Position numbers and translations under genes: made by a program. This document shows positions 1-64,000 of a stretch of DNA of 64,000 bases, in pieces. Numbering within the stretch: the stretch's first letter is position 1; each line of letters opens with the position of its first letter. This DNA is from Thermoanaerobaculia bacterium (lineage in GTDB: Bacteria > Acidobacteriota > Thermoanaerobaculia > Gp7-AA8): contig JADGNZ010000002.1 in NCBI GenBank assembly GCA_017883205.1, positions 1 to 64,000 of the forward strand, given 5' to 3'. The notes beneath the pieces were generated by a model. The model saw nothing but the letters and a program-made list of their open reading frames with translations, did no database searches and was not told where the DNA came from.

Positions 1-285
1 TACGTCCGGCAGCGCCGCGCCCACCCGGAGAACATCAGCGCCGAGCAGCACCGCAAACTCAGCGACAACGTCCAACTCGCCATCTCCCTCGGCGCCACCA
101 TCGTAACGCGCGAATCCGAGGATGTCGCCGGAGCGCTGCTGGACTTCGCGAAATCCGAAGGGATCACCATGCTCGTCGTCGGACGCCCCACACGATCAGG
201 ACTCGTCAGCCGCGTCGTACCGAGCACTGTCCATCGCCTGCTCGAGCGCGGCCGCGGATTCGACATCGTGATCGTGGATGTGTGA
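1..285 (+). CDS. KdpD-like protein, C-terminal universal-stress (USP) domain, partial
   Basis: The window opens inside this gene; frame 1 is open from base 1 to the TGA at 283-285 (94 codons visible). The residues resemble the USP domain of KdpD: a helix around LSDNVQLAISLGA, then DVAGALLDFAKSEGI, then the nucleotide-binding-like strand and loop MLVVGRPTRSG, then a terminal DIVIVDV. In full-length KdpD this domain is followed by four membrane segments and a histidine kinase, but here the protein stops right after the USP domain. It is therefore probably the short KdpD form (KdpD sensor domain plus USP, no kinase), which in other bacteria is linked to potassium sensing. The N-terminal part is outside the window, so the assignment rests on one domain. 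Confidence 0.7.
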   Translation, partial: YVRQRRAHPENISAEQHRKLSDNVQLAISLGATIVTRESEDVAGALLDFAKSEGITMLVVGRPTRSGLVSRVVPSTVHRLLERGRGFDIVIVDV

Positions 286-288
286 TGA

Positions 289-924
289 CTACGACGCCCA
301 CTCGCCGGTTAGCTGCTCCTTCGTGAAACTGTACGAATTGCAATCGAGGTTGCCCGCAGTGTCGCCCGGAATCCCTGGGACCTGGTTTGGCTGCGCGCCT
401 GTTTTCGAATCGGTGTACTGCCAAAGCCAGGCGGAATCCCAACTGGCCTGTGGCTGCGGCTGCGGGCCGTATTGCGCCAGCCAGAGGCGATGCGAGCCGA
501 AGAAGGCGTCTTTCGTGTTGCCCATGTCCGTCTTGAACAGGCCACCGCAGTACAGGACCGGCTTGCGGCCAAGCCGTCCGGCGACCAGCGTGAGGAACTG
601 GCGCGCCTGGTCGAGCGTCATCTGGTTCCCGGCCGTTTCCTCGAAGTCGAGAGCGACGAGCGTTGCGTCATCCGGCTGCGCGACCGTGAGGAAGTTGTCT
701 ACCTGCTGCCCGACATCTGCGTTCGTGCCCCAGTGATACGCGCCCCACAGCATGCCGGCATCGAGGACTGCCTGCCGACGCTTCGCGTACTCATCATCCT
801 GGCCCGTCGCGCCGGTCGTGGCCTTGTGGATGATGCCCCAGAGGCCCGAATCAGCAGCCTGCTGAAAGCTGGTGACCTGATCGAGATGGTAGAGATCGAC
901 GACTCGGAGATTGATATTCGCCAT
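289..924 (-). CDS. GH25 family lysozyme (1,4-beta-N-acetylmuramidase)
   Basis: A 211-residue protein with the glycoside hydrolase family 25 fold signatures: the first-strand Asp in RVVDLYHLD, the KATTG segment, GAYHWG, the catalytic-type DxE strand in VALDFEETAG, KPVLYCGG and the WLWQYTD strand near the end. GH25 enzymes cleave the beta-1,4 bond after N-acetylmuramic acid in peptidoglycan. There is no obvious signal peptide, so export, if any, would depend on another route or lysis. The ATG at 924 is preceded by GGAGGACC. It converges with the KdpD-like gene (3 bp between the stops) and lies just beyond the terminator of the ribosomal operon. Its isolated, cytoplasmic-looking form resembles phage-derived lysozymes; that origin is inference. 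Confidence 0.85.
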   Translation of the reverse strand: MANINLRVVDLYHLDQVTSFQQAADSGLWGIIHKATTGATGQDDEYAKRRQAVLDAGMLWGAYHWGTNADVGQQVDNFLTVAQPDDATLVALDFEETAGNQMTLDQARQFLTLVAGRLGRKPVLYCGGLFKTDMGNTKDAFFGSHRLWLAQYGPQPQPQASWDSAWLWQYTDSKTGAQPNQVPGIPGDTAGNLDCNSYSFTKEQLTGEWAS

Positions 925-971
925 CGTGCTGGTCCTCCATTCAAATGGACCACCATGTTCCCATCAAATCC

Positions 972-1006
972 CTGAAAATGCGAAGGCCCGCGCGAGGCGG
1001 GCCTTC
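972..1006 (-). terminator. Rho-independent terminator after rplQ
   Basis: Bases 982-991 pair perfectly with 997-1006 (10-bp GC-rich stem, 5-nt loop). Read on the minus strand the hairpin is followed by a short TTTT run at 978-975. It begins 4 bp after the rplQ stop and marks the end of the ribosomal protein transcript. Confidence 0.8.
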
Positions 1007-1009
1007 TGA

Positions 1010-1597
1010 CTACTTGCCGCTTTTCTTCTTGGCGGCGGTTTTCTTGGCTGGGGCCTTTTCTTTGGCCTTTGGTTTTGCAGCCTTGGGCTTGGCTGCCGCT
1101 TTCGCGGGCTTCTTCGGCTTTGCCTTTGGCTTCGGCTCGTCTTCTTCCTCAGGCTCGGGCTTTGCCTTCGTCTCCTTCTTCGGGGCAGCTTTCTTCGCGC
1201 CCTTGGCGGGAGTCTCTTCGGCCGGTGCCTCGGTCTCCAGCTTGAAGTCGACGAACTCGAGGATGCACATCTCGGCGGCGTCGCCGCGGCGAGGTCCGAG
1301 CTTGATGATGCGGGTGTAGCCGCCCGGACGATCAGCGAAACGCTGCGCCAGCGCGCCGAACAACTTCTGCACGTTGGTGTCGTCGGCGATGACGCGCGCG
1401 ATCTGGCGGCGGTTGTGGACGCTGTCGGTGCGCGCCAGCGTCACGAGGCGCTCGATCTGCGGTTTCAGCTCTTTCGCCTTCGGAAGCGTGGTGATGATGC
1501 GCTCCCGGTCGATGAGCGAGGCGAGCTGGTTGCGGAAGAGCGCGTTGCGATGCGCGCTCGTGCGTCCCAGCTTGCGATTGACCATTCCATGTCTCAT
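1010..1597 (-). CDS. rplQ: 50S ribosomal protein L17 with long Lys/Ala/Pro tail
   Basis: Residues 1-120 are canonical bacterial L17 (start MRHGMVNRKLGRTSAHR, then LITTLPKAKELKP-like segment, TRIIKLGPRRGDAAEM, LEFVD). L17 binds 23S rRNA near the exit of the peptide tunnel on the large subunit. The usual length is about 120-130 residues; here a further ~75 residues rich in Lys, Ala, Pro and Glu follow (EEDEPKPKAKPKKPAKAAAK and similar), a low-complexity, probably disordered tail. The gene is the last of the alpha operon, 33 bp after rpoA and directly before a terminator hairpin. Confidence 0.97.
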   Translation of the reverse strand: MRHGMVNRKLGRTSAHRNALFRNQLASLIDRERIITTLPKAKELKPQIERLVTLARTDSVHNRRQIARVIADDTNVQKLFGALAQRFADRPGGYTRIIKLGPRRGDAAEMCILEFVDFKLETEAPAEETPAKGAKKAAPKKETKAKPEPEEEDEPKPKAKPKKPAKAAAKPKAAKPKAKEKAPAKKTAAKKKSGK

Positions 1598-1630
1598 TGC
1601 GTTCCCCTCACTTTCATCGACGCCGATGAT

Positions 1631-2614
1631 TTAGTCGCGCATCTCTGCGCCACGCGGCGCACGGGTCATGCCAAATGACAGACCGAGCGATGCGAGGACG
1701 TCTTTGATCTCGTCGAGCGATTTGCGGCCGAAGTTCTTCGTCGACAGCATCTCCCGCTCGGTGCGCTGCACGAGATCGCCAAGCGTACGGATGTTGGCGT
1801 TCTTGAGGCAGTTGGCGGAGCGGACGGAGAGGTCGAGCTCTTCGATCGGTTTGGTGAGCATTTCCGCCATGCGCGGATCGACTTCCGGTGCTGCCACATC
1901 CTCGGCTTCTTCACCGCGCGCTTCGAACTGGCTGAAGATGCGGAGGTGATCGCCGAGGAGGTCGGCGGCGAGGCCGACAGCTTCCTGAGGCGAGACCGCG
2001 CCGTTCGTCCACACTTCGATGACGAGCTTGTCGTAATCGGTCATCTGGCCGACGCGCGCGCCCTCGACGTGATAGTTCACGCGCCGGACCGGCGAATGGA
2101 TCGAGTCGATGGGAATGTAGCCGAGCGGCAGATCGCCATCGGCATTGCGGTCGGCAACCTGGTAGCCACGGCCGCGCTTGAGACGCGCTTCGAGCTTGAG
2201 CGAGCCCTCCTTCGACAACGTGGCGATGTGTGCCGTCGGGTCGAGGATCTCGATGTCGGAGTCTTCTTCGAAGTCGGCGGCGGTGACGACGCCCGGTCCC
2301 TTCTTCTCGAGATAGAGGGTCTTCGGACCTTCGCCGTGCATACGGAACGGCACCTGCTTGAGATTGAGAACGACGTCGGTCATGTCTTCGACCACGCCGG
2401 TGAGGGATGAGAACTCGTGGAGCACGCCTTCGACGCGGACGGCCGTGATCGCGGCGCCTTCAATCGATGAGAGCAGCACGCGGCGGAGCGCATTACCAAT
2501 CGTCGTACCGAAGCCGCGCTCGAACGGCTGGGCGGTAAAACGGCCGTAGTTCGGCGTGAGAGTTTCGGCATCGTAATCGAGCTTTTTGGGTTTCTGGAAA
2601 TCTGACCACAACAT
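1631..2614 (-). CDS. rpoA: DNA-directed RNA polymerase subunit alpha
   Basis: The 327-residue alpha subunit dimerises to nucleate RNA polymerase assembly (N-terminal domain, with [16 protein letters not shown] and the LNLKQV region) and contacts UP elements and activators through the C-terminal domain ([17 protein letters not shown], then [14 protein letters not shown]). The frame is open further upstream to 2695, but ATG 2614 ([12 protein letters not shown]) is chosen because it matches the family start and is preceded by a strong GAGGAGG ribosome binding site. The upstream extension would be translated from an intergenic palindromic repeat and is not credible. It sits between rpsD and rplQ as in most alpha operons. 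Confidence 0.98.
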
Positions 2615-2630
2615 GTGAGCGGCCTCCTCG

Positions 2631-2712
2631 CTGTATCGGCTGCCGGCCCTCGGGTATCGGGTGTCGGGATTGGATTTCCCCGACAGCCGGCACATGAGAG
2701 CCGACAGCCAGA
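2631..2712. repeat. Heptamer-type palindromic intergenic element (rpsD-rpoA)
   Basis: Left part has 7-bp steps CTCGGGT, ATCGGGT, GTCGGGA; after a short A/T-rich centre (TTGGATTT) the right part runs CCCCGACAGCCGGC and then GAGAGCCGACAG, giving an imperfect inverted repeat. It fills most of the rpsD-rpoA spacer and belongs to the same family as the elements listed below. Confidence 0.7.
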
Positions 2713-2717
2713 CTTAG

Positions 2718-3344
2718 TTACTTCGAGTAGAGTTCGACGATGAGCTGTTCCTGGATCGGCAAGCGGATGTCTTCCCGTTTCGGAAGATCGTTCACACGGC
2801 CGAGGAACTGATCGGGATTGAGCTCGAGCCACGACGGAATGCCGCGCCCGCTGGCCGTTTCGACGGCCTGGCGGATCTGGTCATTCTTGCGGCTCTTTTC
2901 GCGAACCTGGATGACATCCCCTTTGCGACCCTGGTAGGAAGGGATGTTGATTTTCTTGCCGTTCACTTCGATATGACCGTGGCGCACGAGCTGGCGGGCC
3001 TGAGCGCGGGAAGCGGCAAATCCGAGGGAGTAGACGACGTTGTCGAGCCGGAGCTCGAGCTGGCGAAGAAGATTGTCGCCGGTGATACCGGTCTTCCCTG
3101 CGGCGCGCTGAAAGTAGAGCCGGAACTGGCGCTCGAGCAGGCCGTAGATGCGCTTGACCTTCTGTTTTTCGCGAAGCTGGATTCCGTAGCCGAGAACCTT
3201 GGAACGGCGCCGGCCATGCTGACCAGGCGCGTAATTGCGGCGCTCGATCGAGCACTTATCCTTGAAACAACGGTCGCCTTTGAGAAACAGCTTCATACCC
3301 TCTCGCCGGCAGAGCCGGCAAACGGGATCCGAGTAACGTGCCAC
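2718..3344 (-). CDS. rpsD: 30S ribosomal protein S4, zinc-binding form
   Basis: A full-length S4 of 208 residues. It is a primary 16S rRNA binder that nucleates assembly of the small-subunit body; in many bacteria it is also the translational repressor of the alpha operon. The N-terminus carries the Cys set C9, C12, C26 and C31, so this is the zinc-binding (C+) form. An S4 RNA-binding domain follows ([34 protein letters not shown]). The start ATG has an AGGAGGT-like site. It is separated from rpsK by about 200 bp that hold a TTAGCTC-type repeat. Confidence 0.98.
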
Positions 3345-3452
3345 TAGACCTCCTGAAGTTTCGCGCCCGTCCCACCATGGAACGTCGCGTGTACGGCGGC
3401 TGCTGCACGCCGTACGGAACTGCGGACCGGAACTACGCGTACCGGAAAATCA

Positions 3453-3536
3453 TGAGCTCTTAGCTCTTAGCTGTTAGCTCTTAGGAAGGCAGGCGCCTCG
3501 ATTCCTAAGGGCCAATAGCTAGGAGCTAAGAGCTGA
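3453..3536. repeat. Heptamer-type palindromic element, TAGCTCT version
   Basis: Left arm: GAGCTCT then TAGCTCT, TAGCTGT, TAGCTCT and TAGG in strict 7-bp steps (3454-3484). Right arm: CCTAAGG, GCCAATA, GCTAGGA, GCTAAGA, GCTGA (3503-3536), the approximate reverse complement. The centre is a short GC-rich segment. The architecture is the same as the GGGTGTC-type elements nearby although the 7-mer is unrelated. Confidence 0.85.
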
Positions 3537-3540
3537 CAAA

Positions 3541-3954
3541 TCAAACTCTGCGACGCTTCGGCGGCCTGCAGCCGTTGTGCGGGATCGGCGTGACGTCCTT
3601 GATCGACTTGATGTCGAGTCCGGACGCGGCCAGGGCGCGGATGGCAGACTCGCGGCCGGCTCCCGGCCCCTTGACCCTCACATCGACCGAGCGCACACCA
3701 TGTTCCTGCGCGAGCTGCGCGGCATTCTGGGCTGCGACCTGGGCCGCAAACGGCGTCCCTTTGCGCGAGCCTTTGAAGCCGATACGGCCGGCGCTCGACC
3801 ATGAGAGCGTGTTCCCCATCGGATCGGAGATGGCCACGATCGTGTTGTTAAACGAGGCGTTGATTGCCGCCACGCCGTGCGGAATGCTCTTCCGCTCTTT
3901 CTTCTTCGTTCCCGCGCGGCGGGCTCCAGCTTTCGGTGCTCGTGCAGTTGCCAT
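3541..3954 (-). CDS. rpsK: 30S ribosomal protein S11
   Basis: 137 residues; S11 lies on the platform of the small subunit near the 3' end of 16S rRNA and the mRNA exit. Recognised by [57 protein letters not shown] and the basic end [11 protein letters not shown]. There is a ~20-residue basic N-terminal extension typical of the family. It lies between rpsM and rpsD, with repeat elements in both spacers. Confidence 0.98.
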
Positions 3955-3964
3955 TGTTTTTCCT

Positions 3965-4043
3965 CGGGGAGTGGGGAGTAGGGGGTGGGGTGTCGGAGAA
4001 CGATGCTCAATCTCTCACACCCCACGCCCCACTCCCCACTTCC
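3965..4043. repeat. Heptamer-type palindromic element, GGGGAGT version
   Basis: The left arm has 7-bp steps GGGGAGT, GGGGAGT, AGGGGGT, GGGGTGT, then CGGAGA. The right arm is CACACCC, CACGCCC, CACTCCC, CACTTCC. The arms are reverse complements over most of their length, around a ~20-nt unpaired centre. It fills the rpsM-rpsK spacer. Confidence 0.85.
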
Positions 4044-4050
4044 AGTTTCC

Positions 4051-4434
4051 TTATTTCTTCGTGGCCTTCTTCTTGCCGGCGATGGCGCCCTTGCGGGGAC
4101 CCTTACGCGTGCGGGCATTCGTATGCGTCCGCTGGCCGCGCACCGGCAGACCGCGGCGGTGGCGCATACCGCGGTAGCAGTTGATCTCCATCAGACGCTT
4201 GATGTCGAGTCCGATGTCCTTGCGCAGATCGCCTTCGACCTTCCCCTCGTCGGTGATGACCTGGCGGATCTTGCGCACGTCGTCCTCGGAGAGATCCTTG
4301 ACGCGCGTGTCTTTACTGACCGTCGCCTTGCCGAGAATGTCGAGCGAGCGCGAACGGCCGATGCCGTAGATGTATGTGAGGCCGACTTCGACCCGCTTGT
4401 TCAGTGGAAGGTCCACACCTGCGATACGTGCCAT
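4051..4434 (-). CDS. rpsM: 30S ribosomal protein S13
   Basis: 127 residues. S13 sits in the head of the small subunit, contacting the P-site tRNA through its basic tail and forming intersubunit bridges. Seen: [26 protein letters not shown], the helix-two-turns-helix region, [25 protein letters not shown], and a Lys-rich end (GKKKATKK). It follows rpmJ (13 bp) in the order infA-rpmJ-rpsM-rpsK common to bacteria. Confidence 0.98.
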
Positions 4435-4447
4435 TGGTTAAAAGCTC

Positions 4448-4561
4448 CTAGCCCTGCCGCTGCTTATGTTTCGGAATCTCGCAAATGATGCGAATCACGC
4501 CCTGACGACGGACGATTTTGCACTTCACGCAAATCTTCTTGACCGATGAACGAACTTTCAT
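4448..4561 (-). CDS. rpmJ: 50S ribosomal protein L36, zinc-ribbon form
   Basis: A 37-codon gene read from the minus strand: it starts [15 protein letters not shown] and ends IPKHKQRQG before TAG. The zinc ligands C11, C14, C27 and H32 are all present, so it is the zinc-binding (C+) paralogue. L36 is a small late-assembly large-subunit protein near the base of the L7/L12 stalk. It lies 7 bp after infA and 13 bp before rpsM, the usual position. The length and start are those of the family. Confidence 0.95.
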
Positions 4562-4568
4562 GATGAGC

Positions 4569-4787
4569 TCACTTATATCGATACGTGATGCGACCTCTTG
4601 TCAGGTCGTACGGTGACAGTTCCACGAGGACTTTGTCTCCCGGAAGGATACGGATGAAGTGTTTCCGCATTTTGCCGGAGATGTGCGCGAGAACCTTGTG
4701 CTTGTTCTCCAGCTCGACCTGAAACATCGCGTTCGGCAATGTCTCCAGGACGGTTCCGGTCACTTCAATCGCTTCTTCCTTCGACAT
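4569..4787 (-). CDS. infA: Translation initiation factor IF-1
   Basis: 72 residues, the standard length. A single S1/OB-fold domain ([22 protein letters not shown], then [38 protein letters not shown]). IF-1 binds the A site of the 30S subunit and assists IF-2 and IF-3 during initiation. The start ATG has a GGAGG site. It lies downstream of map and upstream of rpmJ. Confidence 0.98.
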
Positions 4788-4800
4788 GTTCCTCCGTTAC

Positions 4801-4865
4801 GAGCTCTCGGCTCTCGGGTGCCGGCTCTCGGGAAAACCCGACACCCGACACCCGACACCCGACAC
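4801..4865. repeat. Heptamer-type element with four perfect ACCCGAC units
   Basis: Right half: ACCCGAC repeated four times without change (4837-4864). Left half: GAGCTCT, CGGCTCT, CGGGTGC, CGGCTCT, CGGG, also in 7-bp steps. The halves are only partly complementary (TCTCGGG against TGTCGGG), unlike most other members. It spans the map-infA spacer and ends at the map stop codon. Confidence 0.85.
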
Positions 4866-5690
4866 CTACTTCCCTAACACCACCGGCCCATCAGCCGTAA
4901 TCGCAATCGAATGCTCGAAATGCGCGGCCAGCGTGCCGTCGATCGTTCTCGCGGTCCATCGATCGGCATCGGTACGCACGTCGTCGATGACTCCATCCCT
5001 GCCGGCGCGCTCGATCCGCGAGCGCAGCTTCGATCCGATCTCGCAGAGCATCGGCTCGACCGCCAGCACCATCCCCGCCCGCAACTCCAAACCGCGCCCG
5101 CGGCGGCCGTAGTTGTAAACCTGCGGATCTTCATGCATCCGGCGTCCGATCCCATGTCCGACAAAGTTCCGGATCACATGGAAGCCGTGATGTTCCGCAT
5201 GCTCCTGAACCGCCGCGCCGATGTCGCCGATGTGCCTGCCGGGACGCATCTCGTCGATGGCCAGGTCGAGGCATTCGCGCGTCGTGTCGATCAGTTCCTG
5301 TGCGCGCGGCGTGACCTTGCCCACCGGAACCGTGATTGCGCCGTCGCCGACAAAACCTTCGAAGATCGAGCCGAAGTCGAGTCCGACGATGTCGCCTTCC
5401 TCGAGTCTGGCGCGGTTCGGAATCCCGTGAACGATCACGTCATTGACCGACGAGCAGACCACCGCCGGATAGGGCGGCAGTCCCATCGGAGCATAGCCTT
5501 TGAACGGCGATTTCGCGCCGCGCCTGGCCAGCTCTTCCTCGGCGACCGCATTCAACTGTGCCGTCGTCGCGCCCGGCTTGATCATCGACCGCATGATCTC
5601 GAGGATGTCGAGAACAATGCGGTTGGCGCGATCCATTACCGCGATTTCTTCGCGGTTCTTGAGGATCGGCCCTTTCATACGATCGAGCAT
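4866..5690 (-). CDS. map: Methionine aminopeptidase, type I
   Basis: 274 residues. It removes the N-terminal methionine from nascent proteins and is a dinuclear metal enzyme. The metal-ligand segments are recognisable: DIVGLDFGSIFEGFVGDGAITV (two Asp), GHGIGRRMHEDPQV (His), MVLAVEPM (Glu) and FEHSIAI (Glu). Compared with short MetAPs of ~250 residues there is an insertion between the AVEPM strand and the last ligand (residues about 215-245, charged). A second ATG four codons in (5678) is possible. It follows adk by 2 bp, as in the adk-map-infA order of many genomes. Confidence 0.96.
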   Translation of the reverse strand: MLDRMKGPILKNREEIAVMDRANRIVLDILEIMRSMIKPGATTAQLNAVAEEELARRGAKSPFKGYAPMGLPPYPAVVCSSVNDVIVHGIPNRARLEEGDIVGLDFGSIFEGFVGDGAITVPVGKVTPRAQELIDTTRECLDLAIDEMRPGRHIGDIGAAVQEHAEHHGFHVIRNFVGHGIGRRMHEDPQVYNYGRRGRGLELRAGMVLAVEPMLCEIGSKLRSRIERAGRDGVIDDVRTDADRWTARTIDGTLAAHFEHSIAITADGPVVLGK

Positions 5691-5692
5691 GG

Positions 5693-6355
5693 TCAGGAGA
5701 GGGATCTCTCTATACGTTCAAAGACCTCATCGACGGGACCAATCCCGTCGACTTCGCGCAAAACCTGCTTCGTCTTGTAAAACGTGGCCACTGGAAGCGT
5801 CTGACGATGAAACGCTTCCAGCCGTTTCCGAACGGCAGTCTCGTTGTCGTCCGGACGAGCGATCAGCTCCGCACCTTCCCGGTCGCATACGGAGTCGACG
5901 GCGGGGGGAGCGGATTCGAGATGATAGATGGCCCCGCAGACCGGACACGACCGGCGCAGCGAGATCCGTTTGACGATGGCCTCATCCGGGACCAGCAGTT
6001 GCAGAACCCGGAGGCCATCGGCCTCATTCCCTGAGCCACTTCCCTTACTGTCACCTACGATTGTGTCGAGCTTCTCAGCCTGGACGACCGTGCGCGGAAA
6101 ACCGTCCAGAATGAATCCACGTTCCGCGTCCGGTTTCGCCAGACGATCGTTGATGATACCGATCATCAGGTCATCCGACACCAGCGCGCCGGAGGCCATG
6201 ACTGGCGCAGCCTGCTGCCCGAGCGCGGTGCCGTCGGCGATTGCCTCGCGAAGCATGTCGCCCGTCGAGATGTGGGGGACGCCATGCTGCGCGGCAAGCC
6301 GCTTCGCCTGGGTTCCCTTTCCGCTTCCCGGCGGACCGATGAAAATCAGCTTCAC
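5693..6355 (-). CDS. adk: Adenylate kinase, zinc-lid type
   Basis: 220 residues. It catalyses ATP + AMP = 2 ADP. The P-loop FIGPPGSGKGTQA is at residues 5-17, the AMP site is in STGDMLR, and FILDGFPRT lies in the core. The lid carries a zinc-type pattern (CPVCG at about 136-140, then VCDREG with an Asp as fourth ligand). A Gly/Ser-rich insertion (GDSKGSGSGNEADG, residues ~104-117) is unusual in the core before the lid. It is encoded between secY (12 bp) and map (2 bp). Confidence 0.97.
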   Translation of the reverse strand: MKLIFIGPPGSGKGTQAKRLAAQHGVPHISTGDMLREAIADGTALGQQAAPVMASGALVSDDLMIGIINDRLAKPDAERGFILDGFPRTVVQAEKLDTIVGDSKGSGSGNEADGLRVLQLLVPDEAIVKRISLRRSCPVCGAIYHLESAPPAVDSVCDREGAELIARPDDNETAVRKRLEAFHRQTLPVATFYKTKQVLREVDGIGPVDEVFERIERSLS

Positions 6356-6367
6356 GAGTTTCGATCC

Positions 6368-7777
<1,410 letters not shown>

Positions 7778-7778
7778 G

Positions 7779-8222
7779 TTACTGAATCTCCTGGCAGGTG
7801 CCGCCTGCCGCTTCAATCTGTTTGCGAGCGGTCTCGGAGAACTTGGTCGCGTGCACGGTCAGCTTCTTGGAGAGCTTGCCGTGACCGAGAACCTTGACGC
7901 CGTCGTTGCGGCCCTTGACGAGACCAGCCTGGCGAAGGGCTCCCTCGTCAATCGTGGCGCCGTTATCGAAACGCTCGAGGTCGGAGAGGTTCACGACTGC
8001 ATGGATTTTCTTGAAGATGTTCGTGAAGCCGCGCTTCGGCAGACGGCGATGCAACGGCATCTGTCCACCTTCGAAGCCACGCATCCGCGAGAAGCCGGCA
8101 CGTGACTTCTGCCCCTTCTCGCCGCGTCCCGCGGTCTTGCCGTTGCCCGATCCCGGGCCGCGGCCGACGCGCTTCTTCGAGTGGCGCGAGGTTCGTTTCG
8201 GTTTGAGGTTGTTGAGTTCCAT
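7779..8222 (-). CDS. rplO: 50S ribosomal protein L15
   Basis: 147 residues, normal length. L15 is a late-assembly protein binding 23S rRNA. Seen: the basic Gly-rich start [41 protein letters not shown] (cited only as a segment), [21 protein letters not shown], and the C-terminal globular part with [19 protein letters not shown]. It follows rpmD with a repeat element in the spacer and is directly followed by secY. Confidence 0.97.
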
Positions 8223-8229
8223 GTTTTCT

Positions 8230-8300
8230 CCGGGTGTCGGAGGTCGGGGGTCGGGGGTCGGGATGAATGCCTCCCGAGAGCCGATCGCTGACCGCCGAAA
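8230..8300. repeat. Heptamer-type element, one clear arm
   Basis: Left arm 8230-8263 has CGGGTGT, CGGAGGT, CGGGGGT, CGGGGGT, CGGGA in 7-bp steps. The right side (CTCCCGAGAGCCGATCGCTGACCGCCGAAAG) is only a degenerate complement, so this copy looks decayed. It lies in the rpmD-rplO spacer. Confidence 0.7.
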
Positions 8301-8315
8301 GCTTCCTTCGTTCGA

Positions 8316-8519
8316 CTACTGCTCGACCACCTGTACGAGATGCGGGATACGGGCGATCATGCCGCGCGTTTCCGGCGAATCGACTCGTGACGTTACTCGG
8401 TGCATCTTGCCCAGGCCGAGAGCACGCAATGTCTCGCGCATGTAGCGCGGACAACCGATGCCGCTGCGGACCTGTTTGATCTGGATCATCTTCTTCTTGC
8501 TCTTGGCGGCGGGGCTCAT
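8316..8519 (-). CDS. rpmD: 50S ribosomal protein L30
   Basis: 67 residues: a short basic start ([10 protein letters not shown]), then the L30 core [31 protein letters not shown] and the end [14 protein letters not shown]30 binds 23S rRNA on the large subunit; it is absent from some bacterial lineages, so its presence is mildly informative. The start ATG overlaps the rpsE stop by 4 bp (ATGA), implying translational coupling. Confidence 0.96.
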
Positions 8520-9055
8520 GCTTCGGTGCCCTCCTCCACGCCGCGAAGCGCTTTGTACTGCGCTTCGCTGCGAAGTTGAGCGAGTGCGTCGAACGTGGCT
8601 TTGACGACGTTGTGCGGGTTGGCCGTGCCGAGCGACTTCGTCAGGATGTTCTGGATCCCTGCCGACTCGAGAATGGCCCGGACCGGACCACCAGCGATGA
8701 CACCCGTACCTTCCGAGGCCGGCTTGAGCATGACCTGCCCGGCGCCGTAGTGGCCGAGAACGGCGTGCGGAATCGTGGTGCCTGCCATCGAGATCGAGAT
8801 CATGTTCTTCTTGGCGATCTCGATTCCCTTCTTGATTGCGGCCGGCACTTCCTTCGCCTTACCCGAGCCAAAGCCGACGCGGCCCTTGCCGTCGCCAACG
8901 ACGACGAGCGCGGAGAAGCTGAAGTTCTTGCCGCCTTTGACGACCTTGGTGACGCGATTGATGTGGACGACCTTGTCGATCATCCCGCTTTCGCTGCGCT
9001 CATCGCGGCGGTCGCCACGCTGAGAGCCCTGACCTCGTTGCATCGGACGCTGCAC
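8516..9055 (-). CDS. rpsE: 30S ribosomal protein S5
   Basis: 179 residues. S5 is at the mRNA entry and acts in decoding accuracy together with S4. Family marks: [54 protein letters not shown] and [13 protein letters not shown]. The first ~24 residues are an Arg/Gln/Gly-rich extension before the conserved core. It lies between rplR (9 bp) and rpmD (4-bp overlap). Confidence 0.97.
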
Positions 9056-9064
9056 GTTGCCTCC

Positions 9065-9424
9065 CTAGAATTCCAGACCGTTTTCGCGCGCGGCATCCGC
9101 GAGCGCTTTGATGTTGCCGTGGTACAGATAGCCGCCGCGGTCAAACACCACGCGCGTGATTCCCTTGTCTTTCGCCTTCTTCGCGATGAGCGCACCGACA
9201 GCCTTGGCCGCCGCTGCGTTGGCGCCTTTGGAACCGGCGTCTTTCTCCCGAGTCGAAGCCGAGATGATCGTGTTGCCGCTGGCGTCGTCGATCACCTGAG
9301 CGTAGATGTGCTTCAGGCTCTTGAAGACGGCCAGACGCGGACGCTGTTCCGTCCCGCTGACCTTGTTCCGGATCCGCTGACGGATACGGCCTCTTGATGC
9401 CACTCTGAGTTTTGCGCGATCCAT
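9065..9424 (-). CDS. rplR: 50S ribosomal protein L18
   Basis: 119 residues, the standard length. L18 binds 5S rRNA together with L5 and L25. Seen: [49 protein letters not shown] and the end [11 protein letters not shown]. It is encoded between rplF and rpsE, with a heptamer-type palindrome between rplF and rplR. Confidence 0.97.
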
Positions 9425-9461
9425 GTTGACTTTCCTTTTGGCGAGGCTTTGTACCCGCCGT

Positions 9462-9532
9462 TGCGGGAGCCGGGTATCGGGTGTCGGAGCTAATCTGCCG
9501 GCTCCGACACCCGACTCCCGAACCGCGACGCC
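9462..9532. repeat. Heptamer-type palindromic element (rplF-rplR)
   Basis: Left arm: CGGGAGC, CGGGTAT, CGGGTGT, CGGAGC (9465-9490). Loop TAATCTGCC. Right arm: GCTCCGACACCCGACTCCCG and on. The inner 13 bp of the arms (CGGGTGTCGGAGC and its complement) pair perfectly. The outer parts pair with mismatches. Confidence 0.85.
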
Positions 9533-10075
9533 CTACTTTCCTGCTGCCTTACCCGCCTTGCGGCGAATGACTTCGTCTGAATACTTGATGCCTTTGCCCT
9601 TGTAGGGATCGGGCTCGCGAAGAGCGCGGATCTCCGACGCGGTCTGGCCGACTTTCTGTTTGTCGATTCCGGTGATGGTGATGTGGCCGCTCTTCGGCTC
9701 CACGGTGATCTCGATCCCTGCCGGAATGGCGAAGCGAATGGGATGCGAGTAGCCAAGCTGGAAGACGACTTCCTTCCCTTTGACTTCCGCACGATAGCCG
9801 ACGCCGACGATGTCGAGCTCGCGCTTGAAGCCGTCGGTCACGCCGCGGACGTTGTTCGCCACGAGTGCACGCATGAGGCCGTGAAAGCCACGCATCCTCC
9901 CGTCATCGTTCGAGCGCGTGAACTGCACCACGTTGTTCTCGATCGTCACGCCGATACCCGGCACGACGGCAGTAGTGAGGGTGCCTTTCGGTCCTTTCAC
10001 CGTCACGACGTTGCCGTCGTGCTTCACTTCGACGCCTTTCGGCACCGGGATTTCTTTTCGTCCAATTCGTGACAT
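9533..10075 (-). CDS. rplF: 50S ribosomal protein L6
   Basis: 180 residues with the two repeated L6 domains (MSRIGRKEIPVPKGVEV, VKGPKGTLTTAVVPGI, then VVFQLGYSHPIRFAIPAGIEI and the C-terminal signature EPDPYKGKGIKYSDEVIRRKAGKA). L6 lies near the factor-binding site at the base of the stalk. It follows rpsH by 21 bp. Confidence 0.98.
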   Translation of the reverse strand: MSRIGRKEIPVPKGVEVKHDGNVVTVKGPKGTLTTAVVPGIGVTIENNVVQFTRSNDDGRMRGFHGLMRALVANNVRGVTDGFKRELDIVGVGYRAEVKGKEVVFQLGYSHPIRFAIPAGIEITVEPKSGHITITGIDKQKVGQTASEIRALREPDPYKGKGIKYSDEVIRRKAGKAAGK

Positions 10076-10096
10076 GGGAATCTCCTTAGATGCTCG

Positions 10097-10498
10097 CTAC
10101 CAGACCTGGCAGAGAACTTCGCCGCCGACGCCGCTCTTGACGGCTTCCTGTCCGGACAGCACGCCTTTGGAGGTCGAGACGATGGCCAGCCCGAGGCCGC
10201 CGAGCACGCTCGGGATCTCCTGCTTGTTGCGGTAGACACGGCGGCCCGGGCGCGAGATGCGCTCGATGCCGTGAATGACCGGCTCGCCGTTGGGGGCGTA
10301 CTTCAGCTCGATCCGGAGCGTCCCCTGCGGCTCGTCCTTCTGGGCGAGGTTGTAGTTGCGGATAAAGCCCTCAATCTTGAGGATGCGGGCGATCTCCACT
10401 TTCAGCTTCGACGCGGGAAGCTCGACGCGTTCGTGATGCGACTGGATTCCATTGCGAATCCGCGTGAGCATGTCCGCGATTGGGTCTGTCATCGACAT
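10097..10498 (-). CDS. rpsH: 30S ribosomal protein S8
   Basis: 133 residues. S8 is a primary 16S rRNA binder in the central domain and, in enterobacteria, the repressor of the spc operon. Seen: MTDPIADMLTRIRNG, VELPASKLKVEIARILK, ISRPGRRVYRNKQEIPSVLGGLG and IVSTSKGVLSGQEAV. It lies between rpsZ and rplF in the spc order. Confidence 0.98.
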   Translation of the reverse strand: MSMTDPIADMLTRIRNGIQSHHERVELPASKLKVEIARILKIEGFIRNYNLAQKDEPQGTLRIELKYAPNGEPVIHGIERISRPGRRVYRNKQEIPSVLGGLGLAIVSTSKGVLSGQEAVKSGVGGEVLCQVW

Positions 10499-10540
10499 TC
10501 GTGACTCCTGTGATTCCTATTCAGTCTGAGAGCCGGTGGA

Positions 10541-10726
10541 CTACCAGCTCGCCTTCGTGATGCCCGGGATGTAGCCGCCGAGCGAAAGCAGCCGGAAGCA
10601 GATGCGGCAGAGCTGAAACTTCCGGAGATAACCGCGCGGACGTCCGCACTGTTTGCAGCGATTGACTTTGCGGGACTTGAACTTCGGCTTCCGTTCCGCT
10701 TTGACGATCATCGAGATTTTTGCCAT
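10541..10726 (-). CDS. rpsZ: 30S ribosomal protein S14, type Z (zinc)
   Basis: 61 residues, the short zinc-containing S14. The four Cys ligands are C24 and C27 (RCKQCG) and C40 and C43 (LCRICFR). S14 is a head protein of the small subunit. With S4 and L36, this makes three zinc-dependent ribosomal proteins in one cluster. It lies between rplE and rpsH. Confidence 0.97.
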
Positions 10727-10735
10727 GTGTTCCTC

Positions 10736-11278
10736 TTATTTGGTGAAGGGCAAACCGAGCTCGCGAAGGAGGAAACGAGCCTGATCGTCGTCCTTCGCGT
10801 TCGTGACGATGGTGATGTTCATCCCCTTGGACTTATCGACCTTGGTGATGTCGATCTCGGGGAAGATCAGATGGTCGCGGATGCCGAGCGTGTAGTTGCC
10901 GCGTCCGTCGAACGACTTCGAGGGAACGCCGCGGAAGTCACGAACCCGGGGCAGCGCCGTGGAGATCAGACGGTCGAGGAACTCGTACATCTTCTCCCCG
11001 CGCAGCGTCACCATCGCGCCGATGGCCTGTCCCTCGCGCAGCTTGAAGCTGGCGATCGACTTCTTGGCCTTGGTGATGATCGGCTTCTGGCCCGTGATCT
11101 GGCCCAGCTCGTCGACAGCACTGTCGAGGATCTTGGCGTTGGAGATCGCTTCGCCCATCCCCATGTTGAGGACGACTTTCTCGATCTTCGGAACCGCCAT
11201 CGGGTTCTTGATCCCGAACTGGTCCTGAATCTTCTTTCTCACTTCGGTCATGTACTTCTCTTTGAGTCGTGCTGCCAT
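10736..11278 (-). CDS. rplE: 50S ribosomal protein L5
   Basis: 180 residues from the chosen ATG. L5 binds 5S rRNA and contacts the P-site tRNA. Seen: [69 protein letters not shown] and [20 protein letters not shown]. The frame is open upstream to 11485 through the palindromic spacer. ATG 11278 ([13 protein letters not shown]) is preferred because it gives family length and has AGGAAA 6 nt upstream. Confidence 0.97.
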
Positions 11279-11332
11279 TGGCTTTCCTGGTTCCTTCCGG
11301 GCCGGCGTTGTACGGCCACGTTTGCGGGAGTC

Positions 11333-11400
11333 GCGTTTCGGGGGTCGGGAGTCGGAGATGTTCTGGCTCCGACTCCCGACACCCGATCCCCGACGCCCGT
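11333..11400. repeat. Heptamer-type palindromic element (rplX-rplE)
   Basis: Left arm: CGGGAGT, CGCGTTT, CGGGGGT, CGGGAGT, CGGAG (11335-11367). Centre ATGTTCTGG. Right arm: CTCCGACTCCCGACACCCGATCCCCGACGCCCG. The inner stem CGGGAGTCGGAG/CTCCGACTCCCG is perfect. Confidence 0.85.
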
Positions 11401-11402
11401 TA

Positions 11403-11756
11403 CTACATTTCTGTATCGCACTTCCGGCAGTACCGCGCAGCGCCTTCGGCGGTGCGATGGGTGCCGGTGCGGGCTGGTTTGCCACAACTCGGGCAGACCA
11501 CCTGCAGGTTCGAAAGCTTGATCGGTGCTTCGCGCTCGAGAATGCCGCCCGAAACGTTCTTCTGCGGATTGGGCTTGGTGTGCTTCTTCATCATGTTGAC
11601 GCGCTCGACGACGGCTGTTCCCTTCGTCGCGTTCACACGTAGCACCTTGCCCCGCTTGCCGCGGTCCTTGCCCGAAAGGACGAGGACGAGATCGTTCTTC
11701 TTCACGTGCGGCTTGACGCGAATGATTTCTTTTTGCTTCGTCGGATTTCCGTACAT
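11403..11756 (-). CDS. rplX: 50S ribosomal protein L24
   Basis: 117 residues. L24 initiates 50S assembly. A KOW motif is seen at [22 protein letters not shown], then [12 protein letters not shown], and a C-terminal CxxC pair (CPSCG and CRKC) of the kind found in many L24 proteins. The ATG is preceded by GGAGCAAAACA. It lies between rplN and rplE, with repeat elements on both sides. Confidence 0.97.
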
Positions 11757-11766
11757 TGTTTTGCTC

Positions 11767-11813
11767 CGGGTGTCGGCTGTCGGGTGTCGGAGAACCGAGA
11801 CCCTGACCGCCGG
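11767..11813. repeat. Heptamer-type element, decayed
   Basis: CGGGTGT, CGGCTGT, CGGGTGT, CGGAGA in 7-bp steps (11768-11796), followed by a weak partial complement (ACCCTGACCGCCGG). It occupies the rplN-rplX spacer. Confidence 0.65.
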
Positions 11814-11823
11814 GACCTGTTTT

Positions 11824-12195
11824 CTAGATGACCTCTGGTGCCAGTGAAATGATCTTCATGAACTTCCGCTCGCGCAGTTCGCGGGCAACCGGGCCGAAGA
11901 CGCGTGTGCCGACCGGCTCTCGCGCGTCGTTGATGAGAACGGCCGCGTTGTCGTCGAATTTGATGTACGAGCCATCGCGGCGGCGGCTCTCTTTGACCGT
12001 CCGGACGACGACCGCCTTCACGACAGCGCCCTTCTTGACGGTGCCATCGGGCGAGGCTTCCTTGACCGACGCCGTAATCACGTCGCCGAGGCGCGCGTAC
12101 TGGCCGGCAGTCGATCCGCCCAGCATCTTGATGCAGGCGATCTTCTTCGCTCCGGTGTTGTCGGCCACCTGCAAAACTGTTCCCATCTGAATCAT
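11824..12195 (-). CDS. rplN: 50S ribosomal protein L14
   Basis: 123 residues, the invariant family length. L14 sits at the subunit interface. Seen: [61 protein letters not shown] and [28 protein letters not shown] (segments). The ATG follows AGGGGAG. It lies between rpsQ and rplX. Confidence 0.98.
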
Positions 12196-12208
12196 GACTG
12201 ACTCCCCT

Positions 12209-12292
12209 AAGGATGAAGGCGGAAGGATGAAGGATGAACGCGCGAAGCAATCATCCGGTCTTCATCACTCATCCTTCATCCTTCATCCTTTT
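12209..12292. repeat. Heptamer-type palindromic element, GGATGAA version
   Basis: Left arm: GGATGAA, GGCGGAA, GGATGAA, GGATGAA (12211-12238). Right arm: TTCATCA, CTCATCC, TTCATCC, TTCATCC, TT (12261-12290), its reverse complement. The 7-mer is unrelated to GGGTGTC or TAGCTCT, but the design (four 7-bp units per arm, unique centre) is the same. It lies in the rpsQ-rplN spacer. Confidence 0.88.
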
Positions 12293-12296
12293 CTGG

Positions 12297-12566
12297 CTAC
12301 GCCTTGTCGATTACTTCCCGCACATTCCACCGCTTCCGCTTCGACAGCGGCCGCGTCTCCTCGATCACGACGCGATCGCCGACGTTGACGTCGTTGTTCT
12401 CGGCGTGGGCGAGGAACTTGTTCGTGCGCTTGATGTACTTCTGATACATCCCATGCTTGACGAGATTCTCGACGGCGACGACGACGGTCTTATCCATCTT
12501 GTCGGAGACCACGACGCCGATCTTCGTCATCATGTCTCCCCGAGTCTTCTTCTTTTCTTCGACCAT
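12297..12566 (-). CDS. rpsQ: 30S ribosomal protein S17
   Basis: 89 residues with an OB fold. Seen: [38 protein letters not shown] and [24 protein letters not shown]17 is a primary 16S rRNA binder near the decoding side. It follows rpmC by 2 bp. Confidence 0.97.
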
Positions 12567-12568
12567 CG

Positions 12569-12760
12569 TTAACTCCGTGCCTTTTCACCCTGGAGGGTTT
12601 TGATGCGGGCGATCTCGCGGCGCACCTGCTTCACCTTCGACGGCGCTTCCATCCGGCCCGTGGCGCGCTGAAAGCGAAGCTTGTAAAGCTGCTCGCTCAG
12701 ATCGCGCTCGCGGGTCTGAAGCTCGTCGTGACTCTTATCGCGAAGCTCTTTCGTTTTCAT
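12569..12760 (-). CDS. rpmC: 50S ribosomal protein L29
   Basis: 63 residues forming two helices ([33 protein letters not shown] as a segment, then [15 protein letters not shown]). L29 borders the polypeptide tunnel exit next to L23 and contributes to the trigger factor/SRP docking area. The start overlaps the rplP stop by 4 bp. Confidence 0.96.
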
Positions 12761-13182
12761 TCACCCACCTCCGTCTGCAGGCGCGTGACAAAGCGTGTCT
12801 TGATCGGAAGCTTGTGTGCGGCCAGGCGAAGCGCCTCTTCAGCGACCTCGCGCGTCACGCCTTCCATCTCGTAGAGGATCCTGGCGGGCTTGACGACGCA
12901 CACCCATTCTTCCGGTGCACCCTTTCCCTTACCCATACGAGTCTCGAGCGGCTTCTTCGTGATCGGCTTGTCCGGGAAAATACGGATCCAGATCTTTCCG
13001 CCGCGCTTGACGTGACGGGTCATCGCGATACGGGCCGCCTCGATCTGGCGCGCCGTAACCCAGCCCGCTTCCATCGCCTGCAATCCGAAATCGCCGAACG
13101 ACACCTTCGCACCACGCGTCGCCACACCACGACGGCGGCCGCGCTGCTGTTTTCTGAACTTGACCTTCTTCGGCATCATCAT
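12757..13182 (-). CDS. rplP: 50S ribosomal protein L16
   Basis: 141 residues. L16 lies near the A site and is needed for peptidyl transferase activity. Seen: [51 protein letters not shown] (segment), [22 protein letters not shown] and [13 protein letters not shown]. Three ATG codons in a row begin the gene; the first has the better AGGAG spacing. It lies between rpsC and rpmC. Confidence 0.97.
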
Positions 13183-13198
13183 GATGCGTTGTCTCCTG

Positions 13199-13275
13199 AG
13201 GGGGTCGGGGGTCGGGAGTCGGAAGTCGGAGAAGAAACAGCTCCGACACCCGACACCCGACGCCCGACGCCCGAT
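13199..13275. repeat. Heptamer-type palindromic element (rpsC-rplP)
   Basis: Left arm: GGGGGT, CGGGGGT, CGGGAGT, CGGAAGT, CGGAG (13200-13231). Right arm: CTCCGAC, ACCCGAC, ACCCGAC, GCCCGAC, GCCCGA (13241-13274). Strict 7-bp period on both arms with a ~9-nt centre. Confidence 0.88.
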
Positions 13276-13279
13276 TTCG

Positions 13280-13930
13280 CTACTGCGGGCGCTTCCGCGA
13301 CTTGGCTTTCGCCATTTCGCCTTTGAAAATCCATACCTTGACGCCGATGATGCCGTACGTCGTTCTGGCCAGCGCCAGGCCGTAATCGATGTCCGCCTTC
13401 AGCGTGTGCAGCGGAAGCCGGCCATCCTGGTACCACTCCGTGCGGGCGATCTCGGCGCCGTTCAGGCGCCCGCCCACGCGGACCTTGATTCCCTTCGCGC
13501 CGAAGCGGAAGGCCGATTCCATGGCCTTCTTCATGGCGCGCCGGAAGGCGATGCGGCGCTCCAACTGGGTGGCGATGTTCTCAGCTACCAGTTGAGCGTC
13601 AAGCTCCGGACGCTGGATCTCCTGGATGTTGATGTACACCTCGCCGTTGACCATCTTCTGCAGCTCGTCGCGCAGTTTGTCGACCTCGGCGCCCTTGCGT
13701 CCGATGATGATGCCCGGCCGCGAGGTGTAGATGTTGATGCGCATCTTGTTCGCCGTGCGCTCGATGTCGATCTCCGACACTCCGGCATGGGATAGCCGCT
13801 TCTTCAGATCGTCGCGAAGCTTCAGATCACGATGAAGCGTCTCGGCGTAAGCCTTCCCCGCAAACCAGCGGGAGTGCCACGTCTTGTTGAAACCAAGCCG
13901 AAATCCGTACGGGTTGACCTTCTGACCCAA
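13280..13930 (-). CDS. rpsC: 30S ribosomal protein S3
   Basis: 216 residues. S3 forms part of the mRNA entry tunnel and helicase activity of the ribosome. Seen: [23 protein letters not shown], the KH domain with [17 protein letters not shown], and the C-terminal domain with [19 protein letters not shown]-like and [16 protein letters not shown]. It lies between rplV (11 bp) and rplP. Confidence 0.98.
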
Positions 13931-13941
13931 GATAGCCTCCG

Positions 13942-14328
13942 TTACTTTGCGCGGGCGCGGCCTTTGCCGCCGCTCCGCTCGTTGACCGCTTTGACTTCGT
14001 CCGACACATGCACCGTCACGTGCGCCTGCCGCTTCTGAATGCGGTAGGCACGTCCCATCGGAGCCGGCTGGATGCGCTTCTCGCGCGGCCCCTCATTGAC
14101 GTAAATCTTCGAGACCACCAGCTCGTCGGTGTCGAGGTTCTCTTCCTTGCCCTCGGCGTTCGCAACCGCCGAGCGCACCAGCTTCTCCAGGTCCTTCGCG
14201 CACGTTTTCTTCGTGAAGCGCAGGATCTGCAGAGCTTCCTCGACCTTCTTGCCGCGCACGAGGTCGACTACGAGCCGGACCTTTTGCGGCGACATTTTCA
14301 GATACTTGAGAGTTGCAGTTGCTTCCAT
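13942..14328 (-). CDS. rplV: 50S ribosomal protein L22
   Basis: 128 residues from ATG 14328. L22 contributes an extended loop to the polypeptide exit tunnel. Seen: [63 protein letters not shown] (segments). The frame opens six codons earlier (14346), but ATG 14328 has GAGGA at the right distance. A short Lys/Gly/Arg tail follows the core. Confidence 0.97.
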
Positions 14329-14342
14329 GATTGGTCCTCGTG

Positions 14343-14636
14343 TCACTTAGCCGCAGGCTTCGCAGACTTTTCGACTTTCTTGCCGCTGTGGCCCTTGAAG
14401 GTGCGCGTCTGTGCGAACTCACCGAGCTTGTGGCCGACCATGTTCTCGGAGATGTACACCGGCACGAACTTGCGTCCGTTGTGGACGGCGATCGTGTGGC
14501 CGACCATGTCCGGGATGACGGTGGAGCGGCGCGACCACGTCTTGATGACTTTCTTGTCGCGCTCGCGGTTCATCGTGTCGACCTTCTTCTGCAGGTGGCT
14601 GTCGATGAACGGGCCCTTCTTGAGTGAACGTGCCAT
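14343..14636 (-). CDS. rpsS: 30S ribosomal protein S19
   Basis: 97 residues. S19 binds the head with S13. Seen: [41 protein letters not shown] (segment), [22 protein letters not shown]. The start codon overlaps the rplB stop by one base (TAATG), indicating coupling. The frame extends upstream into rplB, but that start is not supported. Confidence 0.97.
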
Positions 14637-15460
14637 TACTTGGTTCTCCGCTTGACGATGAACTTGGTCGTCCGCTTGTTCCTGCGTGTCTTGTAGCCCT
14701 TGGTTGGTTTGCCCCACGGCGTCACCGGATGGCGTCCGCCCGAAGTCTTGCCTTCACCGCCGCCGAGCGGGTGATCGACAGGATTCATCGAGACCCCGCG
14801 GTTGTGAGGCTTCTTACCGCCGTGCCGTGTGCGGCCGGCCTTGCCGATGGAAACGTTCTCGTGCTCGAGGTTTCCGACCTGGCCGATCGTGGCGTAGCAG
14901 CGCACATGAACCTTACGCATTTCGCTGGAGGGAAGGCGGAGCGTCGCCCAGTCGCCTTCGCGCGCCATCAACTGCGCAAATGCTCCGGCCGAACGGGCCA
15001 TCTGTCCGCCCTTTCCTTCCTTCAGCTCGATGTTGTGAATCGTCGTGCCGAGGGGGATTTTGGAGAGCGGGAGAGAGTTGCCGACGAGGATATCGGCGTC
15101 GGGGCCGGACATAATCGTCGATCCGACTTCCAGTCCGCTCGGCGCGAGGATGTAGCGCTTCTCGCCGTCGGCGTAGTTCAGCAGGGCGATACGCGCCGTG
15201 CGGTTCGGGTCATATTCGACCGCTGCGACCTTGGCAGGGATTCCGTGCTTCTCGCGGCGGAAGTCGATCTCGCGATACTTCTGTTTGTGGCCGCCGCCGA
15301 TGAAGCGCGAAGTGATCCGGCCGCCCGAGTTGCGGCCGCCAGTCTTCGGCTTTCCCTTCGTCAGCGACTTCTCCGGCTTCGTCTTCGTGATCTCATCGAA
15401 CGTGTGATGAGTCTGGAAGCGGATGCCGGGAGACGTCGGTTTGTAATTCTTGACAGGCAT
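14636..15460 (-). CDS. rplB: 50S ribosomal protein L2
   Basis: 274 residues, normal length. L2 is required for subunit association and peptidyl transfer. Seen: [27 protein letters not shown] (segment), [27 protein letters not shown] (segment), and the conserved C-terminal region with [20 protein letters not shown] and [11 protein letters not shown], including the functionally important His in the HPLGGGEG motif. Confidence 0.98.
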
Positions 15461-15499
15461 AGTGTCCTCTGTTTATCGCCCTTGTCGAAGTACGGCGAG

Positions 15500-15793
15500 C
15501 TAGACGCCCTCGATGAAGTTGGGGGCCTTCTCTCCCTTTTTGAGCCGCACGTAGGCCTTGCGCCAGTCGCGGCGCTTGCCCTGATAACGGCCCATCCGCT
15601 TGATCTTGCCGCGGACGTTGAAGAGCCGTACTTCCTCGACCTTCACTTTGAAGAGCTCTTCGATCGCGCCCTTGACCTGAATCTTGTTCGCCTTCACGTC
15701 GACCTCGAAGGCGAGGATGTTGTTGCCGGCATCGCGCATCATCGTCGATTTCTCGGTGACGAGCGGGCGCCGGATGATCTGGTTCGCATTCAT
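15500..15793 (-). CDS. rplW: 50S ribosomal protein L23
   Basis: 97 residues. L23 at the tunnel exit docks trigger factor and SRP. Seen: ANQIIRRPLVTEKSTMM, AFEVDVKANKIQVKGAIEELFKVKVEEVR (segment), GRYQGKRRDWRKAYVRLKKGEK. The start overlaps the rplD stop by 4 bp. Confidence 0.97.
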   Translation of the reverse strand: MNANQIIRRPLVTEKSTMMRDAGNNILAFEVDVKANKIQVKGAIEELFKVKVEEVRLFNVRGKIKRMGRYQGKRRDWRKAYVRLKKGEKAPNFIEGV

Positions 15794-16416
15794 GACTCGA
15801 GTGCCTCCGTCAGCCGTTGCAGCGCATCCTGGCTGAGAACCACGAAGCGTGAGTTGACGACGTCGTACACGGTGACGTGCAGCGCATCGACGAGCGTCAG
15901 CTTCGGGTTGTTGCGCGCCGCCAGCGCGAGGTTCGCGTTCTCGAACGAATCGACGAGAAGCGCTTTCCCTTCCACGCCGATGCCGGTGAACTTCGCGGCC
16001 AGCGCCTGGGTCTTGGCCTCATCGACGGCGAGATCATTGAGAAGGACCAGCTTCCCTTCCTTGACCCGCTGCGAGAGCGCCGACTTCAGGGCGTTCTTCT
16101 TTTCCTTCGCGTTCATCTTGTAGGAGTAATCGCGGGGAGTGGGGCCGAAGACCGTGCCGCCATGACGATGGATCGGCGGACGGCTGCCGCCCTGACGTGC
16201 GCGGCCGGTGCCCTTCTGCCGGAACGGCTTCTTGCCAGAGCCGCTGACTTCCGAGCGGTTCTTGACTTTGTGCGTTCCCTGGCGAAGCGACGCGAGGTAG
16301 TTCCGCACCGCTTCGTGGATGAGATGCTCTTTGTACGGATAGGCGAAGATCGCTTCCGGGAGGTCGACCGAGCCGACCTTCTTGTTGTTCCAGTCTTTGA
16401 TGTCGATGGTCGGCAT
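15790..16416 (-). CDS. rplD: 50S ribosomal protein L4
   Basis: 208 residues from ATG 16416 ([15 protein letters not shown]). L4 lines the exit tunnel and in enterobacteria represses the S10 operon. Seen: [38 protein letters not shown] (segments), LLVDSF, and the C-terminal [21 protein letters not shown]. An upstream in-frame extension into rplC is rejected because ATG 16416 has a GGGGTG site and lies 1 nt after the rplC stop. Confidence 0.97.
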
Positions 16417-16417
16417 G

Positions 16418-17059
16418 TTATTCACCCCGCTTCCCGTTCCTGGAGAAGCGAACGACGACGAGGCCGTTCTTTCCGCCCGGAACTGCGCCGCGGATGTAGA
16501 GCAGGTTGTTCTCTGCATCCACCTTGGCGACGCGGAGATTCTTGACCGTGACCTGATCGCCGCCCATACGGCCGCCCATGCGCATGCCCTTCATGACACG
16601 CGACGGGAACGCCGAGGCACCGATCGAGCCGGGAGCGCGATGGAACATCGAGCCGTGCGTGGCCCTGCCGCCAGCGAAGTGATGACGCTTCATCACGCCC
16701 TGGAAGCCTTTGCCCTTCGACTGGCCAACGACGTCGATCGAGTCGCCCGCCTTGAAGATGTCGACCTGCACGCGGTCTCCCACGTTGGCGTCGCCTTCGT
16801 ACGGGAACTCGACGAGCGTCCGAACCGGCGGAACGCCCGCCTTCTCGAAGTGCCCGCGCGCCGCACTGGTGATCCGGCGGTTGGAGATCTTCTCGACGAG
16901 ACCGACCTGGACGGCGTCATAGCCATCCTTTTCGCTCGTCTTCTTCTGCACCACGAGGCAAGGGCCGGCCTGAATGACCGTCACCGGGACGAGTGCTCCG
17001 TCGTCAGCGAACACCTGGGTCATTCCGACCTTCTTGCCAATGATTCCTGCGATTGCCAT
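16418..17059 (-). CDS. rplC: 50S ribosomal protein L3
   Basis: 213 residues from ATG 17059 ([17 protein letters not shown]), which has AGGTG six bases upstream. L3 is one of the first proteins to bind 23S rRNA. Seen: [44 protein letters not shown] (segment), [41 protein letters not shown] three codons upstream is possible but weaker. Confidence 0.97.
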
Positions 17060-17097
17060 GTCGTTCACCTTGGAACCCTTTCCCGGGTTCGTGTGTG

Positions 17098-17415
17098 CTA
17101 TTTCCCGAACGCCTTGATCTCGACGTCTACACCAGCGGGCAGCTCGAGCTTCATGAGCGCGTCGACCGTCTGGGTCGTCGGCTCGAGGATGTCGAGCAGC
17201 CGCTTGTGCGTCCGCATTTCGAACTGCTCCCGCGATTTCTTGTCGACGTGCGGGCTGCGCAGAACCGTGTAGCGCGCAATCTGCGTCGGCAGAGGAATCG
17301 GTCCCGCCACGCGGGCGCCCGTTCGCTTGGCCGTGTCGACGATCTCGGAGGTCGACTGGTCGAGAACGCGGTAGTCATACGCTTTGAGCCGGATGCGGAT
17401 CTTTTCGTTCATCAT
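17098..17415 (-). CDS. rpsJ: 30S ribosomal protein S10
   Basis: 104-105 residues (two consecutive ATG codons). S10 is a head protein and also NusE, a partner of NusB in antitermination. Seen: [59 protein letters not shown] (segment), [17 protein letters not shown]. It follows tuf by 53 bp and begins the S10 segment. Confidence 0.98.
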
Positions 17416-17468
17416 GATTTCGGTGCCTTTAAAGAACGTAGGGCCGGGGGTGAGCCCGGCCCAGTCGA

Positions 17469-18662
17469 TTACTCGATGACTTCCGTGACCGTTCCGGCGC
17501 CAACCGTACGGCCGCCTTCACGGATTGCGAAGCGGAGACCCTTCTCCATCGCGATCGGGTGAATGAGCTGGATCGTGAGCGCGGTGTTGTCGCCCGGCAT
17601 GACCATTTCCGCGCCCTCGGCCAGTGCCGCGGTGCCCGTGATGTCGGTCGTCCGGAAGTAGAACTGCGGACGATAGCCGTTGAAGAACGGGGTGTGACGG
17701 CCGCCTTCTTCCTTCGTCAGGATGTAGACCTCGGCCTTGAACTTCGTGTGCGGCGTGATCGAGCCCGGCTTGGAGCAGACCTGACCGCGCTCGACGTCCT
17801 TGCGCTCCACACCGCGGAGCAGAAGGCCGACGTTGTCGCCCGCCTGACCCTGGTCGAGCAGCTTGCGGAACATCTCGACGCCGGTGACGACCTTCTTGAT
17901 GGTCGGACGAATGCCGACGATCTCGATTTCCTCACCGACCTTGACGATGCCACGCTCGATACGGCCCGTGACGACCGTGCCGCGGCCGGAGATCGAGAAG
18001 ATATCTTCGACCGGCATCAGGAACGGCTTGTCGATGACGCGCTCGGGCATCGGGATGTACGTGTCGACCGCGTCCATCAGCTCCATGATCCCCTTGCCCC
18101 ACTCGCTGTTCGCGTCGCCGCTCTCGAGAGCCTTGAGCGCCGAAACGCGAATGATGGGGATCTCGTCGCCGGGGAAGTCGTACGAGCTGAGAAGCTCGCG
18201 GACTTCGAGCTCGACGAGGTCGAGCAGCTCCGGATCGTCAACCATGTCGACCTTGTTGAGGGCGACGACGATGTACGGAACGCCGACCTGGCGGGCCAGC
18301 AGGATGTGCTCGCGCGTCTGCGGCATCGGGCCGTCAGCAGCGGAGACCACGAGGATCGCGCCGTCCATCTGCGCGGCTCCTGTGATCATGTTCTTGACGT
18401 AGTCAGCGTGGCCCGGGCAGTCGACGTGCGCGTAGTGGCGTTTCTCGGTCGAATACTCGACGTGCGCGGTGGCGATGGTGATACCACGCTCGCGCTCTTC
18501 CGGAGCCTTGTCGATCATGTCGAAGGACGTGAACGTAGCCGTGCCCTTCGAAGCCAGGATCTTGGTGATTGCCGCCGTCAGGGTCGTTTTGCCGTGGTCG
18601 ACGTGACCAATCGTGCCGACGTTGACGTGAGGCTTGCTGCGATCGAATTTCTCTTTAGCCAT
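17469..18662 (-). CDS. tuf: Elongation factor Tu
   Basis: 397 residues. EF-Tu delivers aminoacyl-tRNA to the A site as a GTP complex. G1 motif GHVDHGKTT (residues ~18-26), switch region ERERGITI, G3 DCPGHADY, G4 NKVDM, then domains II and III ([37 protein letters not shown] as a segment). A strong AGGAGGT site precedes the ATG. The order rpsL-rpsG-fusA-tuf is the classical str operon. Confidence 0.99.
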
Positions 18663-18733
18663 CCTGAGACCTCCTGCTGGTTCGTTTCGAAGTTTCTTGC
18701 GTTGGCCGGACCGCTAAATCCGGCCTACGCGGT

Positions 18734-20824
18734 TCAGATTCGTTGTGTCGTTCCTGCCGACTTGGCGATCACTTCGTCCGCCACGCTCTTCGGAGCCGGC
18801 TCGTAAGCGAGGAACTGCATCGTGTAACTGGCGCGGCCCTGCGACATCGACCGTACCTGTGTTGCGTAACCAAACATCTCCGACAGCGGCACGTGCGCCT
18901 TGATCACCTTCGCGCCGGCACGCTCTTCCATCGCCTGAATACGGCCGCGGCGGCGGGAGAGATCGCCCATGACGTCGCCGGCGTAGTCTTCCGGCGTGAC
19001 GACTTCGACGTCCATGATCGGCTCTTTGAGGATCGGAGCCGCTTTGCGCGCCCCTTCCTGGAAGGCCATCGAGCCAGCGATCTTGAACGCCATTTCGCTC
19101 GAATCGACGTCGTGGTACGAACCGTCATACAAAATCGCCCGCACGCCCGTCACCGGATAACCGGCCACGATGCCGCGATCGAGCGCTTCCTTGATGCCCT
19201 GCTCGACCGGCTTGATGAACTCGCGCGGAACCGACCCGCCAACGACCTCGTTGATGAATTCGAATCCGCCCTCGGGGATCGGCTCGAAGCGCATCTTGAC
19301 GTGACCGTACTGGCCCTTACCGCCCGACTGCCTCACAAACTTGCCCTCGGCTTCCGACTTGCGCGTGATCGCCTCGCGATACGCAACCTGCGGCTTGCCG
19401 ACGTTCGCGGCGACGCCGAACTCACGCACCATACGGTCGACGATGATCTCGAGGTGAAGCTCGCCCATCCCGCGGATGATGGTCTGGTTCGTTTCCGGGT
19501 CCGTGTGGACCTTGAACGTAGGATCTTCCTGCATGAGCTTCGCGAGTGCGACGCCCATCTTTTCCTGGTCGACTTTGGTCTTAGGCTCGATGGCGACGGC
19601 GATGACCGGCTCCGGGAACGTCATCGTCTCGAGGACGATTGGCTTATCCCGGTCGCAGATCGTGTCGCCCGTCGTGACGCTGCGCAGACCGACGGCGGCG
19701 CCGATGTCACCGGCCCACACTTCCTTGATCTCTTCGCGCTTGTTCGCGTGCATCTGCAGCAAGCGGCCGATGCGCTCGGAGTTGCCCTTTGTCGTGTTGA
19801 GCACCGAGGTGCCTGACTCGACGTGGCCGGAGTAGACGCGGAAGAAGGCCAACTGGCCGACAAACGGGTCGGTCATGATCTTGAAGACGAGGGCCGCGAA
19901 CGGCTCGGAATCCGACGCTTTGCGCTCGATGAGCGACTCGTCGTCCGGATCGATGCCCTTGACCGGCGGGATATCGACCGGCGAAGGAAGGTAGTCGACC
20001 ACGGAGTCGAGCAGAGGCTGCACGCCTTTGTTCTTGAAAGCAGAGCCGCACATCACCGGGGTGATCTTCTGGGCGATGGTCGCTTCGCGAATCGCTGCCT
20101 TCAACTCAGCCAGCTCAATCGGCTCGCCGTCCAGGTACTTCTTCAGCAGGTCATCGTGAGTCTCAGCAACCGATTCGACCAGCTTCTCGCGGAGGTGCTT
20201 CGCCTCTTCGCGGTACTCGGCCGGAATCTCTTCCGTCTCGTACTTCGCGCCGAGCGCTTCGTCATTGAAGATGAGAGCCTTCATCTGGACGAGGTCGATG
20301 ACACCGCGGAACTTATCCTCCGCTCCCATGGGGAGCTGGAGAGCAACGGGGTTCTTGCCGAGCTTGGCGCGGATCTGGTTCACGACGGCGGTGAAGTTCG
20401 CGCCGATGCGGTCCATCTTGTTGATGAAGGCGATGCGGGGGACGCCGTACTTGTCAGCCTGGCGCCACACGGTCTCCGACTGCGGCTCCACGCCGCCGAC
20501 GGCACAGAAAACGCCGACCGCACCGTCGAGAACGCGCAGCGAGCGCTCGACCTCAACTGTGAAGTCGACGTGGCCCGGGGTATCGATGATGTTGACGCGG
20601 ACATCGCCCCACATCGCGGTGGTGGCAGCCGAGGTGATGGTGATGCCGCGCTCCTGCTCCTGAACCATCCAGTCCATCGTCGCAGTGCCATCGTGCACTT
20701 CGCCGATTTTGTGGGTCCGGCCCGTGTAATAGAGGATGCGCTCCGTCGTCGTGGTTTTACCCGCGTCGATGTGAGCCATGATCCCGATGTTTCGTGTTTT
20801 TTCGAGAGGTACCTGACGTGGCAT
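18734..20824 (-). CDS. fusA: Elongation factor G
   Basis: 696 residues. EF-G is the translocase GTPase that moves tRNAs and mRNA. G1 [16 protein letters not shown], switch [12 protein letters not shown]3 [18 protein letters not shown]4 FINKMDR; later domains include [13 protein letters not shown] and [21 protein letters not shown] (segment). About 295 bp separate it from rpsG, more than in most str operons. That spacer shows only a weak 6-bp inverted repeat (21063-21076) and no gene, so a separate fusA promoter there is possible but not identified. Confidence 0.99.
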
Positions 20825-21119
20825 GACTGAGTTACCTTTTTACTGACGGATGCGGCCAATCGGCGGCAAAGCTGACGCCGATTGCAGACGTACGCCTCGC
20901 GCATAAAGACGCGAAGCGCACCTCGTGATCATTCTTTGTTTTCCCGTTGCTCGGTCCGGAACCGCAGAACCTGTTCTGTGTTATCCGGTCGAGACGGAGC
21001 TACGGAAAGTTAAAAATCGGGGTTTGAAACTGCCCAACTTCGGGCCTTAGAAAACCGGTAACGGTGACCCGTCACCAATAATTCTCACGAACCAAAACTA
21101 GCCAAAACTGCCCACAAAA

Positions 21120-21590
21120 CTACCAGCGGTAGTGAGCGAACGCCTTGTTCGCTTCCGCCATTTTGTGCGTATCTTCCTTCTTCTTGATGGCGTTGCCGCG
21201 GTTGTTTGCGGCATCCATGATCTCGCCGGCCAGCTTGTCCATCATCGTCTTCTCGCCGCGACTGTTGGCGTATGAGATCAGCCAGCGAATGGCCAGAGCG
21301 GTACGGCGCGACGGCCGGACTTCGATGGGAACCTGGTAGTTCGATCCGCCAACGCGGCGGCTTTTGACCTCGAGCGCCGGCTTGACGTTGTCGACTGCCT
21401 TCTTGAAGAGCTTGATCGGATCGTCCTTGGACCGGTCTTCCACCTTCTTCAGCGCGCTGTAGAACACGCGCTCGGCGACCGACTTCCTCCCCTGCGACAT
21501 CAGGGAGTTGATGAACTTGGTCACGAGCTGGCTGTTGTAGACCGGATCCGGCAGGATCTCGCGTTTCGGAACTTCTCGGCGTCTCGGCAT
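21120..21590 (-). CDS. rpsG: 30S ribosomal protein S7
   Basis: 156 residues from ATG 21590, the family length. S7 organises the 3' major domain of 16S rRNA and in E. coli regulates the str operon. Seen: [42 protein letters not shown] (segment), [22 protein letters not shown], and the end KAFAHYRW. The frame extends back into rpsL but the ATG 4 bp after the rpsL stop is standard. Confidence 0.98.
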
Positions 21591-21594
21591 CTGG

Positions 21595-21972
21595 TTAGCC
21601 CTTCTTCGGGCGCTTGGCCCCGTACTTCGAGCGGCTCTGCATCCGCTTGGCAACTCCGACGGTGTCGAGAGTACCGCGGATGACGTGGTAACGAACTCCC
21701 GGCAGATCCTTCACACGGCCGCCGCGGATGAGCACGATCGAGTGCTCCTGGAGGTTGTGGCCGACACCGGGGATGTAGGTGGTCACTTCGATCCCGTTCG
21801 TCAGACGGACGCGCGCGACCTTGCGGAGCGCCGAGTTCGGCTTCTTCGGGGTCGAGGTGTAAACGCGCGTGCAAACGCCACGCTTCTGCGGGCTCGACTG
21901 CAGCGCCGGCGACTTGGTCTTGTACGCGACTTTCGCGCGCCCTGCACTGACGAGTTGGTTGATCGTTGGCAT
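21595..21972 (-). CDS. rpsL: 30S ribosomal protein S12
   Basis: 125 residues from ATG 21972 ([15 protein letters not shown]). S12 is the decoding-centre protein. The loop [11 protein letters not shown] keeps the Lys whose change gives streptomycin resistance, and [14 protein letters not shown] is intact, so a streptomycin-sensitive type sequence is predicted. It is the first gene of the long ribosomal transcript, about 57 nt after the predicted transcription start. Confidence 0.98.
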
Positions 21973-22036
21973 TCTACCTATCCTTCTGAAGACACGTGGA
22001 GCGAGAGTGAGCTCCCGCCAGGGGAAAAACCCGCGC

Positions 22037-22066
22037 ACTCTAAGCGAGGGTTGCGGACTTTGTCAA
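22037..22066 (-). promoter_or_regulatory. Sigma70-type promoter of the str/ribosomal operon
   Basis: On the minus strand a perfect -35 TTGACA (22066-22061), an 18-bp spacer and a -10 TAGAGT (22042-22037). It lies about 65 bp upstream of rpsL, followed by GC-rich sequence and a GGGTTTTTCCCC tract. This is the best housekeeping promoter in the window and fits the start of the ribosomal operon. Confidence 0.8.
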
Positions 22067-22189
22067 GCCTGCCGGCGACCTAACGGCACTCCGGAACACT
22101 GTATTCCGAGCCGGCACGGCCGGCGGCGTTGGCTGCCCAAGGCTCCGTCACATTGGGTCCAACAAATACCACTCTTTCGACCGCAACAG

Positions 22190-23158
22190 CTAGAAATCGA
22201 CCCAACTCCCCCCCTTTTCACGCGACGCCTTCTCGAACAGGAACTGCGCCGAGGCCAGGTCTTCGACGGCGAGGCCGAGCGACTTGAAGAGGGTGATCTC
22301 ATCATCAGACGAGCGCCCCTTCGCTTTTCCGATCAGGATGTCTCCGATCTCCGCTCGGATGTGACCGTCGGTGATCGCTCCTTCGCGGAGCGCGAGAAGA
22401 TAGTCTCCGGCCTCGTTGACTGTCGACTCACGCCGGTCGACGAACAGCGTCGCGGCGGCCACCGTTGCGCTGTCGAGCTCGCGGGCGACCGCGATGCTGG
22501 AACCGACCGCATTGATGTGAACGCCATCCGCGAGCCACTCACGCTTAAGGATCGGCTCGCGGGAGCTCGTCGCGGTGACGATGATGTCCGCTCCGCGAAC
22601 GGCCTCTTCGACCGAAGCGACGACGCGGGCACCCTTCCCTGCGAGGGCGGCAGCCTTCGCAGGCGTCCGGCTGACGATGCGCACATCATTAATATTGCGC
22701 ACGAGCGGGATGGCCTCGAGATGCGTTCGGGCCTGAACCCCGGCGCCGATGATCGCCAGCGTCCGGGCGTCTTCGCGGGCGAGCAGCTTCGTGGCCACGG
22801 CTGACACCGCGGCGGTTCGGATCGCGGTGATCGCCGACGCGTTCATGACCGCCAGCAGTTGGCCGGTCTCACCGCTGTGGAGTAGGACCCCGCCGAGGTG
22901 GGTATCGAGACCGATGGCCGGGTTGCCGGGGAAGACGCAGACTTCCTTGAGACCGTAGTGCGGTTGTGGTCCGCCCCGATACGACGGCATCAGGCCCAGG
23001 ATGCCCTTCGCTCCTTCACCGCGGATCATGCTTCGCAGAGGGTTGTGTACTTCGCCTCGTGCCAGCGCGCTCAGGGCTTCTTCCATCACCTCGATGCACT
23101 CGCGCATCGTGAGAAGGCGTTCGACCTCGTGTTCGCTGAGGATGAGTAGCTTTGTCAT
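22190..23158 (-). CDS. Ornithine cyclodeaminase / mu-crystallin family protein
   Basis: 322 residues from ATG 23158. The family folds as an NAD(P)-dependent dehydrogenase-like enzyme acting on amino or imino acids (ornithine to proline, alanine dehydrogenase, ketimine reductase). Seen: MRECIEVMEEALSALARGE, GGVLLHSGETGQLLAVMNASAITAIRTAAVSAVA (segments), nucleotide-binding GAGVQARTHLEAI, and INAVGSS, then the conserved Asp/Glu region AGDYL. The substrate cannot be told from sequence. It overlaps the next upstream gene by 4 bp, forming a minus-strand group with the glycosyltransferase-like and methyltransferase genes. Confidence 0.85.
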   Translation of the reverse strand: MTKLLILSEHEVERLLTMRECIEVMEEALSALARGEVHNPLRSMIRGEGAKGILGLMPSYRGGPQPHYGLKEVCVFPGNPAIGLDTHLGGVLLHSGETGQLLAVMNASAITAIRTAAVSAVATKLLAREDARTLAIIGAGVQARTHLEAIPLVRNINDVRIVSRTPAKAAALAGKGARVVASVEEAVRGADIIVTATSSREPILKREWLADGVHINAVGSSIAVARELDSATVAAATLFVDRRESTVNEAGDYLLALREGAITDGHIRAEIGDILIGKAKGRSSDDEITLFKSLGLAVEDLASAQFLFEKASREKGGSWVDF

Positions 23159-24597
23159 CGCGTGGGAGCGTACAGCCAATAGCGCTCGTCTGTCTTCTCG
23201 AACGGCACGCCGGTGGCGTGAAGAAGCCGGAAGCCATGCGCGGCCGGATCCGGCATCTCAACATTGAATAGGAGTAGCCACCGCCGCCCGCGAAAATGCT
23301 CCTGCGAGCGCTTTTCCGCGACCGGATACGGAACATCGAGTGCGCGCTCCAATGCCGAATCCCACTTCATGTACGTCCCCTCTTCACCGAGACCGGCGTA
23401 CCAGAATCTCGTTCCTGGCAACCATGGGAGAACCGCCTCCGCCTGCGTCAGGTTGTGCGCAGCGATCGGGATGCGATCGAGCTTCTGATCGCGGATGAAC
23501 TCAGCCATTTCCAGTGCTCCTGAGAACGGCTCGCGGACATCAGCGATCCAGTAACGCATGGCGACGAGCATCGAAACGAGCAAGCTGAGGTTCAGCGCGA
23601 TCGCAGCCGCGGCAGCCCAGCGGCGATCGATCAACTCCGCATCCCGATCGCCGGCGATCCAGATGGCCACGATCGTCAGCAACAGAAAGAAGCCGGCGTG
23701 GCGGAGCCCGCCCAGCCAGACGTAGGAGTAGAGGATCGCGAGCACGGACAGTGGCAACCAGAGGAAGAGAACTGCCTCGCGGGACCGGCGTATCGCGACC
23801 GTGATGAGCAGCAGGACGGCCACTCCGATCAGAAAACCAACGCTTGTCGGAACCGTCGGCAGAAACGCGTTGCTAACCGTCCAGGCAAACGCGTCCCGGT
23901 TGAAAACGCGCATCACCGCCTGCCGGGCCGGATCGGGCGGCGTGCGGACCTGCAGCCAGGCGACGATCGCGCTCACGGCCATGAGCGCGGCGGCGACAGC
24001 GCCGCGAGCGCCGATTTGCTTCCTCTCAATCCGCTCGATGACGAAGAGAGCTGCAAACGTCCCGGCGATGAAGAAGCCCTGCGCGTTGCAGTTGAAGAGG
24101 AGTAGAAGAACCAGCGCGAATGCGATCGGCCGCTCACGGCTGTGCCGGTAAAGCGCTGCCGCCGCAAACGTCAGCAACACCGTCAGCGCATAGCTGCGAA
24201 CGATGACCGAATACTCGTACGCCATGTAGTACGAAAACGTCAGCAGCGTTGCCGTAAGCCGCGACAGCGGCGATCGCGTCGCCAGCAGCCACACCCCGGC
24301 CGCGGCGATCGTCAGGTGCAGCACTTTCTGGCTGGCGTAGGCAAGACCAAGCTTCGCGAACGGCGCGAGGCAGAGGAACCAGAGCGCTGGCAATCCCGCG
24401 TATCGCGTCCTCGCCAGGATGGTCATCAGACCGGCATCGCGCACGTACAACCACGGATCCGCCTCATCGCGCCACGGCTCGTGATGAAAGGCCACGAACG
24501 AGACGACAGCCGCGAACGCGGCCAGCAGCAACAGAGGAAAAAGCCGCGACGCCGAGCGCGTCGTGACCAGCGACCGCGGATCCCAGTTGCCGTTCAT
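23155..24597 (-). CDS. Multi-pass membrane protein, GT-C glycosyltransferase-like
   Basis: 480 residues with about ten hydrophobic segments. After the first membrane helix it has HHEPWRDEADPWL, resembling the acidic motif in the first luminal/periplasmic loop of GT-C (PMT/ArnT-like) enzymes that use lipid-linked sugars. The last ~120 residues are a soluble domain (IPIAAHNLTQAEAVLPWLPGTRFWYAG segment). The likely role is transfer of a sugar to a lipid or protein at the outer face of the inner membrane; donor and acceptor are unknown. It overlaps both neighbours by 4 bp, so it is cotranslated with them. Confidence 0.65.
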   Translation of the reverse strand: MNGNWDPRSLVTTRSASRLFPLLLLAAFAAVVSFVAFHHEPWRDEADPWLYVRDAGLMTILARTRYAGLPALWFLCLAPFAKLGLAYASQKVLHLTIAAAGVWLLATRSPLSRLTATLLTFSYYMAYEYSVIVRSYALTVLLTFAAAALYRHSRERPIAFALVLLLLFNCNAQGFFIAGTFAALFVIERIERKQIGARGAVAAALMAVSAIVAWLQVRTPPDPARQAVMRVFNRDAFAWTVSNAFLPTVPTSVGFLIGVAVLLLITVAIRRSREAVLFLWLPLSVLAILYSYVWLGGLRHAGFFLLLTIVAIWIAGDRDAELIDRRWAAAAAIALNLSLLVSMLVAMRYWIADVREPFSGALEMAEFIRDQKLDRIPIAAHNLTQAEAVLPWLPGTRFWYAGLGEEGTYMKWDSALERALDVPYPVAEKRSQEHFRGRRWLLLFNVEMPDPAAHGFRLLHATGVPFEKTDERYWLYAPTR

Positions 24598-25550
24598 CGC
24601 TCCGGCTTCCGTGCGTATACCTCGATCGTCCCGCCGCGCCGCAGCAGCGTCTCCAGCATCATCAGCGCAAACGCCACTGGCAGCAGAAAGATGGCAGCAA
24701 TCGTCGTGGCGATCGTTTGCAACGGAAACTCGCGGATCCGGTGCGCCCGTGCCGCCGGCTCTTTCAGAATCGAATAGAGCAGGTCATGCTCGAAGACGCG
24801 GTTCAGGAGGCTCTGAATCCAGCCGTACGGATTCTGTTCCAGGCTGAAATGCGCGACGGCTGTGATCCGGAATCCGCGCCGGCGCAAAGCATCCGTCAAA
24901 CCGCGCGTCGAGAAGTGGACGTAGTGCCGCGGCACGTCGAGATGAAACCAGTGCCGGCCCGTCCATGCCGCCTGGATGCTGGCGAAGTTCGGAACGGCGA
25001 TGACGAGCAGTCCGCCCGGCTCGAGAATCTCCCACGCCCGATCCAACGCCTTCACAGGATCCATCATGTGCTCGAGCGAGTGCCAGAAGACAACGGCCGC
25101 GAATTCGCCCGATCCGAACGGCTGGCTGAGGAAGTCGCCCGTGCGCACGTCGAGCCCGAGGACGTCGCGCGCATGCGAGGCGGCAACCGCCGAAAGCTCG
25201 ACGCCCACCGGCCGATACCCCGCCTCACGCAGAAAGTGGAGCGTGAACCCGCGGCCGCATCCGACGTCGAGCACCGCTCCCGGCCGCGTCAGCCGGCGGA
25301 TGACGTCGACTCTGCGCCGCCGGAACCAGCGGGTCAGCCGCTCGAAAAGCGGATTGAACCGGACGTTGCGCTCACCGTAGTAGGCCGTCGGATACCACGA
25401 TCCGATTGCCGTTTCGTCGAGCGCAGGCCAGGTACGCGCCGATCCGCAGCGATCGCACCCGAAGATGGCAAAGCCGTCGATGACGGAGTCGAACCGGTGC
25501 CGCGCCGGCGACCCGCATGCGAGACAGGATGCTGTATCGGGCGCCGCCAC
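24594..25550 (-). CDS. SAM-dependent methyltransferase with N-terminal zinc-ribbon-like Cys pairs
   Basis: About 318 residues from a GTG at 25550. An N-terminal CLACGS and CDRCGS pair suggests a small zinc-binding unit. A class I methyltransferase domain follows: SAM-binding VLDVGCGRGFTLHFLREAGY, acidic GVELS, motif VFWHSLEHMMDP, and LEPGGLLVIAVPN. Near the C-terminus are two hydrophobic stretches (TIATTIAAIFLLPVAFALMML), so it may be membrane-associated. Similar proteins occur with glycan or polyketide/lipid biosynthesis genes; the neighbour is a GT-C-like protein. The frame is open further upstream, but that part is Arg-rich shadow sequence of the cupin gene. Confidence 0.75.
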   Translation of the reverse strand: MAAPDTASCLACGSPARHRFDSVIDGFAIFGCDRCGSARTWPALDETAIGSWYPTAYYGERNVRFNPLFERLTRWFRRRRVDVIRRLTRPGAVLDVGCGRGFTLHFLREAGYRPVGVELSAVAASHARDVLGLDVRTGDFLSQPFGSGEFAAVVFWHSLEHMMDPVKALDRAWEILEPGGLLVIAVPNFASIQAAWTGRHWFHLDVPRHYVHFSTRGLTDALRRRGFRITAVAHFSLEQNPYGWIQSLLNRVFEHDLLYSILKEPAARAHRIREFPLQTIATTIAAIFLLPVAFALMMLETLLRRGGTIEVYARKPER

Positions 25551-25558
25551 GGTCGCAC

Positions 25559-25921
25559 TCAGGCGTCGCGGTGCACGGTGTCCATCGAAAACGCCGGCAG
25601 ACACACCGCGATGTACTCCGCCCCCTCGGCGCCCGGAGTCGAGTACTGCACCCACTCCCCGCTGCGCGTGATGATGGCCTCGCCTGCGCCGACGTCGATG
25701 ACGCCATCGCGCGTCGTCACTCGCAGGGAGCCGCGCAGAACGACCGTGTACTCCTCGAACTCCGGCGTCTGACCCGGCTCGACCCACCCGCCCGGACTCT
25801 GCATGCGGGCCACGCTCACTCCGGCGCTCTTCGAGTTGACGCGTCCGATGTACTCCTCGATCCGCTTCGGCTTGTTACCCGCCGCTTCGATGACGGAAGG
25901 TTGTTTGATGTGTGTCGGCAT
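25559..25921 (-). CDS. Small cupin-domain protein
   Basis: 120 residues forming one cupin barrel: the first motif is around PGQTPEFEEYTVVLRGSLRVTTRDG (segment, with Glu rather than the usual two His) and the second around AGEAIITRSGEWVQYSTP. Cupins bind metals or small ligands, and many are isomerases or regulators; no substrate can be assigned. It lies 8 bp upstream of the methyltransferase, probably in the same transcript. Confidence 0.75.
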   Translation of the reverse strand: MPTHIKQPSVIEAAGNKPKRIEEYIGRVNSKSAGVSVARMQSPGGWVEPGQTPEFEEYTVVLRGSLRVTTRDGVIDVGAGEAIITRSGEWVQYSTPGAEGAEYIAVCLPAFSMDTVHRDA

Positions 25922-25942
25922 CGGCGAAGTTTACCTGCTCCG

Positions 25943-26030
25943 CGGGAGTGGGGTGTCGGGGGTGGGGAGTGGAAGAAACGGGGATCGAGCTGCTCAGCGT
26001 CCCCGGAGTCGGGGGTGGGAAGACCCCTGA
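25943..26030. repeat. Heptamer-type element upstream of the cupin gene
   Basis: 7-bp steps CGGGAGT, GGGGTGT, CGGGGGT, GGGGAGT, GG (25943-25972), a ~30-nt centre, then a second G-rich block CCGGAGTCGGGGGTGGGA in the same orientation instead of the usual complement. It is an atypical or rearranged member. Confidence 0.6.
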
Positions 26031-26051
26031 GTCTCGTGTCCCCTTCGCGTT

Positions 26052-26096
26052 CTTCGCGGCTTCGCGTGACAACGGTTTTCACGCGAAGGCGCGAAG
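26052..26096. repeat. CTTCGCG-type inverted repeat
   Basis: CTTCGCGGCTTCGCGTGA on the left and TCACGCGAAGGCGCGAAG on the right, around CAACGGTTT. The 18-bp arms pair almost perfectly. It lies in the 449-bp gap between the HEAT-repeat gene and the cupin gene, in which no gene was seen. Short A/T-rich sequence at 26160-26330 may hold the cupin-group promoter. Confidence 0.75.
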
Positions 26097-26370
26097 TGTT
26101 CGCCGCAACGAAAGGAAGAACGCGCGTGAGTGGCGCGCCATTCGTCCAACGTTTCGTGTTTCAATCTCTTGATTACGATCAGAGAAATGGCCGACGGATG
26201 CTGGCGCATGACGACTCGGCCTGGGAAAAACCGATTGAGGTGAAACGCGCTTCGGCAATGACTCGCTCATCGATTAACTCTTCCTGCGAAGTTGTCTTTC
26301 GCGCCCGAACGAAAATTGTTCTTCCTTGAGAAGTAGCGGCCTTCGTTTTGTGCATAGCCAGATGCGGAGT

Positions 26371-27411
26371 CTACCGCTTCAACACATCCTCGATCGCCGC
26401 CAGCGCGCGCGGGTCGTGCTTCTGCCCCAGCCAGAAGGCCGCCTTCTTCCGCACGCTCGGATCGCGATGCGACTTCATCAGCTCGATGAGCATCGGAACC
26501 GATTCGTCGTTCGGAAGCTGGGACACGGCAAAGACCGCTTTGTCACGAACTCCCGAGTCGGGATCATCGTCCAGCGACGCGCGGATGGCGCCGGCGGCTT
26601 TATTGCCCGCTTTCTGCGAGAGCCAGAAGAGAGCCTGGCTGCGCACGTGCGCCGTCGGATCGTGTTTCGCCAGATTGATCAGCGCATCGATCGCGCCCGG
26701 CGCTTTCGATTGCGATAGAGCGAAGACGGCCTTTTCGCGCAGATGCGGCGAGGCCGGCAGCGACTGCGCGACCGCAAGAACATCCTCATATCCGCGCCGT
26801 CCGCGCGTCTGTCCGAGCCAGAACGCCGCTTGACCGCGCGTTCCATCGGGAGCAGTGGTCGAGCTCAGAATCCGCTCGAGCTCCGTGGTCGCCGAGGCAT
26901 CCGCATGCATCGCCAGCGTTGACATCACCGATTCGGAGCGATGACCTGCGCTTCCCAGCATCGACGCCAGCAACGCCACGCTCTTCTTCGGGTCCACCCC
27001 ATCGATCCACGTTACGGCCGCGCCGTTCGCGTCGAGAGCGCAATCCATCGAATAGCTGCGGACTCTCGCAATCTCGCCGTTCTCGACGTGGTAGACGATC
27101 GCAAAGACGTCGGATGACGCGACATGGAAGTCGTCCCGATCGCTGCTGTTGAACGAGCTCCCATCGCGGTCGAGGCTGCACGTTCCCCCCGTTCGGTAGT
27201 CACCGTACGTGGTGAAGCAGCACATGACGTGCTCGCTCTCGATCTCCGGCACGGAGTAGCCGATGAAGGCCGTCTTCGAGGCTCGGATCTGTGCGCCGAG
27301 GTTCGGGGATGCGGGAATGGAGGTGACGGTGCCGTGGAGGATGCGGGGTTGCTGTGCGGAGGATGCGACTGCGAAAAGAACCAGTGTGGCGGCCAGAGCA
27401 AGCTTTCTCAT
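26371..27411 (-). CDS. Secreted HEAT-repeat protein
   Basis: 346 residues. A signal peptide (MRKLALAATLVLFAVASSAQQ, cleavable after Ala-x-Ala-like SSA) precedes a beta-type N-terminal domain with Cys pairs (VMCCFTTYGD, GGTCSLD). From about residue 190 come five to six HEAT-like repeats with near-identical motifs AAFWLGQ, AVFALSQ, ALFWLSQ, AVFAVSQ, AAFWLGQ every ~31-37 residues. Such repeats serve as protein-binding scaffolds. The likely location is the periplasm or outside. It is divergent from the small gene at 27479 across a 67-bp spacer. Confidence 0.85.
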   Translation of the reverse strand: MRKLALAATLVLFAVASSAQQPRILHGTVTSIPASPNLGAQIRASKTAFIGYSVPEIESEHVMCCFTTYGDYRTGGTCSLDRDGSSFNSSDRDDFHVASSDVFAIVYHVENGEIARVRSYSMDCALDANGAAVTWIDGVDPKKSVALLASMLGSAGHRSESVMSTLAMHADASATTELERILSSTTAPDGTRGQAAFWLGQTRGRRGYEDVLAVAQSLPASPHLREKAVFALSQSKAPGAIDALINLAKHDPTAHVRSQALFWLSQKAGNKAAGAIRASLDDDPDSGVRDKAVFAVSQLPNDESVPMLIELMKSHRDPSVRKKAAFWLGQKHDPRALAAIEDVLKR

Positions 27412-27478
27412 GGTCGCTTAGACTGTGGTATCGCGAGTAAGTTAGCTTGACGGTTGCTGCGGCAGAGGCGGTGATGAG

Positions 27479-28021
27479 ATGACGAAGGCCCAGATCGAAC
27501 TACTCATGACGCGCGACGTCGACGAGGTTTCCGAGGTGGCGGTACACCTCCCAAGCAAGCAACTCCGCGTCACTCTCAAAAACGCGGCCGCCTTGCTCGC
27601 TCGGGAAGAACAGCTGGCCGAGGTCGAGGAACGTCTGTTCATCTTCAAGCTCTTTCGATTTGTCCAGGCTGTGCTCGCTGGCGCACGCGAGCCTGTGACT
27701 GCCGAGGTGGCGCGCGAAGTATTCAGGTCGGCACAAACAGTGATGAAGAGAAATATCGCGCCGGATGTGAACCGCTCCGCTCGAGACATGTTGTCAGTGC
27801 TGCTGACCGAGAAAACCCAGCGGGAACTGCTCCGGAATCAATTCGTGTCAATGGCCGACATCGTCGCCGTGTTTCAACTTTGGACAGACGAACCTCGCAG
27901 GTACGTGGTGAGAAACCCACTTAAGGCTTTGATGTCTGAGCCTACGCGGCACGCGGCAACATCAAAACCGCACTCAGTACGAACGAAGAGCTCATCAAAG
28001 CCGAAGGGATTGCTCCGATGA
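27479..28021 (+). CDS. Hypothetical protein (180 aa)
   Basis: Not recognised. The 180-residue product is predicted mostly helical (LRVTLKNAAALLAREEQLAEVEERLF segment) with a basic, Ser/Lys-rich tail (KTKSSSKPKG-like end). The start ATG follows GGTGATGAG. It lies immediately upstream of the thrS leader: its stop at 28019-28021 is only 17 bp before the extended -10 of the leader promoter. Its coding status rests on frame length, composition and lack of overlap. Confidence 0.5.
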   Translation: MTKAQIELLMTRDVDEVSEVAVHLPSKQLRVTLKNAAALLAREEQLAEVEERLFIFKLFRFVQAVLAGAREPVTAEVAREVFRSAQTVMKRNIAPDVNRSARDMLSVLLTEKTQRELLRNQFVSMADIVAVFQLWTDEPRRYVVRNPLKALMSEPTRHAATSKPHSVRTKSSSKPKGLLR

Positions 28022-28037
28022 ATGTCGCGCCTCTCGC

Positions 28038-28046
28038 TGCTATACT
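28038..28046 (+). promoter_or_regulatory. Extended -10 promoter for the thrS leader
   Basis: TGC followed by TATACT (28038-28046), an extended -10 with five of six consensus bases. No good -35 is seen 16-18 bp upstream, which is common for extended -10 promoters. Transcription would start near 28053, at or next to the ATG of the Thr-rich leader peptide, so that message would be leaderless or nearly so. Confidence 0.6.
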
Positions 28047-28053
28047 CTCTGGC

Positions 28054-28116
28054 ATGACGCAGCGAACGTCGACGACAACTACGCGAACGCCCGCGGGCGT
28101 CCCGCCCTGCCGATGA
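28054..28116 (+). CDS. Threonine-rich leader peptide of thrS
   Basis: A 20-codon reading frame, MTQRTSTTTTRTPAGVPPCR then TGA. Seven of 20 codons are Thr, including four in a row (codons 7-10, ACG ACA ACT ACG) and two closely flanking. This density matches the logic of amino-acid attenuators such as the E. coli thr operon leader. It is followed 33 bp later by a strong terminator, with a competing pairing in between, and then by the threonyl-tRNA synthetase gene. No Shine-Dalgarno is visible; the promoter places the ATG at or near the 5' end. Confidence 0.75.
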   Translation: MTQRTSTTTTRTPAGVPPCR

Positions 28117-28175
28117 TCGTCTGTTTCTAAGCAACACGACAATCCGACAGGGCCGAGCAATCGGCCCTTTTGATT
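28084..28175 (+). promoter_or_regulatory. thrS transcription attenuator (competing RNA structures)
   Basis: Segment 1:2: GCGGG (28093-28097) can pair with CCCGC (28101-28105) over the end of the leader ORF. Segment 2:3 (antiterminator): GCCCTG at 28104-28109 pairs with CAGGGC at 28148-28153, extended past one mismatch by CG/CG. Segment 3:4 (terminator): GGGCCGA at 28150-28156 pairs with TCGGCCC at 28161-28167, then TTTTGATTT. Segments 2:3 and 3:4 share 28150-28153, so they exclude each other. A ribosome stalled on the Thr codons would leave segment 2 free and let thrS be transcribed. Confidence 0.75.
28150..28175 (+). terminator. Rho-independent terminator in the thrS leader
   Basis: A perfect 7-bp GC-rich stem (28150-28156 with 28161-28167), the stable tetraloop GCAA and a following TTTTGATTT. 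It lies 115 bp upstream of thrS and after a complete short ORF, so it is placed to control read-through into thrS. Confidence 0.85.
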
Positions 28176-28177
28176 TA

Positions 28178-28281
28178 TGGGGGAGTCGTAGGACGTCGGG
28201 TGTAGGGAGTCGGAGTAGAAGCTGATCATTCGACGAGCTTCTGATCTCCGACACCCGGCCCCCGACGTCCTACGACCCCCG
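28178..28281. repeat. Heptamer-type palindromic element upstream of thrS
   Basis: The left arm starts GGGGGAGTCGTAGGACGTCGGG and continues GTGTAGGGAGTCGGAG (28180-28215). The right arm CTCCGACACCCGGCCCCCGACGTCCTACGACCCCC (28246-28281) is its complement, with the outer 18 bp (GTCGTAGGACGTCGGG) almost perfect. An inner hairpin AGAAGCT/AGCTTCT is at the centre. It lies between the attenuator and the thrS ribosome binding site (GGAG at 28280-28283). Confidence 0.85.
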
Positions 28282-28290
28282 GAGAAAACC

Positions 28291-30204
28291 ATGCACGTAC
28301 AACTACCCGACGGTTCCCAACGAGAAGTTCAGGACGGCGCGACTGTCGCCGACATCGCGCTGTCGATCGGCAAAGGCCTGGCGAAGGCTGCCCTCGCCGG
28401 CAAGGTCAATGGCAAGGTCGTCGACGTCTACACCCCCGTTCCCGACAACGCCAAGATCGAGATCGTCACGCCGAAGAGCGCGGCTGGACTCGACACCATC
28501 CGCCACTCGACTGCCCATCTCATGGCCATGGCCGTGCAGGAGCTCTTCCCAGGTACCCAGGTCACCATCGGACCGGTCATCGAGAACGGCTTCTTCTACG
28601 ACTTCGGCACCGACCGGCCGTTCACTGACGACGATCTCCGGCGCATCGAGGAGAAGATGTCCGAGATCGTCAAACGCGATCTGCCGGTGCGCCGCGAAGA
28701 GCTGAGCCGCGACGAAGCCATCGCCACGTTCGAGAAGCTCGGCGAGAAGTACAAGGTGGAGATCATCAAAGGCATCCCCGGCGATGAGCCTCTCTCCATC
28801 TACCGCCAGGGCGAGTGGTTCGATCTCTGCCGCGGACCTCACGTCCCCTCCACCGGCCGCCTCGGCGCGTTCAAGCTGACATCGGTCGCAGGTGCGTATT
28901 GGCGCGGCGATGAGCACAACGCCATGCTGCAGCGCATCTACGGCACCGCCTGGGCGGACAAGGACGAACTGTCGGCGTACCTGAAGCGGATCGAAGAGGC
29001 GCACGCGCGCGATCACCGCAAGCTGGGCAAGCAACTCGACCTCTTCACCTTCTCGCACTTCGCGCCGTCGATGCCGATCTTCCTGCCCAAAGGCGCGGCT
29101 ATCTACAACGAGCTGATCGACTTCGTGCGCCGCTTCTACGCGCGCGACGGATACAGCGAAGTCGTCACGCCTCTGATCTGGGATACCGAGATCTTCAAAA
29201 TCTCCGGCCACTACGAGAACTACAAAGAGAACATGTTCTTCTCCGAGGTCGATGAGCGCGAGTACGGCGTGAAGCCGATGAACTGCCCCGGCCACACCCA
29301 GATCTTCGCGATGGAGCGGCGCTCGTACCGCGACCTGCCGATCCGCTACGCCGACTTCGCGCGCCTCCACCGCTACGAGCGCTCGGGCGTGACGCACGGC
29401 CTCGTGCGCGTGCGCTCGTTCGCGCAGGACGACGCCCACCTCTTTGTCACTCCCGAGCAGATCGAGCCGGAGATCGACCGCGAGCTGCGTCTCATCAAAG
29501 AGATCTACGACATCTTCGACTTCAAGGAAGTGCGCATCGCGCTCTCCACGCGTCCCGAGAAACGCCTCGGTACCGACGAGATCTGGGACAACGCCGAGCG
29601 AGGTCTCGAGAACGCCCTGAAGAAGAATGGCGTCGACTACCACATCAATCCGGGCGAGGGAGCCTTCTACGGCCCCAAGCTGGAGTTCCAGGTCACCGAT
29701 GCCATCGGCCGTCCCTGGCAGCTCGGCACCATCCAGCTCGACTACGCGCTGCCCGAGCGCTTCAAGCTCAGCTACATCGGCGCCGACAACGGCGAGCACC
29801 AGCCGGTCATGATCCACCGCGCAATACTCGGCTCGCTGGAGCGGTTCATCGGCATCATCATCGAACACTTTGCCGGTGCCTTCCCCCTTTGGCTCGCACC
29901 GGTTCAGGCATCGGTGCTGCCGTTGTCGGAGAAGTTTCTCGACTACGGGCGTGAGACGGCGGGGAAACTACGGGCGGCCGGTCTGCGCATCGAGACCGAC
30001 GAATCAAACGAGAAGCTCGGCGCGAAGATCCGCGACGCGCAGCTCAGGAAGATCCCGTACATGCTGGTGGTCGGCGAGAAGGAAGTTGCGGCAGGAACGG
30101 TGTCGGTCCGGAAGCGGACCGGGGGCGATCAGGTCTCGCTTTCGATCGATGAATTCGTGGCTCAGGCCAGAGCGGTCATCGCTGCCCGCTCGTTGACTTT
30201 GTAG
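28291..30204 (+). CDS. thrS: Threonyl-tRNA synthetase
   Basis: 637 residues. It charges tRNA-Thr. Domain order: TGS (1-62, MHVQLPDGSQREVQDG, VNGKVVDVYTPV), second additional domain with the editing-site HSTAHLMAMAVQELFP (HxxxH) and IYRQGEWFDLCRGPHVPSTG, class II catalytic core (motif 2 region YRDLPIRYADFARLHRYERSG, zinc Cys in PMNCPGH, motif 3 GSLERFIGIIIEHFAGAFPLWLAPVQ as segments), and the anticodon-binding domain (KLRAAGLRIETDESNEKLGAKIRDAQ segment, PYMLVVGEKE). The start ATG has GGAG at -10. It is regulated in cis by the Thr leader/attenuator upstream. Confidence 0.98.
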   Translation: MHVQLPDGSQREVQDGATVADIALSIGKGLAKAALAGKVNGKVVDVYTPVPDNAKIEIVTPKSAAGLDTIRHSTAHLMAMAVQELFPGTQVTIGPVIENGFFYDFGTDRPFTDDDLRRIEEKMSEIVKRDLPVRREELSRDEAIATFEKLGEKYKVEIIKGIPGDEPLSIYRQGEWFDLCRGPHVPSTGRLGAFKLTSVAGAYWRGDEHNAMLQRIYGTAWADKDELSAYLKRIEEAHARDHRKLGKQLDLFTFSHFAPSMPIFLPKGAAIYNELIDFVRRFYARDGYSEVVTPLIWDTEIFKISGHYENYKENMFFSEVDEREYGVKPMNCPGHTQIFAMERRSYRDLPIRYADFARLHRYERSGVTHGLVRVRSFAQDDAHLFVTPEQIEPEIDRELRLIKEIYDIFDFKEVRIALSTRPEKRLGTDEIWDNAERGLENALKKNGVDYHINPGEGAFYGPKLEFQVTDAIGRPWQLGTIQLDYALPERFKLSYIGADNGEHQPVMIHRAILGSLERFIGIIIEHFAGAFPLWLAPVQASVLPLSEKFLDYGRETAGKLRAAGLRIETDESNEKLGAKIRDAQLRKIPYMLVVGEKEVAAGTVSVRKRTGGDQVSLSIDEFVAQARAVIAARSLTL

Positions 30205-30259
30205 TGTTTTATTCGTAGATTTCGCGCTTCCGCGCTAACGGCTAACAGGAGGATTTCGC

Positions 30260-30817
30260 ATTTTTCCACCACGACGAGGATCGCGATTCGACCGGAAACC
30301 CACAGAGCCTGAGTCCAGAATCAATGACATGATCCGCGGCATCGCTGAGGTTCGCCTCATCGGAGCCGATGGATCGCAGATCGGTGTCGTTCCCCTGCAG
30401 CAGGCGCAGGAAATGGCCCGAGAGAAGGACCTCGACCTCGTCGAGATCTCGCCGACGGCGAATCCTCCCGTCTGCAAGGTCATGGATTACGGCAAGTACG
30501 TCTTCCAGCAGAAGAAGAAACAGACCGAGGCCAAAAAGAAACAGAAGGTGATCGTCGTCAAGGAGGTGCAGTTCCGCCCCCGCATCGACGAGCACGACTT
30601 CGATTTCAAGAAGAACAACATCATCCGTTTCCTGCAGCACGGCGACAAGGTCAAGGCATCGATCCGGTTCCGAGGACGCGAGATGACGCACATGGAGCTC
30701 GGCCGCGCAGTCCTCGACCGCCTCCTGCTCGAGATCAAAGAGTACGGCGCCGGCGAAAATGCGCATCCCGACATTCAGGGAAACCGCATGACGATGGTGA
30801 TATCACCGGTGAAGTAG
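30260..30817 (+). CDS. infC: Translation initiation factor IF-3 with AUU start
   Basis: 185 residues. IF-3 keeps the 30S subunit free and checks the start codon. The conserved body ([60 protein letters not shown], the C-terminal [24 protein letters not shown] as segments) begins before the first in-frame ATG (30329). Reading back, the frame continues to ATT at 30260, which has a perfect AGGAGG seven bases upstream. An AUU start is the hallmark by which IF-3 represses its own synthesis in enterobacteria, so the same feedback is expected here. It is followed by rpmI and rplT. Confidence 0.93.
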
Positions 30818-30818
30818 G

Positions 30819-31023
30819 GTGTGGGGTGTCGGGGGTGGGGAGTGGGAGCAGAATCAAAGCCGGCTGCTCATCCTCCATCTCTGTCGACGTCACACGCCTC
30901 ACCAGAGCGAAAGTCAAATCTCAACAGAAACTATAAAATCATCAGGAGTGGGCAGGACGGCAACGAGGAGCACGATTGGACGACGGTTCTGCTCCCACAC
31001 CCCACCCCCGACCCCCCACCCCC
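30819..31023. repeat. Long-spaced heptamer-type inverted repeat between infC and rpmI
   Basis: Left arm 30819-30853 (GTGTGGGGTGTCGGGGGTGG then GGAGTGGGAGCAGAA). Right arm 30986-31023 (TTCTGCTCCCACACCCCACC then CCCGACCCCCCACCCCC), its reverse complement with few changes. Unlike other members, about 130 bp of mixed sequence lie between the arms, including an A/T-rich AACTATAAAATCAT segment. The spacer between infC and rpmI otherwise shows no gene. Confidence 0.8.
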
Positions 31024-31061
31024 GGAATTCAACACCACTTCATCAAGTTAGGGACCAAGCT

Positions 31062-31259
31062 ATGCCGAAGATGAAAACGCACCGAGGCGCCGCCAAACGT
31101 TTCACGAAGTCCGGAACGGGCAAGCTTCAACGGAATCACGCCTTCCATTCGCACATCCTGACCAAGAAGTCCGCTGGCCGCAAAGCGGAGCTGGGGAAGG
31201 AAACGAGCGTGTCGAAGGCCAATGAGAAGACCGTGAAGCGCATGATTCCGTATCTTTAG
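31062..31259 (+). CDS. rpmI: 50S ribosomal protein L35
   Basis: 65 residues, family length: [41 protein letters not shown] and the end KRMIPYL. L35 is a small basic large-subunit protein. The in-frame sequence upstream of ATG 31062 is palindromic spacer and not coding. In many bacteria L20 represses rpmI-rplT by binding the leader; the long inverted repeat upstream could be part of such control, but no L20 site was recognised. Confidence 0.96.
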
Positions 31260-31294
31260 GCTGTCATCTGCCGGTCGTTCCGCTTCCCGGTTTG

Positions 31295-31375
31295 CTCCGA
31301 AAGCCGACACCCGACAAGCGACACCCCCAACCCGAGCGAGGCGTGGTAATCACCACTCCTGACCCGCCCGCTCTT
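31295..31375. repeat. Heptamer-type element, single arm (rpmI-rplT)
   Basis: GCTCCGA, AAGCCGAC, ACCCGAC, AAGCGAC, ACCCCCA, ACCCGA in about 7-bp steps (31295-31335) without a matching arm, followed by a small GTGGTAATCACCAC hairpin (31342-31355). It is probably a decayed copy. Confidence 0.55.
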
Positions 31376-31398
31376 AACGAACCAAACGAGGAGAAACA

Positions 31399-31827
31399 AT
31401 GCCGAGAGTCAAACGGGGTACCAAACGTAAAGACCGCCGCTCCAAGATCCTGAAGCTCGCCAAGGGCTACTGGGGAATGAAGTCGCGCGGTCACCGGATC
31501 GCGAAGCAGCAGGTTGAGAAAGCGCTCAACTCCGCCTTCGCAGGCCGCAAAGATCGCAAAGGTGATTTCCGGAAGCTCTGGATCGCCCGCATCAACGCCG
31601 CCGCCCGCCTCAACGGGATTTCCTATTCGAAGCTCATGGCCGGCCTCAAAGCCTCGGGCTCGCTCGTCGATCGGAAGATCCTGGCAGACATCGCCGTCCG
31701 CGATGCCGCTGCCTTCACCGCCATCGTCGAAAGCGCCAAAGGTGCACTGAACAAGCAGCAGCTTCGCACTGCGCTCGACAAAGAGACCGCCGCGAAGCAT
31801 CCGGCCGCGAAGCAGGCCTCGGCGTAA
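31399..31827 (+). CDS. rplT: 50S ribosomal protein L20
   Basis: 142 residues against the usual ~117; the extra residues are an Ala/Lys-rich tail ([15 protein letters not shown]). L20 is essential for early 50S assembly. Seen: [26 protein letters not shown] (segment), [25 protein letters not shown] (segment), [28 protein letters not shown]. It is preceded by an AGGAGAAAC site and ends before a strong terminator. Confidence 0.97.
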
Positions 31828-31851
31828 ACGTCACCACTGACTCACACTGAA

Positions 31852-31880
31852 AACGCGGGCCTCGTGCCCGCGTTTTTGTT
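31852..31880 (+). terminator. Rho-independent terminator between rplT and pheS
   Basis: AACGCGGGC (31852-31860) pairs with GCCCGCGTT (31866-31874), then TTTGTTT. No Phe-rich leader ORF was seen in front of it, so it looks like the end of the infC-rpmI-rplT message rather than a pheS attenuator. Confidence 0.85.
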
Positions 31881-31900
31881 TGTACAATCGCCCGCTCGCC

Positions 31901-32959
31901 ATGCTCGACGACATCACACGCATCAGCTCCGAATTCGACTCCGCCCTCGCATCCGCCAACACGGCCGCCGCGCTCGATGACCTTCGCGTCCACTACTTCG
32001 GCCGCAAAGGCGGCTTGATCCCGGCCCTCTTCTCGCGCCTCAAGGAAGTGCCGAAGGAGCAGAAGAAGGACGCGGGCGATGCACTCAACAAGCTGCGCGA
32101 CCGTCTCGAGTCAGAGCTGAAGGAGAAGTCGGAGCGCGTCACCGCCGAGGAGTCGGCGCGCAAGCAATCGCGCGACATCATCGACGTCACCCTCCCCGCT
32201 CGCATCCCGCACCTCGGCCACCTTCATCCCGTCACGATCATCCGCCGCGAGATGGAGACCATCTTCAGCGAGATGGGCTACTCGCTCGATCCCGGCCCCG
32301 AGGTCGAGAGCGACTGGTACAACTTCGAGGCGCTCAACTTCACACCTGACCATCCCGCGCGCGACACGCAGGACACGTTTTTTCTTGACGCTGATGCACC
32401 GCCGCGCGGCGAAGGCTCGGGCCGCCTTCCCTACCTGCTGCGCACGCACACATCGAACGTGCAGATTCGTTCGATGGAAAATCACACGCCACCGGTGAAG
32501 GTCCTCTCCTGCGGCCGCGTCTACCGCCGCGACGAGATCACCATGCGCCGCTCGCCGATGTTCCACCAGGCCGAGGGGTTTCTCGTCGACAAAGGAATCC
32601 ACATCGGCCACCTCCGCGCCACCCTAGAGCACTTCATCAAACGCCTCTTCGGCGCCGACTCCAAGATGCGCATGCGCCCCAGCTTCTTCCCCTTCACCGA
32701 GCCGTCCGCCGAAGTCGACATGTCGTGCGTCTTCTGTAAAGGCGCCGGCTGCGGGACATGCTCACATACCGGCTGGATGGAGATCCTGGGCTGCGGCATG
32801 ATCCATCCCCAGGTGTTGCGCAACGTCGGCATCGATCCCGAGGAGTGGAGCGGCTTCGCCTTCGGCCTCGGCCTCGACCGCTGCGCCATGATCAAGTTCG
32901 ACATCCCGAACATCCGCACGCTGTTCGAGAACGACCTGCGCGTACTGCAGCAGTTCTGA
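31901..32959 (+). CDS. pheS: Phenylalanyl-tRNA synthetase alpha subunit
   Basis: 352 residues. Alpha subunit of the (alpha-beta)2 enzyme that charges tRNA-Phe. N-terminal coiled-coil (LDDITRISSEFDSALASANT segment), FGRKGGLIPALFSRLKE, class II motifs (GHLHPVTIIRREMETIF segment; LRTHTSNVQIRSM; GRVYRRDEITMRRSPMFHQAEGFLVDKG segment; FGLGLDRCAMIKF). The Cys-rich CVFCKGAGCGTCSHTGW segment occurs in other PheS proteins. ATG 31901 is chosen over an upstream ATG at 31880 inside the terminator. TACAAT at 31883-31888 could be a -10 giving a near-leaderless mRNA. pheT does not follow: the next gene is on the opposite strand. Confidence 0.97.
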   Translation: MLDDITRISSEFDSALASANTAAALDDLRVHYFGRKGGLIPALFSRLKEVPKEQKKDAGDALNKLRDRLESELKEKSERVTAEESARKQSRDIIDVTLPARIPHLGHLHPVTIIRREMETIFSEMGYSLDPGPEVESDWYNFEALNFTPDHPARDTQDTFFLDADAPPRGEGSGRLPYLLRTHTSNVQIRSMENHTPPVKVLSCGRVYRRDEITMRRSPMFHQAEGFLVDKGIHIGHLRATLEHFIKRLFGADSKMRMRPSFFPFTEPSAEVDMSCVFCKGAGCGTCSHTGWMEILGCGMIHPQVLRNVGIDPEEWSGFAFGLGLDRCAMIKFDIPNIRTLFENDLRVLQQF

Positions 32960-33002
32960 CGATTTCGCGGGGAAAGCGATCAGCTGAGCTTCGGCATCGC
33001 CG

Positions 33003-35117
33003 TCAATGCGTGGCGGCGGTGGCAGGCGCCGTCATCACCGCCGGGGCGATGCGGCAATCAACGGGAAGGATCACGCGGAACGTCGATCCCTTGCCAATCG
33101 CCGACTCGACTTCCACCTGCCCGTGATGCATTTCGACGAAAGCCTTGGTCAGCGAGAGTCCCAGTCCCGTGCCCTTCGTCGAGAAGTGTTCGATCTGATA
33201 AAAGCGATCGAAGATTCGGGGCAACTCCTCAGCGGGCATTCCAGTGCCGTGATCGACGACGGCGAGCTGCACGGCGTCCGCTCCGAGTGGAGAATGTCCT
33301 GCCGCGATGGGCGTCACTTCCAGCAGCACAAAACCGCCTGCTGACGAATACTTCACCGCATTCGACAACAGATTCATCAGGATCTGTTTGATCCGGCTTT
33401 CGTCGAGAACAACTAGCCCCAGGGAACTATCAATCGTCGTCACCAGCGTCACATTTGCCTCGGCGCACAGGCCTTTGACGACACGCTCGACCGCGGCCAC
33501 CGTCTGCCGTAGATCGAGCTCCTGCGGCTCCAGATCGAGCCGGTTCGCTTCGATTTTGGATAGATCGAGAATGTCGTTGATGAGCACCAGCAGATGCGTT
33601 CCGGCGATGTGGATATTCTCGATGAACTTGTAGAGCCGGATCGGCAGCAGGCCGCTGGCGGCTTCCAGAAGTACCGCTGAGAATCCGATGATGGAGTTGA
33701 GCGGCGTACGCAACTCGTGCGACATGTTCGCCAGAAACTGATTCTTCGACCGGTCCGCGGCCTCCAGTTCCAGATTGGTCTCGTTGAGCTCATTCGTCCG
33801 CTCCAGGACACGCGTCTCCAGAGCGGTCGTCAGCGCTTCGAGATCCTGGAAGAGCTGCGAATTGTCCAGCGCCACGGCCGCCTGATTCGCGATCGTGGTC
33901 AACAGAATCTCGTCATCCGCTGAGAAAACGTTGCGCCGGTAGCTCTGAACCGAGATGACTCCCATGACCCGATCGCGCGCGATCATGGGGACGCCCAGCC
34001 ACGACTGCGTCGGCTTCCCATCGTCATACGCCACGATTCCGAACCGCGCCTCATCATCGGTGCTCTTCAAGTTGAGCGTCCTCCCGTTCCTGACGACCCA
34101 GGAATTGAGGCCCTGACCGAGCGGCACACGAAATTTCGGAAGAACCTCGCCTTCGCGGATATCCAGCTCGCAGGCGAGCTCGTTCGTCTTCTCGTCGTAG
34201 AGCGCGATGCTGAAGAGTGAAACATCGACTGCGTCGCGGCAAGCCCGGAAAATCACATCCAGAAGCTCGTCCTTTGTGAAGCGCAGCGAAATTGTTTTGC
34301 CGACGTTGCTCACAGAAGCCAACTGCTGGACGAGATGATCGCGGGCGGCACGAGTGACGGCGAGATTGCGCGCCACCAGGTACATCACCACGCCCGTGAA
34401 GCCCCACAACGCAATCGCACCGACCCCGAGTGACGGGAACGAGAGTGTCATCAGGACCGCGTACGGAAGCGTTGTGAAGAAGATGGTGGCGTCGAAGATC
34501 GAGACTCGGATCATCCGGCCGAGGTTGTACGAATACGCGGCCTCGACCTGCTTCATCACGATGTGATTAGCGATCAGCAGAGCGCAGCCGGCCGCGACGA
34601 TCAGCCCCGCTGCATGCCACGTAGCCTCCCTGACCGGCGCATGACCGCCCAACCGTTCATACACGACCCCGGCGAACATGACCGGGATCCCATAGGTACC
34701 AAACTGCCCGAACATGCGCGCGTAATCGACGACAGGATCGGTGAGGTCGCTCTTGTTCGGCCCGATCTGACGAAAGGCCAGATAGCGCGAGACCGCAGAG
34801 GCCATCACGGAGATGGCTGTGGTCAGGATCACGCCAAGAAGGGGAAGCATGATCGTCGCGGCGGTGAGACCAAGAGCGACAAAGACTCGGTCGGTGAGCT
34901 TGAACTTCATCACCGAGAGCGCGAGCGCGAAGAGCGCGAGAACGAGCACCAGAGCCGGCGCCGAAGAGCCGATCGTACTCAGAGTCGCGGTGACATCGCC
35001 GCGCCTTAGGAATACGAGCATCGCGAAGAGCAGCAGACCAGACGTCCCCTGGGCGACTAGCGTCGCAAGGAGCTTTCGCCGCAAAGTCTCCTCATGCTGC
35101 GTGGATGCGAACACCAT
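33003..35117 (-). CDS. Membrane sensor histidine kinase with GAF domain
   Basis: About 704 residues from ATG 35117 (earlier TTG/GTG starts are possible). Six to seven N-terminal membrane segments (residues ~20-260) are followed by a GAF domain (~275-430, with VSLFSIALYDEKTNE, GLNSWVVRNGRTLN, SWLGVPMIARDRVMGVISVQS segment), a coiled-coil linker, a HisKA domain with the phosphoacceptor His in FLANMSHELRTPLNSIIGF, and an HATPase domain (N box MNLLSNAVKYS, G1 VVDHGTGM, G2 GTGLGLSL). It autophosphorylates on the His and passes the phosphate to a response regulator; none is encoded next to it. It is convergent with pheS across 43 bp. Confidence 0.9.
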   Translation of the reverse strand: MVFASTQHEETLRRKLLATLVAQGTSGLLLFAMLVFLRRGDVTATLSTIGSSAPALVLVLALFALALSVMKFKLTDRVFVALGLTAATIMLPLLGVILTTAISVMASAVSRYLAFRQIGPNKSDLTDPVVDYARMFGQFGTYGIPVMFAGVVYERLGGHAPVREATWHAAGLIVAAGCALLIANHIVMKQVEAAYSYNLGRMIRVSIFDATIFFTTLPYAVLMTLSFPSLGVGAIALWGFTGVVMYLVARNLAVTRAARDHLVQQLASVSNVGKTISLRFTKDELLDVIFRACRDAVDVSLFSIALYDEKTNELACELDIREGEVLPKFRVPLGQGLNSWVVRNGRTLNLKSTDDEARFGIVAYDDGKPTQSWLGVPMIARDRVMGVISVQSYRRNVFSADDEILLTTIANQAAVALDNSQLFQDLEALTTALETRVLERTNELNETNLELEAADRSKNQFLANMSHELRTPLNSIIGFSAVLLEAASGLLPIRLYKFIENIHIAGTHLLVLINDILDLSKIEANRLDLEPQELDLRQTVAAVERVVKGLCAEANVTLVTTIDSSLGLVVLDESRIKQILMNLLSNAVKYSSAGGFVLLEVTPIAAGHSPLGADAVQLAVVDHGTGMPAEELPRIFDRFYQIEHFSTKGTGLGLSLTKAFVEMHHGQVEVESAIGKGSTFRVILPVDCRIAPAVMTAPATAATH

Positions 35118-35284
35118 CTGGATAGATCCCGAACGAATTGCTGTGAGCCCATCGTACACCGCTGATGTCCCGGACAATGCCAGACAGCCGTCACTCAGTC
35201 ACGAAGCCGGATTCGCGCTCTGGTTCGGGGTTTCTTCCTCCAGAGATCTCGCCACGTCACGAACATCGAGCGCCGTGGGAGCGA

Positions 35285-35697
35285 TAGTCTGAAGGTTGGC
35301 GATCACGCGGATCGTGCGGTCGCGCGATGCTCATGAATCGAGCGCCTTCTCCCCTCGTGCTTTTCGAGGGGAGAAGGTGCCGAAGGCGTACAAGGGGTGT
35401 CGTGCTATCGGGCGGCGCGTGGTTCGAGGTGGCGAGAGGCGCTGCGGCAAGACAACGCTCTCGAGAAGTCAACGCCCCCTCATCCGGCTTTGCCACCTTC
35501 TCCCCCACTGAGAAGCGTGGGGGAGAAGGGGCTCGTGGGAGAGAGGTAGTCTGAAGGTTCGCGATCACGCAGTCGTGCGGTCGCGCGATGCTCACGAATC
35601 GAGCGCCTTCTCCCCTCGTGCTTTTCGAGGGGAGAAGGTGCCGAAGGCGGATGAGGGGTGTCGTGCTATCGGGCGGCACGAAGTTCCAGTTGGTGAA
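35285..35697. repeat. Cluster of three REP-like palindromes within ~150-bp direct repeats
   Basis: The 35178-35697 gap has no gene. It carries three palindromic units of one family, with the 5' signature CCCCTCATCCG, a CACCTTCTCCCC arm and a GGGGAGAAGG arm: 35339-35397 (minus orientation), 35476-35535 (plus), 35600-35658 (minus). The two minus copies lie inside a ~150-bp direct repeat (35285-35436 and 35547-35697) that starts TAGTCTGAAGGTT and ends near GTGCTATCGGGCGGC. The second repeat ends at the stop codon of the sulfurylase/kinase gene. Confidence 0.85.
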
Positions 35698-37995
<2,298 letters not shown>

Positions 37996-38207
37996 TCACC
38001 AGGAATCAACTATCCGGCATCATCACGACCTTCTCTTGCGCCGAAGTAACTTTCTGCCAGGTAGCTTCGTCTTAATCGATAGGTCTATCCGATGACCTCG
38101 CTCGCCAGCGCGTCGCTGACGAGTTGTCGAGATGGCTTGAAGTACCTCAACCCGTTCACCCACGCGGGTCACGGCAAGTCGGACCAGCGTGATTCTTCGA
38201 GGATCTT

Positions 38208-38792
38208 ATGAGCAACCAGAGAGAGATCGCCGCCACCACAACCGAAGCTGCTGATGCACCACCTGCCGATGGATCCATGCCGGATGTCGCTGCGGTGCTG
38301 GCCCTGATCGGCCAGATCGAAGCGCACATCCCCGGGTTCACTTCCCACGACACCAACGACGCTAAACGCGTGGCCAATGTGTCCCGCTTTGCCAAAGACA
38401 TGATCCCGAAGATGATCGCCACGGTATCCGCTCTGCCCTCGGTCGTTGGATTGAACACCTTCGATGCCGTCGAGGGGAAGATAGCCCTGGCGTTCGACAC
38501 CGCCATGCAGCCGATCATCCAGGCTCTGTCGGCGTTGCTCGACGGCGCTCAATTCACTACCGACAGCCGTCTTGCCAGATCCACCGAACAGGTGTTGGCG
38601 ACCTACGCCTGGATGAAGAAAACAGCCAAAGGTCCCTCTGGTGTCGCGCTCCGTCCGTATCGCGATGACATGGCCCTGACGATGAAGAAGGTCCTGAATC
38701 GCCGCAGCAAGTCAGCATCGAAGCCGCCAGCACCGGAAGACGCGCAAACCTCTCTCGCGCCGGATCCCGATGACGATCCTCCCGAGGATTAG
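38208..38792 (+). CDS. Paralogue A of an unrecognised three-member family
   Basis: 194 residues, family not recognised. Related to the genes at 39366 and 41368: all share (I/V)xxQIEA(H/L)xPGF-like, HDTNDAxRVANxxRFAKDxIP, TxxALPxVxGxNxFDxxEGKxALAFxxxMQP, LxxLxDGxxFTxDSRLAxST and a basic R(P)YxDxMxxTMKKxLNRR helix, then a Pro-rich, acidic tail. No signal peptide, membrane segment or Cys. It is predicted helical and cytoplasmic. This is the most diverged copy (roughly half identical to the others by eye). The start has GAGGATCTT. Confidence 0.75.
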   Translation: MSNQREIAATTTEAADAPPADGSMPDVAAVLALIGQIEAHIPGFTSHDTNDAKRVANVSRFAKDMIPKMIATVSALPSVVGLNTFDAVEGKIALAFDTAMQPIIQALSALLDGAQFTTDSRLARSTEQVLATYAWMKKTAKGPSGVALRPYRDDMALTMKKVLNRRSKSASKPPAPEDAQTSLAPDPDDDPPED

Positions 38793-38797
38793 GGAGT

Positions 38798-38841
38798 GCG
38801 GTCGTCTCGACCGCGGGCACTCGGGCGTCTCGCCCGAGTGC
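38798..38841. repeat. Tandem GTCTC-loop hairpins after paralogue A
   Basis: Two adjacent perfect hairpins: GCGGTC/GACCGC (38798-38814) and GCACTCGGGCG/CGCCCGAGTGC around TCT (38817-38841). A third of the same style, GGGCG AGA CGCCC, is at 39018-39030. No T-run follows, so they are not classical terminators, though they may end or protect the paralogue A transcript. Confidence 0.75.
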
Positions 38842-38881
38842 GGTCAGGGCGGCGGTCGAAAATTCGTCGACGTTCTTGCTT

Positions 38882-39090
38882 GCGTGAAGTGCGTCTTCGC
38901 AGTTTCGGCCGCGCAAACTCCCAAACCCGCGTAGGTCTTGTTTCGGCTCGGGCTTTCAAACTTCTGCAACTATCACGCGCGTTCAACCACCGAGGCGGGA
39001 CGCCCCGATGGCCGCGGGCGAGACGCCCACACTCCTCGGTGCGTGAAGTACGGCTTCGCAGTTTCTGCCGCGCAAACTCACAGACCCGCG
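38882..39090. repeat. Pair of ~50-bp direct repeats
   Basis: 38882-38931 and 39041-39090 are about 85-90% identical (GCGTGAAGT, then CTTCGCAGTTT, then GCCGCGCAAACTC, then ACCCGCG). They lie in the gene-free 38793-39365 gap together with GTCTC-loop hairpins and a CCCACTC/CCCACCC 7-mer run at 39123-39157, a mosaic of repeat debris. Confidence 0.75.
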
Positions 39091-39122
39091 CTGGATGCGC
39101 CGCGAAACGAGAGGAGTCGATA

Positions 39123-39157
39123 CGCTCCCACTCCCCACCCCCGACTCCCCACCCCCC
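39123..39157. repeat. Heptamer-type element, single arm
   Basis: CCCACTC, CCCACCC, CCGACTC, CCCACCC in 7-bp steps with no opposing arm. It is the only member of this family seen outside the ribosomal/tRNA-synthetase and cupin regions. Confidence 0.7.
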
Positions 39158-39295
39158 TCATAAGAACAGCCCCAAAAACTCGTCGCTCCGTACCCCCCAA
39201 GTAACCTTCCGCGAACGAGCTCGTCTAAGAAATTAGGTCTCATCGATGAACCTCGCCGTCAGCGTGTCGCTGCCGGCGTACAGAGCTGGCTCAGA

Positions 39296-39326
39296 TTGAC
39301 TAAACCACTAACCCACGCGGTATACA
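39296..39326 (+). promoter_or_regulatory. Putative promoter of paralogue B
   Basis: TTGACT (39296-39301), a 19-bp spacer and TATACA (39321-39326), 40 bp before the start codon. The spacer is longer than optimal. The same elements are conserved exactly before the duplicated gene C. Confidence 0.5.
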
Positions 39327-39365
39327 GAGAAGTCTGTCTGTCCCGTGTGGTTTCGAGGAGTGACC

Positions 39366-40013
39366 ATGCGAAAAACGAGTAAGAGTGCTGTCAAACCATC
39401 CAAACCCGCCACAGCCGCACCGGGGGACACTGGACCGATCGACGACGTCGCCACCCAGGTCATGGGCCTGATCGATCAGATTGAGGCTCTCGTCCCAGGC
39501 TTCCAGCCCCACGATACGAATGACGCCAGGCGCGTAGCCAACGTGGCGCGCTTTGCCAAAGATCTCATCCCACAGGTCATCACCACCGTGACCGCGCTCC
39601 CTCCGGTCGGCGGAGTAAACATCTTCGACGTCGAGGAGGGGAAAGCCGCTCTGGCGTTCGAGGCCTCCATGCAACCGGTCGCGCAGCGTCTGGCATCGCT
39701 GGTCGATGGCGTCACATTCACCGTCGACAGCCGGCTCGCGAAATCCACCGGACAGGGGTTGGCGATGTTTGCCTGGGCCAAGAAACACGCGAGAACCCCC
39801 GAGGGGGTGGCAGCGCGTCCGTACGTAGATGAAATGAAACGAACGATGAAGAAGACCCTGAACCGCCGTAAACCAGTCCACCCCCCGACCCCGGCACCGG
39901 CAGGCGCGCAAGGCTTCCTCGCGCCGAACCTCGCCCAAGCCGCCGCAACGGCCACCGACGACGACCTCCCGGAAGATTTCCGCAAGGCCCTCGAAGAGGC
40001 CGTGAAAGACTGA
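39366..40013 (+). CDS. Paralogue B of the three-member family
   Basis: 215 residues from ATG 39366 (MRKTSKSAVKPSKP), which has GAGGAGTGACC upstream; an in-frame ATG at 39345 has no site. A Lys/Ser/Pro-rich, likely disordered head (1-28) precedes the conserved helical region with HDTNDARRVANVARFAKDLIP and EMKRTMKKTLNRRK, then a Pro/Ala linker and an acidic end (DDDLPEDFRKALEEAVKD). Function unknown. A basic central helix and acidic tail could suggest nucleic acid or partner binding, but this is weak. It is followed by its own terminator. Confidence 0.8.
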   Translation: MRKTSKSAVKPSKPATAAPGDTGPIDDVATQVMGLIDQIEALVPGFQPHDTNDARRVANVARFAKDLIPQVITTVTALPPVGGVNIFDVEEGKAALAFEASMQPVAQRLASLVDGVTFTVDSRLAKSTGQGLAMFAWAKKHARTPEGVAARPYVDEMKRTMKKTLNRRKPVHPPTPAPAGAQGFLAPNLAQAAATATDDDLPEDFRKALEEAVKD

Positions 40014-40020
40014 CCCCGCG

Positions 40021-40058
40021 CCGCCCCTCGCGCAACCTCGCGCGGGGGGCGGTGTTTT
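40021..40058 (+). terminator. Rho-independent terminator after paralogue B
   Basis: A 13-bp stem, 40021-40033 with 40040-40052 (one G-T wobble), and a 6-nt loop, followed by TGTTTTGG. It begins 7 bp after the stop codon. Confidence 0.85.
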
Positions 40059-40137
40059 GGTAGTCGGTCGCGCACGATCTGTGTCCGCTCAACGATGGAC
40101 TCCAGCGCGACAACCTGGAGCTGCGCGCGACCGTAGA

Positions 40138-40545
40138 TCAGGGAAGGAGCACAAACGCGCGTATGTGTTTCGGACGTACAACAGTAAAGTGCCGTCGATC
40201 CAGCGTCGCGATGACATCGTGCCCCGACCTTTCGGCAAGCGCGACTACAGATGCGTCGACGGTTCCCAAGGGCAGATCGCGGTATCGGGCTACGAGCTCT
40301 GCGATCCGTATCCAATCGCCTGGGAGAACCGGTGCCGTAGCGAAGTTTCCCGAGGCAAGATCGCCAAGGAATCGTGTTTCTGCGATCCAGCCGAGTCGAG
40401 TCTCGATGAGATAGGAAACCTCGGCGATGACGAGTTGGGGCACGAGCAGTGGCCCCGGATGGGATTCAAGAAGCTCCAGGCTTGCGTCATGGTCGCCGTC
40501 GTCCTCGTCCACGTAAGCGTAAAGCGGTCCGGAATCGACGATCAG
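40138..40545 (-). CDS. PIN-domain toxin, VapC type
   Basis: About 135 residues. PIN ribonuclease with the acidic set visible: Asp in LIVDSGPLYAYV, Glu in IAEVSYLIE, Asp in GTVDASVVALAE and Asp in IATLDRRHF. A GTG at 40512 would drop the first catalytic Asp, so the start must lie upstream. The only candidate before the frame leaves the domain is CTG 40545, which overlaps the antitoxin stop (CTGA). VapC toxins cleave tRNA or rRNA and are neutralised by VapB. The gene is convergent with paralogue B. Confidence 0.85.
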   Translation of the reverse strand: MIVDSGPLYAYVDEDDGDHDASLELLESHPGPLLVPQLVIAEVSYLIETRLGWIAETRFLGDLASGNFATAPVLPGDWIRIAELVARYRDLPLGTVDASVVALAERSGHDVIATLDRRHFTVVRPKHIRAFVLLP

Positions 40546-40772
40546 CGTGATTGGCGAGCCTCCCGCCTGATGATCTCCTCGATACGGCGCGCCGTGTCAC
40601 GCCGTCCGCTTCGCCCCGCTTTGGCCGCAATCAGTCGCCGTCGCGCCACTCCGCCCACATGGACCTCGATCGCCTCTCGGGTGACGTCTGCGATCGTGCT
40701 ACCGCGGCGTGCGGCTTCGTGGCGCAGTTTCGCGTCGAGATCGTTTGGGAGCTTCACTGTGGTGCGCTTCAT
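40542..40772 (-). CDS. Ribbon-helix-helix antitoxin, VapB-like
   Basis: 76 residues from ATG 40772 (MKRTTVKLPNDLDAKLRHEA). The N-terminal beta strand and two helices (TTVKLPNDLDAKLRHEAARRG, ADVTREAIEVHV as segments) form a ribbon-helix-helix DNA-binding unit. The basic tail (RRIEEIIRREARQSR) would wrap the toxin. It directly precedes the PIN toxin with overlapping stop and start codons. Autoregulation at the promoter is expected for the family; a 9-bp repeat array lies 45 bp upstream. Confidence 0.82.
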   Translation of the reverse strand: MKRTTVKLPNDLDAKLRHEAARRGSTIADVTREAIEVHVGGVARRRLIAAKAGRSGRRDTARRIEEIIRREARQSR

Positions 40773-40816
40773 GATATGCCAGCATACCTGCTTCAGTAGC
40801 ACACATCAACACGGTT

Positions 40817-40858
40817 TACGACATCTACGACATCTACGACATCTACGACATCTACGAC
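40817..40858. repeat. 9-bp tandem repeat (TACGACATC) upstream of vapBC
   Basis: Four perfect TACGACATC units (40817-40852) plus a partial fifth, TACGAC. It lies in the promoter side of the antitoxin gene. Either a simple-sequence expansion or an operator-like array. Confidence 0.9.
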
Positions 40859-40874
40859 GCCAGATGAACTTGCT

Positions 40875-41119
40875 GTCATCCTGAGACTGCCGGAGCCGCC
40901 CACGCGAATCGCGACGTTTGCGCAGTGCGTGCTCGGCGGCGGAGGACGGCGAAGGATCTCAAACTTCGCAGATCGTGTTCGTCCAGCGCGAGCGATCGTG
41001 ATCAATGACGCTCGAGCGAGATCTTCGCATTTTGAGATCCTTCGACCGTCCTTCGCCGCCGATGTCTGCCGGTTGCGAGTGCAGCGAACCTTGCGGCGGC
41101 TTCGGCGGCTCAGGATGAC
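40875..41119. repeat. 245-bp palindromic element with GTCATCCTGAG ends
   Basis: The outer ends GTCATCCTGAG (40875-40885) and CTCAGGATGAC (41109-41119) are perfect complements. Inner arms include GAAGGATCTCAAA and TTTGAGATCCTTC-type matches (about 40951-40964 with 41030-41044) and CGGCGAAGG/CCTTCGCCG. No ORF with coding character was found inside. It resembles a MITE-like or large intergenic hairpin element. Confidence 0.8.
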
Positions 41120-41297
41120 ACGAACGCGTGATCGCATCACTGGCTGGCCAGCAAAAAACTCGCTCAATCAACCCCAAAAACTTGTCGCTCTGTACCCCCT
41201 AAGTAACCTTGCTCGAACGAGCGCGTCTAAGAAAGTAGGTCTCATCGATGAACCTCGCCGTCAGCGCGTCGCTGCCGGCGTACAGAGCTGGCTCGGA

Positions 41298-41328
41298 TTG
41301 ACTAAACCACTAACCCACGCGGTATACA
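41298..41328 (+). promoter_or_regulatory. Putative promoter of paralogue C
   Basis: TTGACT (41298-41303), a 19-bp spacer and TATACA (41323-41328), identical to the elements before paralogue B, 40 bp before the start codon. Confidence 0.5.
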
Positions 41329-41367
41329 GAGAAGTCTGTCTGTCCCGTGTGGTCTCGAGGAGTGATC

Positions 41368-42015
41368 ATGCGAAAAACGAGTAAAAGTGCTGTCAAACCA
41401 TCCAAACCCGCCACAGCCGCACCGGGAGACACCGGATCGGCCGACGACGTCGCAACCCAGGTCATGGGCCTGATCGATCAGATTGAAGCTCTCGTCCCCG
41501 GCTTGATGCCGCACGATACGAATGATGCCAGGCGCGTTGCCAACCTGGCGCGCTTTGCCAAAGATCTCATCCCACAGGTCATCACCACCGTCACCGCGCT
41601 CCCTACGGTGGGAGGGGTAAACATCTTCGACGTCGAGGAGGGTAAAGCCGCTCTGGCGTTCGATGTCTCCATGCAACCGGTCGCGCAGCGTCTGGCATCG
41701 CTGCTCGATGGCGTCACATTCACCGTCGACAGCCGGCTCGCGAAATCCACCGGACAGGGCTTGGCGATGTTTGCCTGGGCCAAGAAACACGCCAGAACCC
41801 CCGAGGGGGTGGCATCGCGTCCGTATGTAGATGAAATGAAACGAACGATGAAGAAGACATTGAACCGGCGTAAACCAGTCAATCCTCCGACGCCGGTACC
41901 GGCAGGCGCGAAAGGCCTTCTTGCCCCGAACCTCGCCCAAGCCGCCGCAACAGCCACCGACGACGACCTCCCGGAAGATTTCCGCAAGGCCCTCGAAGAG
42001 GCCGTGAAGGATTGA
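41368..42015 (+). CDS. Paralogue C of the three-member family
   Basis: 215 residues, about 93% identical to paralogue B. Start ATG 41368 has the same GAGGAGTGATC site. The substitutions are mostly conservative and clustered outside the central HDTNDARRVAN and MKRTMKKTLNRRK segments, which suggests both copies remain under selection. The end DDDLPEDFRKALEEAVKD is unchanged. Function unknown, as for the other two copies. Confidence 0.8.
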   Translation: MRKTSKSAVKPSKPATAAPGDTGSADDVATQVMGLIDQIEALVPGLMPHDTNDARRVANLARFAKDLIPQVITTVTALPTVGGVNIFDVEEGKAALAFDVSMQPVAQRLASLLDGVTFTVDSRLAKSTGQGLAMFAWAKKHARTPEGVASRPYVDEMKRTMKKTLNRRKPVNPPTPVPAGAKGLLAPNLAQAAATATDDDLPEDFRKALEEAVKD

Positions 42016-42022
42016 CCCCACG

Positions 42023-42060
42023 CCGCCCCTCGCGCAAGCACGCGCGGGGGGCGGTGTTTT
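42023..42060 (+). terminator. Rho-independent terminator after paralogue C
   Basis: Stem 42023-42035 with 42042-42054 (one G-T wobble), then TGTTTT. It is the duplicated counterpart of the terminator after paralogue B. Confidence 0.85.
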
Positions 42061-42063
42061 GGT

Positions 42064-42480
42064 AACCGGTCACTCCCGATCTGCGTCGATCCGCGCCATC
42101 TGCGGATCAGGCTTTGTGCCGTCGAGTGAGCCCGTGACGGCGGCAGGCGTCTTTGCGTACCATTCTGAGGCAAGGAGATTCCGCAAAGGCAAGGTCTGCG
42201 CAGACTGCTCCCAAACGGGCTGGATTGGGTCTGAGGCCGCTGCATGATCCCACCCGGCGCGATCGGTTGGAGGTGCGGGCGGAGCAAGTGCCTTCTGTTC
42301 GCAGGCGATAGGCCATTCCCAGGTTCCCAATTTCCCTGAACCCAGGAGAACGGCGCAGCTCACGACCAGAGCGTTTCAGTAGTCAAGTTTTGTCCGTCTT
42401 GAAATCAGTCATGAGTCCGGTGTATCTTCCTCGCCTCTTCACGCAATTTGAAAGTCGATCCGGGCGCGCCCAAGGCGCTT
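42064..42480. other. Gene-free spacer before the type VII-like cluster
   Basis: No coding sequence with convincing composition was found on either strand. GC content drops toward 42360-42430, where a promoter-like pair is present. The overlapping short frames here have no start sites or family features. Confidence 0.6.
42399..42428 (+). promoter_or_regulatory. Putative promoter of the type VII-like cluster
   Basis: TTGAAA (42399-42404), an 18-bp spacer and TATCTT (42423-42428), about 70 bp before the start codon of the FtsK-like gene. It is the best candidate in the low-GC part of the spacer. Confidence 0.5.
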
Positions 42481-42496
42481 CTTGCAGGAGTATCCA

Positions 42497-45289
42497 TTGA
42501 ACCAATTGATGCAGGCGGTGGCACGTGCATCACGCGATTTCGCTAACGCTGCGGCGGCTGTCGAGCCGCTCCTGCGGCGGCTTTCGTTTAACGCTAAACA
42601 CGTGCACGACGAGGCCATCTTGCTCCAGTCGTCAAAGCTACATTTGCTTGAGAGCCGGTCACACTCGATGCCGGAGGACGAGCACGATCCTGCCGTCTTC
42701 TCGCCTGTCCGCGCTTCGACCGCCGAGTGGAATGACCCGGTGTGGTCGTCGTTCACTCCAACGAATCCTGGCCTCGGAATTCCACGAATGACCCGAGTCG
42801 GGAGCTTCGGAAGGGAGATCGTTCTTCCCGACGCGCCTTTCTCCCAGCAAGTCACTTTCCCGGCGCTGATACCGATTCTCGGCCGTGGCGGCCTGGTGCT
42901 GCTCGCGGAGGGAAAACAGCTCGACGAAGCTCGTAACGCTCTCCAATCGGTCGCCCTTCGGCTCATTGCCGCACTCCCGCCAGGGCTCTTGCGCCTTACG
43001 CTGGTCGATCATCTGGGCGTCGGCAACAACTTCTCGCTTCTCACACCGTTCCACGAAGTGATCCGCGGCCCGATGGTCTGGCACGATCCGCGGCAAATCG
43101 CTAGTACCCTCGACACGCTCATCGAGCACATGGCGAACGTCACTCAGAAGTATCTTAAGACCAAATACACCGATATCGAGACGTACAACAAAGACCAGGG
43201 CGTCGTCGAAGAGCCGTACAAGGTCCTGGCCATTGCGAATTTTCCAGCCGGATTCGATGCGAATACCGCAAATCAGGTCATCTCTATCGCGCAAAACGGG
43301 CCGCGCTCCGGGATGTACGTTGTACTGTCGATCGATCGCAAGGCGCCAATGCCGCACGGATTCAACCTCAACGACCTGACACGCTTCTGCACGGTGCTCG
43401 AAGGCACGATTACCTCCGGGTTCACCTGGAAACCAAATACGCACGGGCTTCCAGACAATGCGGCGCATTGGGTCACGGACGTATTTAGCCGCGGGCGCAT
43501 CAAACTCGACGACGCGCCGCCGGTAACGATCGTCAACCAGATTGCCAAAGACACGGATTCAGGAGCCGGCGACAAACAATCGGTCAAGGTGTCTTTCGAC
43601 CGTTTCGTCCCCGCAGAGTTGTGGACCGACTCGACCCAGGATGGCATTTCCGTTCCGATCGGACGCCGCGGCAGCGAGAACCAGTTGTTTGAATTCAGCC
43701 GCGGCGCCAACGCCGTGCACCACGCCATCATCGGCGGCCGAACCGGCTCAGGAAAGAGCGTGTTGATCAAAGGGCTCATCACAAGCCTGTGCATGCACTA
43801 TTCGCCGGAAGAGCTCGAGCTCTATCTCATCGACTTCAAGGGCGGCGTCGAATTCCGGGTCTTTTCGGAGTTGAGGCACGCGCGGGTCGTTGCCATTGAC
43901 AGCGAGCGCGAATTCGGGCTCAGTGTTCTTGAAGGCCTCCTCAAGGAGAAGAGCGAGCGCGAGGTCAAGTTCAAGGCTGCAAAGGCAAACAACATTTCGG
44001 AATTCCGCAAACATGGCGAAACGATGACGCGCATCCTTCTGATCGTCGATGAGTTCCAGGTCTTCTTCGAATCAACAGATCGCGTCGCCAGCCGCGCCCG
44101 CGCCGCCCTCGGCGATCTCGCCCGCCTGGGGCGAAGCTTCGGGATTCACGTCATCCTGGCTTCGCAATCGATCTCCTCGTCGGCGGGAGGGGAACTCGAG
44201 ACGGCAACGCTGAACCAATTCGGACTGCGTATCGCGCTCTCGATGAGCGAGAGCGACTCACACCGGATTCTCTCCAAAGACAATGACGAAGCGAAGTACC
44301 TCTCGCGGGCCGGCGAGGCGATTTTTAACGCCAAAAACGGTCTTGTTGAAGGAAACCACAAATTCCAGGTTGCGCACATTGCCGATGGTGAAGTCGAGGA
44401 TCGCCTCCGTGGAATCGTTGAAAAAGCCGTCAATGAAGCCCGAGGCCGCAAGCCGCGTCTATTCGAAGGAAACCGCTCCGCTGCGATCCACGACAACGAA
44501 AAGCTCGTCACCGCCATTCAAGATGGACCTCCCTCCGGTCTGCGCTATGTGCCGGTTTACCTCGGCGAGCCGGCGCAGATCAGCGACGACCATACTTTCT
44601 TCAAAATGCGGCGACAGTCGGGCGACAACCTCCTCATGCTCGGCCAGCACGAGGAGACAATGTTCCCCGTTTTCGCTACAGCGGTGACCAGTTGGGCCGC
44701 GTTCCAACCCTCGCGCATCGCCAATATTTTCGTGGTCAACCTCGCCAACGTCGACAATCCGCTCATCGACCAGTTCGATATCTTTCTGCAGCTCCCGGCA
44801 ACGGTTCGCATCGTTAAGAATCGCGACGTCGTCTCTGTTATCGATCAGATATCAGCAATGCTCGATTTGCGGATGGCGCAGGAGGAGCAGACGACTCCAA
44901 GAGAGCCTCAAGCGAGCGTGCTGCTCGCCTTCTACGGATTCCAGCGCGCTCGCGACCTGGTTCGCGAGGGATCAGCGCCTCGTCCCTCTACGAAGAAACT
45001 GAGCCGGCTGTTTCACGATGGGCCGGAGAACGGCATCGCTACGATCATTTACGCAGATACTTACGGCAACCTCATGAGGGTCCTCGAGCCGAAGGACATC
45101 AATGATTTCAGCGGCCGCATCGCCGGTGTCGGCAGCGACTCTGGTCGCATCCTCGGCGAGCATTCCACGTCATTAAAAGTGCGCGAGCACTACGGCGTTC
45201 TTTACGAGCTTGAAAAACCTGACGTTCTGCAGAAGTTTCGCACTTATGGTCTCGACCAAATTCAATGGCTAAAAACGCACCTCGATTAA
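42497..45289 (+). CDS. FtsK/SpoIIIE-type ATPase (EccC/EssC-like)
   Basis: About 930 residues. The start is TTG 42497 because AGGAG lies 6 nt upstream; an ATG four codons later is possible. No membrane segment is obvious. The N-terminal third includes a strand-rich FPALIPILGRGGLVLLAEG region. A complete FtsK/SpoIIIE domain follows: Walker A GGRTGSGKSVL at ~412-422, EELELYLIDFKGGVEF, Walker B ILLIVDEFQVFFES at ~512-525, and the sensor GIHVILASQS. A second, degenerate module (LLMLGQHEETMFPVFATAV) at ~715 lacks the P-loop Lys. This layout resembles the motor of ESX/type VII secretion. A WXG100-like gene follows 12 bp later. Confidence 0.8.
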   Translation: MNQLMQAVARASRDFANAAAAVEPLLRRLSFNAKHVHDEAILLQSSKLHLLESRSHSMPEDEHDPAVFSPVRASTAEWNDPVWSSFTPTNPGLGIPRMTRVGSFGREIVLPDAPFSQQVTFPALIPILGRGGLVLLAEGKQLDEARNALQSVALRLIAALPPGLLRLTLVDHLGVGNNFSLLTPFHEVIRGPMVWHDPRQIASTLDTLIEHMANVTQKYLKTKYTDIETYNKDQGVVEEPYKVLAIANFPAGFDANTANQVISIAQNGPRSGMYVVLSIDRKAPMPHGFNLNDLTRFCTVLEGTITSGFTWKPNTHGLPDNAAHWVTDVFSRGRIKLDDAPPVTIVNQIAKDTDSGAGDKQSVKVSFDRFVPAELWTDSTQDGISVPIGRRGSENQLFEFSRGANAVHHAIIGGRTGSGKSVLIKGLITSLCMHYSPEELELYLIDFKGGVEFRVFSELRHARVVAIDSEREFGLSVLEGLLKEKSEREVKFKAAKANNISEFRKHGETMTRILLIVDEFQVFFESTDRVASRARAALGDLARLGRSFGIHVILASQSISSSAGGELETATLNQFGLRIALSMSESDSHRILSKDNDEAKYLSRAGEAIFNAKNGLVEGNHKFQVAHIADGEVEDRLRGIVEKAVNEARGRKPRLFEGNRSAAIHDNEKLVTAIQDGPPSGLRYVPVYLGEPAQISDDHTFFKMRRQSGDNLLMLGQHEETMFPVFATAVTSWAAFQPSRIANIFVVNLANVDNPLIDQFDIFLQLPATVRIVKNRDVVSVIDQISAMLDLRMAQEEQTTPREPQASVLLAFYGFQRARDLVREGSAPRPSTKKLSRLFHDGPENGIATIIYADTYGNLMRVLEPKDINDFSGRIAGVGSDSGRILGEHSTSLKVREHYGVLYELEKPDVLQKFRTYGLDQIQWLKTHLD

Positions 45290-45301
45290 AAGGAGTACTC
45301 C

Positions 45302-45583
45302 ATGGCTTCTGAAGTCGTTGGCGATCCCGATGAAATACAGAGCTTCTCCGACCACCTCAGCGAGTATTGTCGCTCAACGCTCGATGCTCTGCTCACGATC
45401 AAGAACCGTCTCAATGAGATGGAAAGCAATCAGACCTGGGCGGACTCTCGGTATCAACAGTACAAGGGTGACTTCGACGAAGCGAGCGGGCGCATCGAGA
45501 ACTCTCTTCAGCAGATGGCGGAAGAGCACGTGCCGCACCTTCGGGCTCTGGTGGAGAAGCTCCGCGCGTATCACGAAGGTTAG
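45302..45583 (+). CDS. WXG100-like small helical protein (type VII substrate/partner)
   Basis: 93 residues, predicted helical hairpin: helix 1 (PDEIQSFSDHLSEYCRSTLDALLTIKNRLNEM segment), a turn with TWADSRYQQY where W46 takes the place of the WXG Trp and Asp replaces Gly, and helix 2 (ASGRIENSLQQMAEEHVPHLRALVEKLRAY segment). Size, hairpin form, Trp position and its place directly after an EccC-like ATPase match WXG100 proteins of type VII-like systems, which are secreted or act as partners of the ATPase. The start has AAAGGAG. It ends 5 bp before the next gene. Confidence 0.75.
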   Translation: MASEVVGDPDEIQSFSDHLSEYCRSTLDALLTIKNRLNEMESNQTWADSRYQQYKGDFDEASGRIENSLQQMAEEHVPHLRALVEKLRAYHEG

Positions 45584-45588
45584 GCAGG

Positions 45589-48141
45589 ATGATCACAGTC
45601 CAATGCACTTCCTGCAAGAAGGCTCTTGAAATCGAGGAAGACTCGCTCGCCAGCCGCGAGCCAACCTCGCTAAAGTGCCCGTCGTGCGGCGTCACGCTGA
45701 CGGTCGACAAGCGAAAGCTTCAGAGATCGGCCACGGGGCCGGTCGTGAAGGTGGCGCGGGAAGGTTACCGGCCGGTCGCACCCCCCCCTCCCGGCGAAGA
45801 ACTGCAAACCGCCAACGAGACTGGCGAGTATGCCCAGATGCTGGCGCACCTCTATACGAGCGCGGAGGAGTTTCTTCAGAAGAGTACGGAGAACAAGGCA
45901 CGCGCTGCGGTCCTGCGCGATGCCGATCGGCGCGGACAGGAAGCGATGCGCGGTCTCGCCGTTTCCTCTTCACCGTCAACGACGGACGACGCTAACGAGG
46001 CCGATGCTCACCCTGAGTTGCGATCGGTCGACGGGAAGTTGATCACACAGTCGTGGTACCTCCACAACACCAATGATCTCGCCGAAACCGCATCTCGTCT
46101 TCATCCCCGGCTGCGAGCGCCCCACCGTTATGAGCCGCTCGTGGAATGGCAGAAGACCACGTTCACGTCGTTATGCCACGCCTACGAAGCCGCGTCCGCG
46201 CGCTCCTCGCAGCTCGGCTCCATGGTGGGGCATGTCCGTGACGCCGAGAAGAGTTACACGGACGTGTGCGCGCGCCACGAAGCAGATCGGCACGCATTCG
46301 TAAAGAAGATCGCGGCTCAAGAGGCGGTGATTGCGAATCTCGACGACGTAGAGATCAAGAACGCGGAGCGCGTCCTTCATGAGCGCGAGGCGTCGGCCGG
46401 CGCAAACGGAAGCAAGAATCTCGGCGCAGGCGGTTGTGTTTCGGCCGTGGTTGGAGTGGTACTCGCCAGCGTGATCGGAGGCGCGGCGAGCAGTGCTGCC
46501 GTGGGTTTCGGCGCCTTTGTTGTGACCATGGCCTTAGGGCTTTTTATCGCCTATCAGATCGGATACGCAAAGAACGATAGCGCTCGGTCGGAAGCGAAGC
46601 AGCGATTGTCTGAGCTCCGCGGCAAACGAAATGACGCGAACGTCGAAAAGCATCTCTTGAGCGAGGCACTCATCGCTCACGCTAACATGGCTCCCGGTTT
46701 TGTCGAGGCTACGATGCGGCCGGACTCCTGGTCATTAACACGTAGCGACGAACTGGACGATCGTCGCGAGTCCTTTGTGACCGCTCCGGTTTCTCTGCCT
46801 GGTCCGCGCCGGGTCCCAATTCAGGCGATCCCTGGAATGGGGCAACTTCAACTCAACTACGTCGACCTTGGTGTGCCAAAGGTCATGGACCTCACGCACG
46901 ATCTCTCTGTGGGTCGCGCTGATGGGAACGACCTGATCCTGAATCACCCATCGGTGTCGCGCAATCACGCGAAGTTCGAGCTGCGCGGCGAGCACTGGTG
47001 GGTCGTCGAACTGAAATCGACGAACGGCGTGAAGGTAAACGGGAACCTCATCACCGAAGCCCAGGTTGCGGCCGGCGACAGGATCTCGGTCGGTTCCGTA
47101 ATCGTCGATGTAGGTGCGCTTCCCCCGGGCGCCTTCGTTTCGCACCCGGCGTCGATGGTTTTGCCAGAGAGGGGCGGCCCGGAAGCGACGATGAGGGCTT
47201 CCGCAGATTCGCATCAACTGGCCGCAATGACAAGAACCATGGAGGTTCCAGCCACCCTCGCAGTGCCGGTAGCGTCTGAGGGGAATGCCGCTCTCAAGAA
47301 ACGGCGCAATATCATCGTCGGCGTTGTCGCTGGGCTTGCGCTGGCAATCATCGCCGTCCTAGTCTGGCAGATGTCGTTCAGCCTAACGGCCAGAATGCAA
47401 CAGGCACTCGATCGAAACAACATCTACGCTCCCGCAGGCGCTTCCCTGTATGACCTTTACACTAAGGAGCGAGCCACCAATCCGTCTTCGTCGGTCCTAG
47501 CCGAATTCAAACCGAAGATACGCGACAAGATCGAGCCCGTTGCGGAGGATGCCTTCGCTCGCTGGTACAAGGACTCCGACGACAGCTTGAATTGGGAATC
47601 GCTCCAGCGCACCTACGAATTCCTCGCCGTGATGTTTCCAGAAAATGCAAAGTATACGGCCCGGAAGCTCTATGCCATGGCTCAGCAGGCCATCAATGCT
47701 CGCGACTATGCGAAGGCGATCGCGTCGTATGAAGAGGCGCTCAAGTTAGATCCGCAATGGGTACTCGCACTCAATGGACTCGGTAAGGTGTACATGATCG
47801 ACAATGCACCAATGAAGAACGACAACACTGGCATGGGCTATTATGTGCTTGCCTGCGCGGCCGACTCGAAGTTTACCTGGGCCCCTAAGAACCTAGGCGA
47901 CTACTATCTGCGCAAAGACGACTACAGACGCGCCGAGAGCTACCTGCTACTTGCCTTGGCAACGTCGCCGGAGAGGCCGTCAATTCTTCGCTCGCTCGGC
48001 TTCATCTGCCGGAAGACTAACCGCGCCACCGATGCGATTGCGTACTATACGAAATCAATGACGTTCGAGAAGGACCCTTCGAAGAATGCGAGCGTCCAAA
48101 AGACAGTTGACGCCCTCCGCGCCCATCGGTCGGGAGATTGA
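45589..48141 (+). CDS. Zinc-ribbon / FHA / TPR membrane protein
   Basis: 850 residues with an unusual domain order: an N-terminal zinc ribbon (C6, C9, C30, C33), a helical region (~80-275), a hydrophobic Gly/Ala-rich double segment (~280-328), an FHA domain (~430-510: LSVGRADGNDLILNHPSVSRNHAKFEL segment, then KSTNGVKVNG, with the phosphopeptide-binding Arg, Ser-Arg-Asn-His and Asn-Gly residues present), a single membrane helix after KKRRN (~570-597), and C-terminal TPR-like repeats (~690-840: YAKAIASYEEALKLDPQWVLALNGLGKVYM segment). FHA domains bind phosphothreonine and occur in several type VII and VI systems. It is a likely scaffold or regulator of the neighbouring ATPase. Confidence 0.8.
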   Translation: MITVQCTSCKKALEIEEDSLASREPTSLKCPSCGVTLTVDKRKLQRSATGPVVKVAREGYRPVAPPPPGEELQTANETGEYAQMLAHLYTSAEEFLQKSTENKARAAVLRDADRRGQEAMRGLAVSSSPSTTDDANEADAHPELRSVDGKLITQSWYLHNTNDLAETASRLHPRLRAPHRYEPLVEWQKTTFTSLCHAYEAASARSSQLGSMVGHVRDAEKSYTDVCARHEADRHAFVKKIAAQEAVIANLDDVEIKNAERVLHEREASAGANGSKNLGAGGCVSAVVGVVLASVIGGAASSAAVGFGAFVVTMALGLFIAYQIGYAKNDSARSEAKQRLSELRGKRNDANVEKHLLSEALIAHANMAPGFVEATMRPDSWSLTRSDELDDRRESFVTAPVSLPGPRRVPIQAIPGMGQLQLNYVDLGVPKVMDLTHDLSVGRADGNDLILNHPSVSRNHAKFELRGEHWWVVELKSTNGVKVNGNLITEAQVAAGDRISVGSVIVDVGALPPGAFVSHPASMVLPERGGPEATMRASADSHQLAAMTRTMEVPATLAVPVASEGNAALKKRRNIIVGVVAGLALAIIAVLVWQMSFSLTARMQQALDRNNIYAPAGASLYDLYTKERATNPSSSVLAEFKPKIRDKIEPVAEDAFARWYKDSDDSLNWESLQRTYEFLAVMFPENAKYTARKLYAMAQQAINARDYAKAIASYEEALKLDPQWVLALNGLGKVYMIDNAPMKNDNTGMGYYVLACAADSKFTWAPKNLGDYYLRKDDYRRAESYLLLALATSPERPSILRSLGFICRKTNRATDAIAYYTKSMTFEKDPSKNASVQKTVDALRAHRSGD

Positions 48142-48144
48142 GAG

Positions 48145-49872
48145 GTGGTCACTCTCTCTGGACGGAGGCCCTTATGGCGCACCCTCTTCGCGGCTTGGTG
48201 GCCGGCGCTGGCGCTCGCTTCATTCGCCGCCATCTGCGCGCTCTGGCTCGTGTTGCGCCACAGCCAGCGACCGTCGTTTGACGTGGCGATCACGAACGCA
48301 ATCGTTCACGACGGGACAGGAGCCCCTGCCTTCCGCGGCTGGATAGGCATCAACGGCGACACCATCGCCGCGGTTGGCAAATCATCATGGCTGATCAAGC
48401 CGGTCGCGAAGACAATAATCGACGCGGCGGGAGCAGACGTCGCCCCCGGCTTCATCGATACCCACTCGCATGCCGACCAGAACATCCTCGGATCGTCGGG
48501 CGCAATTCGCGCAAACAACTTCGTCGGCCAAGGCGTGACGACGATCGTGACCGGCAATTGCGGACGGTCGCCGGTCGACATCGCCCGTTTCGCCGGCTCG
48601 ATCCGCGCGCGCCGGACGAATGTGAACATCGCGACTCTGATTGGTCTCAACTCTGTCCGGCGAGAAGTGATGAAGGAATCGACCTCCCCGGCTACGCTGC
48701 CGGAGATCCAACGCCTGTCGGCGCTCGTCGACGCGGGAATGCGCGCCGGTGCCGTCGGAATCAGCACTGGCCCGGCGTATGTGCCGGGGCGCTTCGCCTC
48801 CAACGAAGAGACCGTCGCCCAGCTAGCTGCCGCGGCGAACTATGGTGGCATATTCACCACTCACCTTCGCGACGAAGGAAACGCGATCCTTGAGTCAGTG
48901 CAGGAAGCACTGAGACAAAGTGCGGCCGCTCACATCCCGCTGGTTGTTTCCCATCTCAAGATTGCAGGCCGCGCGAACTGCGGAAAATACGGAGCGCTTC
49001 AGAGGCTCCTTGCGACGAGCGCTGGACGCCCACCGGTCTTCACCGACCAATATCCATATGCTGCATCAAGCTCAAGCCTTGACCTCTACTTGCCCGACTG
49101 GTTTGTCGGCTCGCATGGAAGGGAACGCCGCGACATCCTCGAGACCCCGGCTGGCAACGAGAGGCTGGCCTCGTACCTGAAGAGCAGGATCACTAGCGAA
49201 GGCTTCAAGGACTTTGCTTTCGCTCTGGTCGTCTCGTATGAAGCGAATCCTTCGTGGGCAGGAAAGAGCGTCGTGGAAATCGACCATTCTCTCGGCCACC
49301 CCTCGACGCTTGACTCGCAAATCGGCGTGATCATAGAGATGCTTCGACACGGTGGCGCGCAGATGATCTATCAGAACCTCTGCGAGGACCTGACGTTACA
49401 GATCGCGCAACGACCGACATCGATGTTCGGCTCTGACAGTGCCATACGCTACTCGGGCGGCGACTACGTTCCGCATCCGCGCGGTTGGGGAACTTTCCCG
49501 AGAGTCTTCGCGTATTTCGTGCGGCGGGAGCACGTCGTGTCACTCGACGAAGCAATTCGCCGAATGACATCGCTGCCCGCCACAGTGTTCCGTCTTGACC
49601 GGCGGGGAATTCTGCGCTCCGGGTACTATGCGGACGTAGTCATATTCGATTCCGGGGCGATCGCCGACCGCGCAACCTATTTCAACCCATTCCGCCCGCC
49701 GATGGGTATCTGGTTTGTTCTTGTCAATGGCAAAATCGTTGTCACGGAATCAGAATCGGTTCTCAAGCGGCTACGCGGCGTCCCGGACATCACGACCGCA
49801 TTGCCCGGACGCTTCTTGGCGCGCGCAGAGCGATCTCACATCAACGCAAATCGCCCCGACGAAGGAATGTAG
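48145..49872 (+). CDS. Membrane-anchored N-acyl-D-amino-acid deacylase (amidohydrolase)
   Basis: 575 residues from GTG 48145, 3 nt after the previous stop. One N-terminal membrane helix (WWPALALASFAAICALWLVL) is followed by a D-aminoacylase-type amidohydrolase: metal motif FIDTHSHAD, the Cys of VTGNCGRSP, His in TTHLRDEGN and VVSHLKIAG, and Asp in MFGSDSAIR, so the catalytic set looks complete. D-aminoacylases cut N-acyl-D-amino acids; close relatives act on dipeptide-like substrates. The helix suggests an external or periplasmic catalytic domain. The tight spacing puts it in the type VII-like operon, although its role there is unknown. Confidence 0.85.
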   Translation: MVTLSGRRPLWRTLFAAWWPALALASFAAICALWLVLRHSQRPSFDVAITNAIVHDGTGAPAFRGWIGINGDTIAAVGKSSWLIKPVAKTIIDAAGADVAPGFIDTHSHADQNILGSSGAIRANNFVGQGVTTIVTGNCGRSPVDIARFAGSIRARRTNVNIATLIGLNSVRREVMKESTSPATLPEIQRLSALVDAGMRAGAVGISTGPAYVPGRFASNEETVAQLAAAANYGGIFTTHLRDEGNAILESVQEALRQSAAAHIPLVVSHLKIAGRANCGKYGALQRLLATSAGRPPVFTDQYPYAASSSSLDLYLPDWFVGSHGRERRDILETPAGNERLASYLKSRITSEGFKDFAFALVVSYEANPSWAGKSVVEIDHSLGHPSTLDSQIGVIIEMLRHGGAQMIYQNLCEDLTLQIAQRPTSMFGSDSAIRYSGGDYVPHPRGWGTFPRVFAYFVRREHVVSLDEAIRRMTSLPATVFRLDRRGILRSGYYADVVIFDSGAIADRATYFNPFRPPMGIWFVLVNGKIVVTESESVLKRLRGVPDITTALPGRFLARAERSHINANRPDEGM

Positions 49873-50057
49873 GCTCGAAGTATGCTTAACATAGTCTTCG
49901 CAACGAAGCGACACTGGCGACACTTCTCTATAGTCGGGATTAAATGCTTAGACTCGATCAAGGCGGGACCTCACGCATGAACTCTCGGAACACTTCCTGC
50001 ACGGAAGGTCTCGTCCCACACGGGCTCGCCGCGATTTAGTCAGCTTGCAGGCCCACG

Positions 50058-50882
50058 ATGTCATTGGTCCGTAACGATGCCGAGCTGCTGGTCGCGCTAG
50101 CAGCGGCAATCGGGGCTTTTCGCACGGTCGCAAGGGACGGCGAGAAGCAGCTGCGAGATTGGCTGCTCGTCCGTCTTAATGAATCGTGGTCAGACGCACG
50201 TTACCAAGCGTTTTGCGAGAGTATTTTGACCGACCTCGAGGTCATCCGCCATGCCATTGATGTGCAGATGGAGGATCTGGAGAGCGGGCTTCACAGGCTC
50301 GTGGAGCGACTAAATGCCTACCTCGAGACGCCATCACTCACGAAGTCGGTTCGCGGAACATCCCGTATTGAAGTGGCTGAGAGTAGCGGGGCTCACTCCA
50401 GTGGTCGGTTCGAGGGGGAGATCAATACTTCCGAGAGAGTAGTGAAAATAGACCCTCCTCGCCCGGACGAACTGTGCAACTTTCGTCTGCCCCAAGGTTT
50501 CGTTTGGATTCCTCTGAGGCAGATCCGTCTGCAGGAAGAGCTAGCGCATGTCCAAGCCGTGGTGGACTACAAAAAGGTTGACAAAGAAACGATGCGCCTC
50601 GGCATGATCAGACTTCGAACGGAAGTTCTACCATGCCTGAGTGATGAAACAGGTTTGCGCGGCAGCAGCTACTTTTCCGAGATGGATCGCGCTAGCTCAC
50701 AAAGTTACGAGCACGGCTTGCAGCGCATCTACGATGCGTTCTTTGGTGAGTCTCATGTTCAATTGGAGCGGGGCCGAACAGCGGACCTGTTCGGTATTAC
50801 GAATGGACGCCATCGAATCAAACTTGCGCAGGAACTCGGATGGGATGCGATTCCAGCGAAGGCCGAGGATGCGAGTGAGTGA
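50058..50882 (+). CDS. WXG100-like/ParB-like fusion protein, candidate secreted effector
   Basis: 274 residues. The first ~90 are a helical hairpin related to the WXG100-like protein at 45302: W44 in SWSDARYQAF aligns with W46 in TWADSRYQQY, and both end with a similar helix (LESGLHRLVERLNAYLE). After a Ser/Gly-rich linker (~95-140), the C-terminal half (FVWIPLRQIRLQEELAHV segment to the end) ends with NGRHRIKLAQELGWDAIPAK, the GxHR signature of ParB/sulfiredoxin-like domains. An N-terminal secretion module on a distinct C-terminal domain is the layout of LXG-type effectors. The 185-bp gap to the deacylase suggests its own promoter. No immunity-like gene is adjacent. Confidence 0.65.
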   Translation: MSLVRNDAELLVALAAAIGAFRTVARDGEKQLRDWLLVRLNESWSDARYQAFCESILTDLEVIRHAIDVQMEDLESGLHRLVERLNAYLETPSLTKSVRGTSRIEVAESSGAHSSGRFEGEINTSERVVKIDPPRPDELCNFRLPQGFVWIPLRQIRLQEELAHVQAVVDYKKVDKETMRLGMIRLRTEVLPCLSDETGLRGSSYFSEMDRASSQSYEHGLQRIYDAFFGESHVQLERGRTADLFGITNGRHRIKLAQELGWDAIPAKAEDASE

Positions 50883-51080
50883 CGCGTGAGCCATTCTGAA
50901 ACCAAGGCCGACTCCATTTGGCGTTTACGGTGCTCACTGAGCGCTGAAACAGGACGCGAGTTCCCCAAACGTCCAGCATCGCGCTTGAATTTGAGCGCTA
51001 AATTCTGGCGCAGAACATAAAGCCTCGAACGCACTGCCGAGGTTTTCGTCGCCGGACGGAGAGGTGATCGCGAGAAGGCG

Positions 51081-54000
51081 TTACCCTCCCCCCCCAAACA
51101 CGAACGCGAAGCTCCCCCTCCTTATCGCGCCGGTCGAGACTTCGCTGAGGTAGGCCTCTTCGAGTGTCGGCTTCACCTCTCCGCCGGGGAGGGGCTGGCC
51201 TTCGGCGGCGACGCCGCGGAGGCGGATGCCGGTGGGGACTCGCACTCTGGTGGTGATGCGGTATTGGTGGGAGAGCGCCCGTACCTCGGCGTCGGGGACG
51301 ATGGTCTCGAAGACGCGGCCGCGGGCTTTGGCGAGGAGGGACTCGACGGAGCCTTGCCAGCGCAGCTCGCCGCGGGCGAGGAGGAGGATGTGGGTGGCGG
51401 TGGTCTCGATGTCGCTGGCGATGTGGCTGGAGAGGATCACGATCCGGTTGCGGGCAATGGAGGTCAGAAGGCCGCGGAAGCGGTGGCGGGCTTCGATATC
51501 GAGTCCGGTGGTCGGTTCGTCGACGACGAGGAGGGGCGGGTCGCCGAGGAGGGCGCGGGCGATACCGATGCGCTGGCGCATGCCGCCGGAGAAATCGCGG
51601 ACACGGCGATTGGCGTGCTCTTCGAGTCCGACGGCGACGAGCAGCTCTTCGATCTGTTTGTACCGTTGCGTTGCCCGGTCCATGCCGCGCTCGAGGGCCC
51701 AGAAGTCGAGGAACTGCGTTGCGGTCAGGCCGGCGTAGGCGTTGAATTCCTGCGGGAGGAATCCGATCGACCGGCGGAATTCGGCGATGTTCTCGGCGCC
51801 GATCGGGACGCCGCGCCAGGTAATCGTTCCGCGCGTCGGCTGCAGGAGTCCGGTCAGGATTCGGAGCAGCGTCGTCTTGCCCGCACCGTTCGGCCCGAGG
51901 AGACCGATGACGCCGGGGGTGAGATCGAAGCTGACGCGGTGCAGAGCGCGAAATCCGGTTGCGTAGACCTTGGTGATGTTGCGGACGGTGAGCTGGGGCA
52001 ACGCGCTCTGCGCGGAGGGCTGCGGCGTCGCGATTGATTTGGTCCACACCGTCGGATGAGCGACTGCGCGCGCGGCGGCGCTTCGGCGCCTCGCGACATC
52101 GCGCAGCAGGATGTCGAGTGAGGCCGGCAGGATCAGGGCGGCGGGGATTCCGGTGATGAGAACCGTTGCCGCGGCGAGAAGCGGCGCGCGCCAGGCGTCG
52201 CCGATGGCAGGACGTGCGCTCGCTGCGATGAGCAGAAGAGTGCCGGCGGCAATGGCCGCGATGATGAAGGGACGTGCGTGACTGCGGACGAGGCGATAGG
52301 TCCCGTTCGTCGAGCCTCGGCTTTCCAGCAGCGCCGTCACTGCGAGTGCGACGACGCAGCAGAGTGCGGCGCCGGTGGCCAGCAACGCCATTTCGTCGAG
52401 CCGGGCGGCGGCCGCAGCAAGCACCGGCGCGACGAACGCGAGCGAGACCGCGGCGGGCGCCAATGCGATCAGCGCTCGCGTCAGCGTCCCGAGAGCGATG
52501 GCGGCGGCGGTGAAGAGGAGCAGCGGAAGAAAGGCGGCAACCGCGGCGAGCCTGAACTTGGCGATGGAGAAGCTCCACGCGGCGAGCTGTGGGCGCTCGG
52601 CGATGACGCCGGGCGGCATCGGAAAGAGCGCCACCATGCGATCGATGTCCAACCGTTTACTGATCAACCCCTCGGCGGTCTGCGCGCTCACGGCGATCTC
52701 CATCGGCAGAACGAACCGGCCGAGCTCGCGCGTGACCGCGCCCTCCGTCGACGAGGTTCGTGCTTCGAAGGCGCGCTCGACTACGAGCGTGTCGTCGCCG
52801 AGGCGGAGAGGACGCGCAAAGAGGACATCGCGAAAGGGAATGTCGTCGGGCTTCACCGGGGCGTCGCGTGTTGCTAGGCGAAGGACGGTGCCGTTCGGGA
52901 GATTCGCTTGCACCGGCGGGATTGTTAGGCGCGACAACTCTGAAGCCGCGGCGTCGGCAGTCTCGGGCGCCAGAGTTTTCTCAGGCACGAGCTCGATGCG
53001 GAGCGAGGCGTCGGGCCAGAGACTGCGGATCGACCGGCGCGCCCCATCGCTTCGGGCGATCTTCGTCGTCAGCGCTTCGGCGGTGCGGCGCAGCACATCG
53101 GCGTCGGTGCTCTTCAACAGGAAGCGATAGATGTGCCCTTCGTCGTCTGCGTACGGCTGTTCCTCGATCGACTCGGCCAATGCCGACGAGGAGCCCACGT
53201 CCGTTGCGCTCTGGATCGTCACGGTTCCCCACGCCGAGGGAATGCGCGTGCGGAGAGCGATCTGAAAGAGATCGAATCGTTGCGCCTGCTGGTATCGCGG
53301 CTCGACTTCGATGACGACGGTGGCGCTGCCCGCGCTCGCGAAGGTTCGGAAGCGCTTCACACCGGGCAGACCGCGGATCGCGACCTCGATCGATTGCGCG
53401 GCGCGTGTTGTCTGCGCCAGCGTTGTTCCTGATGGGAGTTGCATGCGGATGTAGACGCTGCTGCGGTCGGCACTGCCGCGGCTGCGGCGGGGATCGAGGT
53501 TGTCGCCGAACCACGCGAGGAAGAATACGGCGACGGTGAGACAGGCCAGAACTACGCCGGCGGAGTTGCGGAGGAGGCGTTTGAGGGTGCGATGCTGCGC
53601 AGAGGAGCTTCGCCTGGGTTCACTTTGTTCGACGGTGCCGCCGGGCCGGCGGCGGAACAGCCGGCGGGCCGCCGGCGCTACGAAAGTTCGCGTCGTTACG
53701 ACGCTTCGTGGCGTTACTAGGAGGGCGGCCGCGATTGCGCAGCAGGCGGCGATCGCGAAGGCGTTCGCGGGGGGCGAGAGCAAGGGCGCGAGCGCGCCGC
53801 TGCTGAAGATTGCGGCGATCGGGAGGAGGAGGACGAAGAATGCGGCGAGGAAGAGCGGCCAGATCGTTCGCGACAATCTGCGTGCGGCGGCGAAGGGAGC
53901 GATGGCCGCGATTCCGACAGCCGAGGCGAGGAGGGTCTGTGCGTCGACGCGGATGGATGCGATGCTCCAGACGTTGATGGCGAGCGCGATCGCGGCGGGG

Positions 54001-54968
54001 ATCCAGAGCGCAAGCGGGAAGTCGCCGAGCGCCAGTATGATCGAAGCGATCGCCGCGGCGATCAGAAGGCGCATGAGGATGATGCGCAGCTCGGCGGCAT
54101 CGCTCCAGAGGATCGTTCCGCGCTTCCCGACGACTCGCTGCACCTCGGCATTCCAGCGCAACAGTTGGGTGTCGTCGTCGCGGTAGACCATGAGCATCGC
54201 GGCGGGCCGGCCGTTCAGCCGCGCGATCGATGCAGGTTCGCTTGCGCGTTGGCGAATCGTGGCGATCGATTCAAGCCGCACCAGCGCCGGCGTTCTGACC
54301 GGAACGTCGCGAATGTTCGCAGCGGCAGCCGCCGCGGACAGCGGCACGCGGCGCGATCCGACACCCGCTTCGCCCAGCGGCCGCGGCATCAGCCCTTGCG
54401 CGACCTCGGCCGCACTTACGACGGCGTCGCTGGTGAGCCGCACATCGAGCTCCGGCGCGGCCGTCCCGTATGTCTGCACCTCCCGCACTCCCGCCGTCGA
54501 CCGCAGCTCCTCGGCGATTCGTTCGGCCACGCTGCCGGCATCGGCGCCGGTGATGGCGAATACGCTGTTCGCCCGAGCGCCGCTGCGCGCCGGCCAGATG
54601 AAAAGCGAGGCGTGCTCCGGCAACCGCGCGCGCAACGGCGCGAGATCGGATGCGAGGCGCGCCGCCTTTAGTTCGATGTCCGTCCCTCGCTTGAAGCGCG
54701 CCAGGATCGTCGCCGATCCTGCTTCGACATTGCCGCGCGTTCCCGTGGTGTCGCCGATTCCGCGCAGCGCGCTTTCGATCGGAACGACCCATTGCCGCGT
54801 CGTCTCCGTCGAGTCGGCGCTCGCATCGGGCGGCAGTTGCAAGGTCACGTTGAGCTCGGGGAAGGTGACGTCGGGCGCGTACTCGAGGCGCAGTCGAGGG
54901 AGCGAGACGATCGCAAGAACGATCACGGCGAGCGCGATCACGCTGCGCGTGACGAGCCGGTCATGCAT
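51081..54968 (-). CDS. RND transporter subunit fused to an ABC ATPase
   Basis: 1295 residues from ATG 54968 in one uninterrupted frame. Residues 1-~960 are RND-like: first membrane helix (SVIALAVIVLAIVSLP), PELNVTLQLPP, porter domain with RLNGRPAAMLMVYRD, a membrane block, a second porter half and a second membrane block. TM4 reads LLASAVGIAAIAPFAAARR without the proton-relay Asp. Residues ~988-1230 are a full ABC ATPase: Walker A GPNGAGKTT, Q-loop FLPQEF, signature FSGGMRQR, Walker B LLVVDEPTTGLD, H-loop SSH. Residues ~455-475 (RRRPGGTVEQSEPRR) are coded by a GC-rich palindrome-like stretch. The start overlaps the next RND gene by 8 bp. Confidence 0.85.
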   Translation of the reverse strand: MHDRLVTRSVIALAVIVLAIVSLPRLRLEYAPDVTFPELNVTLQLPPDASADSTETTRQWVVPIESALRGIGDTTGTRGNVEAGSATILARFKRGTDIELKAARLASDLAPLRARLPEHASLFIWPARSGARANSVFAITGADAGSVAERIAEELRSTAGVREVQTYGTAAPELDVRLTSDAVVSAAEVAQGLMPRPLGEAGVGSRRVPLSAAAAAANIRDVPVRTPALVRLESIATIRQRASEPASIARLNGRPAAMLMVYRDDDTQLLRWNAEVQRVVGKRGTILWSDAAELRIILMRLLIAAAIASIILALGDFPLALWIPAAIALAINVWSIASIRVDAQTLLASAVGIAAIAPFAAARRLSRTIWPLFLAAFFVLLLPIAAIFSSGALAPLLSPPANAFAIAACCAIAAALLVTPRSVVTTRTFVAPAARRLFRRRPGGTVEQSEPRRSSSAQHRTLKRLLRNSAGVVLACLTVAVFFLAWFGDNLDPRRSRGSADRSSVYIRMQLPSGTTLAQTTRAAQSIEVAIRGLPGVKRFRTFASAGSATVVIEVEPRYQQAQRFDLFQIALRTRIPSAWGTVTIQSATDVGSSSALAESIEEQPYADDEGHIYRFLLKSTDADVLRRTAEALTTKIARSDGARRSIRSLWPDASLRIELVPEKTLAPETADAAASELSRLTIPPVQANLPNGTVLRLATRDAPVKPDDIPFRDVLFARPLRLGDDTLVVERAFEARTSSTEGAVTRELGRFVLPMEIAVSAQTAEGLISKRLDIDRMVALFPMPPGVIAERPQLAAWSFSIAKFRLAAVAAFLPLLLFTAAAIALGTLTRALIALAPAAVSLAFVAPVLAAAAARLDEMALLATGAALCCVVALAVTALLESRGSTNGTYRLVRSHARPFIIAAIAAGTLLLIAASARPAIGDAWRAPLLAAATVLITGIPAALILPASLDILLRDVARRRSAAARAVAHPTVWTKSIATPQPSAQSALPQLTVRNITKVYATGFRALHRVSFDLTPGVIGLLGPNGAGKTTLLRILTGLLQPTRGTITWRGVPIGAENIAEFRRSIGFLPQEFNAYAGLTATQFLDFWALERGMDRATQRYKQIEELLVAVGLEEHANRRVRDFSGGMRQRIGIARALLGDPPLLVVDEPTTGLDIEARHRFRGLLTSIARNRIVILSSHIASDIETTATHILLLARGELRWQGSVESLLAKARGRVFETIVPDAEVRALSHQYRITTRVRVPTGIRLRGVAAEGQPLPGGEVKPTLEEAYLSEVSTGAIRRGSFAFVFGGGG

Positions 54969-57900
54969 GCGTGATCTCGGCGGCGACAGCAACGCGTGCG
55001 ACGCGTGAGCGCCGCCGCAGCGGCTCCAGCGCACGGTGCAGAAGAGGGATCAGAACGAGCGTGCCGAGGGTCGCGGTCGACAGTCCGCCGATGACGACGA
55101 CGGCGATGCTGCGCCGCAGCTCCACGCCCGGGCCTCCGAACATCGCCAGCGGCAGCATGCCGACGATGGCAGTCAGCGTGGTCATGATCACGGGGCGGTA
55201 ACGGTCGGCGGCGGCGCGGCGGATCGCTTCGTCTTCGGGCACGCCCGCCGCGCGCAGGTGCTCCACTCGATCGAGAAGCACGACCGTGTGGTTCACCACC
55301 ACACCACCGAGAAAGACGAGGCCGAGGAGAGACATGATGTTGAGGCTCTGGCCGGTGAGAAAGAGTGCGGCGAGCGCGCCGGCGGCTGCGAACGGCAGCG
55401 CGGCGATGACCGGCAACGGCAGGAGAAACGACTCGTAGAACGCGGCGACGGTCAGGTACAAGAGGAACGCGGCGAGCAGCAGTGCGAGGCGCATTTGCGC
55501 GAAGGCGTCGCGCAGCTCGCGCGCGTGCCCGGAAAGGCGAATCCGTTCCGAGCCTTGAACACGGACTTCGCCGATGGCACGGTCTGCGACATCGACGTCA
55601 TTGCCTTCGAAGAGCAGCCGTCGCGCTGGACGCCGCTCGTCGCGAAAGACATCGGGAGCGCGCGTGGTGAGACGGAGTCCGGCGACGGCGGCCACCGGTA
55701 CGACTGCATTGCCGGCATGAACAGGTGTGACGGCGAGATCCTCGGGCGCCGTCGGAAGGAGTCGAATGGCAGGCTCCGCCGACGGGATGGCGGTCTTCCC
55801 GCTGTCGAGGTTCCCAAGCCCGGCGCGAACATCGTTCTCGATCGCGCGCCGGTTCGTGTTGTTCTGCGCGAGCAGCCGTTCGTCCCAATCGAGCGTCACT
55901 GCGAGGCGGCGATCGGAGCTACGCGTGTCGGCCGCAAGCCGGAATCCGTTGCCGCGCATGGCCTCGACCACGCGCCGGCTGAGCGCTTCCGCTTCCCCGT
56001 CTGTCGACGCCGAGGGGATCAACTCGATGCGATCGGCATCGCCGCCAACCGCCTCGATAAAGGCGCTCGAACGCATGCGCGCAACGGCGCGAACAGTGTC
56101 GAGCTTCGCCAGTTGTGGCCGCAATCGATCAAGTGCGGCGCCCGCGTCGCGCGCTGATGCGAACTGCATGTCGATTGTGGCCGGTTTGTCGGAAGCCGTC
56201 TGCGTGAGCCACATCGACGTCAGCGATTGCCGGTCGATTACAGCGGTTGCAGCGGCCCACGTTTCCGCAAGCCGGGCACGCGCGATCGCAGGATCGAGAT
56301 CGATCGGTGTGCGAATCTCGATGACGACGTCGCGCCCGGCGCCGCGCGCGAAGAGCTCGCGTCGCAGCAGGAACGTGAAGGCGAGACCGGCGACGATGAG
56401 TGCGGCGCCGATTAATAGTGAACGCCCAGGCCGCGCGATGGCGCGGTCGAGCAACGCAACGTACTGCTTCAGTCCCGGATGCCGCGGCAAACTGCGTTGC
56501 TGCTGGCGGCGAGCCAGGACCGGCGTGAGCGTCAGCGAAAGGACGAGCGACGCCGCAACCGACACGACCACCGCGAGCGCCTGCTCGCCGAAGATCGCAC
56601 GCGCCAATCCTTGCAAATACAGCAGCGGCGCGAAGACGATCATCAGCGTGATCGAGCTGACGACGACCGCGAGAATGATCTGGCGCGTTCCCGTCAGCAC
56701 CGGATCGCCGGCGCCGGCCGCGCGCGCGGTCTCGATCGACTCGAGGACGACGATGGAGTTGTCGACGAGCAGGCCGGTGGCCAGGGCGAGGCCCGAAAGT
56801 GAGATGACGTCGAGCGGAATGCCCGCGGCATAGAACGCGGTGAACGAGGCTAGGAGCGCGGCGGGAATGACGACGGCAAGCGCAAGCGTCGGGCTCCAGT
56901 GGCCGATCATCCAGCGCAGGATGAGGGTGCCGAGGAGGACGCCGAAGAGGGCGGCGAGGGCGAGCTCGGAGAGGGCGTGGGAGACTTCGGCGCTGCGATC
57001 GACGACTACGCGCACTTGGACGTCGCGCAGGCGGCTTCCGAGTTCGGTGACGCGGTTTTGGACCTCACGCGCGAGGGAGACGGCGTTGGCGTTTGGGGCG
57101 CGGTAGATTCGGAGGAGGATGGCGTCTTTTGCGGGGGTTTCAGGCCCCTCATCCGGCCTTCGGCCACCTTCTCCCCATCTGAGAAGCGATGGGGAGAAGG
57201 GGCTCGATTGATGGAGTTGCGTAGAGGTCAAAGCAACGCGGAATGTTGTTTCGTCGCTGATCTCTTGCAGATCGACGTCGGCGACTTCGTGCAGCGGAAC
57301 ATTCTTGATCGTGATCTGGCGCAGCTCGTCGATGCTGCGGACGGGCTCGGCGACGACGACTGGGCGGACGGCGGAGCCTTCGCGGACGCGGCCGGCGGTG
57401 AGCGAACGGCCGAGCATTCGCAGGCGCGCCTCGACGTCAGCTGCGGTCATTCCTCGGGCGGCGAGATCGGCGGCGCGCGGCCGCACCGTGGCTCGCAACG
57501 GCGTTGCTCCGACGACGTCGATCCGCCCGGCGCCATCGATCCGCGCCAGCTCGGGCAGCACGACGCGGTCGGCGATGCGGCTTGCCGTCGCTCCAGACCT
57601 GGCGCCGGATGCTCCCGTCACAGCCACTTCGATCACTGGCTGAAGATCCGTCATCGTCTCGACGGAAAGATCGTCGAGCGGAATCGTGGCCGCGCCTTCG
57701 ATGCGCCGGGTGACGTCGATGCGCAGCCGGTCGGGATCGGTCTGCCAGGCGGAGCCGATCGTGATGCGCGCTTCGCCATCGCGCGTGTCACTCTCCAGCG
57801 AGGTCACGCCCGGCACGAGCGCCAGGCGACGCTCGATCGGCGAGGTCACCTCGTGAAGCAACTCATCGCGCGAGCTTGCCGCGGCCTTCGCCACGACGAC

Positions 57901-58041
57901 GAGCGATGGCCTCTCGATCTGCGGCAGCAGCGCCATCGGAAGCTTCAGCAACGCGAATCCGCCGAGCGCCGCGAGTGCGACGGTGGCGACGATGACGGAC
58001 ACGGGCCGCCGCAGAATCAACTCGATCATCCGTCCCGTCAC
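54961..58041 (-). CDS. RND efflux transporter permease (AcrB/HAE-like) with in-frame repeat insertion
   Basis: 1026 residues. An inner-membrane pump of a tripartite efflux system with the typical 1+5+1+5 hydrophobic pattern. Seen: ILRRPVSVIVATVALAALGGFALLKLP (segment), TM4 GLALATGLLVDNSIVVLESIE (keeps one relay Asp), the second half with LMSLLGLVFLGGVVVNHTVVLLDRVEH (segments) and RPVIMTTLTAIVGMLPLA. Residues ~278-299 (SPFSPSLLRWGEGGRRPDEG) are encoded by a REP-like palindrome. It overlaps the adaptor gene by 4 bp. It may form a hetero-oligomer with the following RND-ABC protein. Confidence 0.93.
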   Translation of the reverse strand: MTGRMIELILRRPVSVIVATVALAALGGFALLKLPMALLPQIERPSLVVVAKAAASSRDELLHEVTSPIERRLALVPGVTSLESDTRDGEARITIGSAWQTDPDRLRIDVTRRIEGAATIPLDDLSVETMTDLQPVIEVAVTGASGARSGATASRIADRVVLPELARIDGAGRIDVVGATPLRATVRPRAADLAARGMTAADVEARLRMLGRSLTAGRVREGSAVRPVVVAEPVRSIDELRQITIKNVPLHEVADVDLQEISDETTFRVALTSTQLHQSSPFSPSLLRWGEGGRRPDEGPETPAKDAILLRIYRAPNANAVSLAREVQNRVTELGSRLRDVQVRVVVDRSAEVSHALSELALAALFGVLLGTLILRWMIGHWSPTLALAVVIPAALLASFTAFYAAGIPLDVISLSGLALATGLLVDNSIVVLESIETARAAGAGDPVLTGTRQIILAVVVSSITLMIVFAPLLYLQGLARAIFGEQALAVVVSVAASLVLSLTLTPVLARRQQQRSLPRHPGLKQYVALLDRAIARPGRSLLIGAALIVAGLAFTFLLRRELFARGAGRDVVIEIRTPIDLDPAIARARLAETWAAATAVIDRQSLTSMWLTQTASDKPATIDMQFASARDAGAALDRLRPQLAKLDTVRAVARMRSSAFIEAVGGDADRIELIPSASTDGEAEALSRRVVEAMRGNGFRLAADTRSSDRRLAVTLDWDERLLAQNNTNRRAIENDVRAGLGNLDSGKTAIPSAEPAIRLLPTAPEDLAVTPVHAGNAVVPVAAVAGLRLTTRAPDVFRDERRPARRLLFEGNDVDVADRAIGEVRVQGSERIRLSGHARELRDAFAQMRLALLLAAFLLYLTVAAFYESFLLPLPVIAALPFAAAGALAALFLTGQSLNIMSLLGLVFLGGVVVNHTVVLLDRVEHLRAAGVPEDEAIRRAAADRYRPVIMTTLTAIVGMLPLAMFGGPGVELRRSIAVVVIGGLSTATLGTLVLIPLLHRALEPLRRRSRVARVAVAAEITHA
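57145..57206. repeat. REP-like palindrome inside the RND coding sequence
   Basis: CCCCTCATCCGG, then CCACCTTCTCCCCATC, a TGAGAAGC loop, and GATGGGGAGAAGGGGCTCG. It is nearly the same as the intergenic copy at 35476-35535. The reading frame of the RND gene continues through it and adds about 21 residues. Confidence 0.9.
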
Positions 58042-59111
58042 GGCACAACCTTGTCACTCACCTCGGTGGCAATCGCGTCGTCCGCGAGCGCATCGACGCC
58101 GCTGATGACGACGCGGTCGCCGTCATGCAATCCGGAAAGGATCTCCACGCGGCCATTTGCACGTCCGCCGGCAACGACCGCGACTCGTTTCACGTGAAAG
58201 CGATTGAACGCGCCTTCCGAGTTGGCGGCGATGAAGAGCGCGGGACCGTCCGTACCGGGCACGACGGCGTCTTCGGGCACGGTGAGCACCGAACCGCGCG
58301 CATCGAGTTGCGCGGTGATCTCGACGCCGGTGCCGGGAGGCGGCAGCGAGCCGGTTTGTGTGATCGTGGCGACGACACGCGAGGTGCCGCTTTCGCCGAC
58401 GACCGCCGCGACTTCAGAAATCTGCCCGGTTCCGCTCCACGACGGTGTTCCGCGCACGTTGAACGTCACCGGCAATCCCGGCCGCAGAAGCGCGCGCTCG
58501 GACGCTGCCACGGAGCTCTCCACAAGCGGCGCTCCGGACGTGGCGATCTCCACGAGTGTCGATGCAGGGTCGACCACGGAACCGGCCGGATAGACCTTCG
58601 TCACGACCAGCGTTCCTGCCGCAGGTGCAACGACGCGCAGCGTGGAAAGGCGCGCCGAGGCGGCGTTGAAACGTTCTTTCTCCAGCGTGGCGCGGACGCG
58701 CTTCTCCTCATGCTCCGCCTGCGAGATCACACCGACCTTGTAACTGCGCTGCGCGCGCTCGAAGTCGGCAGCGGCCGCCTCCATTTCCAATCGAGCTTCT
58801 GTTTGCGCCGCATTCACATCGGCATTCACGACCTCGGCAATCAGCTCGCCGCGCGCGACTCGCGCACCAGTCTGCAGTCCGCCGGCGAAACGATGCGGAT
58901 AGCGGATCGTGCCACGCTGCTGTGCCGCCAGCGGAATCGATTGCGCGGCGCGAACGACGCCGAGAAGCGTGAGCGCCGGCGTGAAGCTCGTGCGCTTCGC
59001 GAGCTCGGTCCGCACCGGTGTCGCGGGCGGCATCACCTCCCGCTCGCGATCGCACGAGACGATGGCGAGTAGCAACAATGCAACTGCAAGAATCGGCCGT
59101 CGATCGTTCAC
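58038..59111 (-). CDS. RND efflux adaptor (membrane fusion protein)
   Basis: 357 residues from GTG 59111, which has GGAGG upstream. An N-terminal lipoprotein-type signal (ILAVALLLLAIVSCDRE, lipobox Cys at ~residue 20). Lipoyl half-motifs (LAAQQRGTIRYPHRFAGGLQTGARVARGELIAEV segments; VVAPAAGTLVVTKVYPAGSVVDPASTLVEI segments), a short coiled-coil hairpin (AAQTEARLEMEAAAADFERAQR segment), and beta-barrel and membrane-proximal domains (LTVPEDAVV). It connects an RND pump to an outer-membrane factor; none is encoded here. It overlaps both neighbours by 4 bp. Confidence 0.92.
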   Translation of the reverse strand: MNDRRPILAVALLLLAIVSCDREREVMPPATPVRTELAKRTSFTPALTLLGVVRAAQSIPLAAQQRGTIRYPHRFAGGLQTGARVARGELIAEVVNADVNAAQTEARLEMEAAAADFERAQRSYKVGVISQAEHEEKRVRATLEKERFNAASARLSTLRVVAPAAGTLVVTKVYPAGSVVDPASTLVEIATSGAPLVESSVAASERALLRPGLPVTFNVRGTPSWSGTGQISEVAAVVGESGTSRVVATITQTGSLPPPGTGVEITAQLDARGSVLTVPEDAVVPGTDGPALFIAANSEGAFNRFHVKRVAVVAGGRANGRVEILSGLHDGDRVVISGVDALADDAIATEVSDKVVP

Positions 59112-59803
59112 GTGATGATTGCCTCCGGACGTGCCAGCCGCTGCCGGGCGTAGAGATAGAACGTCGCCGCCGCGGCAAGGAGCACGAGGTTGTCCTGCGA
59201 CCAGCCGATCATGTCGCCGATCGTCATCGGTCCATTCATGGTCGTCGGGGGATGGATTGGATTCGAGAACAGCCACGGCGTGAACGCGAGTGCTGTGGCA
59301 TACGTGGCGAAGATGACCGCTCCGGCAGTTCGAACGCGAACCGCCCAGTTCAGAACAACGGCGCCGATGAAGAGCGAGGCCGACACGATCTGTATGAACG
59401 GACCGGAAAGTGGGAATGGCTCGGATCGCATCAACAGGCGGACGAAAAGCATCGCGATCCAGCCCTGAAGGACGGCAACGGTAATCACGGCAGCGACGCG
59501 GCGCTCGAAGTAAAAGCGTGCGCCGGGCGAGGTCAGCGCGAGATCGAGCGTTCCGGATCTGCGCTCGACGGCCACGGTCTCGGCGAGCATCGGAACGCCG
59601 ATAACGAGGAGCGGCATCAGAAAAAGCGCCTGCCAGAATTCTCTGACACTGCCGCTGCCAGCCAGTCCGATCATCAACCCTCCGAAGAGAAAAAGGGCAT
59701 CGATGCTGATGAACAGCGCGGCGCGGCGCTCGGTCAGCAAGCGAAGCGAGAGCCTCACGCGCACGACCGGTCCGGAGTCCCACCACGTGCGAAGAGGACT
59801 CAC
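59108..59803 (-). CDS. ABC-2 type transport permease, small
   Basis: 231 residues with about six membrane segments (ALFISIDALFLFGGLMIGLAG; FWQALFLMPLLVIGVPML; AAVITVAVLQGWIAMLFV; further downstream). AETVAVERRSGTLDLALTSP is the cytoplasmic ABC-2 loop that contacts the ATPase. Similar permeases belong to gliding/GldF-like or Nos-like exporters. It overlaps the large permease and the adaptor by 4 bp each, so exporter and efflux genes are cotranslated. Confidence 0.85.
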   Translation of the reverse strand: MSPLRTWWDSGPVVRVRLSLRLLTERRAALFISIDALFLFGGLMIGLAGSGSVREFWQALFLMPLLVIGVPMLAETVAVERRSGTLDLALTSPGARFYFERRVAAVITVAVLQGWIAMLFVRLLMRSEPFPLSGPFIQIVSASLFIGAVVLNWAVRVRTAGAVIFATYATALAFTPWLFSNPIHPPTTMNGPMTIGDMIGWSQDNLVLLAAAATFYLYARQRLARPEAIIT

Positions 59804-62484
59804 GATTCACCTCGATATTCGACGTTCTCGATCAGCCCGATCGAAGCCTGGCGATAGCAGACGCGGTCGGGATCGAGTTGCAGCGCGTGCGGCTCGCCGG
59901 CAGCCGAGAACGTGAACGTCGCGCGGGCGCCGTCGCCGACTCGAATGGTCTGCCAGAGCGATCCCTGCGCGGTGCGCAACGCGATCGGGACGAAGGCTTC
60001 ACCGGTGCCAACGTTCTTCACGGAGCCGGTGACTTCCCATCGCTGACCGACGTGGTGAAACGTCACATCGATCAGCGTGAGCTGCGGCAGCGCACGTCCG
60101 ACGAAATAGTCTTCGTAGGTCTGCGTCAGATCGACGCCGCCGGCTTTTCCGATCGCATCGACCAACTCCTTCGCAGTCCCGGCACGTTCGCCGCCGCGAA
60201 GAACGAAGTCGTTGATCCCATCGATGAAGTGACTCGACCCGACGCGGTACTCGAGCATGGCGAGAACCTTGGCCATGCGCGACTCCGGCCGGAAAACCTC
60301 ACTGAGAAGCGGCGCAGTCTCCGCTGTGAATCCGGCGCCGCGCTCGACCGCGGTGGACTTGCGCATGCCGAGGCGGCCGACGGCGACAGAAGTGAAGAAG
60401 CGGGTGAAGAAACCTGCATCCTCTGAGACGACCCGGCGCTTCCCGCGCAACGTTCCGGCGATGATCGAAGCGGCGAAGACATTCGCGTTGATCGGCTTCC
60501 TGGTCGTGAAGAGCATCTCCGGGACGAAGAAGACCGCTCCGCGCGCGCCGATCTGTTCGACCGTCAACCACGGCATCGATTCGTTGTACCACTGCCGGTC
60601 GCCGGGCTCGGTCGGACGCTCGACGAAAACGAGATGGGCCGGCAGCGACAGTTGCGGCCACGCTTCCGAGGCAATTTGGATCGAGGAAGCGAGCGATTGG
60701 GCGTGCGCGTCCGCGAGCGCCTCGTGCGAAGGGATGAAAACGAGTGTCGCCGCCGGGCCGAGCGGCCGCTGGATCAGCGGCCCTCCGAAGATCAGATACG
60801 ACGCGAGAGGTGTCGAACAGCGGCTGACAATCTCATTTGAAGCAGCAACGACACCGCAAGAGTCGACGGCGATTGAATAGAGATGCCGCAACCGAAGAGC
60901 GAGCGCGGTGTTCGTCGTGATCGTCTCCGGGAGAAATCCTTCGCCGTGATCATCCGGCTGCACCGCCCACGGCGAGTAGCGCAACACGGGCGCGATGTCG
61001 GTCGCGCGGAGCCTCATCCGCACCTCAGTCGCCGCGGGCAGGATGCTCGATCGCGAGAGGTCGGTGAGGTAGATCGACTGCTTTGCGTCGCGGTAGCGCG
61101 TCCACTGCGAACGGAAGTTGCCGGGAGACTGCAGCTCGAAGCGAATGTCGCCTGGAGTCCCGGCAAGATCGAACGACATGGTTCGTGCTTGATGCGGCGC
61201 GAGCGGAGGGTCGAGGTCAACGTCCAGCCGCTCCCAAACGCGGCGTATGCGAGCGGCGCCCGACGTGACCGCCAGCTTCTGCACGGCAACATTCGGATTC
61301 AGATCAAACGAGAAATGGCTCTCCGGATGATCCGCGGTGTTGCGAATGATCGTCGCGACGTGACCGTGTAGCGACCCTTCGATGCCGATCTCGGCATCGA
61401 TCGTTACCGCTTCGGCGACGATGCCCGTGCTGGTCGGAACGCCTTGCTCTGTCTCGCCCGTAAAACGCTCCGCAGCCAACGACGCGAATGCTGCTTGCTC
61501 GTGCACGATCGAGGCTGTGAGTAGCCCAGCCAGAATCAATCCGACGATGAGCGCAACGCGATCGGCCGTGCCGCTGCCGCTGTCGGGCGCGTACTCCTCG
61601 CGGATCCGGTTCACGCCGCCGATGAGTGTGCGGAGCGGATGGTTTGCGGCGAGTTTCCACGGCCGCAGATCGCGGCGCGTTCGGCGCAGATAGAAAGTGG
61701 ACAGCGCCAGGAACGCGATCGTCATCGCGCCCGTGATGCCTGCACGCGAGACGAGTGCTCTGCTCCGCGCTCGCAGCGGGAACGCCGCGTCCGACGGCAC
61801 GTCGGGAAACCAAAAGCCTCGGATCGCCCACGTCAGCTCGTCAATGCTGCGCTCCCCGCCCGCAAAGAGATCGCCCGGGCCGGCGAAGTGCAAACGGTGA
61901 ACGTGGAAAAGGAGATCGTTCATCGTGTCGAGACCGATCGTGAAAAACAGCGCCACGAAAATGATCGACAGCACCGCGCGTCCGGTAATCGTTCCGAGTG
62001 ATAGCGCAAGCGCGGAGCTCACAAGCACCGCTGGGAGAACCGACACGAGCCACCCCTCGGCGAACATCGGCAGAAGCGGCAGCATGATTCGCGTGTGAAC
62101 GGCGAGCGCCGCGGAGATGATCGTCGGAAGCAGCGTCACCGGAATGCAGATTGCGACGATCGAGAGCCAACGCCGCAACACGTAACCGGCCGACGAGATC
62201 GGGGCGACGGAGAGAACCGGGAACGATCCCTCGTCACGCTCGCGGCTCAGCGCATCGATCGCCATTCCTGCGGCCAGCAACGCAGTCAAGAGCGGCTGCT
62301 CGGACAGAAGAAACATGTTGAACGCCGCCGGCCCGATCGCTCGCGGCGTTCGTCCGGAAATGAGAAACAAAGCCACGGCCGGAGCCGAGACGAGAACCAC
62401 GTAAACGACGGCGATCACGCGAAAGCGCATCGAGCGCCACTGCGCGAGCATTTCGTGCGCGGCAAAGAGGCGCAGCAATTTCAT
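59800..62484 (-). CDS. ABC-2 permease fused to an M1-aminopeptidase-like domain
   Basis: 894 residues. Residues 1-~290 are an ABC-2 permease (MLAQWRSMRFRVIAVVYVVLVSAPAVALFLI segment; ALSRERDEGSFPVLSVAPISSAGYVLRRWL segment; several membrane helices). After another helix (ALIVGLILAGLLTASIV, ~310-330) comes a large extracytoplasmic region resembling the M1 peptidase fold (DLDPPLAPHQARTMSFDL, then FIPSHEALADAHAQSLASSIQIASEAWP as segments, MLEYRVGSSHFIDGINDF). The zinc motif HExxH is not present, so this is a non-catalytic or degenerate version. Such permease-peptidase fusions are known in Bacteroidetes-type ABC exporters. It overlaps the ATPase gene by 4 bp. Confidence 0.8.
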   Translation of the reverse strand: MKLLRLFAAHEMLAQWRSMRFRVIAVVYVVLVSAPAVALFLISGRTPRAIGPAAFNMFLLSEQPLLTALLAAGMAIDALSRERDEGSFPVLSVAPISSAGYVLRRWLSIVAICIPVTLLPTIISAALAVHTRIMLPLLPMFAEGWLVSVLPAVLVSSALALSLGTITGRAVLSIIFVALFFTIGLDTMNDLLFHVHRLHFAGPGDLFAGGERSIDELTWAIRGFWFPDVPSDAAFPLRARSRALVSRAGITGAMTIAFLALSTFYLRRTRRDLRPWKLAANHPLRTLIGGVNRIREEYAPDSGSGTADRVALIVGLILAGLLTASIVHEQAAFASLAAERFTGETEQGVPTSTGIVAEAVTIDAEIGIEGSLHGHVATIIRNTADHPESHFSFDLNPNVAVQKLAVTSGAARIRRVWERLDVDLDPPLAPHQARTMSFDLAGTPGDIRFELQSPGNFRSQWTRYRDAKQSIYLTDLSRSSILPAATEVRMRLRATDIAPVLRYSPWAVQPDDHGEGFLPETITTNTALALRLRHLYSIAVDSCGVVAASNEIVSRCSTPLASYLIFGGPLIQRPLGPAATLVFIPSHEALADAHAQSLASSIQIASEAWPQLSLPAHLVFVERPTEPGDRQWYNESMPWLTVEQIGARGAVFFVPEMLFTTRKPINANVFAASIIAGTLRGKRRVVSEDAGFFTRFFTSVAVGRLGMRKSTAVERGAGFTAETAPLLSEVFRPESRMAKVLAMLEYRVGSSHFIDGINDFVLRGGERAGTAKELVDAIGKAGGVDLTQTYEDYFVGRALPQLTLIDVTFHHVGQRWEVTGSVKNVGTGEAFVPIALRTAQGSLWQTIRVGDGARATFTFSAAGEPHALQLDPDRVCYRQASIGLIENVEYRGES

Positions 62485-63236
62485 GCGGCCCGGCTTCCAT
62501 GCCGCAGCAGTTCCGCGGCATACGCTTCCTCGAGCGAGGTAGCGTGACCCGAGCGCGACATCAGCGCATCGACGCCACCATCGAATACGAGCACGCCGTT
62601 CGTCAGCACAGCGATGCGATCGCAGGTGGCTTCGATGTCCTCCGAGATGTGCGTCGACAACAGCACCGCCACCTCTTCCGCAACCTCGGCGATGAGATTC
62701 CGGAAATGAATGCGCTCTTCGGGATCGAGTCCGGCGGTCGGCTCATCAATGACCAGCATGCGTGGTGCATGAATCAACGCTTGCGCGATGCCGAGGCGCC
62801 GGCGCATGCCGCCCGAGTACTCGCCGGAGAGCCGGTCGGATACATCGGTCAGATCGACGGCGTCGAGAAGCATGCGCGCGCGGCGGTCGATGTTTCGCCT
62901 GGTCATCGCGATCCCGCGCAGCCGCGCGCAGTGGACGAGATACTCAGCGCCCGTGAGATTGCGAAGAGGCTGGAAGTCCTGCGGGAGGTATCCGATCTGC
63001 CGCCGGATCTCCAATCGCGCGCGCCCGCTCGCTGCATCGATCCCGTCGAAGTGCATTGTCCCCGTGGTCGGCTCGAGAGCGAGCACGAGGATGGACAGCA
63101 GCGTCGTCTTTCCTGCGCCGTTCGGTCCGAGGAGCCCGAACATCCCTTCGCCGAGCGTGAGGTCGACGCCGCGGAGCGCCTCGTGGCCATCCGAGTAGGT
63201 TTTGCGGATGCCGTGGAGTTCGATGAGTGGGGCCAT
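62481..63236 (-). CDS. ABC transporter ATP-binding protein
   Basis: 251 residues. Walker A GLLGPNGAGKTT (~34-45), Q-loop YLPQDFQ, signature EYSGGMRRRLGIAQALI, Walker B MLVIDEPTAGLDP, H-loop STH. It is the first gene of the six-gene minus-strand operon and would energise the two ABC-2 permeases. The sequence is clearly related to the ATPase domain fused to the RND subunit at the far end of the operon. The ATG has GGGGCC-type spacing and no strong site. Confidence 0.95.
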   Translation of the reverse strand: MAPLIELHGIRKTYSDGHEALRGVDLTLGEGMFGLLGPNGAGKTTLLSILVLALEPTTGTMHFDGIDAASGRARLEIRRQIGYLPQDFQPLRNLTGAEYLVHCARLRGIAMTRRNIDRRARMLLDAVDLTDVSDRLSGEYSGGMRRRLGIAQALIHAPRMLVIDEPTAGLDPEERIHFRNLIAEVAEEVAVLLSTHISEDIEATCDRIAVLTNGVLVFDGGVDALMSRSGHATSLEEAYAAELLRHGSRAA

Positions 63237-63257
63237 GGGATCAGCGTCTTTTCTTGG

Positions 63258-64000
63258 CTATCCTCCCGCAACGATCCGCTTTTTACCGCTGGCCGGATTC
63301 CAAGCCACGATGTGGCCTGCGGCATCGCCGTAGAAGGCCTCGCGGAGCGGTTGGATCGTCGGGCGGTCTTCCCAGTAGGAGCCTGTCATCGTCCACAAAA
63401 ACGGGCCACGCTCGATCCGCTCCACGACTCCTTGATCGAGATTGATCGACACCAGCGATCGAGGCGACCCATCGCCTCGACGCGAGGTCGATAAGACCAC
63501 ACGCGTACCGTCATCGCCGAGGTAGCTGACATGCTCGGCCGAGTCGACGTCGAAAGGAATGTCTCGTACCGGAGAGCCATCGGGCGAAAGAACTTGGAGT
63601 GTCGTCTTCGAGCCAAGGTGCTTAACGATGGCCATGCGCCCGTCGCGGAGGAAGCGCGCCATGCGAACGTTCTTCTTGTCGCCGTCGACCATCTTGATGA
63701 CCGCTCCGCTGCGGGCATCGTTGAGGCTGACGCCGGCGAGGTCGTGCCGCCGGACGAGCATCTGTGACCCTGTTGGATTGAGCGTAAAGGCGACGAAGCT
63801 GAGGGCAGCGATCGACCCCGTAGCCTTCAGCTCGTGCGTACGTGCGTCCAGCTCGTAGATCGCCACCCCGTCGCGCGCCTGCACGTACAGCCGGACGAGA
63901 TCCGGCGTCAGAAAGTAGCCGTGATGGACTCCATGTTCGTAATCGCCGGGAAGCCGCACCGAAATCAACGATCGTTTCTGCGCAACGTCAAAGATCGAGA
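63258..64000 (-). CDS. Beta-propeller-like protein, partial (runs off the window)
   Basis: The frame is open to the window edge; 247 C-terminal residues are visible. Repeating strands with YVQARDGVAIYELDARTHEL, LNPTGSQMLVRRH, VRMARFLRDGRMAIVKH, LSPDGSPVRDIPFDVD and YLGDDGTRVVLSTSRR resemble WD40/seven-bladed propeller repeats that present protein-binding surfaces. It ends 21 bp before the ABC ATPase gene start, so it may be the upstream member of the same operon. The N-terminus, and any signal peptide, are outside the window. Confidence 0.6.
   Translation of the reverse strand, partial: SIFDVAQKRSLISVRLPGDYEHGVHHGYFLTPDLVRLYVQARDGVAIYELDARTHELKATGSIAALSFVAFTLNPTGSQMLVRRHDLAGVSLNDARSGAVIKMVDGDKKNVRMARFLRDGRMAIVKHLGSKTTLQVLSPDGSPVRDIPFDVDSAEHVSYLGDDGTRVVLSTSRRGDGSPRSLVSINLDQGVVERIERGPFLWTMTGSYWEDRPTIQPLREAFYGDAAGHIVAWNPASGKKRIVAGG

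Follow-up and report, generated by a model that had tools for sequence, protein, structure and literature searches.

A putative ribosome-mediated threonine attenuator upstream of thrS in one order of soil Acidobacteriota

The window analysed here is a stretch of 64,000 nucleotides from Thermoanaerobaculia bacterium (Gp7-AA8), namely positions 1-64,000, forward strand, of contig JADGNZ010000002.1 in assembly GCA_017883205.1. It carries thrS, whose product has TGS, SAD, catalytic and anticodon-binding domains, followed by infC, rpmI, rplT and pheS, which, judging from gene order and strand, are probably cotranscribed with thrS. Upstream of thrS lie an extended -10 promoter element, a 20-codon ORF with seven Thr codons, four of them consecutive, and an intrinsic terminator, all at the places given in an earlier reading of this DNA (the original prediction), which had proposed Thr-leader attenuation of thrS. 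The infC gene apparently starts with ATT (ATT TTT CCA CCA CGA...), with AGGAGGA just upstream, and the same ATT start was seen in genome G015 (locus L011); ATT is a rare start codon and the basis of IF3 autoregulation in E. coli. In several genomes, e.g. in the window and at L019, L101/L123 and L017, long imperfect palindromes of short repeats (GGGAGTCGG..., TTGAATGT...), unrelated to one another in sequence, separate the attenuator from thrS, and the window contains similar palindrome arms near 25950-26020 and 30817-31036.

Features of the thrS locus and positions of the parts of the putative attenuator in the window
Feature	Position	Strand	Basis or remark
Extended -10 promoter element TGCTATACT	28038..28046	+	Sequence read
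Leader peptide ORF MTQRTSTTTTRTPAGVPPCR*, 20 codons, 7 Thr	28054..28116	+	Predicted leaderless
Segment 2, antiterminator 5' strand GCCCTGCCG	28104..28112	+	Within last leader codons
Antiterminator hairpin (segment 2 + segment 3)	28104..28153	+	-18.4 kcal/mol
Segment 3 CGACAGGGC	28145..28153	+	Common to antiterminator and terminator
Intrinsic terminator AGGGCCGA-GCAA-TCGGCCCT + T run	28149..28171	+	Terminator scan, pairing, folding
Long imperfect palindrome between terminator and thrS	28174..28287	.	Outside conserved element; absent here in most relatives
thrS, threonyl-tRNA synthetase, putatively controlled gene	28291..30204	+	TIGR00418, 720 bits
infC (ATT start)	from 30260	+	
rpmI	about 31062-31259	+	
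rplT	31399-31827	+	
pheS	about 31901-32959	+	End of cluster 30260..32959

The leader ORF is positioned close to its promoter. The combination TGCTATACT-N6-12-ATG occurs a single time in the 6.37 Mb genome, and the promoter scan detected no -35 match upstream of TGCTATACT. In the window 7 nt separate the -10 element from the leader ATG, and thus the leader is predicted to begin at the 5' end of the transcript or a few bases from it, with transcription probably starting at about 28051-28054. TATACT or TACAAT precedes the leader ATG by 7-15 nt in 12 of the 17 aligned genomes and, outside this alignment, by 8 nt in G015. For most members a leaderless or nearly leaderless ORF is predicted.

The Thr codons of the window leader occupy positions 2, 5, 7-10 and 12, and seven Thr among the 19 codons after the Met would be expected with P of about 4e-5 at a Thr frequency of 5.5%. 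Among relatives the leader comprises 11-23 codons, following the pattern M-x-RTTTT-x-QTRTT...PCR*, and the Thr codons stay in frame: they make up 125 of 360 leader codons (35%), whereas the other two frames contain 2-3% Thr and ordinary genes here about 4-5%. The Thr positions of the alignment persist although ACG, ACC, ACT and ACA replace one another, more than one Thr codon being used in 6 of the 7 mainly-Thr columns; third positions are the most variable, and length changes comprise whole codons. We infer from this conserved frame with its synonymous Thr codons that the leader is translated. ACG accounts for 74% of the leader Thr codons compared with 47% in the long ORFs of the window, and tRNA-Thr isoacceptors CGT, GGT and TGT are all present. 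The original prediction had named relatives without a Thr-rich frame and covarying stems as the evidence that would speak against it; checked against this condition, the prediction stood: 17 of the 18 leaders carry 5-9 Thr codons, and both stems are kept with a few compensatory changes. The single exception, G008, has a leader reduced to MRPTCSSPPCR* with one Thr and keeps both hairpins, and its loss of Thr codons could reflect decay, a changed signal or a collapse of the ACG repeats in the assembly.

The two mutually exclusive pairings originally read from the window were both recovered. The antiterminator pairing of GCCCTG (28104-28109) with CAGGGC (28148-28153) extends beyond six pairs, comprising GCCCTGTCG/CGACAGGGC and a variable distal stem, and the terminator pairing of GGGCCGA (28150-28156) with TCGGCCC (28161-28167) appears in the terminator scan as an 8-bp hairpin with 6 GC at 28149-28168, followed by TTTGATTTAT. 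In the window itself the antiterminator has a C-A mismatch, the T run is short, and the 125-nt leader folds with z=-2.7. Across the genomes an intrinsic terminator is present between the leader ORF and thrS, together with a mutually exclusive antiterminator that uses the 5' arm of the terminator. The antiterminator strand, usually GCCCTGTCG, is encoded by the last leader codons before the stop and is the best partner of the terminator 5' arm in nearly every genome; in G011 the automatic partner search chose a different site, although this genome also has the strand, with the same fold as elsewhere.

In the alignment, 90% of the terminator cells are paired, with seven double-change cells compared with 2.7 in shuffled alignments (0/500 as high). 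The antiterminator is likewise paired in 90% of cells and has a covariation score of 0.081 compared with 0.045 (reached by 5/500 shuffles); sliding it by one to three columns lowers pairing to 22-49%. The inner antiterminator pairs show few double changes, as their bases are needed for the terminator and for the codons too. In G009, T->C in segments 2 and 4 and A->G in segment 3 occur jointly (GCCCTGC/GCAGGGC/GGCCCTGC), in G005 and G014 GTCG/CGAC is replaced by GTCCT/AGGAC, and G018 has the antiterminator stem GCCC..CTCGTG/CACGAG..GGGC. The distal stem and spacer vary in sequence and pair more than shuffled spacers (combined Z -5.7). An alternative reading is a constitutive partial terminator behind the gene of a small functional protein, with no switching, and chance Thr-rich coding ends followed by a terminator do also occur in these genomes. 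We regard this explanation as very improbable, since all 17 aligned genomes keep a strand that is the complement of the terminator arm, antiterminator and terminator are of about equal stability (-16.0 to -27.7 and -11.7 to -21.5 kcal/mol, respectively, across genomes) and the peptide is conserved mainly at Thr/Arg positions and at the codons of the pairing strand.

The distances within the leader fit ribosome stalling in the classical attenuator arrangement. Upstream of segment 2, the last Thr codon is found at a distance of 8-17 nt and the first usually at 34-53 nt (14 nt for the sole Thr codon of G008), and the leader stop codon follows 9-13 nt after the start of segment 2. Given the known size of the ribosome footprint, a ribosome at the stop codon would therefore cover segment 2, whereas one at most of the Thr codons would not; in four genomes, where the last Thr codon is just 8 nt away, a ribosome stalled there would partly cover the segment. 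Segment 2 can also pair upstream in all genomes, forming a candidate 1:2 hairpin, but this pairing is no greater than when the codons are recoded synonymously (combined Z 1.5) or their order is shuffled (0.3). A separate 1:2 hairpin is thus not supported beyond chance, and the element looks like a three-segment attenuator; the same test gave no support for a role of the ACG bias in such a hairpin.

Our preferred reading, to which we give a probability of roughly nine in ten, is that the element is a ribosome-mediated transcription attenuator which senses charged tRNA-Thr and controls thrS, and probably infC-rpmI-rplT-pheS too. The transcript would begin at or just before the leader ATG, with the leading ribosome trailing RNA polymerase. 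When Thr-tRNA is plentiful, the ribosome would reach the stop codon and cover GCCCTGYCG, the first base of which lies 10 nt before the stop in the window, so that CAGGGCC could pair with GGCCCTG and transcription would end in the T run. If short of Thr-tRNA, the ribosome would instead stall at a Thr codon 8-50 nt upstream of GCCCTGYCG, and this strand, remaining free, would pair with CGACAGGGC, the terminator would not form and thrS would be read. With this geometry, terminator formation should depend on completion of the leader, i.e. on charged tRNA-Thr, and the conserved frame, stems and distances all argue for the attenuation originally proposed. The frame with its Thr codons, the two alternative stems and their conservation, the distances and the place in front of thrS can be read from the sequences, and from these we deduce where transcription starts, its coupling to translation, the stalling and the direction of the control. 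We are less confident about details such as leaderless initiation and the behaviour of the switch when the leader is not translated. Without a protector hairpin, a leaderless leader might leave the switch ON when untranslated, joining Thr-tRNA charging to how readily the cell initiates on leaderless mRNA, IF3 level included. IF3 disfavours leaderless starts, and its gene, infC, lies in the same cluster as thrS. We consider such default-ON behaviour improbable; if true, the supply of the synthetase, IF3 and ribosomal proteins would be tied to one switch.

Two further explanations concern the sensor. ThrRS or another protein could bind a tRNA-Thr-like structure in the leader and so shift the balance between terminator and antiterminator; thrS is the first gene, the enzyme here has the domains listed above, and in E. 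coli ThrRS is known to repress its own mRNA. The chances of this are very small in our judgement, as protein binding leaves the Thr-rich frame and the fixed distance between antiterminator strand and stop codon unexplained; moreover, the leader stop codon is 65-174 nt before thrS in every relative and the antiterminator starts inside the leader ORF, and thus its structure does not centre on the ribosome binding site of thrS. Least probable of all is control of thrS by a T-box riboswitch or some other RNA that binds tRNA or a metabolite, with the Thr-rich ORF being incidental: thrS is under T-box control in most Firmicutes (PMC2494555), but no Rfam family, T-box and Thr leader (Thr_leader) included, matched at its curated threshold with the whole window searched, neither of these two appeared at E up to 5 in 27980-28320, and the transcribed leader before the terminator is just about 95 nt long and mostly ORF. 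Rfam miRNA-like matches at 28179-28282 corresponded to the inserted palindrome.

To follow the putative attenuator among relatives, thrS was searched in 61 genomes and the DNA upstream was read. The same arrangement was found in the family of the window and also in a single genome from another family within the order. With a covariance model built from 17 genomes of the order, leaving out G015, and by upstream reading, the element was located directly before thrS in all 18 assessable genomes of the order; G017, in which thrS starts 4 nt from the contig end, stands outside this count. The held-out G015 was found at E=1.6e-18, with the leader MNRTTTRSTLTTTGSPPCR*. Among 396 genomes sampled across the phylum, nine matched at E<=1e-5, seven of them from this order; the match in G030 was a Thr-rich coding end plus a terminator, and in G372 the DNA read contained neither thrS nor a Thr leader. 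A pattern scan of GTDB genome contigs for GCCCTGYCGNTGAT-N15-45-GACAGGGC yielded 54 loci, seven with thrS downstream, all in Acidobacteriota, while the remaining loci, mostly within genes, looked like chance matches. The weaker matches inspected as possible further copies within genomes turned out to be Thr-rich parts of coding sequence, some of them with a terminator, or terminators alone. The element is thus order-specific within the phylum sample.

The other families examined showed no Thr leader before thrS, which in them mostly follows tRNA-Val(GAC), often then tRNA-Val(CAC); a few genomes have neither tRNA-Val nor 5S rRNA. In many genomes of another group thrS lies directly behind 5S rRNA (loci L148-L157 compared with L158-L173). 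Within the window's own family, G005 and G014 carry two tRNA-Val genes directly before the Thr leader, and the tRNA-Val genes of the window genome are located elsewhere. This layout suggests that the leader probably originated in the interval separating the tRNA genes from thrS, and that the tRNA genes were later lost here. Furthermore, no Thr-rich leader was found at the thrABC operon in the eight relatives checked, so the wiring differs from that of E. coli. As to other amino acid genes, TIGR00118 (large-subunit acetolactate synthase) passes E<=1e-100 in 3/19 genomes (G000-G018) and thrC-like matches occur in 19/19, which suggests that the order is auxotrophic for branched-chain amino acids or has a divergent enzyme; with just 3/19, ilvB is uninformative as a comparison gene.

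Sister families carry a different element, a conserved structured RNA, at this locus. A boxA-like TTCTTTG(N)CA and then GGACGAGGGCGGG-hairpin-CCCGCCGGYAGCC precede tRNA-Val(GAC)-tRNA-Val(CAC)-thrS (loci L020-L030, L126, L127, L129-L131, L134, L136-L138 and L142-L144; L134 and L136 are examples), and this layout often has a terminator before thrS. In this element 99.4% of cells are paired, with 13 double-change cells (0/500 shuffles), and it occurs once per genome at the locus, G024 having one extra weaker match. It is absent from the thrS locus in the window's order, and no Rfam match was found in the three members searched. Possibly it acts by boxA-type antitermination, allowing transcription to read through the terminator before thrS.

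The putative thrS attenuator can be compared with several known systems. The thrL leader of E. coli (Rfam Thr_leader) controls the thrABC biosynthesis genes and uses Thr and Ile codons. It resembles the present element in its Thr-rich leader peptide, its alternative antiterminator and terminator and the amino acid sensed, but it acts on thrABC, whereas the leader described here precedes thrS and has no Rfam match. Attenuation of a synthetase gene by its own amino acid is represented by the pheM-pheST attenuator of gammaproteobacteria. Known or predicted cases include trpS and leuS of Streptomyces (PMC1262725) and the hisS leader of bacilli (PMC2965389). All of these are, as we propose here, ribosome-mediated and concern a synthetase gene and its own amino acid; the amino acid and the phylum differ, and a sequence relation is not expected. 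ThrRS-mRNA control in E. coli and the thrS T-box of Firmicutes (PMC2494555) involve the same gene and respond to Thr supply or ThrRS, but the former senses by protein binding and the latter by direct tRNA binding, whereas here the sensor would be a translating ribosome.

The closest counterpart is thrL of Streptomyces lividans TK24, a leaderless leader ORF before thrS proposed as an attenuator (PMC8079986). Like the present leader, it is a short leaderless ORF with Thr codons before thrS; unlike it, it has two Thr codons only (MKRVRPFLETTPGFVPAR) and lacks a clear, U-rich terminator. It belongs to the Actinomycetota, its peptide has no evident resemblance to ours, and its basis is a transcriptome survey of one strain. 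The original remark that Thr-leader attenuation was not known for thrS in this type of bacterium needs some correction because of this thrL-thrS proposal; beyond S. lividans, no Thr-leader attenuator of thrS was found in the literature searched, which lay largely outside subscription journals. The mechanism is thus already known; as far as this is testable, what appears to be new is the family, its occurrence in this phylum and the presence of a strong Thr sensor on thrS. The switch would be of a familiar type, hardly known before in this phylum and on thrS, with an obvious signal, sensor and target kept across an order. The Thr sensor of enterobacterial thrABC would sit on thrS here, with sister families differing in layout at the locus, and a further route of thrS control might be added to autoregulation by ThrRS, the T-box and the Streptomyces leader, the last of which is weakly documented.
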